A stretch of DNA of 64,000 nt. Origin: Fulvivirga ligni. Lineage in GTDB: Bacteria > Bacteroidota > Bacteroidia > Cytophagales > Cyclobacteriaceae. Below are positions 1 through 64,000 of this stretch, piece after piece (within the stretch, counting starts at the first letter, position 1; each line of letters starts with the position of its first letter). The translations under genes were made by a program, and so were the position numbers. The notes under the pieces are model-generated. The model was given only the letters and a program-made list of their open reading frames with translations, ran no database searches and was not told the DNA's origin. The stretch spans positions 4,445,001-4,509,000 of the forward strand of contig NZ_CP089979.1 in assembly GCF_021389935.1 (NCBI RefSeq), given 5' to 3'.

Positions 1-852
1 TATTGTTACACGTCCACAGAATCATTTAAAGCTAAAGTCATGGTAGCCAATTATTCCAATAAAGCTATTTCCGAAACGCTACAGTGGGAATTAAAAAATG
101 AAGCAGGAGATATTCTACATCAAGGTACTTTAGCTCACTCAATAACTAAACAAGGTGTGATAGATCTCGCAGATATCAATTTCGATTTCTTAAAGATTCA
201 TACTGCTCAAAAGCTTAGCCTGGAGCTTTCACTATCAGGATATACAAACTCCTACCCTATTTGGGTTTATCCGAAGACAGAGGCACCTGCCAATGAGGTC
301 TTGGTCAGCAAAAGACTCGATTCAAAAACCCTTTCACAACTTAGTGCAGGACGAAGCATTTTGCTCTTCCCTCAAACTGCAGATGTAGCAGATAAAAGTC
401 TGCCAGGTCATTTCCCCTCGGACTTCTGGAACTACGGCATGTTTAAAGGGATCAGTGAGTGGGTGAAAAAGCCAGTTTCTCCAGGTACCTTAGGCTTGTT
501 GATGAACCCAGAGCACCCCATATTCAATTCATTTCCTACAGATTTCCACACCAATTGGCAATGGTTTTCTATTATCAAAGCTAGTAATTCACTCATACTA
601 GATAGCACAAGTCATGATTACAGGCCCATAATTCAGGTGATTGATAATTTGGAAAGAAATCATAAGCTGGGGTTCATTTTTGAATTCAAAGTGGGGCGAG
701 GAAGACTTCTCGTTTGTATGTCTGACCTTGAGCGTATTAAAGAAAAGCCAGAAGCAGCCCAGCTATACACCTCCATTCTACAATACATGGATTCAGATGA
801 TTTTAACCCCGAGAATGAAATAAATGCCAATGACCTGAAAAAATTGCTATAA
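1..852 (+). CDS. C-terminal part of a glycoside hydrolase family 2-type protein (5' truncated by window)
   Basis: The frame is open from the first base and upstream-like residues precede the first ATG at 40, so the gene starts outside the window; 283 residues are visible. The end, with the block NLERNHKLGFIFE followed by a VGRGRLLVC segment, resembles the C-terminus of Bacteroidota family-2 glycosidases (beta-galactosidase-like exoenzymes that act on plant or algal polysaccharides in the periplasm). The catalytic barrel is not in view, so substrate and activity cannot be judged. An alternative is a sugar-binding protein without catalysis. The next gene starts 43 bases later on the same strand but has an unrelated function. 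The family call is from memory of the C-terminal signature; confidence is moderate. Confidence 0.55.
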   Translation, partial: YCYTSTESFKAKVMVANYSNKAISETLQWELKNEAGDILHQGTLAHSITKQGVIDLADINFDFLKIHTAQKLSLELSLSGYTNSYPIWVYPKTEAPANEVLVSKRLDSKTLSQLSAGRSILLFPQTADVADKSLPGHFPSDFWNYGMFKGISEWVKKPVSPGTLGLLMNPEHPIFNSFPTDFHTNWQWFSIIKASNSLILDSTSHDYRPIIQVIDNLERNHKLGFIFEFKVGRGRLLVCMSDLERIKEKPEAAQLYTSILQYMDSDDFNPENEINANDLKKLL

Positions 853-894
853 ACCGATTTACCTTTTATAGATTCATCTTATTAAATTGAACCT

Positions 895-1335
895 ATGATA
901 GAACCAATATTAGATCAGCCGCTAGAACAAGAGAAGAATTACGAATTAGCTCAAAAAAGTGCTCGCGTAATCGCTTTTATCATTGACTACATCATTTTTC
1001 TGGTCATATTCTTTGCTCTCGTTAGCTTTTTTGGAAGTTCCCGTGGGCTTAGTTTTTCTCTAGAGGGCTATCCTGCATTATTGCTTTTTGCTATCACAAT
1101 TTTCCTTTGGCCTATCAGTGAAGCACTTTGGGGGCAAACGGTGGGTAAAAGAGCCATGAGAATAAAGGTTCTAAAAGCGAATTATGAACCCATAGGTTTT
1201 GGACAGGCCATTATCAGGTTTATTCTAGCCCCGCTTGACTGTTTCTTTTTAGTAGGACTTATAGTAGCATCATCAAGCAAAAATAATCAACGCATAGGCG
1301 ATGCCGCGGCAAATACTATAGTAGTTCGCAACTAA
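895..1335 (+). CDS. RDD family integral membrane protein
   Basis: A 146-residue protein with three hydrophobic segments (about residues 24-46, 57-77 and 108-126), which is the usual size and layout of single RDD-domain proteins. Typical family marks are an Arg and an Asp in the first segment (ARVIAFIIDY), the loop GQTVGKRAMRIKVL after the second segment and the closing GDAAANTIVV. The family is widespread and its role is mostly unknown; some members have been linked to ion transport or to membrane-protein maturation. It stands alone between the glycosidase and a Crp/Fnr regulator, so its context gives no specific role. The ATG at 895 is the only sensible start. Confidence 0.85.
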   Translation: MIEPILDQPLEQEKNYELAQKSARVIAFIIDYIIFLVIFFALVSFFGSSRGLSFSLEGYPALLLFAITIFLWPISEALWGQTVGKRAMRIKVLKANYEPIGFGQAIIRFILAPLDCFFLVGLIVASSSKNNQRIGDAAANTIVVRN

Positions 1336-1374
1336 CATATATTACTTACCTTTACCACCCCAAGTGCTGGTAAA

Positions 1375-1950
1375 ATGTATAGCGATCTTTATAGTCATAT
1401 CACTCAGTTTGTAGAGCTTAATTCAAATGATTTTGAGCAAATATCTTCATATTATGAGTGCAAGACCATTAAAAAGAAAAAGCACTTGCTAAAGGCCAAT
1501 GATTTATGCAAGGAAATCTATTTTGTAACTAAAGGATGCCTTCACCTCTATTTCATTGATGACAGCGGCACTGAGAAAACGGTTCAGTTTGCCATGGAAA
1601 ACTGGTGGTTATCAGACTTTCAGGCCTTTAACAGGCAGAGCAAAACCAACTTCTTCATCCAGGCCGTAGAAACTACTGACTTACTTCATATCTCTTTTGA
1701 TAATTACCAGAAGCTACTGACCGACTGGCCCATTATGGAACGCTATTATAGGCAAATTCATGAAATAGCTCATGGCGCGTCCCTTACCAGAATGAGGTAC
1801 ATTTTCAACTATTCCAAAGAAGAGGTTTTTTACAGATTCAGAGAGCAGTTTCCTGAGTTTGTACAGCGCGTACCGCAATACCTGGTCGCCAGCTTTCTAG
1901 GACTCACACCAGAGTATCTTAGTAAAATCAGAGGAAAGAAGCTTTCTTAA
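1375..1950 (+). CDS. Crp/Fnr family transcriptional regulator
   Basis: At 191 residues this is the standard length of the short Bacteroidota Crp/Fnr-like regulators. Residues about 20-115 form the cyclic-nucleotide-binding beta-roll (KKHLLKANDLCKEIYFVTKGCLHLYF, split across two strands, then a VQFAMENWW turn). The C-terminus at about 165-188 contains VASFLGLTPEYLSKIRGK, which matches the recognition helix of the family. Residues that bind cAMP in E. coli CRP are not conserved, so the ligand is unknown. It precedes the AhpD-like/DJ-1 pair by 62 bases on the same strand, but a separate promoter-like TAGCTTTG stands between them. It could regulate that pair; this is inference from position only. 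Confidence 0.85.
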   Translation: MYSDLYSHITQFVELNSNDFEQISSYYECKTIKKKKHLLKANDLCKEIYFVTKGCLHLYFIDDSGTEKTVQFAMENWWLSDFQAFNRQSKTNFFIQAVETTDLLHISFDNYQKLLTDWPIMERYYRQIHEIAHGASLTRMRYIFNYSKEEVFYRFREQFPEFVQRVPQYLVASFLGLTPEYLSKIRGKKLS

Positions 1951-1982
1951 TCTAGGTTAAGATTTTTCTATAATATGGCCCC

Positions 1983-1990
1983 TAGCTTTG
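1983..1990 (+). promoter_or_regulatory. Candidate Bacteroidota -7 promoter element (TAGCTTTG)
   Basis: TAGCTTTG is a perfect match to the Bacteroidota -7 consensus TAnnTTTG and lies 23 bases upstream of the ATG at 2013. A T-run (GATTTTTC, about 1961-1968) stands where a -33 TTTG would be expected. Between promoter and start codon there is also an AAAGGAG Shine-Dalgarno-like stretch, unusual in this phylum, which supports the start at 2013. Confidence 0.5.
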
Positions 1991-2012
1991 TCCTAACAAA
2001 AGCAAAGGAGCT

Positions 2013-2450
2013 ATGAAACAGAGAATTCAAATAGACCAATTAGAACCCAATGGCTATAAAGCAATGTTTGGCCTGGAGCATTATATCCGTAACTCAGGAC
2101 TAGATAAAGGCTGGTTAGAACTGATAAAAATCAGAGCGTCACAGATAAATAAATGTGCATTCTGCATTAACATGCACACCACAGATGCACTAAATAATGG
2201 AGAAACACCACAACGCATTTTTCAATTAGCCGCCTGGGAAGAATCCAGCTTGTTTAGCGATGAGGAAAAGTTGATCTTGAAAATAACAGAAGAAGTTACC
2301 AGCATACAGGAACAGGGCCTTTCTGAGGAAACCTACCAGAGCGCATCGGAAACTTTTAACGACAATACTTTAGCACAAATAATTATGGCTGTAACCATCA
2401 TTAATGCATGGAATAGAATAGCTGTAAGTACTCATAAACCGTTTAATTAA
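2013..2450 (+). CDS. Carboxymuconolactone decarboxylase family protein (AhpD-like)
   Basis: A 145-residue alpha-helical protein of the CMD/AhpD fold. The segment CAFCINMH carries the redox pair Cys48/Cys51 and His55, the catalytic arrangement of AhpD-type alkylhydroperoxidases. The opening residues (ALEPNGYKAMFGLE-type pattern) are typical of the subfamily often annotated as carboxymuconolactone decarboxylase. It probably reduces peroxides or thiols in the cytoplasm rather than degrading aromatics, as the CxxC pair is kept. It is followed 2 bases later by a DJ-1/PfpI lipoprotein, so the two are probably co-transcribed. A good SD sequence lies upstream of the start. Confidence 0.85.
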   Translation: MKQRIQIDQLEPNGYKAMFGLEHYIRNSGLDKGWLELIKIRASQINKCAFCINMHTTDALNNGETPQRIFQLAAWEESSLFSDEEKLILKITEEVTSIQEQGLSEETYQSASETFNDNTLAQIIMAVTIINAWNRIAVSTHKPFN

Positions 2451-2452
2451 TA

Positions 2453-3187
2453 ATGAAATATTTAAGTTTAGTATTATTGGCCGCTTTGTCTATCATCGGC
2501 TGCCAAAACAATCAGAAAGAAGAGGCTACTGCTTCAGCGCCAGCAAAGGAAGAAGTAAAAGAGCGAAAGCATATAAAACCTTTTAAAGAGGGGCTGCCAG
2601 TAATTGGCCTTTTGATGTACGATGGCGTTCTTACTACAGAAGTTACGGCGGCCGCAGATGTATTTAGCAAACCTACCGAAGATGGCGAGCAGCTTTTTAA
2701 TGTGATCACCATTGCTGAATCTAAAGATCCGATAGTAACAGAAGAAGGTCTGACCATGGTTGCAGATCATGACTTTTCAGATTGCCCTCAGCTAGATGTG
2801 CTCTTCGTACCCAGTGCCTACGACATGTACACGCAAGTGCACAATGAGAACATAGTGCAATTCATCCAAAAGCAAAATGAGCATACGAAATACACTGTAA
2901 GCAATTGTGGTGGGGCACAGCTTATCGGTAAATCAGGCATTGCTGAAGGCAAGAAAATAGTTACATGGATTGGCGGTGGTAAGCAGCTTCAAATTGATTA
3001 TCCTCAACTACTGGTACAGGATGATTCGGTGGTAACTTATGTAGAAGACGGCAAGTTCCTGTCATCTAATGGCAACCTGGCCAGCTATATCTCATCATTG
3101 AATCTGGTAGAAAAAATGACCAGCAAAGAACATAGAGAATTCGTGGAGTCTTATCTGTATTTGGATAGATTGCAGGATTGGAAATAA
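2453..3187 (+). CDS. Lipoprotein with DJ-1/PfpI (class I glutamine amidotransferase-like) domain
   Basis: The protein begins with a lipoprotein signal (LSIIGC, lipid Cys17) and a charged Ala/Glu/Lys linker. From about residue 48 it has a DJ-1/PfpI domain: VIGLLMYDGVLTTE at the first strand, and the nucleophile elbow VSNCGGAQL with Cys152. Secreted or membrane-anchored DJ-1 domains of this kind are known from AraC-like regulators and isolated hydratases; the activity could be glyoxalase, protease or chaperone-like. The glutamate usually supporting the Cys may be the Glu63 in the LTTEVTA stretch. It follows the AhpD-like gene by two bases, suggesting a joint role in oxidative or carbonyl stress. 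A hairpin terminator follows. Confidence 0.8.
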   Translation: MKYLSLVLLAALSIIGCQNNQKEEATASAPAKEEVKERKHIKPFKEGLPVIGLLMYDGVLTTEVTAAADVFSKPTEDGEQLFNVITIAESKDPIVTEEGLTMVADHDFSDCPQLDVLFVPSAYDMYTQVHNENIVQFIQKQNEHTKYTVSNCGGAQLIGKSGIAEGKKIVTWIGGGKQLQIDYPQLLVQDDSVVTYVEDGKFLSSNGNLASYISSLNLVEKMTSKEHREFVESYLYLDRLQDWK

Positions 3188-3194
3188 TAGACAT

Positions 3195-3217
3195 AGGCCC
3201 CATGTTTTTGGGGCCCT
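3195..3217. terminator. Hairpin terminator between convergent genes
   Basis: GGCCCC (3196-3201) pairs with GGGGCC (3210-3215) across a loop with five T residues. It sits between the stop of the DJ-1 gene (+) and the end of the TonB/LRR gene (-), 3-4 bases from the latter, so it can serve both directions. The downstream T-tract is weak (CTTTA), so efficiency is uncertain. Confidence 0.6.
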
Positions 3218-3220
3218 TTA

Positions 3221-5119
3221 CTATTCAAATATTATAATGGTTTTCTTTAATGCCTTACTTAATAACTTAAGCTCTTCATCATTAATAGCATTGCCTACTA
3301 ACGATAGCTCTTTTAATTGCTTCATTTCGTACAGTTCTTTAGGTAGCGATGTAAGACCGGTAAAATTTAATGCTAATATTTCCAGCTTCTTCAGTTTATA
3401 AATATCCGCTGGTATTGAACCTATTGCATTATCAGAGAGGTCCAATGCCCTTAGATTCTCCATCTGAAGTATTACCTCTGGAAATTTTTCAAACTTATTT
3501 TCCCCAAGCCCTAAAATTTTTAAATTTTCTAATTGATCAAAATTTGCTGGTAGACTGCTAAGTTCATTGTAAGGAAGGAACAATTTTTCAAGATTGCTTA
3601 ACATACAAATCTCATCTGGCAGGTCAGCAATATTATTTTTCTCTAAATCCAAAGTTATTAGCTTTTTAAGCTTGTAGATATTTCTATCCACATTCTTTAA
3701 ATTCGTCTTCGTTAATGACAAATGTGTGATTTTTGGGTTTTTCATTATGGCTTCCCCTATTGATGAATACCTATTATCGTGCATCATCTCAAAAACATCT
3801 GTAACATTAGGCTTCATCATAATAGCCGTAATAATTATTGTTTGCAAAACCACTCCTTCTGGTAATTCAATTTCTTCAAATTTCCTGGGGTCCCTACTTA
3901 ACCTGAAAATTATAGGCTGAATGTAAATTCGCGATGGAAAAAATTGCTTCTTTAACAATTCTGAGGGAACACTTGCTAACGCTTTTTTAACCTCATCAGC
4001 ACATCCTCCTCCGATATCGTTAATAATATGCAAGTCTGAAATTTTATTATTCTTCACCATAAAAGAAACATGTACTATCCCCTCTATTCCCCCTGACCTA
4101 GCTTCTGATGGATACACTATTTTTTCAGAAACATATTGAGTGAATGTCACTGTAGTTTCACGGCCTAATTTAAATGTAACAGGCAGAACAATTCTCTGCT
4201 CTACTGCTTCACCTTCCATAAAAGCAGGAGTCCATTTTGGACTGTTCCTTATTACCCGAAGAGTTTCTTCATCGCAGCCTCCTCCAATCCCCTTTACAAC
4301 CTCAACATCCTTTATCTGTCCATCTTTACCTACAACCATGGAGGCATAAACTTTACCCTGGATCCCTAATCTCCTGGCTTCTACAGGATACCTTAAATTA
4401 ATTGCCACATATTGGTAAAATTGAGGATATCCACCTATAGGCATTGCAGGATCATCAACTATCGCAAAAACTTCCTCTCTCTTTTTAAGGTTCAGCCTAT
4501 AATATTGTCTTATTGGCAGATCATTACTTGTGGCAATCATAAATCCCTTTAATTCCTCAAGTGCCGTTCCCATAATATTTTGAATATGATTAGCGCTATC
4601 ACCTTCAACTCTAGCTTCCACTTCGCCCAGAGATCCATTCGCATCTATTGTAAAAGATATTTCTGCTTCATATTGCTCATCATCCTTATATAATCCCGCT
4701 GATTTGAATGCGCTTTTTAGATCTGAATAAAACTGACTTTGTCCACCTCTATATAAAATCCCGGCCCCCTCATCATCTCCTCCTTGCCCTATTTTAACAT
4801 CCAAATCATCATTTGTAAGAATCATTTTAACGTAATTCCTTCTAAGTCTTATAAGAATTTGCTCAGACTGACTAACCTTAAATCCACTTGTAACATAACT
4901 GGGATGCGCTATAATCAGGGAATCACCTTCTGCCACTGATAACTCAAAAAAGCCCAAATAGTTGGTATAATCCCCACTAGAAGTGCCATACTTGATTACA
5001 GCAGCTCCTCTTATAACCTCACCGCTTTTTTCATCAATTAACTTCCCTGTAAGAATTTTTGCCGATGCATAGAAAGGTAAAAGCACCGCAATAAAAAGAG
5101 TAATTAAAAAATATCTCAT
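3221..5119 (-). CDS. Secreted TonB_C-domain protein with C-terminal leucine-rich repeats
   Basis: The frame could start at a TTG (5146), but the ATG at 5119 directly opens a signal peptide (MRYFLITLF to YASA) and is preferred; about 632 residues. Positions below count from the TTG. After the signal comes a carboxypeptidase-regulatory-like beta domain (about 32-100, ILTGKLIDEKSGEVIRGA). Two TonB C-terminal-like domains follow (about 240-328, with LRYPVEARRLGIQGKVY, and about 334-418, with IVYPSEARSGGIEGIVHV); a degenerate third may occupy 125-222. The end (about 475-635) holds at least six LRR units of about 23 residues (LDLxxNNI/LxxLP). The combination is unusual. It is probably periplasmic or surface-exposed; function unknown. 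Confidence 0.75.
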   Translation of the reverse strand: MRYFLITLFIAVLLPFYASAKILTGKLIDEKSGEVIRGAAVIKYGTSSGDYTNYLGFFELSVAEGDSLIIAHPSYVTSGFKVSQSEQILIRLRRNYVKMILTNDDLDVKIGQGGDDEGAGILYRGGQSQFYSDLKSAFKSAGLYKDDEQYEAEISFTIDANGSLGEVEARVEGDSANHIQNIMGTALEELKGFMIATSNDLPIRQYYRLNLKKREEVFAIVDDPAMPIGGYPQFYQYVAINLRYPVEARRLGIQGKVYASMVVGKDGQIKDVEVVKGIGGGCDEETLRVIRNSPKWTPAFMEGEAVEQRIVLPVTFKLGRETTVTFTQYVSEKIVYPSEARSGGIEGIVHVSFMVKNNKISDLHIINDIGGGCADEVKKALASVPSELLKKQFFPSRIYIQPIIFRLSRDPRKFEEIELPEGVVLQTIIITAIMMKPNVTDVFEMMHDNRYSSIGEAIMKNPKITHLSLTKTNLKNVDRNIYKLKKLITLDLEKNNIADLPDEICMLSNLEKLFLPYNELSSLPANFDQLENLKILGLGENKFEKFPEVILQMENLRALDLSDNAIGSIPADIYKLKKLEILALNFTGLTSLPKELYEMKQLKELSLVGNAINDEELKLLSKALKKTIIIFE

Positions 5120-5313
5120 CCAGATCAAAAAATGTTCAATCTGCAATTTAAAAATTTTATGATCAATTTTATAATTTATATTAATTATGAGACCTTCTTG
5201 TCAAATTTAGGGAAATGAACCGACCAAGTTCTGAGCAACTGAGGACAACTCACAGTTCTCCAGTAATAATGATTGCTTACCAACCATAGATAAAAAAGGA
5301 AGCAACAGTAACC

Positions 5314-5619
5314 TCACATCCTCTCACCTTTCACCAATAACGTAGACCGTACTGATTCCTCCTTCAAATGCATAAACTTCAATCGGGAATCATCTTTCAT
5401 ATAGCCTTGTAAATCAGCCTCTGAGGGAAATGTAACAAAATGAATCTCGTATGGTGTTTCACCTTCTGTATGATCAATAAAACTCTCTTTTTCAGGCCTT
5501 ACCCGATAGGTAATTTCGCCGCCATGCTTTTGAAGAAGGGGTAAAACCTTGCTTTCAAATTCCAGAAAAATCTCTTCTTTTCCCGGCTTAACGAATATCA
5601 ATTGGGTGATGTAGATCAT
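5314..5619 (-). CDS. DUF1330-like small ferredoxin-fold protein
   Basis: 101 residues beginning MIYITQLIFVKPGKEE, with an alternating strand/helix pattern of the dimeric alpha-beta barrel superfamily and the length of DUF1330 proteins. The family has no firmly assigned reaction; some relatives are monooxygenase-like. Its ATG overlaps the stop of the upstream gene (5616-6188) by four bases, so the two are translationally coupled. No catalytic residue can be named with confidence. Confidence 0.6.
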   Translation of the reverse strand: MIYITQLIFVKPGKEEIFLEFESKVLPLLQKHGGEITYRVRPEKESFIDHTEGETPYEIHFVTFPSEADLQGYMKDDSRLKFMHLKEESVRSTLLVKGERM

Positions 5620-6188
5620 AGATCATATCGTGATAAATATTTCTTAAGTCTATCCAAATCTTTAGGTCTGCCTTTACCGCAACTAGGCGGCATTCTCCGA
5701 TACACCTTCATATCATCCATCACCAATAAACCTTCAGAAGCGTTAAAATAATAGCCTATGTTTTTGATAGAAGCATAATAAGTAGTATGCTCAATTTCAT
5801 CTATTTTTATTGGAATAGAACGTTTTACTTCATCGTTAAAATCATTCAAATCATTAGAATATATGTTAATCGAGAATAGTCGATTAAAGGCAAAGTTCAA
5901 TATGACATAATATTCACTATCAAGCAAAATGTAATCAGAAATTACCTCTGACTCACTTTCTGGACGTATACCTTGAAGCGAGTCCGCTAAAAAAAGGAAT
6001 TTGTCATCTATTATTACACCACCATCATTGATCTTATATAAATTATCAATAGAATCTGGAGTCATACCAAAATAAAATGACCTATTGATTAGCGTTTCTG
6101 TCAATGATTGCACTTGACAATGAACACTTTTAAAGTTCACCAGACTAATTAGAATTGTGCAAATGGATATTTTTATGAAATATCTCAT
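5616..6188 (-). CDS. Secreted hypothetical protein
   Basis: 190 residues with a probable signal peptide (MRYFIKISICTILISLVNF to VHCQ, cleavage near residue 25). I recognise no domain. The rest is mixed charged and hydrophobic, with beta-rich predicted stretches (YILLDSEYYVILNFAFNRLFS) and a short C-terminal motif MPPSCGKGRP with one Cys. The start ATG at 6188 has the same MRYF opening as the preferred start of the TonB/LRR protein downstream, which may reflect common origin or chance. It overlaps the DUF1330-like gene by four bases and is likely its operon partner. Confidence 0.6.
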   Translation of the reverse strand: MRYFIKISICTILISLVNFKSVHCQVQSLTETLINRSFYFGMTPDSIDNLYKINDGGVIIDDKFLFLADSLQGIRPESESEVISDYILLDSEYYVILNFAFNRLFSINIYSNDLNDFNDEVKRSIPIKIDEIEHTTYYASIKNIGYYFNASEGLLVMDDMKVYRRMPPSCGKGRPKDLDRLKKYLSRYDL

Positions 6189-6254
6189 CCTAACTTAAAA
6201 TAAAAAACAAGTGACATATTTATTGGCACCTTCTGATTAATCTTCATTTATCCA

Positions 6255-7169
6255 TCAATTAAAAGACCTCCTAAACTCCAAAGGTGAAAGCTGAGTTTTG
6301 GTCTTGAACAATTTACTAAACGACTGTGGATATTCAAAGCCTAATTCATAAGCTATTTCACTCACGGTGAGGTTGGTAGTGCTCAATTTTTCCTTGGCCA
6401 GGGCCACCAACTTCTCTTGTATATGCTGCTGTGTACTTTTACCGGTGAGTAATTTTAAAACATTGCTCAAATAACCCGGAGATAAATTGAGCTGGTCCGA
6501 TACAAACTGCACTGTTGGAGCTCCGTTAGTGGTTAGCTCATTGCTTTTGAAGTAATCATTGAGAAGGGTCTCAAGCTTATCAAGCACCTGATGATTACTG
6601 ATCTTTCTGGTAATGAACTGACGCTGATAAAATCGTTCAGAATAATTGAGAAGCGTCTCTAATTGTGAAATGATAATATTTTGACTGAAGTCATCAATGT
6701 TAGATTGATATTCCTGCTTAATATTTTCTATAATGTTGAGGGCTGTACTTTCTTCCTTTTTAGATAGAAAAAGAGCCTCATTAGCAGAATAATCGAAGTA
6801 ATTATACTTACCAATAGTTTTGGCCAATGGCGTATTCCATAAAAAATCAGGATGAACGAGCAACATCCATCCTGTTTTATTTGACGACCCAGCTACTCGC
6901 TGCGAAATTTTCAACACTTGTCCGGGAGCTATGAAGAACATGACGCCCTCATCAAAATCATATTCCTGCTGGCCGTAGTATATCTTTCCGTTTATATTCC
7001 GTTTGATAGAAATGGTGTAAAAATCATAAACCCAACTTGTATCACCAATGGTGTCATCCGCCTGTAAATCAGCGTAGTTAACCACACTTATGAGCGGGTG
7101 CTCAGGCTCAGGCAATCCTTTCACACGATGAAACTCACTAATGCTCTTTACTCTTTCTATCTTAGACAT
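6255..7169 (-). CDS. AraC family transcriptional regulator, paralogue 1
   Basis: About 304 residues from the ATG at 7169; the longer frame to 7208 would overlap the upstream SDR gene and lacks similarity to the paralogues, whose N-termini align with MSKIERVKSISEFH. The N-terminal half is a cupin-like sensing domain (LPEPEHPLISVV, then GVMFFIAPGQVL). The C-terminal 100 residues hold two HTH motifs, ending in VSEIAYELGFEYPQSFSKLFK, the AraC/XylS signature. It lies 13 bases downstream of the SDR gene in the same direction and is probably co-transcribed. It is clearly paralogous to the regulators at 9481-10398 and 12813-13733, sharing HPLIS, IISQLETLLNY and FITRK blocks. The likely target is the half-site pair upstream of the SDR gene (inference). 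Confidence 0.88.
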   Translation of the reverse strand: MSKIERVKSISEFHRVKGLPEPEHPLISVVNYADLQADDTIGDTSWVYDFYTISIKRNINGKIYYGQQEYDFDEGVMFFIAPGQVLKISQRVAGSSNKTGWMLLVHPDFLWNTPLAKTIGKYNYFDYSANEALFLSKKEESTALNIIENIKQEYQSNIDDFSQNIIISQLETLLNYSERFYQRQFITRKISNHQVLDKLETLLNDYFKSNELTTNGAPTVQFVSDQLNLSPGYLSNVLKLLTGKSTQQHIQEKLVALAKEKLSTTNLTVSEIAYELGFEYPQSFSKLFKTKTQLSPLEFRRSFN

Positions 7170-7182
7170 ATCAATACCAATT

Positions 7183-7902
7183 TTACCAGGGCACAATGCC
7201 ATGATCACTATAAAAACTTCCGCTCACAGCATCCTCGCTAATCACACAATCAACTATAGCCTTAGCGCCCTCTCCTACTGACTTAAAACCTTGATGATCA
7301 TTGAGATCAGTTGCTGTATAGCCTGGTGTTACGCTATTCACGCGGAAGTTTGAATTCTTCAAGCCATTTGCCAGCATTACTGTAAACGCATTTAAACTCA
7401 CTTTGGATGAAGCATAGACATTATAATCATCCCAATTGCCCATTTTATTTTCATCAGAATGCATGGTTAGCGATCCCAATTCACTACTAACATTCACTAT
7501 TACAGGACTTTCTGATTTTTTCAGTAAAGACAAGAATGCCTGGGTAGTTTGTATTGGTCCAAAGAAGTTGGTATCAAAAAGATCCTTCATATCTCTAACA
7601 TCGCACTTAGAGAAAGTTTGCTGTTTCGGACCTGCGATGGCTGCGTTGTTGATGAGCACATCCAGCACTTCTGTTCTGCTTTCCAACTCTGAAGCCGCCT
7701 GCTGCACTGAGCTGGCGTTGCTCACATCGATCTGTAAAAGATCAACATTGGTAAACCCTTCGTCCTGAAGCTGATGTAACGCTTCAAAACCTTTTTCCTG
7801 ATCCCTTGAGCCCAGGTAAACAAAATATCCTAAGCCAGCCAGTTGACGGGCCGTTTCTAATCCTATTCCTTTATTTGCTCCGGTTATTAATACTTTTTTC
7901 AT
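7183..7902 (-). CDS. Short-chain dehydrogenase/reductase (module 1)
   Basis: 239 residues, the length of a classical SDR. The cofactor motif TGANKGIG stands at residues 7-14, NNAAIAG near 86, the catalytic Ser in VNVSSELG and the catalytic Tyr/Lys in YNVYASSK, all present. The large insert between Ser and Tyr (MHSDENKMGNWDDYN) resembles carbonyl-reductase-type SDRs of bacteria. It probably reduces or oxidises a small carbonyl compound using NADP(H) in the cytoplasm; the basic residue after the first loop favours NADP. It heads a two-gene unit with the AraC regulator and has an AraC-type operator at 7956-7991. Confidence 0.88.
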   Translation of the reverse strand: MKKVLITGANKGIGLETARQLAGLGYFVYLGSRDQEKGFEALHQLQDEGFTNVDLLQIDVSNASSVQQAASELESRTEVLDVLINNAAIAGPKQQTFSKCDVRDMKDLFDTNFFGPIQTTQAFLSLLKKSESPVIVNVSSELGSLTMHSDENKMGNWDDYNVYASSKVSLNAFTVMLANGLKNSNFRVNSVTPGYTATDLNDHQGFKSVGEGAKAIVDCVISEDAVSGSFYSDHGIVPW

Positions 7903-7925
7903 GTCAATTCTACTTTAAATGATTG

Positions 7926-7991
7926 ACACAAAGTTGAGTCAAAGACTTGTCTCAGGATAAATTGAATCTGCTGATGTTGTAGCCAAATCTG
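7926..7991 (-). promoter_or_regulatory. Promoter and AraC-type operator of SDR module 1
   Basis: On the + strand two direct half-sites start at 7956 (GATAAATTGAATCTG) and 7977 (TTGTAGCCAAATCTG), exactly 21 bp apart and sharing AATCTG in register. A CAAAG (7929-7933; CTTTG in the gene direction) ends its A-run 24 bases from the first half-site. The same distances recur upstream of the oxidoreductases at 11394 and 14700. The TTTG would be the -7 element and the near half-site would cover the -33 position, as in class II activation by AraC proteins. Which of the paralogues binds is not shown. Confidence 0.65.
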
Positions 7992-8024
7992 ATATTTGAG
8001 CGTCTAATACATCAGATCTGACTA

Positions 8025-8420
8025 CTAAAGCATTTGCACCAGCTGAATGTGATTACCGCAGGTATCATTAAGCACCGCCACCTTCACTGTACCCATTTCA
8101 GTGGGCTTCATGCTAAACTCCACTTCCAGGTCTACCAGCCGCTCATATTCCTTTTGCACATCATCTACATTAAACTGGGTGTATGGAATGCCGGCTTCAA
8201 ACAAAGCTTTCTGATAAACTTTGGTCGGCTCAAAATGCTGCGGTGCAGGCTCTAATAAAACCTCCGTACCCTCCTGCTCTTCTTTAGCCACCACTGTGAG
8301 CCATCGGCTGCTCTCGCTGAGAGGTACATCATGCTTTTTAACAAAACCCAGTTTTTCAGTATAAAACTTCAGGGCGATTTCCTGATCTAGCACAGGAATA
8401 CTTGTTACTCTTACTTTCAT
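8025..8420 (-). CDS. VOC family (glyoxalase/bleomycin-resistance fold) protein
   Basis: 131 residues from the ATG at 8420; a start at 8456 is possible but would overlap the upstream AraC gene and adds a non-homologous leader. MKVRVTSIPVLDQEIALKFYTEKLGF is a standard VOC opening and the C-terminal VAVLNDTCGNHIQLVQML the usual closing, with a His and Gln at the metal-binding position. Members bind or convert small electrophiles, or only bind ligands. The gene directly follows a short AraC-type regulator (stop 36 bases upstream), a common arrangement in Bacteroidota, so it is likely controlled or co-expressed with it. Confidence 0.82.
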   Translation of the reverse strand: MKVRVTSIPVLDQEIALKFYTEKLGFVKKHDVPLSESSRWLTVVAKEEQEGTEVLLEPAPQHFEPTKVYQKALFEAGIPYTQFNVDDVQKEYERLVDLEVEFSMKPTEMGTVKVAVLNDTCGNHIQLVQML

Positions 8421-8455
8421 TTTGCGTGTTTTTGTTGATGTGTGCAAATTGAACA

Positions 8456-8866
8456 CTACAGCGAAGAGATACTTTGCGAAAGTTGCTCTTTTTGATATTC
8501 GGCAGGTGAAACACCTATTTTAGCTCTGAAAAGTGTACTGAATGAACTGGGCGTGTCAAATCCGGCAGCATAACAAACTTCAGTTACTGGCATGCCTTGT
8601 CGAAGATAATGCTTGGTGGCCTCCAACCTTTTTATCAGAAGGTATTGCTTGGGCGTAATACCATAATATTTCTTAAAAAGCCTCAGTAAATGATACTTGG
8701 AAGTAAATCGAATATGGGAAAGAAGCTCCAGGTTCAGTTCCTGATCGAAATGATTATCTATATAATTTCGGACAGCAATTACCGTCTCCAATTGCCTGTC
8801 ATTAGAGAAGCATGACTTCCTTATTTTATTTAGTTCTGTCTGATAATGATTCATTCCGTAGAGCAA
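8456..8866 (-). CDS. Short AraC family transcriptional regulator
   Basis: 136 residues made almost entirely of the AraC DNA-binding region: first HTH about residues 40-75 (LELLSHIRFTSKYHLLRLFKKYYG), second about 88-125 (VTEVCYAAGFDTPSSFSTLFR). The intervening GITPKQYLLIKRL is typical. An ATG four codons inside (8854) is an alternative start. It lacks a full sensing domain, unlike the three large paralogues nearby, and belongs to a different branch. It lies just upstream of the VOC gene in the same direction; together they form the frequent AraC-VOC pair. Confidence 0.85.
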   Translation of the reverse strand: MLYGMNHYQTELNKIRKSCFSNDRQLETVIAVRNYIDNHFDQELNLELLSHIRFTSKYHLLRLFKKYYGITPKQYLLIKRLEATKHYLRQGMPVTEVCYAAGFDTPSSFSTLFRAKIGVSPAEYQKEQLSQSISSL

Positions 8867-8897
8867 ATTAGAACAATTCCTCTGAGAAAATCATAAA

Positions 8898-9404
8898 TTA
8901 TTTGAGTTGTTCCAGTTCAGCCTGTACTGTCACACTTTCCTGCTTGATGGACTCCATACGGGTGAGATACTTTTGCATCCATTGTTCTGTACCGCCGGCT
9001 TTCAGAGCTATAGCTTTGCACATTTCAGAGGTGGTAGTTATCAAAGACTGAAACTGCTGTTCTTTTACGATGAGTAAAGACGTAAGTACCTGTACCTGAT
9101 CACTATTTCCCATAGATTTATTCAGGTCCAGCTGACGTGAAATACTTTCAATTTCAGAGTTGTGCTTGGTTTGTACCTCCGTAAACCGCTTCATAGAAAT
9201 CTCCAGACTATCCTTCACTATTTCCAGGGCGATCTTTTGGGTTTCTTTATTATGCTTTGGTATGTTGGTGAGCCAGGTAGCCAGTCCCAGAAGTCCGCCG
9301 CCACCGCATATAATACTAAAAACCAAGGCTATGATGGTAGTTCTCTTATACTTGAGAATTTCGGACTCCAGCCTATCTACCCGGCTTGCCATTTTGGTAT
9401 CCAT
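8898..9404 (-). CDS. Single-pass membrane protein with coiled coil, unknown function
   Basis: 168 residues. A short basic N-terminus is followed by one transmembrane segment (about 24-45, TIIALVFSIICGGGGLLGLA) and then a long charged helical region with heptad-like spacing (about 50-165, rich in Glu/Lys/Gln). There is no signal peptide cleavage site, so an N-in anchor with a large outside or inside coiled coil is likely. I recognise no family. It stands between the short AraC gene and AraC paralogue 2 in the same orientation, with gaps of 31 and 76 bases, so it may be part of either transcript. Confidence 0.6.
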   Translation of the reverse strand: MDTKMASRVDRLESEILKYKRTTIIALVFSIICGGGGLLGLATWLTNIPKHNKETQKIALEIVKDSLEISMKRFTEVQTKHNSEIESISRQLDLNKSMGNSDQVQVLTSLLIVKEQQFQSLITTTSEMCKAIALKAGGTEQWMQKYLTRMESIKQESVTVQAELEQLK

Positions 9405-9480
9405 AGGTTCAATCAGTTATGGTAAGTTCTTTCTTAAATTACACAAATCCTGATTTAATTACAGAAAATCCAACAAAAAA

Positions 9481-10398
9481 CTAATTAAATGTGCTTCTAA
9501 ACTCCAACGGTGTAAGGCTGGTTTTAGATTTAAACAGCTTGCTGAAAGACTGAGGATGTTCAAAACCCAGATCATAGGCAATCTGACTCACGGTGAGGCT
9601 GGTGGTGGAAAGCTTTACTTTAGCCTTATCAATCAGCTTGTTATGAATGAGTTGCTGCGTACTTTGGCCGGTGTGCATTTTCAGCAAACTTCTCAGATAG
9701 CTGGGAGAAACACTCAGCTGCTCTGAGATATAATGGACAGATGGCAAACCGTTTTCTATCAGTTTATCACTCTGAATATAACTATCCAGCACCTGTTCCA
9801 GCCGATGCAGTATTTCATGGTTCACCTTCTGCCGGGTAATAAACTGGCGACCATAAAAGCGGTTAGCGTAGTTCAACAGGGTCTCAAGTTGTGAAATAAT
9901 GATTGACTGGCTAAATGTATCAATGGCCGACTGGTATTCCTGGCTGATATTCTCAATGATCAACCGCATTTTGTTCTCTTCATCTTCAGATAAAAAAAGA
10001 GCCTCATTTACAGAATAATCAAAAAAATCGTATTGTTTAATGCCCGCTGCCAATGATGTGTTATACAAAAAATCCGGATGAATCATGAGCATCCAACCTT
10101 GCGGACCTATCTCATCCTTCCCTATCTGAATCGTTAACACCTGCTCAGGAGCCATGAAGAACATTACACCCTCATTAAAGTCATAATCATAATCCTGCAT
10201 ACCATAACGATACTTATGATTCATGCCACGCTTTACGGAAATGGTGTAAAACCCAAACACAATGTTATGAATGCCCTCACCCAATGGATTGACAGACTCA
10301 TCAAAATTGATAACGCTGATAAGCGGATGCTTTGGTTTCGGGAGATTGCGTAATGCATGAAACTCAGCGATTGTTTTTACTCTAATAGGTGTGGTCAT
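9481..10398 (-). CDS. AraC family transcriptional regulator, paralogue 2
   Basis: 305 residues, close in length and sequence to paralogue 1: LPKPKHPLISVINF, FNEGVMFFMAPEQVL, IISQLETLLNYANRFY, RQFITRQKVNH and the C-terminal VSQIAYDLGFEHPQSFSKLFK recognition helix. The N-terminal half should bind a small molecule; the C-terminal 100 residues bind DNA. It lies 93 bases downstream of the NAD-dependent epimerase-like gene with a hairpin in between, which may lower its expression relative to the enzyme. The likely target is the half-site pair upstream of 11394; this is inference from position and from the shared module design. Confidence 0.88.
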   Translation of the reverse strand: MTTPIRVKTIAEFHALRNLPKPKHPLISVINFDESVNPLGEGIHNIVFGFYTISVKRGMNHKYRYGMQDYDYDFNEGVMFFMAPEQVLTIQIGKDEIGPQGWMLMIHPDFLYNTSLAAGIKQYDFFDYSVNEALFLSEDEENKMRLIIENISQEYQSAIDTFSQSIIISQLETLLNYANRFYGRQFITRQKVNHEILHRLEQVLDSYIQSDKLIENGLPSVHYISEQLSVSPSYLRSLLKMHTGQSTQQLIHNKLIDKAKVKLSTTSLTVSQIAYDLGFEHPQSFSKLFKSKTSLTPLEFRSTFN

Positions 10399-10427
10399 AA
10401 TCAGTATGCACTACTTTGAAAGACATT

Positions 10428-10470
10428 ATTGAGACATCCGAAAAGCTAAATACCTTTCGGGTGCCTCAAT
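10428..10470 (-). terminator. Intercistronic hairpin between epimerase-like gene and AraC paralogue 2
   Basis: The 16-base arms (10428-10443 and 10455-10470) pair with two imperfect positions around an 11-base loop. The core is CCGAAA/TTTCGG and the base is ATTGAG/CTCAAT. In the gene direction the hairpin is followed by AATAATGTCTTTC, not a clean T-run, so partial termination or mRNA processing is more likely than a full stop. Confidence 0.45.
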
Positions 10471-10491
10471 GATAATATAAACTTCTAATTT

Positions 10492-11394
10492 TTAGTTCTC
10501 AGAAGGAAAATAAACATCTCCTTTCAAGTCTTCCATCAACGTGGCATGCGTAGGTTTCCAGCCTAGTGCTTGCTGAGTAGCTTCACTTGAAGAAGGGTTA
10601 TTAAACATCGCAAAATGTGTAAACCAGGTGAAATGTCCAGCCGCTTCGTCTGGTGAAAGAGAAGTAGTTGGAACTCCCAGTTTTTCAGCGATAGTCTGAG
10701 CTATCTCCTTGAAAACCACCCCCTGATCACCCACTGCATGATATCTGGTGCCTGCCGGAGCTGATTTTTCCAGCGCCAATCTATATAACTTAACGGCATC
10801 TAGGCGGTGTACGCCTGGCCACACATTAGTTCCCTCACCAATCATAGCCGACACTCCTTTTTCCTTGGCAATACCAATTAAAATGGGCACAAAGCCATGC
10901 TTATCACCATCGCCATGTACCGAAGGAGATAACCTGACCACTGACACCTTCACGCCTTTTGCTGCCACTGCATCCGCCGCCAGCTCCGTGGCAGTACGCG
11001 GGTTTGCAGAACTCTGAACACGATCTTCCTCAGTAAGTAACCCCGGCTTACCAGCTACTGCTGTACCTGAGGTAATTACAAATGGCTTATCAGTGCCTTC
11101 CAAAACACTGCCTATAGCTTCTATCACTTCCTTATCGATGGCACAAACCTCTGGAAAACGAGTAAAATCGTGAATAAAACCACAATGAATAAGCCCATCA
11201 GCTGCCTGCGCTCCTGCTTTTATCGACTCCAAATCATTAAGATCACCTCTATGCACCCCAGCCCCTGCAGCCTCCAGCTTCCTGGCCGACTCCTCAGACC
11301 TTGCCAGCCCCAACACCTCATGACCAGCCGACATTAACTCCTTTATTACCTCTGAACCCACGAAGCCAGTGGCTCCTGTTACGAATACTTTCAT
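10492..11394 (-). CDS. NAD-dependent epimerase/dehydratase family (extended/atypical SDR) protein (module 2)
   Basis: About 300 residues from the ATG at 11394 (MKVFVTGATGFVGSEV). The frame runs open to 11466 but the extra 24 codons cross the promoter and are not protein-like. The glycine motif TGATGFVGSE at the start binds NAD(P); the following LARSEESARKL gives the cofactor-binding Arg. In place of a classical YxxxK the enzyme has a sequence of the SDR type often annotated as NAD-dependent epimerase or 3-beta-HSD-like (RTATELAADAVAAKGVKVSVVRLSP in parts), so catalysis is uncertain. It is rich in Ala/Gly compared with neighbours. It forms module 2 with AraC paralogue 2. Confidence 0.8.
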   Translation of the reverse strand: MKVFVTGATGFVGSEVIKELMSAGHEVLGLARSEESARKLEAAGAGVHRGDLNDLESIKAGAQAADGLIHCGFIHDFTRFPEVCAIDKEVIEAIGSVLEGTDKPFVITSGTAVAGKPGLLTEEDRVQSSANPRTATELAADAVAAKGVKVSVVRLSPSVHGDGDKHGFVPILIGIAKEKGVSAMIGEGTNVWPGVHRLDAVKLYRLALEKSAPAGTRYHAVGDQGVVFKEIAQTIAEKLGVPTTSLSPDEAAGHFTWFTHFAMFNNPSSSEATQQALGWKPTHATLMEDLKGDVYFPSEN

Positions 11395-11426
11395 ATCTAC
11401 ATGTTTAAGTGTTTCTGTTTTTGTTA

Positions 11427-11492
11427 ACACAAAGCTCAGAAACAAAGCATCCATAAGATTAGCCAAAACGTCTTTTGTTGTAGCCGAAAGTG
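11427..11492 (-). promoter_or_regulatory. Promoter and AraC-type operator of module 2
   Basis: Direct half-sites start at 11457 (GATTAGCCAAAACG) and 11478 (TTGTAGCCGAAAGTG), 21 bp apart, sharing TAGCCRAAA in register. CAAAG at 11430-11434 (CTTTG in the gene direction) ends its A-run 24 bases from the first half-site, as in modules 1 and 3. The element lies 36-98 bases upstream of the ATG. A second, orphan copy lies at 11759-11824. Confidence 0.68.
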
Positions 11493-11544
11493 TTTTGAAT
11501 TTTAATTAAAAGCACCACCCTTCTCAAAGTTGAGAATTACAACC

Positions 11545-11567
11545 CTTCTCAGAGTCACTTCGTCCTC
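11545..11567. repeat. Decayed REP-like half element
   Basis: CTTCTCAGAGTCACTTCG repeats the outer arm and first part of the reverse REP that follows at 11574, and an even weaker copy (CTTCTCAAAGTTGAG) precedes it near 11519. The three form a ladder of increasingly intact copies spaced 26-28 bases apart. The same ladder is present in the second duplicated copy. Confidence 0.5.
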
Positions 11568-11573
11568 AACCTT

Positions 11574-11601
11574 CTCAGAGTCACTCGCAGAGGACTCTGA
11601 G
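11574..11601 (-). repeat. REP-like palindrome, copy 1 (reverse)
   Basis: Outer arms CTCAGAGTC and GACTCTGAG enclose ACTCGCAGAG; in the reverse orientation this is the family stem with a TGC loop and a single T bulge. It forms an inverted pair with copy 2 about 94 bases away, a REPIN-like arrangement. Confidence 0.8.
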
Positions 11602-11694
11602 ACTATCTGCTTCGATCAAGATCACACTTTTAAAAATGAATAACCATTAGAGCCCTAACTTATTAGGGTACAATTGTAGTCAACGGTCGGTATT

Positions 11695-11727
11695 CCTCAG
11701 AGTCCTCTTCGAGTGACTCTGAGGGGG
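11695..11727 (+). repeat. REP-like palindrome, copy 2 (forward)
   Basis: Arms CCTCAGAGTC and GACTCTGAGG (10 bp), inner stem CTC/GAG with loop TTC and one unpaired T after GAG, then a run of G giving GAGGGGG at the foot. The bulge gives the palindrome a direction, as in classical REP sequences. Confidence 0.85.
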
Positions 11728-11758
11728 AATAAATGTTTAAGTGTTTCTGTTTTTGCTA

Positions 11759-11824
11759 ACACAAAGCTCAGAAACAAAGCATCCGGAAGATTAGCCAAAA
11801 CGTCTTTTGTTGTAGCCGAAAGTG
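11759..11824 (-). promoter_or_regulatory. Orphan copy of the module-2 promoter/operator
   Basis: Inside the second duplicated copy the half-sites start at 11789 and 11810 (21 bp apart) and CAAAG is at 11762-11766, with the 24-base distance kept. In the gene direction it fires through copy 1 towards the epimerase-like gene, not at a gene of its own. It could act as a distal regulator-binding site or an upstream second promoter. Confidence 0.55.
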
Positions 11825-11905
11825 TTTTGAATTTTAATTAAAAGCACCACTCTTCTCAAAGTTGAGAATTACCACCCTTCTCAGTGTCACTTCGTCCTCA
11901 ACCTT

Positions 11906-11933
11906 CTCAGAGTCACTCGCAGCGGACTCTGAG
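11906..11933 (-). repeat. REP-like palindrome, copy 3 (reverse)
   Basis: Duplicate of copy 1, with one change (AGCGG for AGAGG) that breaks one base pair of the inner stem while leaving the outer 9-bp arms intact. Confidence 0.78.
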
Positions 11934-12022
11934 ACTATCTGCTTCGATCAAGATCACACTTTTAAAAATGAATAATCGATTAGAGCCGAAATATAGTGCG
12001 CTTGCAATCAACGGCCTTCATT

Positions 12023-12079
12023 CCTCAGAGTCCTCTTCGAGTGACTCTGAGGGGGAATAGAGTGACTCTGAGGGGGAAT
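12023..12079 (+). repeat. REP-like palindrome, copy 4 (forward), with an extra half-unit
   Basis: The full palindrome with TTC loop and GAGGGGG foot spans 12023-12055. It is followed at 12059-12079 by a direct repeat of its 3' half (AGAGTGACTCTGAGGGGG). The half-unit is identical to the corresponding part of the parent element. Confidence 0.85.
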
Positions 12080-12129
12080 AAGCGTTTCTGAAAGGAAATA
12101 GGAAGAGGAAAGTGAGATCTATAAAATAG

Positions 12130-12645
12130 TTAGGCTATGATTTTTCTAAAAGTAAGACTCATTCTTCCTTCTTGTGTATCAGACTTGGGAATAGCATGTT
12201 GCCATTCGTTCTGAACTTCATTGGTCATGTAGATAAGTGATCCTGATTGAAGATCAAAATCATGGATAATTGCTTGATCGGCTATATTTCTAAAACGCAA
12301 GGTTCTAACTGCACCAATTGATATAATGGCAACCCCGGTTCCCATCTCTAAAATATCGGTTTGATCAGAGTGAAATCCCATTTTCGAGGTGCCATCCAAA
12401 TAATAATTAATAAGGCAGTTATTAGGCTCAAAATTATGTGTATCGTTAATGCCATTAATAATCGATTTCAAAGGTTCTGGAAACTCCTGATAAGGATAAC
12501 TCATTTGAGAGTAATTATATGCACGCCCAAAACTAGCCGTTTTCCTGGCTGCCATGCGTTCATCCCAACTTACATTGCTTTTCAAAAAATCAAATAACTC
12601 TTCAGGATGATTGATAAAGTGATCGATGTATGTTATTCCATTCAT
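12130..12645 (-). CDS. AlkB-like 2-oxoglutarate/Fe(II)-dependent oxygenase
   Basis: 171 residues, shorter than E. coli AlkB but typical of compact AlkB-like proteins. The iron ligands are visible: His92 and Asp94 in GFHSDQTD and His150 in EWQHAIPK. The 2-oxoglutarate-binding arginines follow in RMSLTFRKI (Arg161, Arg167). NYYLDGTSKMGFHSD matches the nucleotide-repair subfamily pattern (N-x-Y...HSD). It probably removes alkyl groups from DNA or RNA bases in the cytoplasm; protein or lipid substrates cannot be excluded. It stands alone between two REP-containing spacers. Confidence 0.85.
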   Translation of the reverse strand: MNGITYIDHFINHPEELFDFLKSNVSWDERMAARKTASFGRAYNYSQMSYPYQEFPEPLKSIINGINDTHNFEPNNCLINYYLDGTSKMGFHSDQTDILEMGTGVAIISIGAVRTLRFRNIADQAIIHDFDLQSGSLIYMTNEVQNEWQHAIPKSDTQEGRMSLTFRKIIA

Positions 12646-12672
12646 AAGATAGAGTTAAACATACGGCGAGTA

Positions 12673-12809
12673 AATGAAAATGTTATACAGTTTCACTCTC
12701 TCAGAGTTCTTCGCCCTTAACCTTCTCACCCTTCCCAGAGACACTCGATGCACACCTAACCTCTGCGAGTGACTCTGAGGGGGTGTTTGTGAATGAAAAT
12801 GTTATACAG
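12673..12809. repeat. Degenerate REP-like sequence between 18-bp direct repeats
   Basis: AATGAAAATGTTATACAG occurs at 12673-12690 and again at 12792-12809. Between them lie scrambled REP fragments: CTCTCAGAGTTCTTCGCCC (from 12697), CCCAGAGACACTCGATG (from 12734) and a clean 3' half CTCTGCGAGTGACTCTGAGG plus G-run ending at 12783. The second direct repeat abuts the end of AraC paralogue 3. Confidence 0.7.
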
Positions 12810-12812
12810 AGA

Positions 12813-13733
12813 TCAATTAAATGACCTCCTAAATTCTAGCGGGGAAACATCGGTCTTGGTTTTAAACAGTCGGCTGAAGGACTGTGAATATTCAAAGCCT
12901 AGTTGATAAGCTATTTCGGCAACGCTAAGGTTGGTAGTTGACAACAGCTCCTTCGCTTTCTCTATGAGTTTATCATGAATAAGTTGCTGTGCATTTCTGC
13001 CCGTGAGTGAACGGAGCATGTCACTCAAATAACTTGGCGTCAGGTTAACCTGATCCGCCAGTAACTGCACTGAAGGAATACCCTGATTCAATGATTTATC
13101 ATGATCGAGATAATCGTCCAAATAGCTATCTAGTTGGCGAAGAATATCATGATTGACTGCTTTTCTGGTGATGAATTGCCGATTATAAAATCTATTGGCA
13201 AAATTCAGCAAGAGTTCTATTTGTGAAATGATTACGTCCTGGCTAAAATCATCAATCCTGCTGCTCAGCTCTGTTTGGATCATCTTAAAGATGGAAATGA
13301 CGGTATCTTTTTCTGCTTCTGACAAGTGCAAGCCCTCATTGGTGCTGTAAGAGAAGAAGCCAAACCGCTTAATATCAGAAGCTAATGAATATCCTACGAA
13401 GAAATCAGGATGGATAAGCAAAGTATAGAGAGAACAGGCCGCCACTTCGCTATTGCTTTCAGCCTCTCCGCCCAGAATCTGGTTGGGTGAAGCAAACAAA
13501 AGGCCTCCCTCATTAAAATCATAATAATCCTGACCATACCTCAATCGGGTGCTCATTCCTGGCTTGTAGGATATCTTATAAAAGTTTAACACATGGGATC
13601 CTGAAGGCATGTTAGCCGGATTTGCTACCGACCCGTCGACCAGGCTGATCAAAGGATGCTGAGGTTTAGGCAAGCCAAACACCTCATGTGCCTCGCCGAT
13701 AGAGTTGAATTTATGATGATTCATTTTGCTCAT
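12813..13733 (-). CDS. AraC family transcriptional regulator, paralogue 3
   Basis: 306 residues. It shares with paralogues 1 and 2 the N-terminal LPKPQHPLISLV, the YYDFNEGGLLFASPNQIL sensing-domain strand, SQDVIISQIELLLNFANRFY, RQFITRKAVNHDIL and the C-terminal double HTH ending VAEIAYQLGFEYSQSFSRLFK. It is the most divergent of the three in the sensing half, which suggests a different ligand. It lies 154 bases downstream of SDR module 3 in the same direction with a long imperfect hairpin in between. The probable target is the operator at 14753-14787 (inference). Confidence 0.88.
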   Translation of the reverse strand: MSKMNHHKFNSIGEAHEVFGLPKPQHPLISLVDGSVANPANMPSGSHVLNFYKISYKPGMSTRLRYGQDYYDFNEGGLLFASPNQILGGEAESNSEVAACSLYTLLIHPDFFVGYSLASDIKRFGFFSYSTNEGLHLSEAEKDTVISIFKMIQTELSSRIDDFSQDVIISQIELLLNFANRFYNRQFITRKAVNHDILRQLDSYLDDYLDHDKSLNQGIPSVQLLADQVNLTPSYLSDMLRSLTGRNAQQLIHDKLIEKAKELLSTTNLSVAEIAYQLGFEYSQSFSRLFKTKTDVSPLEFRRSFN

Positions 13734-13748
13734 ATGTCTTTTAAAAGA

Positions 13749-13817
13749 TGAGGCCAGATCAAACCCTGAACCGATAATTATTGATAACGGCCAGTCGTTA
13801 CTTTTGATTCAGCCTCA
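13749..13817 (-). terminator. Long imperfect hairpin between SDR module 3 and AraC paralogue 3
   Basis: TGAGGC (13749-13754) and GCCTCA (13812-13817) pair at the base and ATCAAA pairs with TTTGAT further in, separated by three mismatches; the loop region contains CGATAATTATTGATAACGG. No T-run follows. It occupies the same place as the hairpin in module 2, so it may tune expression of the regulator against the enzyme. Confidence 0.35.
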
Positions 13818-13887
13818 CCTAATTTTATAATTAATGCTTCACAGAACTACCCTGTGCAGCACTTGATACCTCGTCCCATGCTTCCCA

Positions 13888-14700
13888 CTATTGAAGACGG
13901 GCTTCATAAGCCTTGCGAACATCAGGCAAATTATGGCTTCCCAGGTGGAATCTTAATGGCGGATTATCAGCATCCACTACCTGAAATAATGCCTCTGGGG
14001 TAGCATCAGGATTACCTCTGTCAATGGCACCCAATCCTTGAATGAATTTGCCTTTGAACTCCTCATAAACCTCCATTCCTTCAGAGAACCTCAGCGACTG
14101 CTGACTGCCAAATTCGGTAGCATAAGCCCCTGGCTCAATGATAGTTACCTTAATACCAAACTGAGCAATCTCAGTAGCCAAACTCTCATGAATGGCCTCA
14201 AATGCCCACTTTGAAGAACAGTAGTACCCGATAACCGGGAAAGTGATATGCCCAAGATTGCTGGACGTGCCTAAAATATGACCATAACCCTGCTCTCTCA
14301 AGAGAGGAAGCGCTGCCTTAATCACCGAAAGCGGACCAATTACATTAGTTTCATATAAAGTTCTGACATCCTTATTACTGCATTCCTCAATGGTTCCCAC
14401 TAATGAGTATCCTGCATTATTGAGCACTATATCCAAGTGTCCAAAATAACTATGTGCTTCCTGAATAGCCGCTTTCACCTGGTCCGGCTTAGTTACATCC
14501 AGCTTAAGCGTAAGCACGCTGTCACCATATTTTTCTTTCAGATCCGAAATGCTCTCAACGCTACGAGCAGTAGCCGCCACCTTATCGCCACGCTCCAAAG
14601 CCGCTTCAGTCCAGATACGACCAAAACCGCGTGAAGACCCTGTGATAAACCATACCTTATTGCTTTTTGGTGCCTGAGCACCAGAATTGTCATTGTTCAT
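13888..14700 (-). CDS. Short-chain dehydrogenase/reductase (module 3)
   Basis: 270 residues with a 15-residue polar leader before the fold begins (KVWFITGSSRGFG). Cofactor motif TGSSRGFG, NNAGYS near residue 92, catalytic Ser in LGTSSNLG and Tyr/Lys in YYCSSKWAF are all present. The C-terminal part (VTIIEPGAYATEF, then an ALFQVVDADNPPLR stretch) matches the SDR subgroup annotated as oxidoreductase with the PGAYxT motif. It probably acts on a hydrophobic alcohol or ketone with NADP(H). It is not closely similar to the SDR of module 1, so the modules combine different enzymes with related regulators. Confidence 0.88.
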   Translation of the reverse strand: MNNDNSGAQAPKSNKVWFITGSSRGFGRIWTEAALERGDKVAATARSVESISDLKEKYGDSVLTLKLDVTKPDQVKAAIQEAHSYFGHLDIVLNNAGYSLVGTIEECSNKDVRTLYETNVIGPLSVIKAALPLLREQGYGHILGTSSNLGHITFPVIGYYCSSKWAFEAIHESLATEIAQFGIKVTIIEPGAYATEFGSQQSLRFSEGMEVYEEFKGKFIQGLGAIDRGNPDATPEALFQVVDADNPPLRFHLGSHNLPDVRKAYEARLQ

Positions 14701-14723
14701 AGTATTGTTGTTTTTAATTACAA

Positions 14724-14788
14724 TACAAATGTCCGATGAACTGAATTTCTAATTGTAACTGAAATGAGTATGGTTGTAACTGAAATGG
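14724..14788 (-). promoter_or_regulatory. Promoter and AraC-type operator of module 3
   Basis: TTGTAACTGAAATG occurs at 14753-14766 and again at 14774-14787, identical over 14 bases and 21 bp apart. CAAA at 14726-14729 (TTTG in the gene direction) ends 24 bases from the first half-site. The near-perfect repeat makes this the clearest of the three operators, and it defines the half-site as about TTGTARCYRAAA. Confidence 0.72.
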
Positions 14789-14826
14789 GGATGGTGGGGT
14801 AAGTTGGACATTACGGTGTTTGGTCT

Positions 14827-14879
14827 CCTCAGAGTCCTCTTCGAGTGACTCTGAGGGGGGGCAGAGTGTCTCTGAGGGG
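14827..14879 (+). repeat. REP-like palindrome, copy 5 (forward), with half-unit
   Basis: Full element with TTC loop at 14827-14859 and a G-rich foot. A degraded copy of its 3' half (AGAGTGTCTCTGAGGGG) follows at 14863-14879. It lies between the module-3 promoter and the small gene at 14888-15202. Confidence 0.85.
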
Positions 14880-14887
14880 TCGCGATT

Positions 14888-15202
14888 TTATGTAGGGTAA
14901 GTTGGATTACGCCAAATATCAATTAATATTTTAAATTCTTCCTCATCTTTATCCTCGCGGCATTTTTCCAGGTATTCGTAAAACTGATCAACGAAACTTT
15001 CCGGGACATCCCCTCTCTTGTAAATCTCATAGGCCAGTAATTTTACTATTTGCCTATCAGCTTCAATTTTATTGTAGCTTTTTGCAAGAATGAAAACCTT
15101 ACACTTTATAAGTAATCCGCGAAGGAAGAATCTTTGTAATCTTCTTCTAGAGGACCTCTTGGCATCTTTTTCAATTTTTGATAGAAGACTATTTATAGGC
15201 AC
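14888..15202 (-). CDS. Small hypothetical protein lying between REP-like elements
   Basis: 104 residues, predicted mostly helical, with a strongly basic first third (KRSSRRRLQRFFLRG) and an acidic last third (EKCREDKDEEEFK). No family is recognised and no signal peptide is obvious. The basic patch could bind nucleic acid. It is bounded by a REP-like element on each side (14827 and 15240) and lies just downstream of the RAYT gene on the same strand, 85 bases away. It may be a passenger or cofactor of the RAYT, or an unrelated relic; position is the only argument. Confidence 0.5.
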   Translation of the reverse strand: MPINSLLSKIEKDAKRSSRRRLQRFFLRGLLIKCKVFILAKSYNKIEADRQIVKLLAYEIYKRGDVPESFVDQFYEYLEKCREDKDEEEFKILIDIWRNPTYPT

Positions 15203-15239
15203 TTCACCTATAGATCACAATTCATGCCAATGACCACTT

Positions 15240-15272
15240 CCCCCTCAGAGTCACTCGGAGAGGACTCTGAGG
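15240..15272 (-). repeat. REP-like palindrome, copy 6 (reverse)
   Basis: CCCCCTCAGAGTC (15240-15252) and GACTCTGAGG (15263-15272) form the outer arms. Read in reverse, the loop is TCC instead of TTC or TGC, with the same T bulge. It abuts the 3' end of the RAYT gene. Confidence 0.85.
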
Positions 15273-15287
15273 CACCTTCATTACTTT

Positions 15288-15848
15288 TCACGCCAAATCC
15301 TTATAGTTCGTTACATACTTATTCTCTAAACCTAATTCATAGTAAGCTGCACTGGAATGTCCGTAAGTAGCATAATCTTCTACAAGGCTCCATTTTCCAG
15401 CCACAGGATTATGATGAATATAATCCAACTTCTGCTCAAGCATCTGTCTATCATAACATTTTCTGGCATCAAAAGACAACCTAAAAACCTGATGCTTTTT
15501 ACCCTTTTTTCGCTCATTATCCTGAACTCCACTTTCAAGAATCTTCAATAAACTTATATCACCTCTAGCTTTAATTCCTTTCACAATAGCATATGCCATA
15601 AATCGTTTTCCTTCGCTAATGAGAATGTTTAAGTGCTTTTCCGGAGCGGTTGGATTAAGAAGACAATGTAAATGATTAGGCATAATTACATAGGACAGAA
15701 TATTACAACCATCTTTCAATAAATGATCAAACCATTTATATACAGCAGAATATGCCTTCGCCTGCTGAAATAATGGCAACCATTTGTAGCATGTTAAAGT
15801 ACAGAAATAAACTTCATTTAATTCACTATGTGGTCGATGTGTGGACAA
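15288..15848 (-). CDS. REP-associated tyrosine transposase (RAYT, IS200/IS605-like Y1 transposase domain)
   Basis: 186 residues. The HUH motif is MPNHLH with His59 and His61, preceded by the strand CNILSYVI. The C-terminal block LDYIHHNPVAGKW (Tyr143) is the signature of TnpA-REP proteins and contains a candidate nucleophilic tyrosine. A basic stretch (NERKKGKKHQ) lies at 111-120. Single Y1 HUH proteins of this type nick single-stranded DNA at REP hairpins. The gene is intact and bracketed by two inverted REP-like elements, with seven more full copies within 4 kb either side. This makes the palindromes its likely substrate (inference). Confidence 0.9.
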   Translation of the reverse strand: MSTHRPHSELNEVYFCTLTCYKWLPLFQQAKAYSAVYKWFDHLLKDGCNILSYVIMPNHLHCLLNPTAPEKHLNILISEGKRFMAYAIVKGIKARGDISLLKILESGVQDNERKKGKKHQVFRLSFDARKCYDRQMLEQKLDYIHHNPVAGKWSLVEDYATYGHSSAAYYELGLENKYVTNYKDLA

Positions 15849-15877
15849 ACTAATTTTATTGATTTATCTTCTAGATT

Positions 15878-15957
15878 CCTCAGAGTCCTCTTCGAGTGAC
15901 TCTGAGGGGGTGAAGAGTGACTCGGGGTGAAGAGTGACTCTAAGAGGAGAAATTTTA
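15878..15957 (+). repeat. REP-like palindrome, copy 7 (forward), with two decayed half-units
   Basis: Full element with TTC loop and GAGGGGG foot at 15878-15910. It is followed by AGAGTGACTCGGGG (15914-15927) and AGAGTGACTCTAAGAGG (15931-15947), decayed repeats of the 3' half. It lies upstream of the RAYT start, so it may lie in its promoter or leader. Confidence 0.85.
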
Positions 15958-15975
15958 TAATTTCTCCTCTTAGAG
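15938..15975. repeat. Perfect 17-bp inverted repeat
   Basis: 15938-15954 pairs perfectly with 15959-15975 (core AAGAGGAGAAATT / AATTTCTCCTCTT) around the loop TTAT. It appears to have grown from the last REP half-unit, whose CTCTAAGAGG forms its base. It lies between the divergently separated ends of the RAYT promoter and the hydrolase gene. It could be a terminator of the hydrolase gene (minus), but no T-run follows. Confidence 0.75.
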
Positions 15976-16063
15976 CAAGGTAATCTTTCTATAAGGAAGA
16001 TTTTATTTGAGGTAAGTTGAAAACTTACGTATGATAGGTACGAGTTTAAAACTTGAGATAAAA

Positions 16064-16957
16064 CTATCTATCCAGGAAGGCCTTGATTTTTGGAACGGCT
16101 TCCAGTTCGCTGGCTTTGAAGCCGGGTTTAAGTGTCGTGATTTCGCCTAGATATTCACCATGAACACCTGGAAATATCAATAATTCTGAGTTGGGAATTT
16201 CTTCATCTAGTTCTTGGACATGAGACAATAGGATAACATCATTTTCCCCATTTATAATAAGTGTGGGTACAGTTATGGATTGGATCTGTTCATCTGGAAT
16301 ATCTTTGAAGTTCACCATTCTGTGGGCATCTTTATCATGCATCACCTGAAGGCCGCTGGAATCCTGGGTCACTTTGAGATAGGCTTCTTGTAATGGCTGT
16401 GGCATATTGTCAAGACTGGCCTGTTTCATGAAACCCCAAAACTGGTCAGGCATTCCGTTTCGTTTTGCCAGAACGGAGCCCAGAACCATTTTATTCACTA
16501 TTTCCGCATGTCTTATGGCTATTTGCATCACCGTGGTGGCTCCATTGCTAAAACCAAAGAAGTCCGCTTTAGAGATATTAAGATTATTCAAAAGTACAGC
16601 CACATCATCGGCATCTTGTTCAAAGGTAAGCTCGGCATCCCTATCACCTGTTCTTCCGTGTGCTTGTAGCTCTACAGCTATTACTTGCCTATCTTCAGCC
16701 AACAAAGGGATGACCTGTTCAAAAGTTGATTGAATAGTGGATCCGCCGCCATGGATCAGCACCAACGGTTTGCCTTCACCATAAATTTCATAATACATCT
16801 TCAGGCCATTTACTTCAGAATAGCCATTTGTGAATTGTAATGTATCAGGACTTGTGGTTTCCATGGTTTTTGATGCTAGTTGCTGAGATTCTTCTTTATG
16901 ATTACAGGCAGTCAAAATAAGTAATGACACACCAATAGTAAGGCAAAGGTTTTTCAT
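16064..16957 (-). CDS. Alpha/beta-hydrolase lipoprotein
   Basis: 297 residues with a lipoprotein signal (ILTACNHKE, lipid Cys18). The alpha/beta-hydrolase fold starts near residue 48: oxyanion HGGGSTIQ (about 79-86), nucleophile elbow GFSNGATT with the catalytic Ser, a late Asp in INGENDVILL and a catalytic His in PGVHGEY. The sequence resembles small esterases and haloperoxidase-like enzymes. The anchor puts it in the periplasm or outer membrane. Substrate unknown. It is divergent from the small VOC gene at 17097, with 139 bases between them. Confidence 0.85.
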   Translation of the reverse strand: MKNLCLTIGVSLLILTACNHKEESQQLASKTMETTSPDTLQFTNGYSEVNGLKMYYEIYGEGKPLVLIHGGGSTIQSTFEQVIPLLAEDRQVIAVELQAHGRTGDRDAELTFEQDADDVAVLLNNLNISKADFFGFSNGATTVMQIAIRHAEIVNKMVLGSVLAKRNGMPDQFWGFMKQASLDNMPQPLQEAYLKVTQDSSGLQVMHDKDAHRMVNFKDIPDEQIQSITVPTLIINGENDVILLSHVQELDEEIPNSELLIFPGVHGEYLGEITTLKPGFKASELEAVPKIKAFLDR

Positions 16958-17004
16958 CTAGGTCAATAATTTCTAATACTATGAAGTTACATGATATTAT
17001 TCAT

Positions 17005-17051
17005 AGATTGTTATAAGTGTCGCAAATGCCAGTGGAGATTGTCGTATCTAA
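17005..17051. promoter_or_regulatory. Possible operator in a divergent promoter region
   Basis: Between the divergent hydrolase and VOC genes AGATTGT occurs at 17005 and 17036 (31 bp apart), and TGTCG at 17018 and 17040 (22 bp apart). The spacing in whole helical turns is suggestive of a direct-repeat binding protein such as an AraC type. The match is short and may be chance. Confidence 0.3.
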
Positions 17052-17096
17052 TGGAGTCTATTATATTATTGAGTTACTACATTTATCAAAAAAACT

Positions 17097-17423
17097 ATGA
17101 ATAGCATTGACATTATAATGATACCGGTTACGGACAGACAAAAAGCGAAGGAGTTTTATCTGAACTTAGGTTTTGAGATAATTATAGAAGCACAAGATCC
17201 ACATGGAGAACCATGGATACAGATGGGGCTCCCAGGTAGCAACACCAGTATTTCACTATCAAATTTTCATGGGATCATATGTGAAACAGACGATATGGAG
17301 GAGACTATCAAAGAGTATCAAACTAAAGGTATAGAAGTCGGCAAAGTGGATGAGACACCATGGGGTAAATTTGCATGGCTTAAAGATCTGGATGGGAATA
17401 GCTTGTGCTTAAGGCAGAAGTAA
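17097..17423 (+). CDS. Small VOC family (glyoxalase-fold) protein
   Basis: 108 residues starting at ATG 17097. The opening IDIIMIPVTDRQKAKEFYLNLGFEI is a standard VOC strand-helix pair and the closing WLKDLDGNSLCLRQK carries the usual DxxGN turn. An Asp/Glu and a His that could bind metal are less clear than in glyoxalase I, so it may only bind ligand. It is the only plus-strand gene between 3.2 and 28 kb, and REP copy 8 follows its end by 39 bases. Confidence 0.82.
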   Translation: MNSIDIIMIPVTDRQKAKEFYLNLGFEIIIEAQDPHGEPWIQMGLPGSNTSISLSNFHGIICETDDMEETIKEYQTKGIEVGKVDETPWGKFAWLKDLDGNSLCLRQK

Positions 17424-17461
17424 TTAATGTAGAAAGGATAAGGAAGTTTAAGAGGCACATT

Positions 17462-17511
17462 CCTCAGAGTCCTCTGCGAGTGACTCTGAGGGGGAAAGAG
17501 TGATTCTGATG
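17462..17511 (+). repeat. REP-like palindrome, copy 8 (forward), with half-unit
   Basis: Full element with the TGC loop variant at 17462-17494, followed by a decayed 3' half (AGAGTGATTCTGATGG, 17497-17512). It lies between two convergent genes. Confidence 0.83.
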
Positions 17512-17520
17512 GAATCTAGC

Positions 17521-18033
17521 TTACCGAAACAAACGGTCTTTGACATATTTGAAAAAGTTAAACTTTTCATATCCTAAATATTTCAACTGTAGGTTTAATA
17601 TCTTTTTAATATCATTATAATTAACCACATAATTCGATGAAATTTCCAGGATAGCTTCACCTTGAGAATACAATATTATCTCTTCAACGGAGCCGCCATT
17701 TGCAGTGAAAGCGGTGGTTTTAAAACCATTGAAATCATCCCATGAAATATGTTTTTTCCTGCCCATGATGTTTCTAATATTTAAGCCTTGTTTATCAATC
17801 ATTAAACTATTCATTTTCGGCAATTCAACTTTAATAAAAATAGGGATAATTAGAAGCACAACAGCATATAAAATGAGCTCAAAACTCAGATTCAATTCAT
17901 CTGCACAATAAATTAAAATTGGAACTCCTATTATGCCTAATACCATACTAAATAGTGTTAAGCATAGAGTAAGAAGGTCGTAATTGCTCTTCAAAGGAAT
18001 ATTCATGGCATTATTAGAATATTTAGGATGCAT
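17521..18033 (-). CDS. Two-helix membrane protein with a PH-like cytoplasmic domain, unknown
   Basis: 170 residues; an internal ATG at 18006 (MNIPLKSNYD) is an equally good start. Two adjacent transmembrane segments (about 19-42 and 48-66) are followed by a soluble domain with the pattern SLMIDKQGLNIRNIMGRKKHISWDDFNGFK, similar to the bacterial PH-like membrane-associated domains. The fold call is from pattern only. No partner gene is evident; it is bounded by REP copies 8 and 9. Confidence 0.55.
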   Translation of the reverse strand: MHPKYSNNAMNIPLKSNYDLLTLCLTLFSMVLGIIGVPILIYCADELNLSFELILYAVVLLIIPIFIKVELPKMNSLMIDKQGLNIRNIMGRKKHISWDDFNGFKTTAFTANGGSVEEIILYSQGEAILEISSNYVVNYNDIKKILNLQLKYLGYEKFNFFKYVKDRLFR

Positions 18034-18064
18034 CCAGCATTTGTATATTAAGATATTTCACTAT

Positions 18065-18097
18065 CCTCAGAGTCCTCTGCGAGTGACTCTGAGGGGG
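18065..18097 (+). repeat. REP-like palindrome, copy 9 (forward)
   Basis: Full element with the TGC loop and GAGGGGG foot, without half-unit. It is the last copy in the window; none is seen after 18.1 kb or before 11.5 kb. Confidence 0.85.
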
Positions 18098-18112
18098 CAA
18101 GTGGTTATAAAG

Positions 18113-18775
18113 TCATTGAATCTGACGGTTAAAAATTAACTTTCTCTGTTCATAAATAAAACACCCCTCCACCAGCAAAATATTAAATACCCAACCCGCC
18201 CATGAAACAATTTTGTAAGTATCCATAGGTGGTAATGCCAATGAAGTAACTATGATCCATTTAAAAAGGCGAAGACTTATAGCAGATAACGTCAGGGCAT
18301 AGCTTCGCATCATAAACTTTCTATGCTCAGAGATTTCACCATTTTTAATATATTTAAAAGCCAAATATGTGAAAACAAACCATAGTATGGCTTGAAGGGT
18401 AAAAGACAACTGAGAATAGAAGCCTCCATTGGCATGAAAAGCCATAATCAACCCAGATGGACTGGCAATTAATAATATGAGTAAAACATAGACTTTTCCA
18501 CCGATTTTATGAACCATCGGCCACGTCCTTCTAATTGATTTTGAAAATAAAAATATCCCGCAGATCAAAACAAAAATGCTCGTATAGACGTGGCTAAAAA
18601 AGGCAATTTTATAATATCCATGTGAAATAACTTCTTGCTTGATATTTAAAAAAGCCACATCAAAACGCAGGGGAAAATACTGCAGAGTGATTAATATCAT
18701 TAAATAGGTAAAATATAATAATGATAAATAATACCCCGCTTTTAATGCTTGATGTGACAGCTTATTGATCATCAT
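18113..18775 (-). CDS. DUF2306-like multi-pass membrane protein
   Basis: 220 residues with about six or seven hydrophobic segments. The central HKIGGKVYVLLILLIASPSGLI and EHRKFMMRSYALTLSAI blocks are characteristic of DUF2306 proteins: a conserved His before the third segment and a R(S)YALT stretch before the fifth. The function of the family is unknown; the paired His residues suggest a haem or redox role to some authors, but this is speculation. The start ATG overlaps the stop of the YARHG lipoprotein gene by four bases, so the two are translationally coupled. Confidence 0.75.
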   Translation of the reverse strand: MMINKLSHQALKAGYYLSLLYFTYLMILITLQYFPLRFDVAFLNIKQEVISHGYYKIAFFSHVYTSIFVLICGIFLFSKSIRRTWPMVHKIGGKVYVLLILLIASPSGLIMAFHANGGFYSQLSFTLQAILWFVFTYLAFKYIKNGEISEHRKFMMRSYALTLSAISLRLFKWIIVTSLALPPMDTYKIVSWAGWVFNILLVEGCFIYEQRKLIFNRQIQ

Positions 18776-19740
18776 CCTCTACCAAAGCGATCATAATATT
18801 CAAGAGCATTTTTCTCGTATTTCAAAAGAAGCTCTATATTCTGCTTCTCAAGATCAGTGAACTCATCTTTGATATTATTATGAACCGGTATGTACCAATC
18901 CTGAGCATCAAAGAACACTCTAAGCGGCTGATTTTTAAAAGAATAACCATGTCTGGCATAAATAGTATTTCTAATTATGGTCAGGTCTCCTTTTTTCAAA
19001 TTTTCGACTTGAGATTTGGCCAATGGAGTATTGGAAGCATTAATATGGTAAATTTGATCTGTTGCTGAAGCAAATTCTTTTGATATCCATTTTTCAACCT
19101 CTCCTTCCTCTATCTCCCACTCTTCCTCATGCTCAATTGCTTTTGTCCAATCCACATAAGCTTTAGATCTATCTAGCATGATATCAGGATCATAATGGTA
19201 GATCTTTTTTTCAAGTGTATATTTTCGATTTTTTATATTAATGTCCCCATAGGCGGTCCATTTACCAACCATCTTATTGTCAGCTATAGAAAACCTAAAC
19301 TCACCATCATATTTATCATCTCCAGGTTCTCTTACTACGAAGTTCAGCGTTCCATCCTCACTTTCCTTCATAGTACCTTTAAATGGCCGATCATTACCAG
19401 CTACCACACTATGACCTACCACCAAGCTATCCGTAATCTTGTCAATCGAGATATTGATTTTGTTATTTTTATCCCAATAAAACCCTTCATCAACTATAAG
19501 TATCTCCTCCCCACCATCCTGCTCAAAATACCCAACCCAGTAGCCAAGCACTGAATTATCACTCATAGAATCTACTTCGATAGGTTTTGACACCTTTTCA
19601 TTATTCTGTTCTGGTACTGGAACGTCAGCCTCAACTTCTGTTCCCTCTTCCACCATTACAGTTGCATCACTATTTTTAATTTCCGTATTACAGCCAATAA
19701 CAACTAGACCTATAATTAATGTAAATATTGATTTCCTCAT
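18772..19740 (-). CDS. YARHG-domain lipoprotein
   Basis: 322 residues with a lipoprotein signal (LVVIGC, lipid Cys17) and an acidic linker. The middle (about 65-170) is a beta-rich region. The C-terminus (about 245-312) holds the YARHG domain: LTIIRNTIYARHGYSF is the eponymous motif, followed by FFDAQDWYIPVHNN and FTDLEKQNIELLLKYE. YARHG domains sit outside the cytoplasmic membrane in many bacteria and are thought to act in the cell envelope; precise binding partners are unknown. Co-transcribed with the DUF2306-like gene. Confidence 0.85.
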   Translation of the reverse strand: MRKSIFTLIIGLVVIGCNTEIKNSDATVMVEEGTEVEADVPVPEQNNEKVSKPIEVDSMSDNSVLGYWVGYFEQDGGEEILIVDEGFYWDKNNKINISIDKITDSLVVGHSVVAGNDRPFKGTMKESEDGTLNFVVREPGDDKYDGEFRFSIADNKMVGKWTAYGDINIKNRKYTLEKKIYHYDPDIMLDRSKAYVDWTKAIEHEEEWEIEEGEVEKWISKEFASATDQIYHINASNTPLAKSQVENLKKGDLTIIRNTIYARHGYSFKNQPLRVFFDAQDWYIPVHNNIKDEFTDLEKQNIELLLKYEKNALEYYDRFGRG

Positions 19741-19847
19741 TCCTTGTGAATTATAAAATACCTTTCTTGAAGGCAGTTAATGTGATTTTATAAGAAGTTG
19801 ATACTGACTATCGTAATGTCGTAACCTATGTATGGTTAATAACTAAT

Positions 19848-21710
19848 TCACTTCCTCATCCCACTTCTCTCCAGTTCATTTACACTCACTCTTAGGTCGT
19901 AAATTTTACCTGGGAAAATATTGGGCTGATCGGATGGTAGCTTGCGATCCCGGATCATACCGCAGGAGATGTAGCCTGGCTTTATTTTAGTGAAGTCCTT
20001 AGATAATGCCACCGACATGATTTCCTGATCGTTATACCTTAGGCTTAAATCACCTTTTTCGGTAAGTTTTAAGAGCAAATGTCCTTCCTTGGATGTCAGT
20101 TCTTCGCTTTCATATGTTTTTCCGTTGGCCAGAGCTATACCCAGCTTTTGGTGGCTGCTATAGATATTGAATCTGCCGAAATAATCGCAAATTATACCTT
20201 CCTGATCGGCTCCTTCCAGATAAGCAGTGATGAATAGTGTGTTAGGATTCCATTTTGTCTTGTCAAACGACTGATCACTTGCACTAATACCTTGATCTAT
20301 CTGATAGCTTCCATCATAAAAAGTAGGTAAATTCCCTTTTAGAATCATAGCCTCTGACTCCCCTTGCTTGCCTAGTTCATCGGTGAGTAATTGCCCGAGT
20401 TTCTTAGCTTCAGCTACATATTGATCATCATTAATCAGGTTGCTCATTTCCCATGTATCCTGTTTAACATCATATAATTCTGCCGGAGGACGGTAGCTAT
20501 ATCGGTGAAGCAGCTTTTCAGCTTCTTCATCGGTTTTGGCCTTTTCCTTCCATGAATCAAAATAAAAATGGTCTTGTTCTACTTTATCAATGTGTGTAAT
20601 AAAGCGAACGCCGGGATAATAATTTTTGATGTAGTGAAGACCTTCCTTGGTAATCACGGTTCTGCTTGGCACGTAATTATACCAAAAGTGGGGTTCTACT
20701 GAGGTTTCTGCAAAAGCAACATCACGATGCTCCTTTTTATCACCAAACAGGACAGATTTAAAACTCTTGCCATCTAAATCTGTAACTTCCTCACCTCCAG
20801 CGAAATCCATAAGCGTAGGTGTGAGATCGGTTAAGGAGATCAGGGCATCAGAAACGCTATTTTTCTTAATCTTCTTTGGCCATCTTACTATAAATGGCAC
20901 ATTCAATCCTTGCTTATAAGTGGTCCATTTGGCCGAAGGAAACTGAGGTCCCTGGTCGGAGGTGAACATGAATACTGTATTGTTTTTCTCACCAGAGTCA
21001 TCCAGCGCCTGCAGAACCTCTCCCAGCATGCCATCAGCCGCTGATATACTTTCATAATAAGCCGCCAGTGCCTCACGGGTAGCTTGGGTATCAACCAGAT
21101 AGCTAGGCATGGTAAGCTTTTCAGGATCATACTTTTTATTTTCGAACCAGGGCACGTGAGGCAACCAGGTACATACGATCAGGCAGATGGGTTGCTCAGA
21201 ATTGGCGAAATTATCTTTTATAAAATCACGAGTGACATGCCGGGGGTCATTGCGGTTACTAATCGGCAAATAATTGCCAAAATAAGCGCCGATGTGTTCG
21301 AAATCTGGTTTCGGATAAACATCTACTTTACCAGCGATCACAACACGATAACCTAGCTTTTTTAAATAATCAGGAAGCATTTTGATATTAGGTCGCACGG
21401 CAAAGTGATTCATCTGGCTACCATTTCGAAAAGGATACAAGCCTGAAAACATGCTACTACGACTTGGGGCACACATGGATGTAGCTGCATATGCAGAGGT
21501 GAACCTCATGCCTTCAGCGGCCAACTGATCCATATGTGGTGTCTTCACATCAGGATTTCCATAGCAGCCTAAATCCATCTGGCTCTGATCATCGCTGATA
21601 AAGACAATCATATTAGGCTTTTTCTGAGCCTTCAGGGGATTCCCAGCAATTAGCAATAGAAGAATGAATAGAAATAGACCGTGCTTTCTATAAAGTAGAG
21701 AATCAAACAT
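19848..21710 (-). CDS. Sulfatase (type I, formylglycine-dependent)
   Basis: 620 residues with an N-terminal hydrophobic signal (LFLFILLLLIAG) ending near KAQ. Metal-binding aspartates lie in FISDDQSQMD (Asp40, Asp41) and the activation motif CAPSR at residues 80-84 gives the Cys that becomes formylglycine. Further family blocks are GKVDVYP, TSDQGPQFP and KQGLNVPFIVRWP. A C-terminal region (about 510-615, beta-rich with LRYNDQEIMS) resembles a concanavalin-like ligand-binding extension not seen in minimal sulfatases. It probably removes sulfate from algal or host glycans in the periplasm. It is not next to the SusCD locus. No anaerobic or FGE maturase gene is in the window. Confidence 0.9.
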   Translation of the reverse strand: MFDSLLYRKHGLFLFILLLLIAGNPLKAQKKPNMIVFISDDQSQMDLGCYGNPDVKTPHMDQLAAEGMRFTSAYAATSMCAPSRSSMFSGLYPFRNGSQMNHFAVRPNIKMLPDYLKKLGYRVVIAGKVDVYPKPDFEHIGAYFGNYLPISNRNDPRHVTRDFIKDNFANSEQPICLIVCTWLPHVPWFENKKYDPEKLTMPSYLVDTQATREALAAYYESISAADGMLGEVLQALDDSGEKNNTVFMFTSDQGPQFPSAKWTTYKQGLNVPFIVRWPKKIKKNSVSDALISLTDLTPTLMDFAGGEEVTDLDGKSFKSVLFGDKKEHRDVAFAETSVEPHFWYNYVPSRTVITKEGLHYIKNYYPGVRFITHIDKVEQDHFYFDSWKEKAKTDEEAEKLLHRYSYRPPAELYDVKQDTWEMSNLINDDQYVAEAKKLGQLLTDELGKQGESEAMILKGNLPTFYDGSYQIDQGISASDQSFDKTKWNPNTLFITAYLEGADQEGIICDYFGRFNIYSSHQKLGIALANGKTYESEELTSKEGHLLLKLTEKGDLSLRYNDQEIMSVALSKDFTKIKPGYISCGMIRDRKLPSDQPNIFPGKIYDLRVSVNELERSGMRK

Positions 21711-21808
21711 AAGTAACAGTAGTTGAGGTTGAGGTTCTGAATTACATCAGTTTCTCAAATATTTTAAACTTAAAAGTTACGGTATTTTAGGGAATAGTAT
21801 GGAGTATT

Positions 21809-21888
21809 GAGATTTTAGTTGGGAGATTTGAGATTTTGGTTATTAGAATTGAGATTTTAGTTAATAGATTGGAGATATGAGATTTTAG
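21809..21888. repeat. Imperfect short tandem repeat, GAGATTTTRG units
   Basis: GAGATTTTAG or GAGATTTTGG starts at 21809, 21830, 21851 and 21879, giving spacings of 21, 21 and 28 bases, all multiples of seven. The material between them is similar but decayed (GGGAGATTTG, GGAGATATGA). It looks like a 7-base unit that expanded and drifted. Confidence 0.7.
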
Positions 21889-21945
21889 CTGATGGTAAGT
21901 AAGAAATCCGTGCTTTGCACGACTTCATAATGTTAGCAAACCGAA

Positions 21946-21986
21946 TCGCTCATAGTACCCCTACTGTTTTGAGCGACAATTTTTTA
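21946..21986 (+). terminator. Terminator-like hairpin with T-run
   Basis: TCGCTCA (21946-21952) pairs with TGAGCGA (21970-21976), with an inner AGTA-CCCC-TACT hairpin, and is followed by CAATTTTTT. The orientation is plus, but no plus-strand gene precedes it, so it may terminate antisense transcripts or be part of an old element. Confidence 0.4.
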
Positions 21987-22167
21987 AGACACCCGAGAAA
22001 TCAAATCAACATGGCTGATGATCATAATAATCTCAAGTTATAAATATACCATAAATAATATAACTTATTAATAAACGGAACTGATCTTGTAATGAATATC
22101 CACTAAAAATAAGCCTGACAAAACGATCGGAATTTGACAAAATCAATCCATTTTTCTTATTATCTCC

Positions 22168-22953
22168 TTATTGATCACCACCAAAAAACACTTTTACGGA
22201 TAGAATTTTACCATCCTTTATCTTCATGAGTTCTGTGTTTATAAAAGGTGGCTGTCCCTCTGCTGTACAACGATAGGTGATGTATACATCCTCTCCAGAC
22301 TCCGCTATCTTTACAAACTCATATCGTTTTACCTTTTCGCTAAAAGGATAGCATAGCTCAAAAAACTGTGCTTTTGATAAATGTTTATCGTTCGGGCTGC
22401 TAAATGAAAAATCATCGCTAAATAGCTCCTCCAGAACTTCTTTTTGCTGATTCTGAAAAGCCTCATAAGACCGCTTGGCTATTTTCACTCTGTCCGTAGA
22501 GACCTCATTATAAGTTGAGCTAATGGAACTTGCATCGGGTTTTAAACCAATAGAAGCCATTCCATTTTCGGTGCTGAAAGGCACGGAACTATGGGTATGG
22601 ATGATCTTGACCTCACCATCTACACGAACAAAACAGTTAGTCTCACGCCAGTACATGTTCAGCTCATCTCCGTTTACTGTTTTGGCTACTATATGATTGA
22701 GACTACTGCAGTTTCCCACTTCTTCAGAAAAAGTAATGTGCAGGTCAGTCATCTCAAAATCAACCACTTGATCTAATGTACTGAGCCATTCCTCCAGTCG
22801 TTTTTTCACTGCAGCTTTACCAGTATATTTAAGGTCACCCACTACATCGTAGGAGATCACGTTGGGGCCGAATATATCGGTGGCCTTGTTAACATCTTTG
22901 GTTTTTACAGCACCCACCTTCTGATTGATGATGCTTCTGATCTCCTGTTCCAT
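22168..22953 (-). CDS. Tandem NTF2-like (SnoaL/ketosteroid-isomerase fold) protein
   Basis: 261 residues. The first domain (about 1-125) begins IRSIINQKVGAVKTKDVNKATDIFGPNVISYDVVG, a typical SnoaL-like opening, and ends with VDGEVKIIHTHSSVPF. The second (about 152-260) begins VKIAKRSYEAFQNQQKEVLEELFSDDFSFSSP and closes with LMKIKDGKILSVKVFFG. Both have the cone-shaped NTF2 fold, usually enzymes or ligand-binding modules for small hydrophobic compounds. Duplicated NTF2 domains in one chain are less common. The gene starts two bases after the stop of the cyclase-like gene, so they form an operon. Confidence 0.8.
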   Translation of the reverse strand: MEQEIRSIINQKVGAVKTKDVNKATDIFGPNVISYDVVGDLKYTGKAAVKKRLEEWLSTLDQVVDFEMTDLHITFSEEVGNCSSLNHIVAKTVNGDELNMYWRETNCFVRVDGEVKIIHTHSSVPFSTENGMASIGLKPDASSISSTYNEVSTDRVKIAKRSYEAFQNQQKEVLEELFSDDFSFSSPNDKHLSKAQFFELCYPFSEKVKRYEFVKIAESGEDVYITYRCTAEGQPPFINTELMKIKDGKILSVKVFFGGDQ

Positions 22954-22954
22954 A

Positions 22955-23854
22955 TTACCTTATTTGTTGGTGTAGTTTGGCCATGGCGCGCACTGGAAAA
23001 GTACCTACTCCTTTAAATTTTGGAGGTACAGCACTAAAAGTAAAACCTGAGGCCGGAAGTAGATCAAGATTACACAAATGCTCAACGATAAGAATCTCAT
23101 TTCCCAGCAAGGTAGTATGTGCTGGTCTAGAGTTTGTTCGGGTATCATCAATATTATGAGAATCTATACCCACCAGCTTTACCTCACAATCACGCAGATA
23201 TTCGGCGGCACCCTGGGTGAGAAATGGATGATTTTCATAATAAAGCTCGGTATTCCAGTGCTTATCCCAACCGGTGTGAATAAGCACGGCTCTATTTCTG
23301 ATTTCAAAATTCTTAAGATGCTCCTCTGTAATTTCAAGCGTGGTTTCAAATGGCACACTTACCCTGATGGCGTCCAAATCTGCAAAACATTCCAGCTCCA
23401 CCTCTGATAGATCTTTTCCTCCTTCAAATCTATGGAAAGGGCAATCTATATAAGTACCCGTATTTGAAACCATCTCTATTTTACCTATCTGAAATTCAGT
23501 ACCTTCTGCATAAAATTTTCGTGATTCATCTCTACTTAGGTAATCACAGATGACTGGCGCAGGCAAGCCTTTGTAAGTGACCAAGCCATCTTCAATAGTA
23601 TGACTCAAGTCAATGAATAGCTGCTGTTTACTCTCAGAATTTACAGGGATACGTTTGTGAGCTTCCTGAAATATTTCCTTATTTAATATGCGGGTCTTGC
23701 CCACCATTAGCAGCCGCATATCAGCTACTATATAATCTGCCAGCTCCTTATCGGAGATGCTGTCGCCATCGATATCAAGTCGGAAATCTTCTCCTTTTAT
23801 ACCACCGCCATTGGTGAATTCAATCTCAAAATCAAATTTTACTCTTTTTTGCAT
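22955..23854 (-). CDS. Cyclase/kynurenine formamidase-like protein with N-terminal extension and variant metal motif
   Basis: 299 residues. Residues about 80-295 match the cyclase family (FIDLSHTIEDGLVTYKGLPAP, then VGIDSHNIDD and the LHQQIR end). The family metal motif HxGTHxDxPxH appears here as NTGTYIDCPFH (131-141): both early His are replaced (by Asn and Tyr), while Asp137, Pro139 and His141 remain. This variant is known in some related proteins, so activity may be altered rather than lost. The first 75 residues form an extra domain with a DxDGDxI stretch resembling a calcium-binding loop. It is coupled to the double NTF2 protein. Confidence 0.75.
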   Translation of the reverse strand: MQKRVKFDFEIEFTNGGGIKGEDFRLDIDGDSISDKELADYIVADMRLLMVGKTRILNKEIFQEAHKRIPVNSESKQQLFIDLSHTIEDGLVTYKGLPAPVICDYLSRDESRKFYAEGTEFQIGKIEMVSNTGTYIDCPFHRFEGGKDLSEVELECFADLDAIRVSVPFETTLEITEEHLKNFEIRNRAVLIHTGWDKHWNTELYYENHPFLTQGAAEYLRDCEVKLVGIDSHNIDDTRTNSRPAHTTLLGNEILIVEHLCNLDLLPASGFTFSAVPPKFKGVGTFPVRAMAKLHQQIR

Positions 23855-23945
23855 TTAGGTTAGGTTTAATTACGTCTATTAACGGTAGACCTAAATAGCA
23901 GTTGGTGGAATAGACAATTATTTCAAATAAAATTAAACTATTTAA

Positions 23946-24401
23946 TTAAAAAGAATAATTTAATGAAGTAGCTGAACCTGCTACATTGATTACTATTGTG
24001 CCTTGAGCACTTTGGTAAGACTGCTGATATAATTCTTTGATTTTAGTTAAACTAAAACATAGTTTTTCCTCAATGAGAGCCTCGCAATCGTCATTATCAG
24101 ACAATTTAATACCAAGATTTACCTGAACAGGATTAGACTCCATAAAGGAGGCATCTGTAATTAGAGCATAACCAATAGTTTTGCAGCCACCGCTATGCTT
24201 TACAGTCATCTCCAGGTTGTCACCCTCCAACTTGTATAATTCTACATCAATGTTTTCACTGAAATCATCAGCAGAGATAAGCAAATCAGAACAACGACTT
24301 ATGGAAAGGAAATCAATATCTTCAGGATCCTTATTATCTTTTTGACAGCCAATATTAAACAGTGCCAAAAGCAATATGGTAGTAGGTGCAAGCGCTTTCA
24401 T
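23946..24401 (-). CDS. Small lipoprotein, unknown function
   Basis: 151 residues with a lipoprotein signal (LFNIGCQKDNK, lipid Cys19) and an acidic linker. The mature part contains paired Cys (for example GGCKTIGY and DDCEALIEEKLCF) that could form disulfides. I recognise no domain; the pattern VNLGIKLSDNDDCEA suggests a small beta sandwich. It stands alone, 91 bases from the cyclase-like gene in the same direction. Confidence 0.6.
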   Translation of the reverse strand: MKALAPTTILLLALFNIGCQKDNKDPEDIDFLSISRCSDLLISADDFSENIDVELYKLEGDNLEMTVKHSGGCKTIGYALITDASFMESNPVQVNLGIKLSDNDDCEALIEEKLCFSLTKIKELYQQSYQSAQGTIVINVAGSATSLNYSF

Positions 24402-24505
24402 ATCTAGTTATTGATGGTTATAAGTCATAGACACTTACCGTGAATTAACCGTTGGAATAAGATATGAACAATCTAAGGTAAATTAAAATGATTAATGAAA
24501 ATGGC

Positions 24506-24561
24506 CGGAGCATTGTACAGGCTCGAACGAGCCTGTACAATAACCATCACTCCAAGCTCCG
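24506..24561 (-). terminator. Strong palindrome downstream of the outer-membrane barrel gene
   Basis: TTGTACAGGCTCG (24513-24525) pairs perfectly with CGAGCCTGTACAA (24528-24540) over a 2-base loop; CGGAGC (24506-24511) and GCTCCG (24556-24561) form a second, outer stem. In the direction of the barrel gene it is followed by a T-rich stretch. It is a probable terminator, though the perfect inner arms would also suit a dimeric binding protein. Confidence 0.6.
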
Positions 24562-24600
24562 ACACTTTCTTTGATTTTATATCAAGTGCGCTTCATGAAG

Positions 24601-27420
24601 TTAGGATCTCTTCCCAAAACTCCTGATTGTATAGGTAAAAGTGGCCAGAAAGTATGTTTGTAACACATCGGTTCTGGTTTCTTCAATATAGCTTTCCGTA
24701 TTCGTTCTGGATATGCTGGTGTTGTTGGCCAGCAAATCAAAAACTGATACAGATAGTTCTCCACGATCATTCTTCAAGAACTTCTTACCGAGGCTCATGT
24801 TCCAAAGAACATAACCCACGTTCAGATCCGGATCATCATAACCTGAGTATTTTAAATACTGCAGATCATTCCTAAAAACCATTCCCTTCCAGAATATAAA
24901 GTTGGTTTTGCAACCTATGGTGTGCGTCACATAATCATCTGCCTGTGACTCTTGTAAACTATTGATCACATAATTATAATCTGCATTATATGATACAGTA
25001 AAGTCTACATTCTCATTGATGTTACTTGCCAACGTTACGCCACCACTAGCACTATATGTACGGCTAATGTTAGACTGGTTATTAGTTATACCCGGCGTTC
25101 TGGTATATCCAACAGATAAGTTAGTATTAATGTTTGATTTTATTTTACTTATTGGAAAACCATAAGCTCCGAAGGCTCTTGTATTCCAGTAACCATCAAG
25201 GTTTACCGGAGTAGATAATTGCGCTCCTCTACTCAGCGTAACACTGCTATTTAGTACCGAATCAGCGGTAGCTACATAGGTGGCATTTGTCACATAATCA
25301 GCTGTATTTTGGGCCATTAGCATAACAAAAAAATGCGATGCCTTTTCAGAATTTGTATTCGAATACCTGAAATTTAACATGCTTGTTTTGCTCTGGTCCA
25401 GGTTAGCATTACCCATACTTAAGAACAGTGGATCTGAATTATCCACCACATTTTGCAGCTGGGAAATAGAAGGCGAACTGGTACTGGTTCTGAAAAATAG
25501 TCCGAAGTTTTTACTTCTGGACACTCTGTAGCGCATCATTACACCAGGCAACAGACTATTAAATGATCTTTCTAAATTATAGTTTACAGGAAACTCCTGA
25601 TCGCTGGATAAGGTCGCATTCTGATAAGCCAGGTTTGCTCTTATACTTAATCCTTCTTTTCTGAAGCCCCACCCAATAGATGGTCTGCTGGTAAGATAGG
25701 TGCTCTCAAAGTTATTAGATAAAGCAGTATCTAGGGCCTGAGTTCTTTCTGCTGTAAAATCATAATCATAGTTTTCTTTCTGAGCATCATTGAAGCTTTT
25801 AGAAAGGTTATAATTAAGCTCTAACTGCGAGTATTCACCTAGCGGCTCAGTATAGACCAGATTTCCGCTGATACTATGCCCTTTAGTGCGTGAATCTATA
25901 AACTGATTAAGGCTGTCCTGCTCATCACTGATATAATAAATATTTTGAGAACGCTGCCATGCCTCTCCATCATCATCATTCACACTGGATGATACATCCA
26001 GCGATAAGGTACGACCTTTTTTAGCAAACTTATGGCGATAGAGCAATGTGCCAGAAAAATTATATCCAAAACGATCGTTATCATAGTCAGAATAAGTCTC
26101 ATTTAGCGACTGCCCTGACATGGAAGTAGTAGCTCCGTTTTGTTTTGAATTAGAGCTATTATTCTGAAAACTGAGGCGTGGCATAAACAAAACGGAGTTA
26201 TTATCATCCATTTCATATTCCATACGCATGGTTAGCCTATGATTATTATTGACGCTGTTAGAACCTGTATATTCATTATAAAACTGGCTGGAATCACTGG
26301 TTAAGAAGGTCTCTCTGTATGAATTCTGGTTGCTATTATTACTACTTCTGTTGAAAAAATAGCTACCATTCACGCTGAGCTTCTTAGAAAATTCCTGATC
26401 AAAGTTTATCCCAAAAGATTGAGTCTCTGAGATACCACTCTGTTGGCCACCAATAAAGTTATTAGCATTACCTCCACCACGAAATGATCCTGAACCACCG
26501 CCACCTCTACGGCCTCCTCCTCCGGGAGGGCCTCTTCTTCGGCCGCCACTACTCATCACACCCAGCAGATCTTCCTGTGAAAAGTTCTGTTGGTTAATGT
26601 TATTGGCCAAACCAAGTACAGTTACTCTGCGAGTACTGTCAAATGAATTTAAGTTGAGACCAGCGGAATATCTTTCATCTGTTCCATATCCGGCATAGGC
26701 CTTACCAAACTTGCCCTGTCTTCTATCTGGCCGGGTTACAATGTTGATGGTCTTGGTGGTATTTCCATCATCAAACCCCGTAAACTGTGCCTGATCACTA
26801 AGCTGATCAAACACCTCCACCCTATCAATAATCTCCGCTGGGATGCTCTTTAAAGCCAGAGAAGGATCATTGCTAAAAAACTCCTTACCATCTACCAATA
26901 CCTTTTTCACGTCCTCACCCTGAGCCTGTACTGTACCGCTTTTGATCATTATACCAGGCATTTTGGCCACCAGATCCTCTGCATTAGCATCAGGATTAGT
27001 TTTGTAAGCCTTAGCAGCCATCATGGTTGTATCTCCTTTCTGCTGTACAGGAATAATTTCTCCCGTAATTTCCACATCACTAAGCACCTTAGTATCAGCC
27101 TCTAATGGCAAGTTACCTAGCTTTGTTTCTGCTTCACTTACTCTCAAAAACTGGAGATAAGGCTTGTAGCCAATACTGGTGATTCGCATTTTATAGAAAG
27201 CCTTAGACAGGCCGGAAATCTTGAAACTACCATCTTCAGTAGTTGCTGTAAAATGCCTTTCAGTACTATCTTTTACACCTGTAAGCAGCACCGTAGCACC
27301 TACAATTACCGACTGATCTTCCGCATCAGTAAGCTTGCCGCTAACACTGTAGTCCTGAGCATAAATTACTCCAGGAAGAAGTAAGCATATATAAATGAAT
27401 AGTCTCTTAATCATTATCAC
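24601..27420 (-). CDS. TonB-dependent receptor-like outer-membrane beta-barrel protein with Gly/Arg-rich insert
   Basis: 939 residues; signal peptide to IYAQ (about residue 21). Residues 24-110 form a carboxypeptidase-regulatory-like domain (YSVSGKLTDAEDQSVIVGATV), residues about 112-235 a plug domain (VLVDGKEFFSNDPSLALKSI is typical of the barrel-3 subfamily) and the rest the barrel. Unusually, residues 291-317 are almost only Gly, Arg, Pro and Ser (GGRRRGPPG...). The substrate is unknown; barrels of this subfamily are not SusC and have no SusD partner here. The ATG overlaps the preceding Spy-like gene by 14 bases. A Met two codons in (27414) is an alternative start. Confidence 0.85.
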   Translation of the reverse strand: MIMIKRLFIYICLLLPGVIYAQDYSVSGKLTDAEDQSVIVGATVLLTGVKDSTERHFTATTEDGSFKISGLSKAFYKMRITSIGYKPYLQFLRVSEAETKLGNLPLEADTKVLSDVEITGEIIPVQQKGDTTMMAAKAYKTNPDANAEDLVAKMPGIMIKSGTVQAQGEDVKKVLVDGKEFFSNDPSLALKSIPAEIIDRVEVFDQLSDQAQFTGFDDGNTTKTINIVTRPDRRQGKFGKAYAGYGTDERYSAGLNLNSFDSTRRVTVLGLANNINQQNFSQEDLLGVMSSGGRRRGPPGGGGRRGGGGSGSFRGGGNANNFIGGQQSGISETQSFGINFDQEFSKKLSVNGSYFFNRSSNNSNQNSYRETFLTSDSSQFYNEYTGSNSVNNNHRLTMRMEYEMDDNNSVLFMPRLSFQNNSSNSKQNGATTSMSGQSLNETYSDYDNDRFGYNFSGTLLYRHKFAKKGRTLSLDVSSSVNDDDGEAWQRSQNIYYISDEQDSLNQFIDSRTKGHSISGNLVYTEPLGEYSQLELNYNLSKSFNDAQKENYDYDFTAERTQALDTALSNNFESTYLTSRPSIGWGFRKEGLSIRANLAYQNATLSSDQEFPVNYNLERSFNSLLPGVMMRYRVSRSKNFGLFFRTSTSSPSISQLQNVVDNSDPLFLSMGNANLDQSKTSMLNFRYSNTNSEKASHFFVMLMAQNTADYVTNATYVATADSVLNSSVTLSRGAQLSTPVNLDGYWNTRAFGAYGFPISKIKSNINTNLSVGYTRTPGITNNQSNISRTYSASGGVTLASNINENVDFTVSYNADYNYVINSLQESQADDYVTHTIGCKTNFIFWKGMVFRNDLQYLKYSGYDDPDLNVGYVLWNMSLGKKFLKNDRGELSVSVFDLLANNTSISRTNTESYIEETRTDVLQTYFLATFTYTIRSFGKRS

Positions 27421-27793
27421 CTCTTCTGCCTCCTCTTCCTCCTCTCGGCGATCTTTCAGTAACTTCCTGATAAAGCTTGAACTGATCTTCTGAAAGAATA
27501 TCTTTCATGGCTTCATCCTTCTTTTTTCGGTTTTCCTGAAACTGAGCTCTCATATTCTCACGGTCACCTGATGCGATGGTTTCTTTCACCGTAACCTCAA
27601 ACTGTTTGTACACTTCATCAATCAATAGCTTCTGATCTTCATTTAAATCAGTGATTTTTTCAAGTACTTCTTTCTTCTCATTTGCTATTCTTTCAGAAGG
27701 ATCAAACTGTCGGTTTGGTCTGTCTCCACCTTGTGCTAAACTCATGGTTTGTATGGCCAACAGTGCGGAAAATATTAATGCTATTCTTTTCAT
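27407..27793 (-). CDS. Small periplasmic helical protein, Spy/CpxP-like, with Gly/Arg tail
   Basis: 128 residues; signal peptide to SLAQ (about 20). The mature part is helical and rich in Glu/Lys with ITDLNEDQKLLIDEVYKQF and ILSEDQFKLYQEVTE, the LTxxQ-like pattern of Spy/CpxP-type periplasmic proteins. The C-terminus RGGRGGRRGDND is Gly/Arg-rich, like the insert in the downstream barrel. The gene overlaps the barrel gene by 14 bases, so they are coupled and probably act together; it is divergent from the LytS/LytTR pair, which may regulate both. A chaperone or stress-sensing role is inferred. Confidence 0.72.
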   Translation of the reverse strand: MKRIALIFSALLAIQTMSLAQGGDRPNRQFDPSERIANEKKEVLEKITDLNEDQKLLIDEVYKQFEVTVKETIASGDRENMRAQFQENRKKKDEAMKDILSEDQFKLYQEVTERSPRGGRGGRRGDND

Positions 27794-27997
27794 TTCTAAT
27801 GGTTTTAAAATCGAGAGTTAATTTACTGCGAAAACCACTGATCAGGAAAACTATTCAACCAACGTTCATATTTCCTCAACGAACGACTTGCATAGTTTTT
27901 TTCGATTCGTTAATTGAGGCCGCAAAGGTGTTGGTAGAGAAGAATTGCAGTTTCGTTGAATTTTCTCTCCAGTTATTTCTGATTTATCTAATTTTAT

Positions 27998-29080
27998 ATG
28001 GTGAGGAAATTTGAACGAGCGAGAAACATAGGCATACACCTAATATTTTGGTTAGCTTATGCCACATTAATGTATAACTGGATGTCATCTGCCTGGATGG
28101 ATTACATTCAGAGTTTGTGGCTCACCTTACGCATAGTTAGCATACATGCTTTTGTGTTTTACATTAATGTATATCTGCTACTGCCCAAGCTGATGGAAAA
28201 GAACAGGTATGCACAGTATTTTCTTTCCATTGTAGCACTACTGTTTCTGGTATATTTTCTACGCGAAATGCTCAGCCATGTCATCCCCTTTGATCCTGCC
28301 GAGCGCATACGTCAGTTTAGAAAAATGAACCCTCCACCAGACGGCATGAATATACCGCGTCCTTTTGACCGAAGACCTGGAGTGAATCCGAGGGTGGTTA
28401 TGGATATCATTTCTGTGGTGGCTGTTTTATTTGTTAGTACCACCTATTGGCTGACTCAACAGACACGCAAAAGAAAACAGGCAGAGGTAAGTTTGAAAAA
28501 CGAAAATCTGAACACCGAGCTAAGACTATTGAAATCGCAGATTAATCCACATTTCTTGTTTAATGCTCTGAATAATATTTACAGCATGTCTTTCACTAAT
28601 CAGAAAAATGCTCCTGACATGATCATGAAGCTTTCAGATATGCTGAGATATGTTTTGTATGAAAGCAATGAGTCTCGCGTGAGCCTTGCCCGTGAAGTGG
28701 ACTACATTCATAATTTCATTGATTTTCAAAAACTCAAACTAGAGGGAGAGCCTAACATAATCATTGATATTAATGTAACTAATCATGCCCTGCTGGTAGA
28801 GCCCATGCTGTTTATTCCTTTCATAGAAAACAGCTTTAAACACAGCAATTTAGAAAGTGACAGCGGATGGATTAAAATGCTATTAAACTCTGATAAACAG
28901 CAAATTACATTTGAAATATCGAATAGTAAGCCCAAACAAACCTACTCTAAGGATAACACTTCCGGCATAGGCCTGGAAAATGTAAAGAAGCGGCTTCAAT
29001 TGCTTTACCCTGAAAAGCACGAGCTGATAATAGAGGACAAAGTAGACTCATTTACCGCTAAACTTGTTATACTGGTATGA
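27998..29080 (+). CDS. LytS/YehU-type sensor histidine kinase
   Basis: 360 residues with four hydrophobic segments (about 11-33, 40-63, 71-95 and 134-152) and no large extracellular domain; a proline-rich linker (about 108-130) separates the third and fourth. The cytoplasmic part starts near 158 with a coiled coil and then the His-kinase block LLKSQINPHFLFNALNN with phospho-acceptor His185, followed by a GHKL ATPase domain (IPFIENSFKH, then SGIGLENVKKRL). It overlaps its response regulator by four bases. It probably senses a membrane or envelope state and signals to the LytTR partner; the divergent barrel/Spy-like genes are the obvious candidate targets. Confidence 0.9.
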   Translation: MVRKFERARNIGIHLIFWLAYATLMYNWMSSAWMDYIQSLWLTLRIVSIHAFVFYINVYLLLPKLMEKNRYAQYFLSIVALLFLVYFLREMLSHVIPFDPAERIRQFRKMNPPPDGMNIPRPFDRRPGVNPRVVMDIISVVAVLFVSTTYWLTQQTRKRKQAEVSLKNENLNTELRLLKSQINPHFLFNALNNIYSMSFTNQKNAPDMIMKLSDMLRYVLYESNESRVSLAREVDYIHNFIDFQKLKLEGEPNIIIDINVTNHALLVEPMLFIPFIENSFKHSNLESDSGWIKMLLNSDKQQITFEISNSKPKQTYSKDNTSGIGLENVKKRLQLLYPEKHELIIEDKVDSFTAKLVILV

Positions 29081-29775
29081 CGGCAAAGTGCATAATTATA
29101 GATGACGAACACCCGGCCAGAGTACTGCTTACTCAATATGTGAGCAAAGTAAGCCATTTAGAACTGGTAGGCACTTTCAAAAATCCGGTAGAAGCCATGA
29201 GTTATCTAAAAGATAATCAGGTAGATATCATACTTCTGGATATTCAGATGCCTGAGCTCACAGGGATTGAATTTTTAAAGTCGTTCACTCAAAAGCCAAA
29301 GGTAATTCTCACCACAGCTTATCCTAACTATGCCCTGGAAGGCTATGAGCTGGATGTGATTGATTACTTATTGAAACCGATAAAATTAGAGCGCTTTATT
29401 CATGCGGCCAACAAGGCTTATGATCTCATAAAGCTGGAGCAAAATACTCAGGCACCACAAGCCGAGAAAAGCACTATAACCATAAAAGCTGACCATAAGA
29501 TTCATATCGTAAACCTTGCGGAAATTAAATACATAGAAGGTTTAAGAGAGTATGTACGCTTTCACATGACCACCGGAGAAAAACTCATAGCGCTCGAGTC
29601 ATTAAAAAAACTGGAAACAACCCTGCCAGCTCAGCAGTTTTTCAGAATTCACAAGTCATATATTGTCAATAAGCAAATGGTGAAAGCCATATATGGCAAT
29701 CAGCTAGAGCTCAACGGCATGTACCTCCCCATCGGTAAATCATACCGTGAGGAAGTGACTCAGAAGCTTACTTAG
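29077..29775 (+). CDS. LytTR-family response regulator
   Basis: 232 residues. Receiver domain residues 1-120 with the acidic pocket Asp9/Asp10, the phosphorylation Asp55 in LLDIQMPEL, the Thr in LTTAYPNYA and the Lys in LLKPIKLERF. The LytTR DNA-binding domain covers about 135-230 (IKYIEGLREYVRFHMTTGEK, then FFRIHKSYIVN, the family signature). It partners the histidine kinase with which it overlaps. LytTR proteins bind direct repeats about 21 bp apart; I did not find a clear pair in the 27.8-28.0 kb intergenic space. Its end overlaps the convergent FG-GAP gene by eight bases. Confidence 0.92.
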   Translation: MTAKCIIIDDEHPARVLLTQYVSKVSHLELVGTFKNPVEAMSYLKDNQVDIILLDIQMPELTGIEFLKSFTQKPKVILTTAYPNYALEGYELDVIDYLLKPIKLERFIHAANKAYDLIKLEQNTQAPQAEKSTITIKADHKIHIVNLAEIKYIEGLREYVRFHMTTGEKLIALESLKKLETTLPAQQFFRIHKSYIVNKQMVKAIYGNQLELNGMYLPIGKSYREEVTQKLT

Positions 29776-32700
29776 CATTTATTTGTGAAGTATATGTTGA
29801 GACTGGCCCCTGATTGCTTACCGCTACAAAGCCTTTCTTGCCATTAATGACTGTCGCTTGAAGCTGCTTTACATCATAGGGCATGAAAATACCACTTTGC
29901 TGATAGGTTAAGGGTTGGAAATGTCCCTTTCCATCGCCCAGCAGACACAGGCCAATGCCTGCATCAGCTCTTGGAGTTTCTACTTCAGATGAGAATAGAT
30001 TGCCTGCGATTATGATGTCTTCATGGCCGTCATTATTCCAGTCGGCAATCACCATATCATTAATTGGTGCTAATTGGGCCTCATTGGGTAAATGATGAAT
30101 TTTGTAACCCTTCCCGGTATTTTCCAGATAAATACTGGCGAAACTTTCCACGCTATAATGAAGCGAATTTTCTAATTCTTTATCACCATAAATATCTACA
30201 ACATTGGCCTTAGAAAACGACTTATAATCTTTGTATTTAGCTTTTATTGTTGGAATCTGCTGAGATGAACAGCCTCTGCCACGAACAGGATATTCCTCAC
30301 CGCTATTCTGATAGCTTAATACAATATCACTCTTATCATTATGATCAAAATCACTGGCGTAAACCTTAAAGGGCTTACCCTCATGAGCCTGGTATTTGTA
30401 GTTCTTACCAAGATTACCTAGCACATAATCAGTATCACCATCATGGTCAAAATCGGCCCCATCGATACTAAACCACCAGCCATGCATATTCTGATCAAAG
30501 TAATCGGATGACTTATCTTCAAACTTACTTCCATTGTTGAGATAGACCTTTAATTCCATCCACTCGCCCACTATCAGCAGATCAGTTTTACCATCATTAT
30601 TAAAATCGCTCCAGAGGGCATCTGTTACCATGCCTAGGTTAGATGCACCAGGCATAACCTGATCAGTAACTATTTCAAATTTTGGACTTCCATTCTTAGT
30701 GTCATTTCTCAACAAATAGCTCACTCCTGGATAAGGATAATGACCGGGCGAAAGTCTACCACCCACAAACAGATCCAGGTCACCGTCACCATCATAGTCA
30801 TAAGGTCGCACGCATGATCCGCTGCCTGTTATTTTTGGTAATTCTGCTTTAATAAATTTCCCTCGCTCATTGATGAATAACCTATCCTGATAGTATGCTT
30901 TATTTTGAAACTCATAGCCACCACTCACGATGTAAAGATCTGCATCACCATCGCCATCTGCATCGAAAAAGCTGGCTCCCAGGTCCTCATACTTTTTATC
31001 TTCATCTATCTGAAAATCAATCCTTTCCAGTTTTCCATCGGCCTTTTGTTTATATATAGCACCATTTTCACCAGAAGCCGCTCCGATATAATAATCATCC
31101 AGACCGTCATTATCAATATCCGCAACAGCCAGAGCCGGACCAAAGTTGGACATCTTGTGAGGTAACAAAACCTGTACATCAAAATCATTGAACATATTCT
31201 CCTTATGGACAGGTAATTCACTTTCAACCTTGGCAAATAGATGGTTTTTAGTTGCTGATTTTTGGTCTGATTTCTCTGCCTGGCTGTAATCAAATGTGAT
31301 TATTTGGTTCGAACCCGCGGCTTTTTTCATTTGAACCCTTCCATCTGGCCAGTTTACGATGAGTGAATCAACCTGTGTGTTCTCTCCTAATCCGAAATAA
31401 AGTATTGGCTCCACTGAAGACTGGTAGCCTCTTGTTAAAGTCAGCTCTCCTACTTGAACTTGGCCCGCATGGTACACCATCACCTTAGTGCCTATGCCCA
31501 AACTGTTGTGCTTTGCGCCTTTAAAATTGACCTTCAGATAATTAGCGCCTTGCTCACTTGTGTTATTTTTATAGATGTAGGCTTCTTCATCAATATTGTT
31601 TACAATCAACTCCAGGTCTCCATCATTATCCAGATCCGCATATACAGCTCCATTTGAAAAGCCTTTATCCGTTAAGCCCCATTCCTCCATCTGTTTACTG
31701 AACGTGAGATCACCATTGTTTTTGAAAACATAATTGGCAATAGGCTCTGAAGGCATCTTCTGTACATTTTCAAGTTCTTTACTTTGCCTTTTCTGAGTAC
31801 TGGCCTTGAAATAAACCTCACGCTCAGCATCCAGCTTTTTAAAGAAATCATTGTTATTAATATCCCTACGGGTGCCATTAGAAATGAAAATATCTTTTAA
31901 TCCGTCATTATCAAAGTCAGCAAACAAGGGAGACCAGCTCCAATCGGTAGAAGACACCCCGGCCAGCTTGGCAATATTACTGTATTGAGGGTCTCCATTG
32001 TCATCAACACCACGGCTCATCTGCAATGAGTTATACATATATTGATGATGCAGACCCAGGTCTACCAGCTCATAGAAACCTTCAATATTCATTCCTGCCA
32101 TATTTTCCTTGTTTCTTCTATGACCTTCAGGTGTCATATCTACCTGAAGTATGTCCATGAAGCCATCATTGTTAAAATCGGCAATATCAGCACCCATGCC
32201 GTAATATGAGGTTTGGCGTGTCACCTCTTTGCTCTTGTTACTAAAGGTGCCATCACCATTATTGATGTAGCAAAAATCAGGGCTGGCAAAGTCGTTAGAT
32301 ACATAAATATCTTTGTAACCATCATTGTTAAGATCTGAAATGGTGGCACTTAGAGATAAACCGAAGCTGAGTAAGCCGGCTTCTTCAGTAACATTAGTGA
32401 AAGAGCCATCTCCGTTATTTCGATACAAATGATCAGACAGGTCCATTTTAGGATGCTTAATCATTTCGCTATAATAAAAAGATGGTGTTTTAAAGTCTGT
32501 TATTGGGTAGTTTGCAACATATAAATCCTGGTCACCATCATTATCATAATCGAAGAAAGTGGCCTGCGTACTATGCCCGGGATCATCAATTCCATATTTT
32601 GCCGCCTCTTCTTTAAAAACAGGAATTCCCTGGTCATTCACACCTTGATTCACGAACAGTTGATTACGACACTGGCCTTGTCTGCCACTTATGCTGATGT

Positions 32701-33121
32701 AAATATCTTTCCAACCGTCATTATTGATATCACAAATGGTGATGCCGTGCATCCAACTACCATCACCCACGGTACCTGAAGCCTGACTTATATCTTCAAA
32801 TTTTAGACCTCCTTTATTCAGATACAGCTTATTTTCTACCATGTTTCCGGTGAAGTAAATATCTGGCAACTCATCATTATTAAAATCAGCTACAGCCACA
32901 CCACCACCCATGTAGATGTATGGATAATTGAAATAATTAAAGGTATCTGTTTCGGTGAGCTGGTTGGCAAAAGTGATGTTGGAATGATCGCTGGATACTT
33001 TTTGAAAAAGCGTTTGAGAGGAAGAATGCTGCTCAGTTTTAGCATGATCATTACAGCTGGTAAGTGCACTGGCCAGCACCATTAAAACCAGTATATACTT
33101 GAATGCGAGACGATTAACCAT
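29768..33121 (-). CDS. FG-GAP/VCBS-repeat lipoprotein with ASPIC/UnbV domain
   Basis: 1117 residues with a lipoprotein signal (SALTSCNDH, lipid Cys23). Many Asp/Asn-rich calcium-loop repeats (DFNNDELPD, DINNDGWKD, DYDNDGDQDLYVAN, DLDNDGDLELIVNN) form FG-GAP beta-propeller blades before and after a central ASPIC/UnbV domain (about 535-605, LGIGTKVMVYHAGQVQVGEL then GLGENTQVDSLIVNWPDG). Proteins of this size and design are regular members of SusCD loci in Cytophagales and are thought to be surface glycan- or metal-binding. It lies directly downstream of susD in the same direction (87 bases) and is likely part of that operon. Confidence 0.9.
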   Translation of the reverse strand: MVNRLAFKYILVLMVLASALTSCNDHAKTEQHSSSQTLFQKVSSDHSNITFANQLTETDTFNYFNYPYIYMGGGVAVADFNNDELPDIYFTGNMVENKLYLNKGGLKFEDISQASGTVGDGSWMHGITICDINNDGWKDIYISISGRQGQCRNQLFVNQGVNDQGIPVFKEEAAKYGIDDPGHSTQATFFDYDNDGDQDLYVANYPITDFKTPSFYYSEMIKHPKMDLSDHLYRNNGDGSFTNVTEEAGLLSFGLSLSATISDLNNDGYKDIYVSNDFASPDFCYINNGDGTFSNKSKEVTRQTSYYGMGADIADFNNDGFMDILQVDMTPEGHRRNKENMAGMNIEGFYELVDLGLHHQYMYNSLQMSRGVDDNGDPQYSNIAKLAGVSSTDWSWSPLFADFDNDGLKDIFISNGTRRDINNNDFFKKLDAEREVYFKASTQKRQSKELENVQKMPSEPIANYVFKNNGDLTFSKQMEEWGLTDKGFSNGAVYADLDNDGDLELIVNNIDEEAYIYKNNTSEQGANYLKVNFKGAKHNSLGIGTKVMVYHAGQVQVGELTLTRGYQSSVEPILYFGLGENTQVDSLIVNWPDGRVQMKKAAGSNQIITFDYSQAEKSDQKSATKNHLFAKVESELPVHKENMFNDFDVQVLLPHKMSNFGPALAVADIDNDGLDDYYIGAASGENGAIYKQKADGKLERIDFQIDEDKKYEDLGASFFDADGDGDADLYIVSGGYEFQNKAYYQDRLFINERGKFIKAELPKITGSGSCVRPYDYDGDGDLDLFVGGRLSPGHYPYPGVSYLLRNDTKNGSPKFEIVTDQVMPGASNLGMVTDALWSDFNNDGKTDLLIVGEWMELKVYLNNGSKFEDKSSDYFDQNMHGWWFSIDGADFDHDGDTDYVLGNLGKNYKYQAHEGKPFKVYASDFDHNDKSDIVLSYQNSGEEYPVRGRGCSSQQIPTIKAKYKDYKSFSKANVVDIYGDKELENSLHYSVESFASIYLENTGKGYKIHHLPNEAQLAPINDMVIADWNNDGHEDIIIAGNLFSSEVETPRADAGIGLCLLGDGKGHFQPLTYQQSGIFMPYDVKQLQATVINGKKGFVAVSNQGPVSTYTSQINAK

Positions 33122-33208
33122 TAGTAGGCAAGTTTTGGGTGAGGATATAAAGTGAGGCTATACCAGAACAAAAAGTATAATGATACAGCCTCACTAAGAA
33201 ATGAAAAA

Positions 33209-34744
33209 CTAATAGCCCTGATTTTGATCTGCGTTGGTCAGAGCATTATTCGAATTAATCTCTGCCTGCGGAATAGGGAAAACTTCATTCTTGTTAGAAG
33301 AAAATCCAAACTGCCCCAGCTCCTGCTCGGCCAGCCCCCATCTCACCAAATCAGGGAAGCGTGCTTGTTCACCAGCTAGCTCTACCCTTCTTTCATGCAC
33401 CAAAGCATTAAATACTTCCTCTTTGGTTGAAACCGGATAGCCTGCATCATTCATCTCTGTAGTGCCGTAATAAGGCATCCCTGCTCTTTCACGCACTTCA
33501 TTCATGTAATCTACCGCTGGTCCTATATTTCCAAGCTCGTTTTCTACCTCGGCCATCATCAAGAGTACATCGGCATATCTTATTACCCTGAAGTTGATAC
33601 TAGAGTTAGTTTGCTCATTAGCACGCTTGTAATAATTCTGATATTTCCTCCAGGCCTGTGGTCTTTGAACAGGATTTTCAATACCATCATCGGTATTATC
33701 ATAAGAAGGAAGACTCACTGTGCCCCCAGAAAAAGTATCACCATTAAAATAGAAAGTCTGGGCTTTTCTGACATCACCATCTTCATATTCGCTAACCAGA
33801 TCACTTGACGGGTACACATTGAACCAATCATTAAATCCGTATTCCTGACCTCTAAAAGTTGACTCGTTCAATCCTACGCCATTGGCATCAGAATTCCACT
33901 GCGCACTAGTTCCCAGTGTTTCGTCATACTCTACTTCAAAGATAGATTCACTGTTATGCTCCGTCTCCTCCTGAAAATTCTCCTCATAATTATCTACCAG
34001 AGCATACTTTCCATATACCTTTTCAAAAGCATTTTTTGCAGCTGTATAGTCAGTTCCCTGATATAGCAAGGCCTTACCCAGAAGAGCATAAGCCGCTCCT
34101 TTGGTAGCTCTTCCCGGCTCATATGTACCATCCTCCTCAGTAGGAAGAACTAAAGCAGCCGCATTAAGATCAGCGGAAATTTGCTCATAAATGGAAGCCT
34201 TAGGGCTTTTACCGAAACCGTCACCACCTTCGGGTATGGTTGTGATCAAAGGGGCATCTCCAAATCTTGTTACAATTAAGAAATAATAGAACGCTCGAAG
34301 AAACATAGCTTCTCCATATATCCTATCTCTGTCAGCCTCTGCCAGGCCTTCAACAGCGTTAATTTTCTCTTTATTATTGAGCACGTAATTCGTCTTGGCT
34401 ATGCCTTTGTAGCAGCTTTCCCAAAAAGCCCGGATGGCTCCGTGGGTGGCATCAAAAGTGAACCTTAAATATTGAAGCTTATCTGCTTCTAACTGTGGGT
34501 TATTCGCATGGTCATTATCATGTCCCATATTGTCCATAGCAAAAAACATATGCCTGGAATAAAGACCGCGAGTCTGCATGTTTGCATAGGCGGCATTCAC
34601 TGCAGCCTGCACTTGTGATGGAGTGACCAAAAAGGTTTCCAAGGACAATTGATTGGGGTTTACCTGTTCAAGCTCGTCTGTGTTACACGACCCCACCACC
34701 CCAATGCAAAGGATGAATATTATTGAATATTTTAACGTTTTCAT
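33209..34744 (-). CDS. SusD/RagB-family outer-membrane nutrient-binding lipoprotein
   Basis: 511 residues with lipoprotein signal (IGVVGSCNTDELEQ, lipid Cys20). The N-terminal NPNQLSLETFLVTPSQVQAAVNAAYANMQ and the middle RDRIYGEAMFLRAFYYFLIVTRFGDAPL are the standard SusD blocks (TPR-like helices), and the C-terminus has the RxxxLAGEQxRFPDLVRW pattern. It binds a substrate together with the SusC-like porin encoded 15 bases upstream. The substrate cannot be read from sequence. No glycosidase lies in the same operon. Confidence 0.92.
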   Translation of the reverse strand: MKTLKYSIIFILCIGVVGSCNTDELEQVNPNQLSLETFLVTPSQVQAAVNAAYANMQTRGLYSRHMFFAMDNMGHDNDHANNPQLEADKLQYLRFTFDATHGAIRAFWESCYKGIAKTNYVLNNKEKINAVEGLAEADRDRIYGEAMFLRAFYYFLIVTRFGDAPLITTIPEGGDGFGKSPKASIYEQISADLNAAALVLPTEEDGTYEPGRATKGAAYALLGKALLYQGTDYTAAKNAFEKVYGKYALVDNYEENFQEETEHNSESIFEVEYDETLGTSAQWNSDANGVGLNESTFRGQEYGFNDWFNVYPSSDLVSEYEDGDVRKAQTFYFNGDTFSGGTVSLPSYDNTDDGIENPVQRPQAWRKYQNYYKRANEQTNSSINFRVIRYADVLLMMAEVENELGNIGPAVDYMNEVRERAGMPYYGTTEMNDAGYPVSTKEEVFNALVHERRVELAGEQARFPDLVRWGLAEQELGQFGFSSNKNEVFPIPQAEINSNNALTNADQNQGY

Positions 34745-34759
34745 TGTGATTCGTTGGGT

Positions 34760-37700
34760 TTAAAGAGTGATTTCAATTCCGACTACAATCGACTTTGGTG
34801 CGGGATAATTTCCTCTGTCTATACCATTTTCAAAGTTGGTGATAGGCTGACCGTTACCATCTGTAGCCACCGCTCCGATGGGTGCCGGGGCCTCATTGGT
34901 CTCTATATCGTTGGAAGCACCCACTTCAGGATCAAGACCTGAATAATTAGTGAAGGTCAATAAGTTCATGCCGGTGACATACACCCTAAACTTTGACATA
35001 CCTTGGATTTTGAAGGTCTTCAGTAGATTATACCCCAGAGTAATGTTTCTCAACCTTGTATATGAACCGTCTTCTACAAACCTGCTAGACACCTGAACGT
35101 TAGTGCCTGCTCCACCTGCTCTTGGCACTTCGTCGGCTGTGTTATTTTCCGGAGTCCATCTATCGAGCACACCTGTTCCAGCATTAAACAGGCGAGGCAT
35201 GCCTTCAAGGTCATAGATGTTGGTATTATAAATGTCATTACCATACATTCCATTAAAGAAAAGGCTAACATCAAATCCTTTATAGTTTAGATTGGCGCTG
35301 AGCCCATAGGTTAAAGTTGGAAATGGATTGCCGATAATTGTTCTATCATCTGCCGTAATTCTACCATCGTTATTGGTATCTACAATCCTAAAATCACCTC
35401 CGCGGGCATTTAAATTGTTATACTGAGAGCCCTGCATATATGAGTTTGCCTCAGCATCACTATCAAAAATACCGTCAAATTGCCACCCGTAAAATTGGAA
35501 AGCAGGTTGACCAACAGTAGAGTATGATATGTTTTCACTTTCGAAATTGGCACCTACAATTGCCTCATTTTCACCTACATCAAGGACCTCATTCTTACTA
35601 GTACCAAGGTTAGCATTCACGCTCCATTCCATCTGTGAGCCTGTATGATTATAACCCAAATTGATCTCAATACCTTTCGTTTCTATTGAACCTGTGTTTT
35701 CTATTACCGTTCCATTGTTAAAACCTGATGAAATAGGTAATACTCTGGGTATCAAAAGATCATCACTTTGATTAGAATAATACTCTATGGATCCTGATAT
35801 GGTATAGTCCATAATTGCAAAATCCAGACCTATGTTAGACATGGTAGTCTCTTCCCATTTAAGATTGGAATTGCCAAGACCTGCTGGCGAGGCTCCCAAG
35901 GCATCGCTGCCTCCAATAGGATAATGGAAGTCATCAACTATACCCGCAGAATAAGAATAATCAGGGATGTTATCATTACCCGTTTTACCCCAGCTCGCTC
36001 TCAGTTTCAGATTACTAACAAAGTCCTGGGTATCCATAAAACCCTCCTTGCTGATGTTCCAACCAATAGCAGCTGAAGGGAAAGAACCCCATCTATTGCT
36101 AGAAGCAAACCTGGAAGAAGCATCTCTTCTAAATGAAGCGGCAATCATATAGCGCTCATCATAGTTGTAGTTAATTCTTCCTAAATACCCTAATCTGTAA
36201 TAGTTATATTCAGAAGAACCGATATCTGAATCTGTATTCGATACCTGATCCACGTCATTACTGATATAGTTTCTACTGTAGGTATTGATTAGTGTGGTCC
36301 TTGTACTTACCTGTTCGGATAATGCTAAAACCTCTATGTTATGAACCTTATTAATGGACTTGCTATAACTTAAACTATTGGTAAATGTGGTTCTGAACAA
36401 AGAGCCATCACTTAATCTGATGTTAGCATAATTCACAGTGTGAGTTGCCCCTTCCGGGTCATCGTTATATGAAGGCGTAAAGCTTGAATACTCAAATGTT
36501 TTATATTCAGAACCTACCTGGCTTCTGGCTTTTAAACCATCAATAATCTCTAATTCTGCAAATACATTTCCTAGAAGTGCCACTCCACGTCTCTCTCTTC
36601 TTCCTAGCTCAAGCACTCGCACCGGGTTTTCTGCATCCTGGGCGTCCAATCCGGTATTAGGCCCACGATAACCTCCTTCGGTTCTGCTGTCATAAACGGG
36701 TAAATATGGTGCCATTTTGATGGTGTGTTCTATCACAGATCTACCACCTGACGCCGCTAAAGGATTTTCTTCAGAGATGGCGATATTCACATTTTCTCCC
36801 ACCGTGAGTTTGCCAAGTTTAAAATTGCTGTTAGCTCTTAAATTATACCTTTCATAATTCGTTGACCTGATAATTCCTTCTTGCGAGAGATAACCACCAG
36901 AAATCCTGAAGGTGCTATTATCTCCACCTCCTGATACGCCAACACTGTAGTTCTGCACCAGGCCACTTTGAAAAATTTGGTCCTGCCAATCAGTATTATT
37001 TTGAAGTAGCTGAGCAAAAGCAGGAATAGTATCTGAAGCAGCTACCCTGGGCGGCGACTGAAAGGCCTCTTTGGCATAGGTCAGATACTGCTGACTGTTG
37101 AGGAGATCAAAGCGCTTGTTACTCCATTGTGAACCTGCATAGGCATTCATACTCACTTGTACCTTGCCAGATTTACCCTTTTTGGTAGTTACAATAATAA
37201 CTCCGTTAGAGCCCTTTGCACCATAAACTGCTGCCGTAGAAGCATCTTTAAGCACCTGCATAGATTCAATATCCTGCGGATTCAGATCACCGAGCCCTGT
37301 AGCAATGACACCATCAATCACATATAGTGGATTGTTATTATTCACTGTACCAAGGCCTCTGATTCGAATTGTTGGCTCGTTACCGGGAGCACCGTTGTTG
37401 ATCACGGTTACACCCGCTGCTCTACCTTGCAAAGCCTGATCTACGGTAGGAACTGGTAAATTGGCTAATTCATCGGCCTCTACAGTACTGATAGCACCCG
37501 TTACATCCGCCCGTTTTTGAGTACCATAGCCCACCACAACTACTTCAGTAAGCTGCTGGGTATCTAATGAGAGAGAAACATTAATTGAAGTTTGTGAACC
37601 CACAGCTATTTCCCTGGCCTTATATCCTATAAAGGAGACAATTAAAATATCGGAAGAATTTGCAGTGAGAGTGTAATTTCCGTTGATATCAGTAACGGTA

Positions 37701-37879
37701 CCTTTGCTTGAATCTTTAATAAGTACCGAAGCTCCTGGCAGTGCGGCACCTGACTCATCGGTAATTTTACCTGTAATTGGATTTTGTGCAAAGGATATAG
37801 TAGCAATAGACATCAGAAGAATGAGCATACAAAGTCTGGCATACCCAACCTTCAAAATAGGTGTAGAAGATTGCATCAT
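34760..37879 (-). CDS. SusC/RagA-family TonB-linked outer-membrane protein
   Basis: 1039 residues. Signal peptide to FAQ (about 32); carboxypeptidase-regulatory-like domain about 33-115 (ITGKITDESGAALPGASVLI); SusC signature TEVVVVGYGTQKRADVTGAIS, plug domain with LQGRAAGVTVINNG and IRIRGLGTVNNNNPLYVIDG, then the 22-stranded barrel. The C-terminus ends with a hydrophobic strand IVVGIEITL. It imports oligomers too large for porins using TonB energy. It is the first gene of the operon SusC-SusD-FG-GAP protein. Two LacI-like palindromes lie 100-177 bases upstream. N-terminal Met-Met is an ambiguous start of two possibilities. Confidence 0.93.
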   Translation of the reverse strand: MMQSSTPILKVGYARLCMLILLMSIATISFAQNPITGKITDESGAALPGASVLIKDSSKGTVTDINGNYTLTANSSDILIVSFIGYKAREIAVGSQTSINVSLSLDTQQLTEVVVVGYGTQKRADVTGAISTVEADELANLPVPTVDQALQGRAAGVTVINNGAPGNEPTIRIRGLGTVNNNNPLYVIDGVIATGLGDLNPQDIESMQVLKDASTAAVYGAKGSNGVIIVTTKKGKSGKVQVSMNAYAGSQWSNKRFDLLNSQQYLTYAKEAFQSPPRVAASDTIPAFAQLLQNNTDWQDQIFQSGLVQNYSVGVSGGGDNSTFRISGGYLSQEGIIRSTNYERYNLRANSNFKLGKLTVGENVNIAISEENPLAASGGRSVIEHTIKMAPYLPVYDSRTEGGYRGPNTGLDAQDAENPVRVLELGRRERRGVALLGNVFAELEIIDGLKARSQVGSEYKTFEYSSFTPSYNDDPEGATHTVNYANIRLSDGSLFRTTFTNSLSYSKSINKVHNIEVLALSEQVSTRTTLINTYSRNYISNDVDQVSNTDSDIGSSEYNYYRLGYLGRINYNYDERYMIAASFRRDASSRFASSNRWGSFPSAAIGWNISKEGFMDTQDFVSNLKLRASWGKTGNDNIPDYSYSAGIVDDFHYPIGGSDALGASPAGLGNSNLKWEETTMSNIGLDFAIMDYTISGSIEYYSNQSDDLLIPRVLPISSGFNNGTVIENTGSIETKGIEINLGYNHTGSQMEWSVNANLGTSKNEVLDVGENEAIVGANFESENISYSTVGQPAFQFYGWQFDGIFDSDAEANSYMQGSQYNNLNARGGDFRIVDTNNDGRITADDRTIIGNPFPTLTYGLSANLNYKGFDVSLFFNGMYGNDIYNTNIYDLEGMPRLFNAGTGVLDRWTPENNTADEVPRAGGAGTNVQVSSRFVEDGSYTRLRNITLGYNLLKTFKIQGMSKFRVYVTGMNLLTFTNYSGLDPEVGASNDIETNEAPAPIGAVATDGNGQPITNFENGIDRGNYPAPKSIVVGIEITL

Positions 37880-37966
37880 GTAGTAGGGTTTAGTGTGTGT
37901 TAATGGTTTTTGATTAGTGAGTCTAAGTCATAAAAAACGAGTATAGTTAATATGTTACACAACCTG

Positions 37967-38056
37967 TTGTTCTAAGAACAATCGATTGAAAGGCTAATTT
38001 TTAACCTTAATTCAATAATGAATTTATAAACATTAAAAATATTACGCAATCGATTG
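37967..38056 (-). promoter_or_regulatory. Paired palindromes upstream of susC (LacI-type operator candidates)
   Basis: CAATCGATTG, a perfect 10-bp palindrome with a central CG, occurs at 37979-37988 and 38047-38056, 68 bp apart; both are flanked by an AA or TT making AACAATCGATTG in one direction. Overlapping the first is TTGTTCT-A-AGAACAA (37967-37981). Centre-CG palindromes are typical of LacI-family operators, which are common in Bacteroidota polymer-utilisation loci. No LacI gene is in the window. Confidence 0.5.
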
Positions 38057-38112
38057 TTAAAAATTTTAAGAAGAAAATATTAAAATATATCAACACAGCT
38101 TATTAAACCGAT

Positions 38113-39255
38113 TTAATTAAATCCTATATCCAGGTCTAATCTTACGCGCTGACCATTCTCTCTATGAGGTCCATACTCTACAAGCTGCTTCACATTGAAA
38201 TATCTCATCTTTAGCTTAAGCCTATCTGCCACCACATAACCAGCCATGATCTCGAGCCCCTGAAAATTGGTGAGCCTACCGGCCGGAGAGTTATAATTAG
38301 AATAATCCCATCTTACCCAATCATTTTGGGCCATGTAATCAACTGCAGAAAATCTTTGAAGGCAAGTATAGTAGGCTCTGAGGGTAAAATCACCTTTATG
38401 CTGAAACTGTCCCAAAAGCACTCCTATGACTATTCCCTCCTTATCATCTACCAAACCCATGGGCAAAGAGTCTTGCTTGTGATAATGCTGTAAGTTATCA
38501 TAGTAGTCCATTTCCAGACTGAGCGCAGGATTAGTCAGCAGTTTATAGCTGAGGCCAACATGAAAAATGGAATAGTTAATCAGCTGAGGATCAGCCTCAT
38601 CAGGCACTACCGGTATTTGATGAAAGTAATAAAATCCTGGAAAAACCTTTATTTTTTGAGACAGAGCCGTGGCTACAAGCTGAACGCCTTCGAAATAACC
38701 ATCCTCCGAAAATGATCTGCCAGAGGAGCGCATAATGAAATGACCTGTATTTATAGTAAGGGCCGGTACAAACCCTAACACATCTTTAAATTTACCGCTT
38801 ATGGTTACTCCTTCCGGATATACATTATCGCTCCAAAACAATTCATTTTGCTTCTCAAAGGGAAATGTATTTTTACCCAGCCAAGCTGAAAAATTTCTAT
38901 AATTTGCCTTAAAAAAAAGCTTCTCCAACCCAATAGGAACAATGTCAAATTCCTGCGCGCCGGCGCCCAGGGTAAGATGAGGGTCTTGCTGATTGCTCAT
39001 AGTGCCAGTACGCAGGCGCATACCAAAGGAGGCCCAATGGTTATACTCATAATTGGCACCGAAGCGTAGCCTATAACGCAATCGGGATCTGTCATCACGG
39101 TAGGTACCGTCAGACTTCCGGGAATCCCAATCTTGTTCTATTCTAAATCGAAAGTCTCCTGTAAACGTGAGCTTTGGCTTTTCTTTTTCTTCCACTGATT
39201 GTGAAAGACATAATGAGGCATGGAGCAAGATCAATAATAATCCTATTAATTTCAT
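38113..39255 (-). CDS. Putative outer-membrane porin (alginate-export/Porin-like barrel)
   Basis: 380 residues; signal peptide to LCLSQ. Mature protein made of alternating amphipathic strands with aromatic girdles (LTFTGDFRFRIEQDWDSR, GANYEYNHWASFGMRLRTG, ending RLDLDIGFN), with no plug domain, which suggests a 16-18-stranded passive porin. The opening TFTGDFRFRxE is seen in the putative-porin/alginate-export-like families. It is in the same direction as the SusCD locus but 233 bases upstream, so it may be a separate transcript, perhaps transporting related small products. Substrate unknown. Confidence 0.75.
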   Translation of the reverse strand: MKLIGLLLILLHASLCLSQSVEEKEKPKLTFTGDFRFRIEQDWDSRKSDGTYRDDRSRLRYRLRFGANYEYNHWASFGMRLRTGTMSNQQDPHLTLGAGAQEFDIVPIGLEKLFFKANYRNFSAWLGKNTFPFEKQNELFWSDNVYPEGVTISGKFKDVLGFVPALTINTGHFIMRSSGRSFSEDGYFEGVQLVATALSQKIKVFPGFYYFHQIPVVPDEADPQLINYSIFHVGLSYKLLTNPALSLEMDYYDNLQHYHKQDSLPMGLVDDKEGIVIGVLLGQFQHKGDFTLRAYYTCLQRFSAVDYMAQNDWVRWDYSNYNSPAGRLTNFQGLEIMAGYVVADRLKLKMRYFNVKQLVEYGPHRENGQRVRLDLDIGFN

Positions 39256-39479
39256 CTGAATGATAGATTATTATACCCGCCTTATTTCTATGGGACTCAA
39301 ATAGCATCAAAAACCATTCTGAAGGTAGAACAATCTACTACATTATTCAAGCAGAGCTACAAAATTAACTCCATTGGCATCCGCACGACTGGGCAGCAAG
39401 AATCTTCAGACCTTAAAAATTAACTCCGTTAGCCCAGTGAATAAATTAATGAAAGATTAAAACACCTTGCTAATATCAC

Positions 39480-39487
39480 TACCTTTG
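39480..39487 (+). promoter_or_regulatory. Candidate Bacteroidota -7 element (TACCTTTG)
   Basis: TACCTTTG matches TAnnTTTG exactly and lies 26 bases upstream of the TTG start of the DEAD-box gene. A clear -33 TTTG at the usual distance is not present. The direct repeat AAATTAACTCCRTT upstream (about 39362 and 39418) has no evident role. Confidence 0.45.
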
Positions 39488-39513
39488 CAGCTTAACCATT
39501 TGAAGTAAATATT

Positions 39514-40626
39514 TTGACAACTTTCAAAGAACTAGGCATTAATCAAAATTTGATCAAAGGCCTTTCTGAATTAAAAATCATCACCCCTTCACGTATTCAA
39601 AGTGAAGTTATACCTATTCTACTTGCTCATGACACTGATCTTGTAGGCCAGGCACAAACAGGCACAGGAAAGACTGCCGCCTATGGATTGCCTTTACTCG
39701 AAAAAGTAGATCCCTCCAAGAAAGTGATTCAGGCTCTTATCCTATGCCCTACTCGTGAATTAGGACAGCAGGTAGCCAAGCAGCTTTTCAAATTCACTAA
39801 ATACACTGAAAAGATTTTTACAGAAGCCGTATATGGTGGAGCTCAAATTGACCGTCAGATCGCTGCTCTTCAAAGACCAACTCACATCCTGGTAGCCACA
39901 CCTGGTCGTTTGATTGATCTTGTAAAGAAAAAGGCCGTTGATCTATCGCACGTTAAGACCGTAGTACTAGACGAGGCTGATGAAATGCTGAGCATGGGAT
40001 TCAAGAAGGAACTTGACCAAATCCTTGAATTTTTAAGTGGAGCTAAAAACAAATGGCTTTTCTCTGCCACTATGCCGCATGAAATTCGCCAGATCGTGAA
40101 TCAACACATGTCGCCAGATGCGCATCGTATTGAGGTAAACAAGAAGGAAGTTGTTAATAAAAATATAGATCACCTATTTGTGATCACTCAGGAGGCTGAT
40201 AAACTGCAGGTGCTTTTAGAATTTATTAAAAGCCAAAAAGACAATAGAGGTGTGATCTTCTGTAAGACTAAAGCCGCAACAAAAACTCTTGCTAAGCAAT
40301 TGATAGCCAAGAATGTATCAGCTGATGCTATTCATGGCGACCTTCTACAAAAGGAAAGAGATAAGGTAATGCGAGCATTCAAAAATGAAAGCTTACAATT
40401 ACTCATAGCTACTGATCTGGCAGCCAGAGGAATTGATATTGCGGACCTTTCGTTTGTTGTTCATTATCAATTGCCTGATAAAGATGAGTATTACACCCAT
40501 AGAAGCGGTCGTACGGCAAGAGCTGGTAAGAATGGCGTTTCACTAGCTATAATCACTACCCCTGAAGTAAAGCAACTTAGATACTTAGAAAAGGCCTTGC
40601 ATTTAAGCTTTAAACAGGTAAGATAA
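39514..40626 (+). CDS. DEAD-box RNA helicase, compact
   Basis: 370 residues. The start is a TTG at 39514 (no ATG upstream in frame fits); the first residues TTFKELGINQNLIKGL are the usual Q-motif region. Motifs in order: AQTGTGKT (47-54), PTREL (79-83), DEAD (153-156), SAT (184-186), then the second RecA domain with ATDLAARGIDI and HRSGRTARAG. It ends right after the core, so it lacks the RNA-binding C-terminal extensions of DeaD or the RhlE basic tail. It unwinds short RNA duplexes, probably in ribosome assembly or mRNA turnover. Convergent with the ABC1-kinase gene, its stop only a base away. Confidence 0.93.
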   Translation: MTTFKELGINQNLIKGLSELKIITPSRIQSEVIPILLAHDTDLVGQAQTGTGKTAAYGLPLLEKVDPSKKVIQALILCPTRELGQQVAKQLFKFTKYTEKIFTEAVYGGAQIDRQIAALQRPTHILVATPGRLIDLVKKKAVDLSHVKTVVLDEADEMLSMGFKKELDQILEFLSGAKNKWLFSATMPHEIRQIVNQHMSPDAHRIEVNKKEVVNKNIDHLFVITQEADKLQVLLEFIKSQKDNRGVIFCKTKAATKTLAKQLIAKNVSADAIHGDLLQKERDKVMRAFKNESLQLLIATDLAARGIDIADLSFVVHYQLPDKDEYYTHRSGRTARAGKNGVSLAIITTPEVKQLRYLEKALHLSFKQVR

Positions 40627-41919
40627 TTACTTACCTGTTTTAATCTTAGCTCCGAGGTTATTCAATAGATTATACAATCCAAAATAAGTACGGTTAATGT
40701 AAAGACCGTGCTTATTTCCTCTGGCCGTTTTAGAATTACGTATTTCTTTCATTCTACCCATACGGTCACCCAGCTCAAATATCTGTCGGAAGTATTCATC
40801 ATCTCCAAAGTCAAATTCTTCTGATCGGAAAGGTTTACCCAACAGGTCTATCAACTCCACGAACACTTTCATAAAGAAAGCCTTTTCTTCTGCTGTATCA
40901 GTCTTAGCTAAGAAACCAAGATCTAAAAACAGTTTTTCAAGATCATAATCCTTATTCAACACATCACTGCGCATGAGCTGGAAGTACTTCTCATAGAATT
41001 CATCAGGTATCACCTTTACACAACCAAAGTCTATAATCCCTACTCTGTTGTCACCAGAAATGATAAAGTTACCCGGATGAGGATCAGCGTGTACTTGTTT
41101 TAATTCATGAATCTGATATTCATAAAAATCCCAGAGCGTCTGGCCGATCTTATTTCTTTGTGCCTGTGTGGGCCCAAAGGCAATCCAATCTTTCAAGTGA
41201 TCACCGTCCAGCCAGTCCATTACCAAAATTCGCTCACAAGATAACTCAGGGTAGTATTTTGGAAAAATGATGTTATCCAGATGCTCACACTTTTCTGTTA
41301 TCTCCTGAGAGCGTTGCAGCTCTAAAGTATAATCAGTTTCTTCAATAAGCTTGGATTCTACCTCTTCAATATATTGCTCCAGCTCTACAGGGCTGATCTT
41401 GAACATTTTACCAGCAATAGGTCTAACAATTTTCAAGTCAGAACTTATAGAATCAGCTACGCCAGGATATTGTACTTTCACTGCCAGCTTTTTTCCCTTC
41501 AAGGTAGCCCTATGCACCTGACCAATGGAGGCCGCATTTACTGCAGACCTTGTGAATGAATCAAATATCTTATCTGGTGACTTACCCAGGTAGTTCTGAA
41601 AAGTCTTCACCACCAATGGATACGACAGCGGCGGCGCGCTATACTGCGACATAGAAAACTTATCCTGATAAGCTGTAGGCAGCACATTACGATCCATGCT
41701 GAGCATCTGAGCTACCTTCAAAGCTCCGCCTTTCAGTTCGCTCAGCGATTCATAAATATCTGCTGCATTCTCCAGATGTAGTTCATCACTGGAAAGGTCT
41801 TTATCGAATAATTTTTTACTATAATGCTTAATGTAATTACCTCCTACCTTCGCCCCTGTTTTAATAAACTTACTGGCACGCTGCACCTTGGAGGTGGGAA
41901 TACTAATCTGCTCTTTCAT
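40627..41919 (-). CDS. ABC1/AarF (UbiB-like) atypical kinase
   Basis: About 430 residues from the ATG at 41919 (MKEQISIPTS); the 15-codon-longer form would overlap the TetR gene and does not look like protein. Family blocks: ELKGGALKVAQMLS, the KxGQ-like helix (here with KVAQ); the Ala-rich loop AASIGQVHRA; VMDWLDGDHL; the catalytic-loop variant VHADPHPGNF and the metal Asp in GIIDFGCVK. UbiB-type proteins act in coenzyme Q or other isoprenoid-lipid handling in the membrane. The variant of the KxGQ motif is notable. It follows a TetR-type gene by 10 bases and is likely co-transcribed. Confidence 0.87.
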   Translation of the reverse strand: MKEQISIPTSKVQRASKFIKTGAKVGGNYIKHYSKKLFDKDLSSDELHLENAADIYESLSELKGGALKVAQMLSMDRNVLPTAYQDKFSMSQYSAPPLSYPLVVKTFQNYLGKSPDKIFDSFTRSAVNAASIGQVHRATLKGKKLAVKVQYPGVADSISSDLKIVRPIAGKMFKISPVELEQYIEEVESKLIEETDYTLELQRSQEITEKCEHLDNIIFPKYYPELSCERILVMDWLDGDHLKDWIAFGPTQAQRNKIGQTLWDFYEYQIHELKQVHADPHPGNFIISGDNRVGIIDFGCVKVIPDEFYEKYFQLMRSDVLNKDYDLEKLFLDLGFLAKTDTAEEKAFFMKVFVELIDLLGKPFRSEEFDFGDDEYFRQIFELGDRMGRMKEIRNSKTARGNKHGLYINRTYFGLYNLLNNLGAKIKTGK

Positions 41920-41929
41920 CCAACTTCTT

Positions 41930-42604
41930 CTATCTTGTCTGGTAAATAAATTTTGCAAAATCAACCATTATATCCAGCGGACCTCTGCCCATAAGTTCAA
42001 AGGAAAGGTTCACTGACTTTTCAATAGCAGCATCTGTATTAGCAAAAGCCGCACTCTCATCTTTACACCAAAATCTGAGCACAAACAGTAACTGCAGCCA
42101 CAAGCCATCTTTATACCTTTCTGATATTAATGGCCTTTTTACAATCTCCTCACTATCAATGCCTTCCTGCACCATTCGTTGCACAAACTGAAAGTACTTC
42201 GCCTTAAAGCCCCGCATAAATGCAGGTGATATCTCTGGTGACTTTCGTAATGATTTTAATGATAACAGCACGAAGCTTCTGTCTTGTTTCAGGGCTTCTA
42301 TCAGCGTGTAATAAAATGCCAATAACTTCTCTCTAACAGAATATTCAGGATAGACCTCATCCTTCGAAAGTGCACTAACAGTATCATCAATATACGATTC
42401 CCAGATTTTGCTTTCTATAGTAGCAAAAGAACCATAGTAGAGATAAAAGTCAGCTTCTTTCATTTTCCAATCCTGCATGAATTTAAAAACCGAAGGCGGT
42501 GGAGCTCCGTGGGTTAAAAGATGGGTTTTATAAGCGTCTTGAATTTTCGCAGCCACATTGGTCTTGGGAGCTGCTTTACGAGTCTTTTTTGCTTTAGCTT
42601 CCAT
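41930..42604 (-). CDS. TetR-like transcriptional regulator
   Basis: 224 residues. An N-terminal basic, low-complexity stretch (MEAKAKKTRKAAPKTNVAAK) precedes a TetR-like HTH region (about 20-65) with AxxLxxHGAPPPSVFKFMQD and MKEADFYLYYGSFATIESK, in which YYxSFxTxE matches the usual YxHFxSKExL recognition-helix end. The rest is helical ligand-binding domain. It is the first gene of a pair with the ABC1 kinase, and the pairing suggests control of lipid- or quinone-related stress. Divergent from the Gfo/Idh gene at 42705. Confidence 0.8.
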   Translation of the reverse strand: MEAKAKKTRKAAPKTNVAAKIQDAYKTHLLTHGAPPPSVFKFMQDWKMKEADFYLYYGSFATIESKIWESYIDDTVSALSKDEVYPEYSVREKLLAFYYTLIEALKQDRSFVLLSLKSLRKSPEISPAFMRGFKAKYFQFVQRMVQEGIDSEEIVKRPLISERYKDGLWLQLLFVLRFWCKDESAAFANTDAAIEKSVNLSFELMGRGPLDIMVDFAKFIYQTR

Positions 42605-42704
42605 GGCTATATTAACGCTGTAATTCCTTATTAAGTTTTCAAAATAAACAAATAGATTTACCCACCGTTCACTAAAAATACAATCTACCTAACCACCTAT
42701 TACT

Positions 42705-43835
42705 ATGAAACCTAAAAATCAACCTAGAAGGAAATTTCTTATCAATAGCACCTTGGCTGTAAGTGGCTTATCACTCGGCTCTTCCGTTTTGATGTCCTGC
42801 AATAAGCCGCAAAGAAAAGCCAATGAAAAACCTAAGAAAGAGAGCCTTGGCGTTGCCCTAGTAGGTCTGGGCAGCTATGCTACCGGCCAGTTACTTCCGG
42901 CGCTTCAGGAAACTAAAAATTGTCATTTGGCTGGTATAGTTACTGGCACGCCTTCCAAAGCTGAAGAATGGATGAAAAAGCACAACATCCCACAAGCCAA
43001 CGTATATAACTATGACAATTATGACCAGCTGGCTAAAAACGATGATATAGACATCGTTTATGTAGTACTTCCTAACTCTATGCATGCCGAATATACCATC
43101 AGGGCAGCCAAAGCCGGTAAGCATGTAATTTGTGAGAAGCCCATGGCGGTTTCCGTGAAAGAATGTGAAGACATGATTGCGGCCTGTAAAGAAAATAATG
43201 TTCAGCTCTCCATAGGCTACAGATTGCATTTCGAGCCCTACAACCTTAAAGTAGCGGAATTAGGACAGCAGGAGAAGCTTGGAGCAGTGAAGAACATTAG
43301 CGGCGCCCACAGTTTTCATTTAAATGACCCTAAACGCTGGCGTGTTCATCATAAAATGTCTGGCGGCGGGCCATTGATGGATGTCGGTATTTATGTAGTG
43401 CAAGGTGCGCTCTACACCATGGGGCAAAACCCGATAGAGGTGAGTGCTCAATACGGCAAGATCACTAAACCAGAAATATTTAAAGATGTAGAAGAGTCTA
43501 TTGACTTTACTTTAAAGTTTGCTAATGGCTCGGTGGCCCAAGGAACTACCAGCTATCAGGATAGCGGTAATTTCTTAAATGGAGAAGCTGAGAATGGCTG
43601 GTGGAAATTGCAACCCGCCTATGCCTATGGCGGTATAAGCGGCGAAACCAGCGAAGGTAAAATGGACTTCCCCGAAGTGAATCAACAGGCCTTACAAATG
43701 GATGATTTCGCCCTATGCGTTGCCCAAAACAAACCAACCAGGGTGCCGGGTGAAATGGGCATGCGAGACATGAAAATCATTACAGCCATCTATGAATCGG
43801 CAGATCAAAATAAGCCTGTTAAGCTTCAATGGTAA
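42705..43835 (+). CDS. Gfo/Idh/MocA family oxidoreductase, exported
   Basis: 376 residues with a Tat-type signal (QPRRKFLINSTL, then a hydrophobic stretch and SCNKPQ, which could also be a lipobox Cys). NAD(P)-binding motif VALVGLGSYATGQLLPAL at about 48-65, the EKPMAVS strand carrying the catalytic Lys, and GGGPLMDVGIYV with the catalytic-region Asp. It oxidises or epimerises a sugar or inositol-like substrate in the periplasm with tightly bound cofactor. The TetR gene lies divergently. The next gene (SIMPL) starts 63 bases later, possibly in the same transcript. Confidence 0.88.
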   Translation: MKPKNQPRRKFLINSTLAVSGLSLGSSVLMSCNKPQRKANEKPKKESLGVALVGLGSYATGQLLPALQETKNCHLAGIVTGTPSKAEEWMKKHNIPQANVYNYDNYDQLAKNDDIDIVYVVLPNSMHAEYTIRAAKAGKHVICEKPMAVSVKECEDMIAACKENNVQLSIGYRLHFEPYNLKVAELGQQEKLGAVKNISGAHSFHLNDPKRWRVHHKMSGGGPLMDVGIYVVQGALYTMGQNPIEVSAQYGKITKPEIFKDVEESIDFTLKFANGSVAQGTTSYQDSGNFLNGEAENGWWKLQPAYAYGGISGETSEGKMDFPEVNQQALQMDDFALCVAQNKPTRVPGEMGMRDMKIITAIYESADQNKPVKLQW

Positions 43836-43897
43836 GTTTTTTATTTATGGAATTCTATTTGCTTATGCATCAACCTAACAAACTAAAATTAAGACTC

Positions 43898-44596
43898 ATG
43901 AAACGACTATCAACAATAGCCTTTTTATTCATTATAACCCTCAGTGCCTCAGCTCAACAATTGGTAAGTAGCACCAACCCGCTGATCAAAAAAATAGAGG
44001 TGACTGGGAGTGCCGAACGCGAAATCATACCTGATGAGATATATCTTAAAGTAGCTTTAAAAGAGTATAAAGATGGATCTAAGATCGTACACATGGACAA
44101 GCTAGAATCTCAACTGGTGAAGGCCATCAAAGAAGTGGGCATTAAAGCGGAGGATCTTCAAGTGGACAATATTTATGGTTATAACTGGAATTACAGAAAG
44201 AACAAAGCCGATGAGTTTCTGGCCACTAAAAGCTTCATCATAAAAATGAACAATGTGAAAATGATCAACAACCTGGTAGAGAAGCTCGATCCTGAAGGCA
44301 TTAATAGTATGAATATAGACAGACTATCACATTCTAAAATTGAAGAGTATAGAATGGAGCTTAAGCTAAAGGCCTTACAGGCAGCCAAGGACAAAGCTAA
44401 ATTTATGCTTGAGGGTATAGGAGAGCAACTGGGCCAAGCTTTAGAGATCAATGAAATAGAGCAAAATTATGCTGCACCTATGTACAGATCAGTATCTAAT
44501 GTTGCTATGGAAGCAGCGCCAAGTTATCAGTCGGATCTGGATGTGAAGACTATTAAAATTAAAAGCGAAATGAGAGCTGTTTTTGAGATCAAATAG
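43898..44596 (+). CDS. SIMPL (DUF541) domain periplasmic protein
   Basis: About 232 residues from the ATG at 43898; the frame is open to 43829, inside the end of the preceding gene, but the ATG at 43898 starts a clear signal peptide (MKRLSTIAFLFIITLSASAQ). The mature part contains KIEVTGSAEREIIPDEIYLKV, the SIMPL strand-helix opening, and a long helix near 150-190 with KAKFMLEGIGEQLGQ, the second half of the repeat. SIMPL proteins are periplasmic or outer-membrane associated and have been linked to oxidative stress and signalling; function uncertain. Confidence 0.87.
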   Translation: MKRLSTIAFLFIITLSASAQQLVSSTNPLIKKIEVTGSAEREIIPDEIYLKVALKEYKDGSKIVHMDKLESQLVKAIKEVGIKAEDLQVDNIYGYNWNYRKNKADEFLATKSFIIKMNNVKMINNLVEKLDPEGINSMNIDRLSHSKIEEYRMELKLKALQAAKDKAKFMLEGIGEQLGQALEINEIEQNYAAPMYRSVSNVAMEAAPSYQSDLDVKTIKIKSEMRAVFEIK

Positions 44597-44686
44597 GCTC
44601 GAAATCTGAGAAATATAGCGTAAAACTTGATTTTCCGACATTTTTTTGTTATATATAGATAAGAGTGCGAACAAAAAACAGACTTT

Positions 44687-45067
44687 ATGCTAAAAGAAAA
44701 CAGAGAAAAAACAGAATATCAGGAAAGACTAGAAATGGTAGTAGACAAGATTGAAAACCTTGGTTTTGAAAACATCAAGGCAGATCTACCAGAGCTGGAG
44801 ACTCCAGGTAAACTAGTTAATCAAAACAATAAAGATGTTTTTGTTCCGGATATTACTGCTGATAGCAAATCTGGGAGAAAGGCCTATTTTGAATTATCGA
44901 ACAAAGTAAAAGATACTCAAAAGTTAGTGAATAAATGGAAGTTGCTAGCCACTATGGCCAGCATCCGTGATGGAATATTTCAAATATTCGTTCCACATGG
45001 TACCATGAAATTCACTAAAGACCTGGTATCTAAATATAACATACCAGTAGAACTGGTAAAACTATAA
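44687..45067 (+). CDS. Conserved-looking small cytoplasmic protein, unknown
   Basis: 126 residues without signal peptide. N-terminal part is charged and helical; the second half has an alternating pattern (GIFQIFVPHGTMKFTKDLVSKYNIP) similar to a nuclease or restriction-like alpha-beta fold, but I cannot place it. Pattern FVPDITADSKSGRKAYFEL could suggest a nuclease-type D...ExK; the D and E/K order is incomplete, so this is weak. A strong terminator follows, so it is an independent, expressed gene. Confidence 0.6.
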   Translation: MLKENREKTEYQERLEMVVDKIENLGFENIKADLPELETPGKLVNQNNKDVFVPDITADSKSGRKAYFELSNKVKDTQKLVNKWKLLATMASIRDGIFQIFVPHGTMKFTKDLVSKYNIPVELVKL

Positions 45068-45091
45068 TCGTCCACCGAGTATAGTCAAGGA

Positions 45092-45119
45092 AGCTGCCCA
45101 TTCAGGGCAGCTTTTTTTT
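45092..45119 (+). terminator. Rho-independent terminator
   Basis: AGCTGCCC (45092-45099) and GGGCAGCT (45105-45112) form a perfect 8-bp stem with loop ATTCA, followed directly by eight T residues. It closes the transcript of the gene at 44687-45067 and is the clearest terminator in the window. Confidence 0.92.
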
Positions 45120-45280
45120 ATGGCGTGCAGAATGTCCTTCCCCTACTGTGGAATTTCTTACCTAGTACTTTATTGTAATTGGCTGAAAATGGCTTTTAGA
45201 ATATCAATTCCAATTCAGGCACGCTCCTTGTAAATTCAAAATCAGTTGTTTATAAAATAAGAATTTAACTAATCAAGGAT

Positions 45281-45610
45281 ATGAATACCGAATTATTATC
45301 AAAATTATCAGAGTGTATAGTAGCATGTGATAACTGTGCAGATGCATGCCTTAAAGAAGATAATGTGAAGATGATGATCAAGTGTATAAGAACAGACAGA
45401 GACTGTGCTACCATTTGCTCCCTAACCTCCGCTTATATATCGAGGAAATCAGAATATACTGAAGCTGCCATAAAGCTTTGCTTAAAAGTTTGTAAAGACT
45501 GTGCCGCAGAATGCAGAAAGCATGACCACGATCACTGCCAAACATGCGCAGAAAAATGTGAAGCATGTGCAGAAGCTTGCGAAGAGTTTCTTTCAGTAGC
45601 TGCAGCATAA
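45281..45610 (+). CDS. Four-helix-bundle copper-storage-like protein (Csp/DUF326)
   Basis: 109 residues with 16 cysteines: 12, 16, 19, 23, 35, 42, 46, 67, 71, 74, 78, 86, 89, 93, 96 and 100, mostly in CxxxC and CxxC spacing along helices, plus an HDHDH cluster at 81-85. This is the layout of Csp proteins, which hold many Cu(I) ions inside a four-helix bundle. No signal peptide is present, so it is the cytosolic type (Csp3-like). A likely SD-like AAGGAT precedes the ATG. It lies 79 bases upstream of the permease gene on the same strand. Confidence 0.88.
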   Translation: MNTELLSKLSECIVACDNCADACLKEDNVKMMIKCIRTDRDCATICSLTSAYISRKSEYTEAAIKLCLKVCKDCAAECRKHDHDHCQTCAEKCEACAEACEEFLSVAAA

Positions 45611-45689
45611 TCCACATATATTTCTCTTAACCAAAAGCTTCTATATCATAATATAGAAGCTTGATGTATTTAAGCTTTATTCATTTATT

Positions 45690-46928
45690 ATGTCAGGATT
45701 TTTAGAAAAATGGGGCGAATCTGCTAACACAGCAGTAGGCTTTTTTTGGTCAGCACTTTGGGCCTTTGCTTTAGGATACATTGTTAGTAGCATGATCCAG
45801 GTCTTCGTTACCCAAGACAGAATGAAAAAGTCAATGGGTAGTGCGGGTGCAAAGGAAGTAGGACTAGCCACATTTTTCGGATTCATAAGTAGCTCATGCA
45901 GTTTTGCCGCCCTGGCCACCACTAAATCCTTATTTAAAAAAGGTGCAGGCTTTATTCCTTCCATAGCTTTCTTGCTAGCCTCTACAAATTTAGTCATTGA
46001 ACTAGGTATTGTGATTGGCATATTTCTTTCCTGGCAGTTCATTGTTGGAGAATACGTTGGTGGCATATTACTGATCCTTATTTCCTGGATATTCATCAAA
46101 ATCACCAAACCGCAAAAGCTGATCAAAAAGGTGAGAGAGCGTTTCAAGCAAGAAGACGACGAACATGAGATGGAGCAACCGAACTGGAGGAAAGAGATAA
46201 AGACTTTCAAAGGCTGGCATAAAGTGGGTATGCAGTATTTGATGGAATGGAAAATGGTTTGGAAAGATGTAACCATTGGTTTTACTATCGCTGGTATCAT
46301 TGCAGCATTTGTTCCTAAATCTTTCTTTCAAACACTCTTTATCGGCACTGGCAGTGGCAATCAGGACTTAAGCTTTCTGCAAATTATGGAACACATTATA
46401 GTTGGTCCATTAGCAGCTTTTATGACCTTTATCGGTTCTATGGGAAATATTCCATTGGCTTCTCTTCTTTATTCCAATGGTGTGAGCTTCGCAGGGGTTA
46501 TGGCTTTCATCTTCAGTGATTTAGTAGTATTTCCTGTGCTCAGAATAAATGCTAAATACTATGGATGGAAAATGGCCTTTTATATACTCATCACGTTGCT
46601 TATTGCCTTGATTGGAACCTCTCTCCTACTGCATTATGGATTTAACTTCCTGGACATGTTACCCGAAAACCAAAGTGGCAAGGGCATGCAAGATCAGGAA
46701 CATTTTCAAATTAACTATACCTTTTTCTTAAACATGGCCTTTTTAGCCATATCTGGTTTATTAATTTGGTTCAAAACTAAAAAACCTAAAAACATGGATA
46801 TGGAAGGTCATCATCACGGACATGCTATGGCAGATAAAGGTAAGCTAGAAGGGGTACTTAAAGTGTTGGCTATTGTCTCATATATATGGCTAGCAGGCGG
46901 CCTTATTGTTCGCTATTTCGTACTCTAA
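45690..46928 (+). CDS. Permease of the DUF318/ArsP type with His-rich loop
   Basis: 412 residues with about eight to ten transmembrane segments in two halves separated by a charged loop (about 148-175, KKVRERFKQEDDEHEMEQ). Each half has a conserved small-residue-rich signature: ATFFGFISSSCSFAALATT in the first half and FIGSMGNIPLASLLYSNGVS in the second; the SCSFA Cys is typical of ArsP-type permeases. Near the C-terminus is MDMEGHHHGHAM, a metal-binding-like His cluster. Proteins of this family export organoarsenicals or other ligands; a metal role is suggested by the neighbouring Csp protein (inference). Confidence 0.82.
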   Translation: MSGFLEKWGESANTAVGFFWSALWAFALGYIVSSMIQVFVTQDRMKKSMGSAGAKEVGLATFFGFISSSCSFAALATTKSLFKKGAGFIPSIAFLLASTNLVIELGIVIGIFLSWQFIVGEYVGGILLILISWIFIKITKPQKLIKKVRERFKQEDDEHEMEQPNWRKEIKTFKGWHKVGMQYLMEWKMVWKDVTIGFTIAGIIAAFVPKSFFQTLFIGTGSGNQDLSFLQIMEHIIVGPLAAFMTFIGSMGNIPLASLLYSNGVSFAGVMAFIFSDLVVFPVLRINAKYYGWKMAFYILITLLIALIGTSLLLHYGFNFLDMLPENQSGKGMQDQEHFQINYTFFLNMAFLAISGLLIWFKTKKPKNMDMEGHHHGHAMADKGKLEGVLKVLAIVSYIWLAGGLIVRYFVL

Positions 46929-47174
46929 TAGTACATCATCCAGAATGTTCTTCTTAATGCCATAGAATAATACTGCTGATTCTAATGGAATGATTTCCAA
47001 CTGTATTAGCTCCAGGCTAGAGTTATAGCATGCCTCCACCAAATAGGCTCCGAGCCTATTAAGTCTTAACAATTTTTCGAAGTGCTGGCACTCCTTCAGA
47101 AAGATACCTTCCCTGCTCAGCAAGGCTGAGCGATCATTTAAGGATAAGTCTTCAAAGATTTCTTTAGGTATCAT
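46890..47174 (-). CDS. Small hypothetical protein overlapping the permease end
   Basis: 94 residues, mostly helical and acidic-hydrophobic (FEDLSLNDRSALLSREG, then LIQLEIIPLESAVLFYGI), no signal peptide. Its 3' end overlaps the end of the convergent permease gene by 39 bases. Composition is protein-like rather than a shadow frame, but nothing confirms expression. The LLSREGIFLKECQHFEKLLRLNRLG pattern is not a known motif. If real it could be cytoplasmic and antisense-regulated by the permease transcript. Confidence 0.5.
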   Translation of the reverse strand: MIPKEIFEDLSLNDRSALLSREGIFLKECQHFEKLLRLNRLGAYLVEACYNSSLELIQLEIIPLESAVLFYGIKKNILDDVLLEYEIANNKAAC

Positions 47175-47311
47175 ATAATATTAATATAGTTATTTTCTTA
47201 TGTTATTTCAACGTACAATGGTTATTATGTAATTAAAGTTTCTGCACTACTTCATAATTTGTTAATTTCCAGCCCGTAAACAATTACCCACTATCTCGTA
47301 GCTTGGCGTTC

Positions 47312-47941
47312 ATGAGACATATCTGTGCATTACTGCTTCTTATTGGCTTTTTTCATACCTCGAGGAGTCAGGACATGAAAACTCATAAATTAACATTGGA
47401 ACCCAATTTTTCTTTGGGTGCAGGCTGGTGGGTATATGACAAAGCCAATATTCAGCAATGGGATCGCTCTCACTACATCGCTAATTTTGATGTAGGCTTC
47501 ACTGCTTATTACAATATTTCTAAATCATGGAACATAGGCGTAGGTGTAAACCATAGCTGGCTGGATGAAGATGAACTCATCGCTTATAATGATAATGCCA
47601 GTAGAAACAAATATTACGTTTCAGATGGCCCAATCAACTTTAACTTTATTTATGCCACCACAGAACTATACCTTATTCATAGCAAGAACTATCGGCTCGG
47701 ACCTGCTCTAGCCTTTGGCTGCTTTAACACCTCTGCCGAATATGTGGATGATGACCTCGAAGACAAAAAGACCTACTTTAAATTAGGCCTATCGAATGAA
47801 CTTGGATTGAGCCCACGAAGCAAACTTCACCTTCAATTTCAATACGTATCTATGAACATCAGGCCTGAAAATGCTGGAGATACAAAGCACCTTATCAAAA
47901 ATTTATCATTCTTATTCGGAGTTAGGTTTAATGTTTTATAA
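47312..47941 (+). CDS. Outer-membrane beta-barrel-like secreted protein
   Basis: About 209 residues from the ATG at 47312; the longer frame uses a TTG at 47303. Signal peptide MRHICALLLLIGFFHTSRSQ. Mature protein with alternating strands and aromatic ends (LEPNFSLGAGWWVYD, FDVGFTAYYNIS, LHLQFQYVSMNIR, ending FGVRFNVL), typical of small 8-stranded outer-membrane barrels. No specific family recognised. It overlaps the start of the DUF3570-like gene by 11 bases and is likely translationally coupled to it. Confidence 0.65.
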   Translation: MRHICALLLLIGFFHTSRSQDMKTHKLTLEPNFSLGAGWWVYDKANIQQWDRSHYIANFDVGFTAYYNISKSWNIGVGVNHSWLDEDELIAYNDNASRNKYYVSDGPINFNFIYATTELYLIHSKNYRLGPALAFGCFNTSAEYVDDDLEDKKTYFKLGLSNELGLSPRSKLHLQFQYVSMNIRPENAGDTKHLIKNLSFLFGVRFNVL

Positions 47942-49115
47942 AATCAAATATCTGTTTGCTTTGATCTGTTTTCTTCTGGCTACCCCACTTCTGGCTCAGG
48001 AAGAAGCAAAAGAAATAGATGTAAACTTTCTACTCAATTATTATTCTCAAGATGGCGATCATGCTGCGGTAACGGGTGGAATCGGCACTCAGGAGTTGCA
48101 AGACAGGGCCAGCGAGATCAGCATTAATATACCTTTGGATTCTATCAGCGATATTTTCTTTCATACTCACGTAAATGTATATAGCTCAGCCTCAACGGAT
48201 AATATAGATAGCAGAATTTCTTCGGCCTCAAAAGAAGATGTAAGGGCCTCATTTGAAATTGGCTACAACAAAGATTACACCCCTACTCATCAATACTCTG
48301 TGAGTGCTGGCGGCTCCACTGAAACAGATTATATATCTACATATTTAAAAGGCGGCTGGTCTGCCTCCTCATCGGACCAGAATCAGACGCTCAACCTGGC
48401 TGCCAGCGCATATTTTGATTCATGGCTACCTATTTTTCCTGAAGAAATTAGAGGTACCGATAATGCTGTGATTACTACCAACAAGCGAAACTCATACGCT
48501 CTATCAGCCACTTATTCTCAAGTGATCAATCAAAAGCTACAAGCCTCACTACTATTTGATTTGGTTTATCAATCAGGATTACTATCTACCCCTTTTCACC
48601 GTGTGTATTTTAAGGATGAAAATATGCCCAAGATTGAGAAATTCCCAGATAGCCGTTGGAAGTACCCTGTGGGTTTAAGGATTAATTATTATTTAAGTGA
48701 TCTGATTATAAGCAGATTATACTATCGATTTTATGCAGACAACTTTGGTATAACTGCGCATACAGCCAATATTGAGCTTCCTATTTCGGTGACTAATTGG
48801 CTCACTTTGAGTCCCTTTTACCGCTTTTATACCCAGACCAAAGCAGATTTCTTTGCACCTTATCAGATGCATAACATTACTGCAGCATATTATACTTCGG
48901 ATTATGATCTATCTGCTTTCAACAGCCATAAAGTAGGCATGGGCATTTATTACTCACCTTTGTATGGCATCAGCAGAATGAAACTGAGTAAAAACAAGTT
49001 ATCTATGCTCAAAGGAATCGAGCTCAGAGGGGCACATTATCAACGGGGTGATGGATTGAAAGCTTTCTTAGTAAGCCTGAATTGTAATTTTAAGATTTTG
49101 TCTAAGCCGAAGTAA
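47931..49115 (+). CDS. DUF3570-like outer-membrane protein
   Basis: 394 residues from the ATG at 47931, which opens a signal peptide (MFYKIKYLFALICFLLATPLLAQ in two pieces); the frame extends to 47871 but only through the previous gene. Pattern VNFLLNYYSQDGDHAAVTGGIG and the later FRVYF-like and RFYADNFGITAHT strands match DUF3570, a Bacteroidota barrel often linked to iron, copper or flavin-dependent redox clusters. Here the usual partners are missing. It is coupled to the small barrel upstream. Confidence 0.75.
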   Translation: MFYKIKYLFALICFLLATPLLAQEEAKEIDVNFLLNYYSQDGDHAAVTGGIGTQELQDRASEISINIPLDSISDIFFHTHVNVYSSASTDNIDSRISSASKEDVRASFEIGYNKDYTPTHQYSVSAGGSTETDYISTYLKGGWSASSSDQNQTLNLAASAYFDSWLPIFPEEIRGTDNAVITTNKRNSYALSATYSQVINQKLQASLLFDLVYQSGLLSTPFHRVYFKDENMPKIEKFPDSRWKYPVGLRINYYLSDLIISRLYYRFYADNFGITAHTANIELPISVTNWLTLSPFYRFYTQTKADFFAPYQMHNITAAYYTSDYDLSAFNSHKVGMGIYYSPLYGISRMKLSKNKLSMLKGIELRGAHYQRGDGLKAFLVSLNCNFKILSKPK

Positions 49116-49116
49116 G

Positions 49117-49638
49117 TTATTCGCTTTTACAAACAGTAACAGATACTCTTCCTTCTCTACCAGAATCCAGGTCCTTATTAGTGCCTATGTTACCTGCAGC
49201 TAAAATCACCTCTTCACCAGGGCCAGTGGCAGCCAAATGAACCTTAACTGAACCATCAAAATTTTCGATCTTTTCAAATGTTAGAGGAGTATCATCATTA
49301 AAGTTAGTCACTACAGTTTCGCTAAGGCCAGTGCTGGCTTTTACATCATTAAAGTTAGCCGCTATACCGGCATCCACCGTCTGCAAATTACCATAATGCA
49401 AATGCACCGGATGAGTGGCATCTCCCTCGGTACCAGATAGTTGAACATCAACCTCTACCTTACCACCTGTAAGCTCCTTAAAGACTATTTTACCTGAAGT
49501 AGGATAATCAGATGCCTGATATAAACTGTAAGTTACCTCTCTACCTGTATACTTCTGGTCCGCAGATTCATTCTCCTGCTTACTACAAGATACTGCAATG
49601 ATACCAGCCAATAAAAGTGATAATGTAATTCTCTTCAT
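49117..49638 (-). CDS. CHRD/SOD-like small lipoprotein
   Basis: About 173 residues from the ATG at 49638 (a Met three codons upstream is an alternative). Lipoprotein signal (IIAVSCSKQ, lipid Cys). The sequence with THPVHLHYGNLQ and a repeated SGxxxxVEVDVQLSG strand resembles the CHRD domain or a Cu/Zn-superoxide-dismutase-like beta sandwich; the HPVHLH could bind metal. Not enough to decide on an enzyme. Convergent with the DUF3570-like gene. Confidence 0.6.
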   Translation of the reverse strand: MKRITLSLLLAGIIAVSCSKQENESADQKYTGREVTYSLYQASDYPTSGKIVFKELTGGKVEVDVQLSGTEGDATHPVHLHYGNLQTVDAGIAANFNDVKASTGLSETVVTNFNDDTPLTFEKIENFDGSVKVHLAATGPGEEVILAAGNIGTNKDLDSGREGRVSVTVCKSE

Positions 49639-49831
49639 GATCTTCAATCTTAAAGGATAAATCTAGTGTATAAATTCAGAAATCTCTATCAATAACAGCT
49701 TTTTAACTAAAATAATTGTGAAAAAGAGTAAAAACTATTTTTTGAGTTGATGTAAGGTTATGTATTGGGTCAATTTTTTTAAGCGGCTATATATTATAAT
49801 TTCATAGTGCTATAACCATACATTTTTTACT

Positions 49832-51538
49832 ATGAAAAGATTAACATTATCCACAATTTTTCTATTTGCCACCACCATCATGTACGGGCAGCAAATAGCT
49901 CATACTTATGCTCTGGAACTGGACGAAGACCCAACCAGCTTTTTCGTTTACCGAGATTTAGAATATGACCCTAATAGTGAACAACTATCCTTATATGGGC
50001 AGAAATGGAGAGCACTTACGCTCTATGTTTCTAAAGAGGGCAAAAAAACCTCTTTTGCTAATGGTAATAAATATGTACCCTTCGTTTATGTAGCCCATCT
50101 GCCTGCAGAAGGTGATCCTGAAATAGTGGACAAGCCCATTAACCTGCAAACCATTTCTCATTATGATATGGGCGGCAAGCAGTATGAAGGTGAAGATCCG
50201 CGCACCAAAACTACTGTGACCAGTTCAGAAACTGATGTTCCCTTTTCAGAATTAAAAGAGGAATATCCATCAGCATTTAAAAATGATGTAAAGAGTGATA
50301 AGGTATATCAAATGAGTGTGGCCCCGACTTTCAAAGGCTTTACACTAATTGAAAAACTCATTGAATATACCTCTGATGAAGAATACACTGATCTGGTAAA
50401 AGGTGAAACAAAGAGCAATACAGCAAAGCCTGAGTTGGATGATGATTATCTGATTAGAACGGATGCACAATACCTTTTTGATAACAGAAGAAGATTGTAC
50501 ATGATCCCGACAGTGCTGAACCTAAAGGGTGATAAACTGTTCGGCTTTATGAACAAGAGAGTTTACACACTGGATGCTGAGGGTAAAGTAGTGAATAAGG
50601 TAGATGTTAAAACAGAATATCCTAAATCACTCATATTTGCTTCTAACCTGAAAGAGACGTCTAAAGATACACTCACCAACTTTGAAGAAGGAGCAATATT
50701 GCTTTACGGCCGGGCTTTCGGTGTAGGTAAAAAGAGTAATGACCCTGACAAGACGAACTATCATGCCGTGGTTTTAGACAAGGACGGTAATGCTTTATTC
50801 GATGGAGACTTTAAGTACGGTACAGAAAAGAGATCATTTACCCCATTTTCAGCATTTAAAGAAGGAGAAAACATCTACGTATTTGGTAAAGCCGTAGGCA
50901 GCGATGAGCCTGGTTATAGTATTTTGACCTTCAATAAAACTGGTTTGGCAGGCACGCAACACTATAACTTTGATTACTTTAAGAAAAAAGTATCCGGTGA
51001 TTTTGATGCCGGTATTACCAGTAATTATGCCCGAAGGTTCTATCCTATCAGTCATTATGAGTTATCTAATGGCGACTTAATTATCCACGGAGAAAGCTAC
51101 GAAGAAGTAAGTGACCAAAGCCAGGCATCCAACCAAAACACTGCGGTGACCATGCTACCGAAAAAGAACAAGTACTTATCTACCGTATTTGTGCAAATTG
51201 ACAAAACAGGTAATCTGGTGCATGTGTATGTAGTACCTAAAGGAGGCAAGAAAGCCGAGGATGAGATCACCAAATTCAAGCTTATTCAGGACAGTGGTAA
51301 AAAGGCATTTCTGATCGGAAGAGAAAATAATGGAAAAGACTCTTACGGCATCATTGTGAAGCTGGACTTAGAGGCCATGGAAGCCAAGAAAACTAACCTA
51401 TCAGACTCTGACGTATATGATCTCCGAGGGGCTGTAGTTTATAAGTATTTCCCTGATTTAGAGGAAATTGCGTACGTAGGAAAAAGTGCTGATCAGGAAA
51501 CTTCTATTCTAAAATCTGTGGTGATCAATCTGAAGTAA
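49832..51538 (+). CDS. Large secreted hypothetical protein
   Basis: 568 residues with a signal peptide (MKRLTLSTIFLFATTIMYGQ). The mature protein is made of repeated strand-turn units with Asp/Gly/Lys-rich turns (VYTLDAEGKVVNKVD, AVVLDKDGNALFDGDFK, FVQIDKTGNLVHVYV), reminiscent of a beta-propeller. I recognise no named family. It could be a surface-exposed binding protein of Bacteroidota. It is followed by a TlpA-like gene 51 bases later; the two may be co-transcribed. Confidence 0.6.
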   Translation: MKRLTLSTIFLFATTIMYGQQIAHTYALELDEDPTSFFVYRDLEYDPNSEQLSLYGQKWRALTLYVSKEGKKTSFANGNKYVPFVYVAHLPAEGDPEIVDKPINLQTISHYDMGGKQYEGEDPRTKTTVTSSETDVPFSELKEEYPSAFKNDVKSDKVYQMSVAPTFKGFTLIEKLIEYTSDEEYTDLVKGETKSNTAKPELDDDYLIRTDAQYLFDNRRRLYMIPTVLNLKGDKLFGFMNKRVYTLDAEGKVVNKVDVKTEYPKSLIFASNLKETSKDTLTNFEEGAILLYGRAFGVGKKSNDPDKTNYHAVVLDKDGNALFDGDFKYGTEKRSFTPFSAFKEGENIYVFGKAVGSDEPGYSILTFNKTGLAGTQHYNFDYFKKKVSGDFDAGITSNYARRFYPISHYELSNGDLIIHGESYEEVSDQSQASNQNTAVTMLPKKNKYLSTVFVQIDKTGNLVHVYVVPKGGKKAEDEITKFKLIQDSGKKAFLIGRENNGKDSYGIIVKLDLEAMEAKKTNLSDSDVYDLRGAVVYKYFPDLEEIAYVGKSADQETSILKSVVINLK

Positions 51539-51589
51539 TTTTAACTAAAGTGTACCTAATTTGTTGTAAAAAATAAATCAGGTACACTT

Positions 51590-52111
51590 ATGAAATCATA
51601 CTTTTATATATTCATCTTTCTTACTTCTACCCTACTATTCAGCTGCACAGGGCCATCTTCAGAAACCTCAGAATCGGAACCTACGAATGTGCTGCAAGGC
51701 ATAAAACTTAAAACATTAGAAGGAGAGAACATAGACCTGACCACCTACAAAGGCAAAACCTTGGTAATCAATTTTTGGGCTACCTGGTGTGCACCATGCC
51801 TCAAAGAAATGCCTTCAATAGAAAGAGCCCAGCAAAAATTGCAAGATGATGATGTCGCCTTTCTATTAGTTTCCAACGAGCCGAAAGGTCAAATTCGCAA
51901 GTTTCTGGATAATCATGAATTTAATTTGGCGTTTGCAAAATTAGACATGCCCTTGGATCAGCTAGACGTTAAGGGCCTTCCTACTACCTTTATCATATCT
52001 GAAAGTGGGCAGCTCGCCTTTAGTGAAACGGGTGCGCGGGAGTGGGATACTGAAGAAAATTTACAACTTATCAGATCATCTGCAGATAACAGTGATTTAC
52101 AGAATATGTAG
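51590..52111 (+). CDS. TlpA-like thioredoxin-fold lipoprotein
   Basis: 173 residues with lipoprotein signal (TLLFSCTGP, lipid Cys19). Thioredoxin fold about 38-160: VINFWATWCAPCLKEMP carries the redox pair Cys67/Cys70 and GLPTTFII the cis-proline. The redox motif WCAPC is typical of TlpA/ResA-type periplasmic thiol-disulfide oxidoreductases, which keep cytochrome maturation or other Cys proteins reduced. The gene stops four bases before the convergent lipoprotein gene. Confidence 0.9.
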   Translation: MKSYFYIFIFLTSTLLFSCTGPSSETSESEPTNVLQGIKLKTLEGENIDLTTYKGKTLVINFWATWCAPCLKEMPSIERAQQKLQDDDVAFLLVSNEPKGQIRKFLDNHEFNLAFAKLDMPLDQLDVKGLPTTFIISESGQLAFSETGAREWDTEENLQLIRSSADNSDLQNM

Positions 52112-52114
52112 TCA

Positions 52115-53161
52115 TCACTTGAAAGTTACTGGCAGTGAATACTGTCTATCATTCTCTGCCAGGCCCGATGGGTTTGCTTTCTGAAAGACAATAGATCCCT
52201 TTTGCCCGGCCGGCTGATCATATTCAATAGTCATTTCAAAAGAAACCCAGCCTTTTGTCATCCAATCTCCTTTAGCAGCTACAGGCTTTTGAAGCAAAAC
52301 CTTTAAGTTGTCATTTTTAAGCTGTACCGGAAAACTACCTTCATTAAACCAATAGCCTCTCGCCTTTCCTTTGATAGTGACAGGAGACGTAATCTTTTCA
52401 TCTGGCTTAGGAGATTCTATTCTTATCAACTGATCTATATCAACTCTTTTATCTCTTTTCCCAAAGAAGTAAAAAGATTGCAAGGCATGCTTGAATATCT
52501 TGGCATCATCCCCTCTAACCTTTCCATATCTGCTTAACTTATCACCACTGGCCAGGCTGCACTCCTCTAATGGCTTAGGTTTACCCTCAGCATCGAAGCA
52601 TCTGGCACTAAAATCATCTACTCCGAGGTGAATAAATATAAAACCATCTTTATTCCAGCCTACCGGAGGATTTTCAGGCTTTAACAAATAAGCCCAAACC
52701 TGCCCGTCATTCAATGTATAAACCATAGAAGCTGCTTCGTCAATTTTAAAATCAGAAGCCAGGCTATTAGTCCACTCTTGTAAGCTCAACTTGGTGCCTA
52801 AAGGATCAGGCTTATGATTTCCTTGTGGATGAATGGACATGAAAGATATCTCAGGATGCTCTACGATATCAAACGGAGGAGTAGAAACTCGCTCATAGGC
52901 AGTATTGTAAACGTTAATTACAGGTGCACCTTGTGTAGTCTTAAACTCTGCCACTTTCCAGCCTTCAGGGTAAGGCATATCAAAATGAAAGTCTTTGGAA
53001 GAAAATGTATTCCAGCTAACTTCTGAAATATCTAATAATGAAGCATTGTTAGCCGAAGCGTATTTGGTAGTAGGTATGTTGGTTTCATTGGCATTATCTG
53101 GTTTGCTGCACCTCCATACCACCAGTAATGCTGCAATAGATAATAGTATAAGCTTTTTCAT
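52115..53161 (-). CDS. Lipoprotein with C-terminal Gmad2-like immunoglobulin domain
   Basis: 348 residues. The signal ends at VVWRCSKPDN, a lipobox-like site with Cys18 though with Arg before it. The N-terminal two-thirds contain FHFDMPYPEGWKVAEF and a VNVYN strand with no named family. The C-terminal about 105 residues (IRIESPKPDEKITSPVTIKGKARG, then WFNEGSFPVQL and GDWMTKGWVSFEM) match the Gmad2 domain of bacterial surface proteins, also seen next to spore-germination or protease-like domains. Function unknown; probably surface-exposed. Confidence 0.78.
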   Translation of the reverse strand: MKKLILLSIAALLVVWRCSKPDNANETNIPTTKYASANNASLLDISEVSWNTFSSKDFHFDMPYPEGWKVAEFKTTQGAPVINVYNTAYERVSTPPFDIVEHPEISFMSIHPQGNHKPDPLGTKLSLQEWTNSLASDFKIDEAASMVYTLNDGQVWAYLLKPENPPVGWNKDGFIFIHLGVDDFSARCFDAEGKPKPLEECSLASGDKLSRYGKVRGDDAKIFKHALQSFYFFGKRDKRVDIDQLIRIESPKPDEKITSPVTIKGKARGYWFNEGSFPVQLKNDNLKVLLQKPVAAKGDWMTKGWVSFEMTIEYDQPAGQKGSIVFQKANPSGLAENDRQYSLPVTFK

Positions 53162-53376
53162 AAACGCCCTGTATTTATGTGTGTAATTATATGCACATAG
53201 CTGTGGCGAAGAATAGCTTATTGTTAGTTCGTTTTAAGTTTAAGTTTAGGTTGAATAAACTTTTCTTATTCCTATAACTCCTCTAAGTGATTATTAAGGC
53301 ACTTTTTTCACCAAATCAATCGCACAGCGTACTGTTTGATAAAAAAAGATGCACATATTATACCATCTGGTTAGTT

Positions 53377-54501
53377 CTAAAACCTTTTAGAAAAATAGGC
53401 TATAGTTAAACCCAGGAATGTTAACAAAATGAATGATACTCTTAAACTGGAAGCACCTGCAATTAATCCGATTAATGGCGGCCCCAATAGAAAGCCTAGA
53501 AAGCCAAAAGTAGACACTGAGGCCAGGGCAATACCAGGGGACAATTGCTTAGACTTGCCCGCCAAACTATACACCAACGGTATCACGGAAGACACTCCCA
53601 TTCCCACGATCAATAGGCCTATCATGGTAGGAATAAAAATAGGAAAGACCACTATTAGCAATAAGCCCACCGCTGTAAAAGCACCACTTAACTGCAGCAT
53701 GGTTTTCATGCCAAGATGATGAGTAAGCTTATCTGCTAAAAGTCGCGTTCCGGCCATAGTTACCATGAAGGCGGTATATCCCAGACCTACCCAATCCTGA
53801 TCTACTTTCACCACTTTTTTAAGGTACACACCGCTCCAGTCGAACATTGCTCCTTCGCTCATCATAGAGCAAAAAGCAATGAGCCCCAAAACCAACAGCG
53901 ACTTCTCCGGCCAGGCGAACATGGGCTGTGCACCTTCAGTTTTAGCATCCTCATTAAGGAGAAACCGATAACTGAATAATAAAATGGGCAAAGCAATAGC
54001 ATAAACCACCATATAATGGTATTTGGGTGTTATACTCTCGGCTATCATGTAAGCGCCTATTCCCGCTCCGGCAAAGCCTGCAAGACTCCACATACCATGA
54101 AATGTTGCCAAAATATTCCTTTTGTAAATTGCCTCCAACCCCACGGCCTGGGTGTTAATGGATATATTGATCATGTTACCCACCAAACCAAAAAGGAATA
54201 ACACCGGGACCAGGACCAGCAAGCTTTCAGAAAAGCCGATACCCAAGAGAGCCAGCGTATAAATCAAAGAAGAGAATATAACCACCTTCTTACTGCCAAT
54301 TTTTGCTACTAAAAAGCCAGATATTGGCAGCGATAATAAGGACCCAATGGGTAAAGCGAATAGAACAATTCCCAGAGCAGATTCCGATAGTTGCAATGAC
54401 TGCTGAATACTGGGAATACGAGCAGCCCAGCTGGCAAAACAAAGACCGTAACTAAAGAATACTGCACCTATGCCTATCCTTGATTTTTGAATGTTTGTCA
54501 C
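53377..54501 (-). CDS. MFS transporter
   Basis: 374 residues, about 11-12 transmembrane segments. Opening SRIGIGAVFFSYGLCFASWAARIPSIQQSLQLSESALGIVLFALPIGSLLSLP and the GFLVAKIGSKKVVIFSS loop (variant of the MFS motif A) are the standard N-terminal bundle of the sugar/fucose-permease-like or drug-exporter families. The substrate is not evident. It starts at the stop of the nucleotidase gene (54501, overlapping by one base), so the pair is coupled. Nucleosides or nucleotide breakdown products are a possible cargo (inference). Confidence 0.88.
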   Translation of the reverse strand: MTNIQKSRIGIGAVFFSYGLCFASWAARIPSIQQSLQLSESALGIVLFALPIGSLLSLPISGFLVAKIGSKKVVIFSSLIYTLALLGIGFSESLLVLVPVLFLFGLVGNMINISINTQAVGLEAIYKRNILATFHGMWSLAGFAGAGIGAYMIAESITPKYHYMVVYAIALPILLFSYRFLLNEDAKTEGAQPMFAWPEKSLLVLGLIAFCSMMSEGAMFDWSGVYLKKVVKVDQDWVGLGYTAFMVTMAGTRLLADKLTHHLGMKTMLQLSGAFTAVGLLLIVVFPIFIPTMIGLLIVGMGVSSVIPLVYSLAGKSKQLSPGIALASVSTFGFLGFLLGPPLIGLIAGASSLRVSFILLTFLGLTIAYFSKRF

Positions 54502-55049
54502 TATATTTCGCAGTTTGCATATAAGTAATCGTAAGCCTCTTTCCAGTTGTTTACTCTTACATCATAGTCTATTTTTGTATTGTGTCCGGCGGTAAAAAGC
54601 ATGCCCCTACCTTTGCAGAAGTTAAGATTTTTCATGTGATCGTCGATCATAAAATCGGTGTCAATGATACTCTTATCTCCACATAAAACAATGTTCTTCC
54701 AGCTAATAAATGGAAAGTGCTCATCTAGCCATTCTTTCTTTTCAATCAGCGATTGAGGAAACTCCATGGCAGCAGATACTATATAAACCTCGAAGTCTTC
54801 ACAAAGCTGTTTCACAGTTTCCACCGCACCCTCAATTACGGGCGCTGTTCTGAAGAATCCCGGCATATATAAAAACTCTCTCACCTTCGATTTATCAGGA
54901 AAAGCCTCACCTTCAGGCACTCCGTTGAGTTTCTCCATTTCTATGCGGACGCCATGCTTGTCAGCATACCAGTCTACCATTTGCTTTTCTATGTGTGCCA
55001 AGACATGATCCATGTCAATAGCTATCGATAGTTTGCCGTTTTTTGCCAT
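54501..55049 (-). CDS. 5'(3')-deoxyribonucleotidase-like HAD hydrolase
   Basis: 182 residues of the HAD superfamily. The first motif is IAIDMDHVLAH with Asp12 and Asp14 (the usual Gly after DxD is His15); the later YIVSAAM gives the Ser motif II, and TDFMIDDH the acidic motif IV. The NT5C family dephosphorylates (deoxy)ribonucleoside monophosphates. Length fits the family. It is translationally coupled to the MFS transporter. A DeoR-like regulator lies divergently, now broken by a frameshift. Confidence 0.85.
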   Translation of the reverse strand: MAKNGKLSIAIDMDHVLAHIEKQMVDWYADKHGVRIEMEKLNGVPEGEAFPDKSKVREFLYMPGFFRTAPVIEGAVETVKQLCEDFEVYIVSAAMEFPQSLIEKKEWLDEHFPFISWKNIVLCGDKSIIDTDFMIDDHMKNLNFCKGRGMLFTAGHNTKIDYDVRVNNWKEAYDYLYANCEI

Positions 55050-55133
55050 AATTTTTCAATATTATGCTACAAAGCTAAATAAAAATTGCATAATATTGCA
55101 TTATCAAATTATTAATTCGGCAAAAAACTGCAA

Positions 55134-55881
55134 ATGCTTAAAGAAGAACGCTTTCAATACATTCTGGACGAGCTTAGTAAAAACAACAAAGTATTGCTAG
55201 ATAAGCTTAGTGATGAACTTAATGTATCCATAGACACCATAAGAAGGGACATTAAAGAGCTGGATACTCAGGGATTACTGAAAGCAGTAAGAGGTGGAGC
55301 CGTGCCCCACTCTCCCAACCCCCTGAATTTTATGGACCGGCTTGACTATGATTCAGAAGCTAAGCAGATTATTGCCAACAAAGCACTTTCCCTTTTTCAC
55401 GATGGCCAAACCGTGATTTTTGATGGTGGTACTTCTACCCTGGCCATTGCTAATTTGCTACCCAAAGAACTGAAATTGACTGTAGTAACCAACAGCTTCC
55501 CGAATTGCTAACCTCCTAAAGGAAAACGAACATGTGGACATTCTTTTTGCCGGAGGCAGATTATTTAAAAGCTCTTTTGTAACTGTAGGATATGACAGCA
55601 CTGCCTTCTTTAAGAACATAAGGGCCGATCTATGTTTTCTGGGAATATGCAGTCTTCACACCACCCTGGGCGTAACGTCTCCCGACTATGAGGAAAGTAA
55701 AGTAAAGGCCGTAATGACACAGGCCTCCCAACACACCATAGCTCTGGCCACCCCAAAAAAGCTCGACACAGTGGAGCCTTACCTGGTCTGCACAGCAGCA
55801 GATATAGGCACCATTATCACCAGCGATGATAGCGATAAAAAGCTGAAGCCCTTTAGAGAGATGGGGATTGAGGTTTTGTGA
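55134..55881 (+). pseudogene. DeoR-family transcriptional regulator, broken by a one-base insertion
   Basis: The first part (55134-55511) has the DeoR HTH (LLDKLSDELNVSIDTIRRDIKELDTQGLLKAVRGGAVPH) and start of the sensor domain; the frame ends at VVTNSFPNC. The +1 frame continues from about 55501 as IANLLKENEHVDILFAGGRLFKSSF, the normal sequel, to 55881. One extra base in the run CCGAATTGCT (55500-55509) explains it: removing one A restores SFPIANLL. The sensor domain would bind a sugar phosphate. Whether this is a true mutation or a sequencing error cannot be told here. It is divergent from the nucleotidase/MFS pair it may control. Confidence 0.88.
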
Positions 55882-55996
55882 ATTTCTCAGTCATTGTCGT
55901 TATTTTTTCTTAGAATTATTAAATTGCAAGAATGAATGATCCACGCTGCACTAGCGTATAGCGGCTGGAGCGCGTATAAGATAATGATAAATAACT

Positions 55997-57955
55997 ATGT
56001 TGGTTGGGATATTTATAAGACACTATAAAGTATATAAAGGGGCTAACTATATTCCTTTTGGAACAAATGATATTGAAAATTTTAATCTATTTATTGGTCA
56101 TAATGGAGCTGGAAAAAGTTCAATATTAGAAGCTTTAGATACATTTTTTAATGGAAGAGAATTCACAGTTAACAATGGAGCCAAAAGAGATCAGTGTTTT
56201 GTTGCACCTTTATTTTTAATTAAGAAAGATGAATTAAATAATTACTCTAAATCCGCTCAGGAAATAATTCCAATTATAAGTGAATTCTTCTTCGAATTTA
56301 GTTCCAGTCACAGAAACTATAAGAATTACGAACAATTTTTCACCCAAAGAAATAATTTAACCCCCTACATGGATACACATTATTTGATTTTGGCTGGTAA
56401 ATCACTAGGTCAAAACGATAATGATATGATCACCTTTTCAAACGAACTTGAAACCAAGTTAAAGAATACTTTGGGAGATGACTATAAAATAAAGCGTTCT
56501 CTCAATACCTTGAAGCAAGACTTGCTTAGTAATTATACATACATCTATATTCCAGTAGAGACCTCAATTCAAGACTTTTTAAGACTTGAAGCTAAAGGTA
56601 TGCAGGATCTTATGAGCCAAAGCATTCGACACAAAATTGAAGAAACTCTTAATAAAAAATTCAGCACGAAATCGGTCAATTCCAAAAGGACACGAAAACT
56701 CAATGCCTTAGATATTATTAATGATGACTTAGAGTTTTTTATAGAAAAGGTTGAGAAAACAATTCAAAATATAGATGCAGATTATGACTTCCAATTAGAA
56801 TTTAAATCAAAGAAGAAACTGACAGCAAATCATTTAACGGATGTTATTATTGATTCATTCTTTTCGAAAAGAAGACTTAGAAAAAGTGAGAAAGTAATTA
56901 GCAGCCTTTCTGCCGGAGAACGAAAAAAGGCACTAATCGATATAGCATACTCATTTTTAACACAGGACGATCAAAGAAAAAACAATATTATACTAGCGAT
57001 TGATGAACCTGAATCTTCATTACATATTTCTATGTGTTATGACCAGTTTGAGAGGCTCCAGAATTTGAGTTCAAACTATCATCATCAACTTTTGATAACT
57101 ACTCACTGGTATGGCTCTTTGCCTATTTTGGAAAAAGGTAATCTATTTCATATTCACAATAATCAAGACTTAGCACCTATCATTAAAGAATTCTCTTTTA
57201 AAAATTATTTCGAGGAAAGACGTGAGCATCCTGAGGATATTCAGTTTAAAAGTTTTTTTGATTTAGCATCAGCAATTATAAGCTCTATGAGAACCTCTTC
57301 AAATAACTGGATCATTGTTGAAAGTGAAGAGGACAAAGATTATCTAAAAAAGTATCTTTCATGCAACTTCAATGTAAAAATTTTACCAGTTGGTGGCTGT
57401 ACTATTGTTAAATTACTATATGAATATCTTTACTTACCTATAAGTCAAAAGTCTGATTCAAAAGATTTAACAGGTAAGATTTTCTGCCTAATAGATACGG
57501 ACCTTCAAGGAATTACTATGGAGATACCTGAGGAATCCAAAAACGGGATTTTAAAAATAAGGCGGCTACAAGTTAATAATCATGGTGAAGTTGATTTAGT
57601 TAGAATTAATGACAATATAAGTTCTCCAACCGAGATTGAAGAAGCACTAGAACCACAACGATTCTATAATGCTCTTGATGAACTCATTAAATTAGAAGAT
57701 ACAGACAGTTTAATACACAATACTTGGCAGTTATTCGCATTTGATCCTGGTGTAAAATCAAGTTTCATCAAAGGGGATAGTTCAATAATTTATCAAACAA
57801 CACAGAATAACAAAACTACTAGAGAAAATAAGATTATAATCATTGACTATATTGAGTCTAACAAAAAGCTTATTTGTAAGAAATATTGCTCTTTGGAAAC
57901 CCAAGTAACTCCCGGCTGGATTAAAGAAATTGAACAGTTTTTTATGAAAGCTTAA
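55997..57955 (+). CDS. ABC-ATPase/TOPRIM fusion of the OLD or PARIS (AriA-AriB) class, putative phage defence
   Basis: 652 residues, one chain. The N-terminal ATPase has Walker A GHNGAGKS (34-41), the signature LSAGERKK (304-311), Walker B LAIDEPESS (Asp336, Glu337) and an H-loop in LLITTHWYG. The C-terminal third shows a TOPRIM-like order: Glu442 in IVESEEDKDYL, a Gly-rich VGGCT turn, and Asp500/Asp502 in CLIDTDLQG. The design matches OLD-family nucleases and fused forms of PARIS; no GajB-like helicase is adjacent, so classic Gabija is unlikely. The DNA is visibly more A/T-rich than its neighbours. The gene lies alone between a broken regulator and a Gfo/Idh gene. Confidence 0.8.
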   Translation: MLVGIFIRHYKVYKGANYIPFGTNDIENFNLFIGHNGAGKSSILEALDTFFNGREFTVNNGAKRDQCFVAPLFLIKKDELNNYSKSAQEIIPIISEFFFEFSSSHRNYKNYEQFFTQRNNLTPYMDTHYLILAGKSLGQNDNDMITFSNELETKLKNTLGDDYKIKRSLNTLKQDLLSNYTYIYIPVETSIQDFLRLEAKGMQDLMSQSIRHKIEETLNKKFSTKSVNSKRTRKLNALDIINDDLEFFIEKVEKTIQNIDADYDFQLEFKSKKKLTANHLTDVIIDSFFSKRRLRKSEKVISSLSAGERKKALIDIAYSFLTQDDQRKNNIILAIDEPESSLHISMCYDQFERLQNLSSNYHHQLLITTHWYGSLPILEKGNLFHIHNNQDLAPIIKEFSFKNYFEERREHPEDIQFKSFFDLASAIISSMRTSSNNWIIVESEEDKDYLKKYLSCNFNVKILPVGGCTIVKLLYEYLYLPISQKSDSKDLTGKIFCLIDTDLQGITMEIPEESKNGILKIRRLQVNNHGEVDLVRINDNISSPTEIEEALEPQRFYNALDELIKLEDTDSLIHNTWQLFAFDPGVKSSFIKGDSSIIYQTTQNNKTTRENKIIIIDYIESNKKLICKKYCSLETQVTPGWIKEIEQFFMKA

Positions 57956-57957
57956 AA

Positions 57958-59400
57958 TCAAAGCTTCCACCCTTCTCTATAATCTCTTTTCACAAATTGA
58001 TTCACCTCTTTAATGTTAGTGACTTCCATTTTTTCAGCGTCCCAGAGCATTTTTATATTCCTGCCTGGATAGTCAAATCTATTGTTTCCTTTATCAACTC
58101 TTACATCAACACCCCTGATGGCCAGGTTGGCGATTAGTAAAGTCTCTGTTAATGGTCCTGCAATTTCGAATGGTGAGCTCAACTCTTTCTTTCCATAACC
58201 TGCAATAGATGCTTCCACCCACTGCGCATAGTGACCATTTGCGCCTCCACTGACTCTTTCATATTTCTTGGCTACTTTCTCCTGCTCAGTTCGGGATAAA
58301 GGCAATAACTGAGGGTTCGTTCCATAAGTACCGCACATCATCTTGCCTTTAGTGCCAATGAAAAGTACACCATTGCCACCATCTCCAAAAGTCTCATTAG
58401 CTCCCAGTTCTTCTGGCCTGGTGGGTTGTATACCTCCGTCCATCCAGTGTAGCTCTACATCGCCTTGTGTCTTATCTGTTTTAGGAAAAGTCATGGTAAC
58501 ATGGCTTGAAGGAGGACAGCTTTCTGGAAAATAGCCTCTCTTAAAACCATCAACATATACGCTACCCACACTACATTGCACATCTTTAGGATATTTCAGA
58601 TTCAGAACCCTATATGGCGCTTCTACCAGGTGGCATCCCATATCACCAAGCGCTCCGGTTCCATAATCCCACCATCCTCGCCAGTTGAATGGCGCCAGTC
58701 CATCAATGTACTCTTTGTAAGGAGCAGTTCCCAGCCATAGATCCCAATCTAATTCTTTAGGCACAGCACTGGTTTTTGTAGGCCAGGGAATTCCCTGTGG
58801 CCACACGGGCCTGTCCGTCCAGCAATACACCGTATGCACATCTCCTAATACGCCGGCATCAAACCACTCCCTCAACATTCGAACACCATCACCTGATGCG
58901 CCCTGGTTTCCCATTTGAGCCACTACTTTATACTTCTTAGCACCTTCCGCCAGCCTTCGGGCTTCATAGATGTCATGGGTCAATGGCTTTTGAACGTAAA
59001 CGTGTTTCCCCATTTCCATGGCAGCCATAGTGGGAGAAGCGTGGTTGTGATCTGGAGTAGAAACCGATACGGCATCGAAAGACTTCCCTTCCTTTTCAAA
59101 CATCTCCCTCCAATCTTTATAATATTTAGCTTTAGGGAAACGTGACCTGGATGTAGCAGCTCTACGGTCATCCACATCACATAAAAAGCCTATTTCAGCC
59201 TTCCCTGAATCGGCAAAACTTTTGATATCACTCTCCCCTTTTCCACCTACTCCTACTCCGGCTATTATAAGCTTATCACTAGGTGCCGTATAGCCCGGCC
59301 CACCCAGCACGTGGCGTGGCACAATAGTTACCGCCAGAGCAGCAGCTGAGGCTTTCTTAATAAAATCTCTTCGTTGATTAGAATGGTCTAGGTTCTTCAT
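57958..59400 (-). CDS. Gfo/Idh/MocA family oxidoreductase, exported
   Basis: 480 residues with a Tat signal (NQRRDFIKKASAAALAV). Rossmann motif IIAGVGVGGKGESD at about 45-58, the KHVYVQKPLTHD strand with the catalytic Lys in QKPL (the more usual E replaced by Q), and GTGALGDMGCHLVEAPYRVL, the catalytic Asp/His region of the family. The long form with a WxGxxPxxEYI-like substrate region is common in Bacteroidota glycan metabolism, and several such enzymes act on glycoside or acetamido sugars. It is convergent with the ATPase-TOPRIM gene and is not obviously in an operon. Confidence 0.88.
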   Translation of the reverse strand: MKNLDHSNQRRDFIKKASAAALAVTIVPRHVLGGPGYTAPSDKLIIAGVGVGGKGESDIKSFADSGKAEIGFLCDVDDRRAATSRSRFPKAKYYKDWREMFEKEGKSFDAVSVSTPDHNHASPTMAAMEMGKHVYVQKPLTHDIYEARRLAEGAKKYKVVAQMGNQGASGDGVRMLREWFDAGVLGDVHTVYCWTDRPVWPQGIPWPTKTSAVPKELDWDLWLGTAPYKEYIDGLAPFNWRGWWDYGTGALGDMGCHLVEAPYRVLNLKYPKDVQCSVGSVYVDGFKRGYFPESCPPSSHVTMTFPKTDKTQGDVELHWMDGGIQPTRPEELGANETFGDGGNGVLFIGTKGKMMCGTYGTNPQLLPLSRTEQEKVAKKYERVSGGANGHYAQWVEASIAGYGKKELSSPFEIAGPLTETLLIANLAIRGVDVRVDKGNNRFDYPGRNIKMLWDAEKMEVTNIKEVNQFVKRDYREGWKL

Positions 59401-59628
59401 GTTGGTATATTTTGTTAAGTAGTAGCGTAATCACCGATAGCGGCACAGCAGAGGAATGCTCACTGCTAAAACGGTTAAGTTAAATTAAGTAAAATGATTG
59501 AAGAATTCGAATTTTGAATATGATTTCTGATTTAGCATATATACAATACCAACTTTGAATATTCTTTTCTAGATTTAAAATATGGCATCTACCTATAACC
59601 TTATACCACGGTTTGACATAGCAAGAGC

Positions 59629-60339
59629 ATGACCCTCAATGACGAATGCAAACTTTTAAACTTTTGCGACTCATGTAAGCAGAAGAAATGCATCAACGGA
59701 AATACTGTATGCTCATTAACAGAGCAAAAACCATCATTTTTAAATAACTGTGAGCATTATGTATTTGATGATAAAATCATATCTGTAAAAAATAAGTTAG
59801 AAATTAAATATAGAGAACATAAACACTATAAACTCATCAACCTATTTGGAAACGTGTATAACACATCCCTCAAAAATGCCCCTTATGAAACCTTACATTT
59901 CAGGCCAATATTTATATTATTAGCGGTTGGTGTTGTACTGCTGCCTTTGGCATTTTTAGGTTATCTGACCATTGTATCAAATCAAAATTTTCAATTATCC
60001 TGGCTACTCCTTCCTATCTTATCAATAGCTCTGTTTTTCATGACAAAAAAAGAATTAAAAAATAAGGCTAATGAACAAGTGAATAAACACGGCTTAGTCT
60101 ATAATGGTAAAATCTATCTATGGAGGTTTATAGACGGCCTTTATTTGAGACTAGATGACCATGATGATGATTCAGTAAAAGAAGATTTACTTATTGTTAT
60201 GCGTTCTGGTAAAGTATTCAGCCACTCTATGTATCATATTAATTATCTTTCAAAAAGAAGACTTAAGAGAATAATCAATTACTATCGACACCTAAATAGA
60301 ATAGAAAATCCACCCCAGGAAATAACACTTCATCACTAA
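59629..60339 (+). CDS. Membrane protein with N-terminal Cys cluster, unknown
   Basis: 236 residues. The first 45 residues contain Cys7, 13, 16, 21, 28 and 41 in CxxC-type spacing (CDSCKQKKCINGNTVC), likely a zinc-binding knuckle in the cytoplasm. Two transmembrane segments at about 95-118 and 124-142 follow, then a cytoplasmic tail (WRFIDGLYLRLDDHDDD, SKRRLKRIINYYRHLNRI) with a PH-like or bundle character. I know no family. The next gene starts 75 bases downstream on the same strand and is also a membrane protein; they may form a complex. Confidence 0.6.
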   Translation: MTLNDECKLLNFCDSCKQKKCINGNTVCSLTEQKPSFLNNCEHYVFDDKIISVKNKLEIKYREHKHYKLINLFGNVYNTSLKNAPYETLHFRPIFILLAVGVVLLPLAFLGYLTIVSNQNFQLSWLLLPILSIALFFMTKKELKNKANEQVNKHGLVYNGKIYLWRFIDGLYLRLDDHDDDSVKEDLLIVMRSGKVFSHSMYHINYLSKRRLKRIINYYRHLNRIENPPQEITLHH

Positions 60340-60413
60340 AAGCCTCCTCTCCCATTCATTGTCTTGCCAATCTTATAAATTTTAAGAATTTTGTATAAAG
60401 GGATTTTTCAGAA

Positions 60414-61928
60414 ATGGGACTTAGCAAAGGTTTTTTGATCAATAAAAAACGTATTGAAACGAGGTATGTTTATTTGGGCTTAACCTTATGGATGTTCTCA
60501 GCTTATGTTATTTACGCATTTATTAAATTGTTTTGGGAAGCATTCCGGTACTTCACCGTATTAAACACGTACTTAGTACTCTCTCCTACTGACCACTACA
60601 TTTATAATTTATTCTATGCGGCCATGTCCTCTGCCTTCGGATTCTCAATAGCCCTGAGATTTGTTCTAAAAAATTCGCTATTGACCAGTAACAGAAGCAC
60701 TAAGTTCCTTATTAAAAGAACGTTAACTTACAATGCGTTTAACACTGAACAATTTCTATTTTGGTTTGGTAAAGTCAGTACCTTATTTGGCTTTTGTTAT
60801 ATGATGTTTTCGTTAGTCTATGATCTTGATTTGATCAAGGACTTTCCGGCCGTACTCATTCTTCTTCCGCTTATGCTTTTTATGTCTTCATGGCCCCAAA
60901 TTAGCCGACTGTTAAAACATCAAAAAACATTATGGTTTGTGCGATTAGCAAGTGTATTTCTATTGATAAGCTTCTTATTTTCCTTTAAGGATTTTATTGA
61001 CTATAAGAAAATGGATCATGCGGTGTTGAATGCATCTATTGAGCATGTGTTTAACCTAAACCTTCCAAAAACACAAAGCCATCAAACATTTATAAATAGA
61101 ACATACCCAATAGAAATTTATATCGTAAAGGATACTACTAACTCAACTCCTGCCATATTTATCAGCGACATTCACAGCAGATACAACATAAATAATCTTA
61201 ATAAGGGAATAAAGAAAGAGCTGGCAAATCACTATTCATCTCACATGAATGATGCTACAGTGAAATTACTTGTTGATGATTCCGTACCTATGAAGTATGT
61301 AAATGAGGTTATTCATACCTGTCATTTGCTCAATATTAATTCCATCTTATTTTTCACGGGCAGAAAATATTCTAAATACCCGACCAATTATCCAGGTTTT
61401 GAAAATTATGGTATACTAAAAACAATGCCAGTGTACTATTCAGACTTTACCCATTTCCTTGACTCGGCAGAACAATTAGATTTTTCGGGAAAAGCTATAA
61501 AACTAAATGAATCTATATTTTACAGACAGCAAAACATAAAACAATATAATCGAATCGAAATTAATGTTAAGCCTAACTCGGTTACATTGAATAAGCAAAA
61601 GATAAAACCTCCTGAACTTGAAGCAATCATTTATAAATTTTACAAAAAATATTCACCCGATTGTGTAGTCATTTTTAACAGTGCTGATGATGTTTCTTAT
61701 GCGCGCTATATTCAATTTTTAGATATGATCTATACACAGATTGACCGCTTAAGAAATGAGGAATCTGAAAAATTTTATCACCACCCATTTCAGAATGATC
61801 AATGGGATTCGGGTTTCCATCAGATAGTAGCCAAATATCCCAGAAATATAATAGAGTGGACTGAAGAAGAAAAAAGACTGAACAAACTAATTCAGAAGGC
61901 ACACGATAACAATCAAGAACAAAAATAA
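60414..61928 (+). CDS. Polytopic membrane protein with two ExbD-like periplasmic domains, unknown
   Basis: 504 residues. Five hydrophobic segments (about 18-40, 62-84, 113-135, 142-160 and 173-194) form the first part. The soluble part holds two similar halves: about 225-312, ending ATVKLLVDDSVPMKYVNEVIHTCHLLNINSILFFTG, and about 382-445, with RIEINVKPNSVTLNKQKI and VVIFNSADDVSYARYIQFLDMI. Both have the strand-helix pattern V-x-I-x-x-D-x-x-V-x-Y-x-x-V of ExbD/TolR periplasmic domains. ExbD itself has one domain and one TM. Function unknown; a force-transducing role would be speculation. Confidence 0.55.
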   Translation: MGLSKGFLINKKRIETRYVYLGLTLWMFSAYVIYAFIKLFWEAFRYFTVLNTYLVLSPTDHYIYNLFYAAMSSAFGFSIALRFVLKNSLLTSNRSTKFLIKRTLTYNAFNTEQFLFWFGKVSTLFGFCYMMFSLVYDLDLIKDFPAVLILLPLMLFMSSWPQISRLLKHQKTLWFVRLASVFLLISFLFSFKDFIDYKKMDHAVLNASIEHVFNLNLPKTQSHQTFINRTYPIEIYIVKDTTNSTPAIFISDIHSRYNINNLNKGIKKELANHYSSHMNDATVKLLVDDSVPMKYVNEVIHTCHLLNINSILFFTGRKYSKYPTNYPGFENYGILKTMPVYYSDFTHFLDSAEQLDFSGKAIKLNESIFYRQQNIKQYNRIEINVKPNSVTLNKQKIKPPELEAIIYKFYKKYSPDCVVIFNSADDVSYARYIQFLDMIYTQIDRLRNEESEKFYHHPFQNDQWDSGFHQIVAKYPRNIIEWTEEEKRLNKLIQKAHDNNQEQK

Positions 61929-62063
61929 AGGCAATCGCCTATTATCCTGATTTGATATAAGCAGACTTAGCAAGCACAAAATTCAAAAAAAATCATGCGA
62001 AAACACCTCTCAAGCCCCTAAAACAGCTTTCTGAAAATTATTTTCGATATACATAGCATAACA

Positions 62064-62465
62064 ATGTATTATATTTCATATACTTGCATTGTATTACTAC
62101 TTAATATAAACCACGATGCTTTGGAAAATCAATTTTTAGAAAAATGGAAATCACAAGTCAAGAAAGGGACACTATCCTTTATTGTACTGAATGCCATCAG
62201 CAAAAAAGAGCTTTATGGCTATGAACTGATTGAGATGATTAAGGAAGCCACAGACATAGAAATTGCCGAAGGCACCTTATATCCTCTAATGAACCGACTG
62301 AAAAAAGACGGTCTGGCCACCTCAAAATGGGTGGAGCAGGAATCAGGTATTCCCAGAAAATACTACCTGCTTACCAAGGAAGGTGAAGCCACTTTAAAAC
62401 TCATGCAGAACTACTGGAATGAGTTAGATACTTCAATTAAAAACTTTATGCAAGATGGAATTTAG
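62064..62465 (+). CDS. PadR-family transcriptional regulator
   Basis: 133 residues in the longest form. The PadR winged helix is clear: VKKGTLSFIVLNAISKKELYGYELIEMI, EIAEGTLYPLMNRLKKDGLATS and GIPRKYYLLTKEGEATL. The first 18 codons (MYYISYTC...) are hydrophobic and not PadR-like; an internal TTG at 62121 (LENQFLEKW) gives the usual length, and TATACTTG (62080-62087) could be a -7 element within the long form, so the start is uncertain. It overlaps the HAAS-like gene by 11 bases, and PadR-HAAS pairs are frequent. It is likely autoregulated with the operon. Confidence 0.88.
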   Translation: MYYISYTCIVLLLNINHDALENQFLEKWKSQVKKGTLSFIVLNAISKKELYGYELIEMIKEATDIEIAEGTLYPLMNRLKKDGLATSKWVEQESGIPRKYYLLTKEGEATLKLMQNYWNELDTSIKNFMQDGI

Positions 62466-63051
62466 AGCAATAGAATTTAAAGATACCAACGCTCAGCGCG
62501 TATACAACAACTACATAGCCACACTTAAGAATGTAACAAAACCATTATCTACTTCTGATTCACAGGAAGTTTTGATGGAGTTTAATAGTCACATTTACGA
62601 ACACTTGCAGCAGACAAGCACGCAGCCTGAGTTAGAAAGATTATTAAACATCATTGATAAACTTGGCGCTCCGGAAGAGGTACTCAGACCACTGGTTGCA
62701 GATAAGCTTCTTGAGAAAGCCACTAAATCCTTCAATCCGGTAGATGTGCTACGAGCTTTATCGGTAAACATTACAAACGGCCTAAGCTATGCCTTCTTCG
62801 CCCTGTTGTACTTAACATTAGGAGGCTTTGTTTTCTTGATCTTCGCTAAGCTATTCAATCATGATCAGGTGGGCATGTTCTATCAAGATGACAAATTCAC
62901 CGCGCTGGGTATGGTAAAAAACTCTGAAAACTACCAAGAGGTACTCGGCGACTGGTTCATACCGGCCATGATCCTTTCTGCAGTTATCACCTATATATTG
63001 ATAACCCTTTTATTAAAAATTAAAAAGTCATTCAATAAAAAGACATCCTGA
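62455..63051 (+). CDS. HAAS/DUF1700-like membrane protein, PadR partner
   Basis: 198 residues. The N-terminal about 90 residues are a helical HAAS-type domain (LSTSDSQEVLMEFNSHIYEHL and LLNIIDKLGAPEEVLRPLVADKL, with the GAPE turn typical of the family). Two transmembrane segments follow (about 107-133 and 167-187). The HAAS domain is commonly found next to PadR regulators and is thought to relay or regulate membrane signals. The start overlaps the PadR gene and the stop overlaps the serine hydrolase start by one base (TGATG), so the three genes are translationally coupled. Confidence 0.82.
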   Translation: MEFRAIEFKDTNAQRVYNNYIATLKNVTKPLSTSDSQEVLMEFNSHIYEHLQQTSTQPELERLLNIIDKLGAPEEVLRPLVADKLLEKATKSFNPVDVLRALSVNITNGLSYAFFALLYLTLGGFVFLIFAKLFNHDQVGMFYQDDKFTALGMVKNSENYQEVLGDWFIPAMILSAVITYILITLLLKIKKSFNKKTS

Positions 63052-64000
63052 TGAAAAATTCATTAATCACCCTATTCCTTCTATTTACCTTATCTGCTTT
63101 TGGTCAAGACTTTATAACTTCAGAAAAAGCTGCTGAAATAGAAGCTTATATCAAACACTTTGATAGCAACCACCAACTGATGGGCTCCGTTGCCATTCAG
63201 GAAGGGAATACCACCAGAGTCAATGTCACTTTTGGGGAAGCCAATTTAACTGATAATGAGCACCTTAAGTATACCGTAGGCTCTATATCCAAATTGTTTG
63301 TGGCCGTAATGATAGCCCAACTTCAGGAAGAAAATAAGCTCAACTTGGACACCAAGTTAAGCAAGTTTTTCCCTCAAGAGCCTAATGCTAAAAACATCTC
63401 TATCAAACAGATGCTTAACCACACCAGTGGATTGAAAGATTTTGTTTCAAAAGATGACAGCCTTCATTATTGGTTAAAAGAGCCGAGATCAGAAAAGGAA
63501 ATTTTAGATGAAATTGTGAAACAAGGTGTGGCTTTTTCAGCAGGTGATAGCATAAGTTATTCTAATTCAGCCTACTACCTTCTAGGGAAAATTTTGGAAA
63601 TCAAATATAAAAGCGATTTCAAGAGTATTGTGAATAAACAAATAGTGGAACCACTGCATTTGAAGAACACTGTTGCCATTGACAATAAGAATATCACAGC
63701 TCACGTGGCTTCGTCATATACAAGAGCCGAGAATGATTGGAATGTTATTGAAGAATTTTACTTCCCAAATGTAACAGGAGCTGGAAATATTGTGTCAACA
63801 CCCACAGACCTGAACACGTTTATTAGTGCTCTTTTCAGCCATAAACTTATCAAAGAGGAAACTCTAAATGCTATGCTTCCTAAAGGTAAAGACTGGTTTG
63901 GTTTAGGTATAATGAAGGTGCCATTCTATGACCTCATAGCCTATGGACATGGTGGTGATACCTACGGCACCCACTCGGTAACCGTTCATGATCCTAAAAA
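63051..64000 (+). CDS. Serine hydrolase of the beta-lactamase class C/penicillin-binding family (3' truncated by window)
   Basis: The ATG at 63051 overlaps the preceding stop by one base; 316 complete codons are visible and the frame is open at the window end. Signal peptide MKNSLITLFLLFTLSAFGQ. The catalytic motifs are SISK (Ser78, Lys81), YSN (Tyr170, Asn172) and a third, HGGDTYG, near residue 303, the usual HxG. Such periplasmic enzymes act on peptidoglycan peptides, beta-lactams or D-amino-acid esters. Its coupling with PadR and HAAS genes suggests envelope-stress control. The C-terminal end, and any extra domain, lies outside the window. Confidence 0.88.
   Translation, partial: MKNSLITLFLLFTLSAFGQDFITSEKAAEIEAYIKHFDSNHQLMGSVAIQEGNTTRVNVTFGEANLTDNEHLKYTVGSISKLFVAVMIAQLQEENKLNLDTKLSKFFPQEPNAKNISIKQMLNHTSGLKDFVSKDDSLHYWLKEPRSEKEILDEIVKQGVAFSAGDSISYSNSAYYLLGKILEIKYKSDFKSIVNKQIVEPLHLKNTVAIDNKNITAHVASSYTRAENDWNVIEEFYFPNVTGAGNIVSTPTDLNTFISALFSHKLIKEETLNAMLPKGKDWFGLGIMKVPFYDLIAYGHGGDTYGTHSVTVHDPK

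Follow-up and report, generated by a model that had tools for sequence, protein, structure and literature searches.

The 64,000-nucleotide stretch of Fulvivirga ligni DNA analysed here, referred to as the window, carries on its forward strand at 55997..57955 an open frame with an ATG start that encodes a 652-aa ABC-ATPase/TOPRIM protein of the OLD family. The ORF is present in single copy in its genome, a single contig of 6.5 Mb, and is flanked by a DeoR-like gene and a Gfo/Idh oxidoreductase. Its GC content is 0.309, and its GC3 of 0.263 is the minimum among the 48 window ORFs of at least 150 aa (median 0.387, sd 0.057), which bears out an initial sequence-only reading that the gene is richer in A/T than its surroundings. 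That reading was also right that no helicase, antitoxin or tRNA gene adjoins the ORF in the window.

The N-terminal half is an SMC/Rad50-type ABC ATPase, matched by Pfam AAA_15 over residues 6-370 at E 5.7e-22. Conservation was followed in two family alignments with partly different sequences, A1 (11 rows, leaving out L012, a shorter near-copy of L011) and A2 (20 rows, leaving out L024, a near-copy of L023, and L027, whose broken frame gives two ORFs). The ATPase motifs and TOPRIM-like E...DxD first noticed in the single chain are present and conserved, even in relatives at only about 30% identity to the window protein. Walker A, GHNGAGKS (residues 34-41, 56096..56119), keeps N36, G37, G39, K40 and S41 in all 19 A2 rows long enough to include it; the remaining row, L008, begins further on. 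The ABC signature LSAGERKK (304-311, 56906..56929) keeps S305, G307 and E308 in 20/20 A2 rows, as does the Walker B/D-loop DEPESS (336-341, 57002..57019) its D336 and E337. The H-loop lies in an invariant HWYG (H370, W371, Y372 and G373; 57104..57115), seen in all 20 rows of A2 and all 11 of A1. The inserted helical region within the ATPase probably serves dimerization. NCBIfam gave only matches far under the cut-off, and phmmer of the window protein alone against solved structures found nothing but SMC1A at E 0.85.

The C-terminal half is a predicted TOPRIM domain in which the two-metal nuclease site looks complete. Its core spans residues 437-526 (57305..57574), as delimited by the secondary structure of an AlphaFold2 model and by the Pfam OLD-like_TOPRIM profile (PF20469) on the matching part of relatives. 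E442, G467, D500 and D502 are found in 20/20 A2 rows and 11/11 A1 rows, and E548 and K623 are likewise invariant in both alignments. The putative metal site begins with E442 and D446 (E-x3-D/E, 57320..57334), position 446 being D or E in every row, and continues with the DTD motif D500-T-D502 (57494..57502); the alignment places E442 and D500/D502 opposite the E and DCD of P2 Old. By alignment, E442/D446 would be equivalent to E400/E404 of Bp OLD, whose two-metal site is described as E400/E404, D455/D457, T506-x-E508 and K562 (PMC6755086). A probable metal-B motif, E546-I-E548 (57632..57640; E546 in 18 of 20 rows), would, from the order of the motifs, correspond to T506-x-E508 of Bp OLD and D541-x-E543 of P2 Old, and by the same reasoning from motif order, made without superposition, K623 (57863..57865) is a candidate catalytic lysine that may match Bp OLD K562 and P2 Old K550. 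In P2 Old, residues E398, E402, D453, D455, D541, E543 and K550 are each reported to be required to kill recBC hosts (PMC7049728).

The window protein's own TOPRIM half found no match in Pfam when E values up to 10 were allowed, so that the domain call rests on the family alignment, the relatives and the fold. OLD-like_TOPRIM matches 12 of the 20 full-length A2 members at E <=0.01 (best E 1.8e-6); on loci L020, L010, L018 and L025 it gives E 2.3e-7 to 8.3e-5, and on the closest relative, from Maribacter at 78% identity, E 0.1 only. DUF4435, the domain that defines PARIS, is absent from all 20 full-length members at E 0.01, from all 10 C-terminal halves at E 10 and from the whole genome at 1e-8. 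Among the profiles that the sequence-only reading had put forward, AAA_15 is thus found, the OLD TOPRIM is found in relatives but not in the window protein itself, and DUF4435 is missing. The most divergent row of the family is a 781-aa plasmid copy from Lactiplantibacillus (L011:10001-12346), which has an extra C-terminal stretch.

The structural model used is the alignment-based AlphaFold2 prediction on A2 (pLDDT 79.1, pTM 0.70); a single-sequence model of the window protein reached pLDDT 33. Strand 437-441, helix 444-454, strand 460-464, helix 468-483, strand 495-499 and strand 519-526 follow one another in the TOPRIM order, with E442 past the first strand and DTD past the third, and helices at 553-565, 572-577, 608-621 and 623-632 lie downstream of E548. 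A predicted structure lacking a TOPRIM fold would have told against the initial reading; the model has the TOPRIM order. The top Foldseek matches, the retron-Eco8 OLD protein (6.4e-14), GajA (2.5e-12) and Thermus OLD (2.5e-10), are all ATPase-TOPRIM proteins, and these full-length matches, with TM-scores of 0.30-0.35 and large rmsd, do not fix the arrangement of the domains. VIA-align 2 gave 9lpa_B at Z 18.3 (416 aligned, rmsd 17.5) and 6p74 at Z 15.8 (407 aligned, rmsd 13.8), values about equal to those of SMC heads that cover the ATPase only; its rows span chiefly residues 1-420, set against SMC/Rad50 heads, with TOPRIM-only relatives barely covered.

The gene order MFS-NT5C-DeoR to the left of the gene is kept in six sister genomes that have no OLD gene at the site, one contig (L052) ending at DeoR. 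In two of these sisters (G165 and G107) DeoR adjoins MurB with no insert, while three other sisters have a transporter between DeoR and MurB, two of the three also having a 760-aa protein. Here some 21.8 kb separate DeoR from the DUF1028-MurB-deaminase block, which puts the OLD gene at the left end of a variable, lineage-specific stretch of that length. The stretch extends from window position 55882 to a point roughly 13.7 kb beyond the end of the window (L087). The remaining genes of this stretch are metabolic-looking or of no recognised kind as judged by reading ORFs, and no further defence gene was recognised beside the OLD gene in this genome. Scans for promoters and terminators around the gene did no better than on shuffled sequence, and the repeats found around it are weak two-copy matches. 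Some 23 bases ahead of the start lies an odd GC-rich 20-mer that has no second copy in the genome and is hence neither a dispersed repeat nor an obvious attachment site.

Two other features of the neighbourhood may be recorded. The DeoR-type regulator at 55134-55881 lies in two frames, with its parts 31 nt apart as against 30 nt, in frame, in 6/6 sisters; either the gene is frameshifted or the sequence contains an error. Near the OLD gene, at 59629-61928, are two A/T-rich genes (GC 0.31 and 0.33), one without a Pfam match and the other, of 504 aa, with an ExbD-type match (7.3e-9).

The OLD gene was acquired horizontally from another lineage, as is evident from the disagreement between the identities of this protein and those of RpoB. 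The ATPase-TOPRIM protein is 78.1% identical to its Maribacter relative, against 71.6% for RpoB, and only 32.9% identical to the copy in the same-genus genome G165, against 96.9% for RpoB. When window positions 53001-61000 are compared with the Maribacter locus, the DNA match is confined to the OLD gene. With the own genome counted each time, the gene occurs in 2 of 15 genomes of the genus, 4 of 196 of the family and 2 of 395 of the phylum. Acquisition, as first supposed from sequence, is borne out both by this transfer and by the gene's absence from most relatives, and the outcome that would have spoken against it, conservation in all relatives with normal base composition, is the opposite of the pattern seen. 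No match to the OLD gene was found among the 50,697 records of the phages collection, and a scan of viral_contigs with the single protein gave nothing; the same scan with the alignment gave 17 loci. Relatives are also present on 16 plasmid records, 15 of them from Lactiplantibacillus.

The settings of these relatives are varied. P2-like prophages (L018-L034) carry the gene in at least three cargo positions. In L025, L031 and L033 it lies between replication gene A and portal gene Q, which is the old-tin position of P2, whose map has orf91-tin-old between gene A and the portal; in L030 it also adjoins the portal gene, yet the other flank is not gene A. In L022, L026, L028, L029, L032 and L034 the gene adjoins the repressor and/or the integrase, and in L020, L021 and L024 it stands ahead of a baseplate gene, with a like layout in L023 by ORF reading. 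On an Acinetobacter plasmid (L010) the relative is embedded in a BREX operon, with pglX on one side and pglZ on the other. In genome G335 (L016) the type I restriction genes hsdM-hsdS-hsdR are followed on the same strand by the OLD protein and a PDC-S68 helicase-like protein, hsdM and hsdS being assigned by ORF reading. A TIR-TM gene adjoins the relative at L007, methylase and HerA-like genes lie near the one in G166, and the G165 copy is found among what ORF reading suggests are transposon-like genes. At L005, L006 and L013 the relatives are solitary among ordinary neighbours, as in the window. No neighbour is common to the bacterial loci inspected. The family recurs in anti-phage niches, an observation made by inspecting loci one by one and not by a controlled enrichment test. 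In searches of open-licence PMC for the family at pglX-pglZ, in Bacteroidota and in P2-like hotspots, its name came up in no title or abstract.

A tree was built from 33 proteins, 18 of the family and 15 references (Thermus OLD not among them). The 18 family sequences group together (100/99), as do 11 P2-Old-like sequences (98/96); GajA, two proteins matching the retron I-B model and one ATPase-DUF4435 fusion belong to neither group. Very long branches for several of the references make their order among themselves unsure. By hhalign the family matches the Old group, given as an 11-row profile, at 99% (E 7e-19), and the single P2 Old sequence at 97%, an alignment that sets E442 and the DTD column against the E and DCD of P2 Old; the fused PARIS protein gives 88%, GajA 69% and the I-B proteins 48% and 66%, these being single sequences, so that the figures are not directly comparable with that for the Old profile.

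Set against the published OLD class scheme (PMC10568477), the family lacks the features by which Classes 2, 3 and 4 are defined, and is of Class 1 by gene layout, a single gene without a partner here and at L005 and L006, but is not grouped with P2 Old in the tree. Class 1 is also marked by a C-terminal region free of an inserted helical domain, with which the helices modelled after E548 may or may not agree. No UvrD/PcrA/Rep-like helicase, the mark of Class 2, adjoins the gene. As to the retrons of Class 3, no reverse transcriptase was seen among the Pfam-scanned neighbours or the ORFs read around the gene, and an Rfam scan of 54500-60500 gave no match. DUF4435, the mark of Class 4 (PARIS, including its fused form), is lacking. 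The best reading is that the window protein is a stand-alone OLD-family protein whose clade stands apart from P2 Old, GajA and the fused PARIS protein. The kind of protein is already known, and there is a modest chance that the family is a distinct class. OLD proteins are reported to include 11 uncharacterised clades, U1-U11 (PMC12796447).

With the Class 1 proteins P2 Old and Thermus scotoductus OLD, the window protein shares a single-gene layout, an ABC ATPase joined to a TOPRIM domain, the same E/DxD and a probable counterpart of the second metal motif, and some of its relatives occupy the P2 old position; unlike P2 Old, where 7 residues run from E543 to K550, it has about 75, partly helical, between E548 and K623. 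GajA, the Class 2 protein of Gabija, is likewise an ATPase-TOPRIM chain, matched in fold and with a probably equivalent T/E-x-E metal motif and distant lysine, but the window locus and L005-L007 have no UvrD-like helicase partner, and the hhalign match is weak. PARIS (AriA/AriB) supplies the sequence models closest to the ATPase half and, like the family, is found with BREX, whereas the window protein is one chain. The Class 3 retron-Eco8 OLD effector is the best full-length match in fold, though neither a reverse-transcriptase ORF nor an Rfam RNA was recognised near the window gene. IbfA/HEC-04, compared by description only, is another single-gene ATPase-TOPRIM defence protein, one whose activity against phage has been measured (PMC12111858), and has 518 aa against 652 aa here.

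Taken together, the protein is quite probably a self-contained member of the OLD family, with an SMC/Rad50-type ABC ATPase bearing an inserted helical region and a TOPRIM domain bearing a two-metal nuclease site, horizontally acquired and most likely serving phage defence without a dedicated partner gene. The OLD family couples an ABC ATPase to a TOPRIM nuclease. A role in anti-phage defence is suggested by this architecture and by the residence of relatives at sites in prophages and plasmids where anti-virus genes are known to occur. By analogy with P2 Old, GajA and PARIS, ATP-bound dimers would hold the nuclease in check until some sign of infection released it, most likely phage interference with the host's DNA-end processing (for instance RecBCD/AddAB) or with resident restriction or BREX systems; the released nuclease would then cut nucleic acid, DNA ends being the most probable target and tRNA a possible one. 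Everything in this scheme beyond an ATPase plus a two-metal nuclease site is reasoned from these analogues. P2 Old is described as killing recBC hosts and blocking lambda, which escapes by loss of its red functions, and Gabija as attacking DNA not acted on by RecBCD (PMC12407980, a preprint), while PARIS is reported to sense anti-restriction proteins (PMC9122126).

Other explanations deserve consideration. The sequence-only reading had allowed either a fused PARIS-like or a solo OLD-like effector, and of these the latter is upheld by the TOPRIM residues and the predicted fold. A fused PARIS protein, with the AriA ATPase and the AriB DUF4435 TOPRIM in one chain, would sense anti-restriction proteins and cleave tRNA. 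Such single-gene fusions are known (PMC9122126), AriA is closest to the ATPase half among PADLOC models (7.8e-25; 11/11 members) and among solved sequences (1.1e-7), and relatives lie inside BREX and type I restriction operons, as PARIS modules can. The AriA model behaves like the general AAA_15 model, though, and so is not specific, OLD-like_TOPRIM takes the place of DUF4435 in 12 of the 20 members, and the reference ATPase-DUF4435 fusion (L058) falls across the tree from the clade, albeit on a very long branch; we regard this explanation as quite improbable. The same BREX and type I operons could instead mean that the protein is a component inert by itself, its partner lying elsewhere or being the resident restriction/BREX system. 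A 2026 survey does report TOPRIM-linked OLD-ABC proteins inside BREX loci and describes OLD-ABC modules as backup effectors of BREX (PMC12839542), but the lack of a shared neighbour at the bacterial loci inspected, and the movement of the gene alone, with only the gene itself matching between Maribacter and the window, make such dependence unlikely.

OLD proteins are not always devoted to defence, the archaeal Cran1 being active in the cell cycle (PMC12796447). With that precedent, and an ABC domain that aligns with SMC/Rad50 heads, one might imagine an ATPase-nuclease that maintains chromosomal DNA, as RecF/Rad50 proteins do, or a cell-cycle protein, but this is very improbable for a gene so patchily distributed in genus, family and phylum, transferred between distant lineages and present in prophages and on plasmids. 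A bolder form of the stand-alone OLD reading would make the clade a kind of OLD defence protein in its own right, a single chain that watches over resident restriction/BREX machinery or DNA-end processing and achieves with an OLD-type nuclease what takes PARIS two polypeptides. The marks of the clade would be the HWYG after the H-loop, the complete OLD two-metal site, the long, partly helical C-terminal region and the lack of both helicase and DUF4435, and it may be one of the uncharacterised clades U1-U11; we consider this reading unlikely.

Even if the protein proves to be an ordinary OLD protein, it would still add a clade, one that none of the library models shown names as its own. Within a widespread defence family, the branch understood least is that of the single-gene OLD nucleases. 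A compact family found both at the P2 old position and on plasmids, as well as within a BREX and a type I restriction operon, offers a tractable set for tests of trigger and target.
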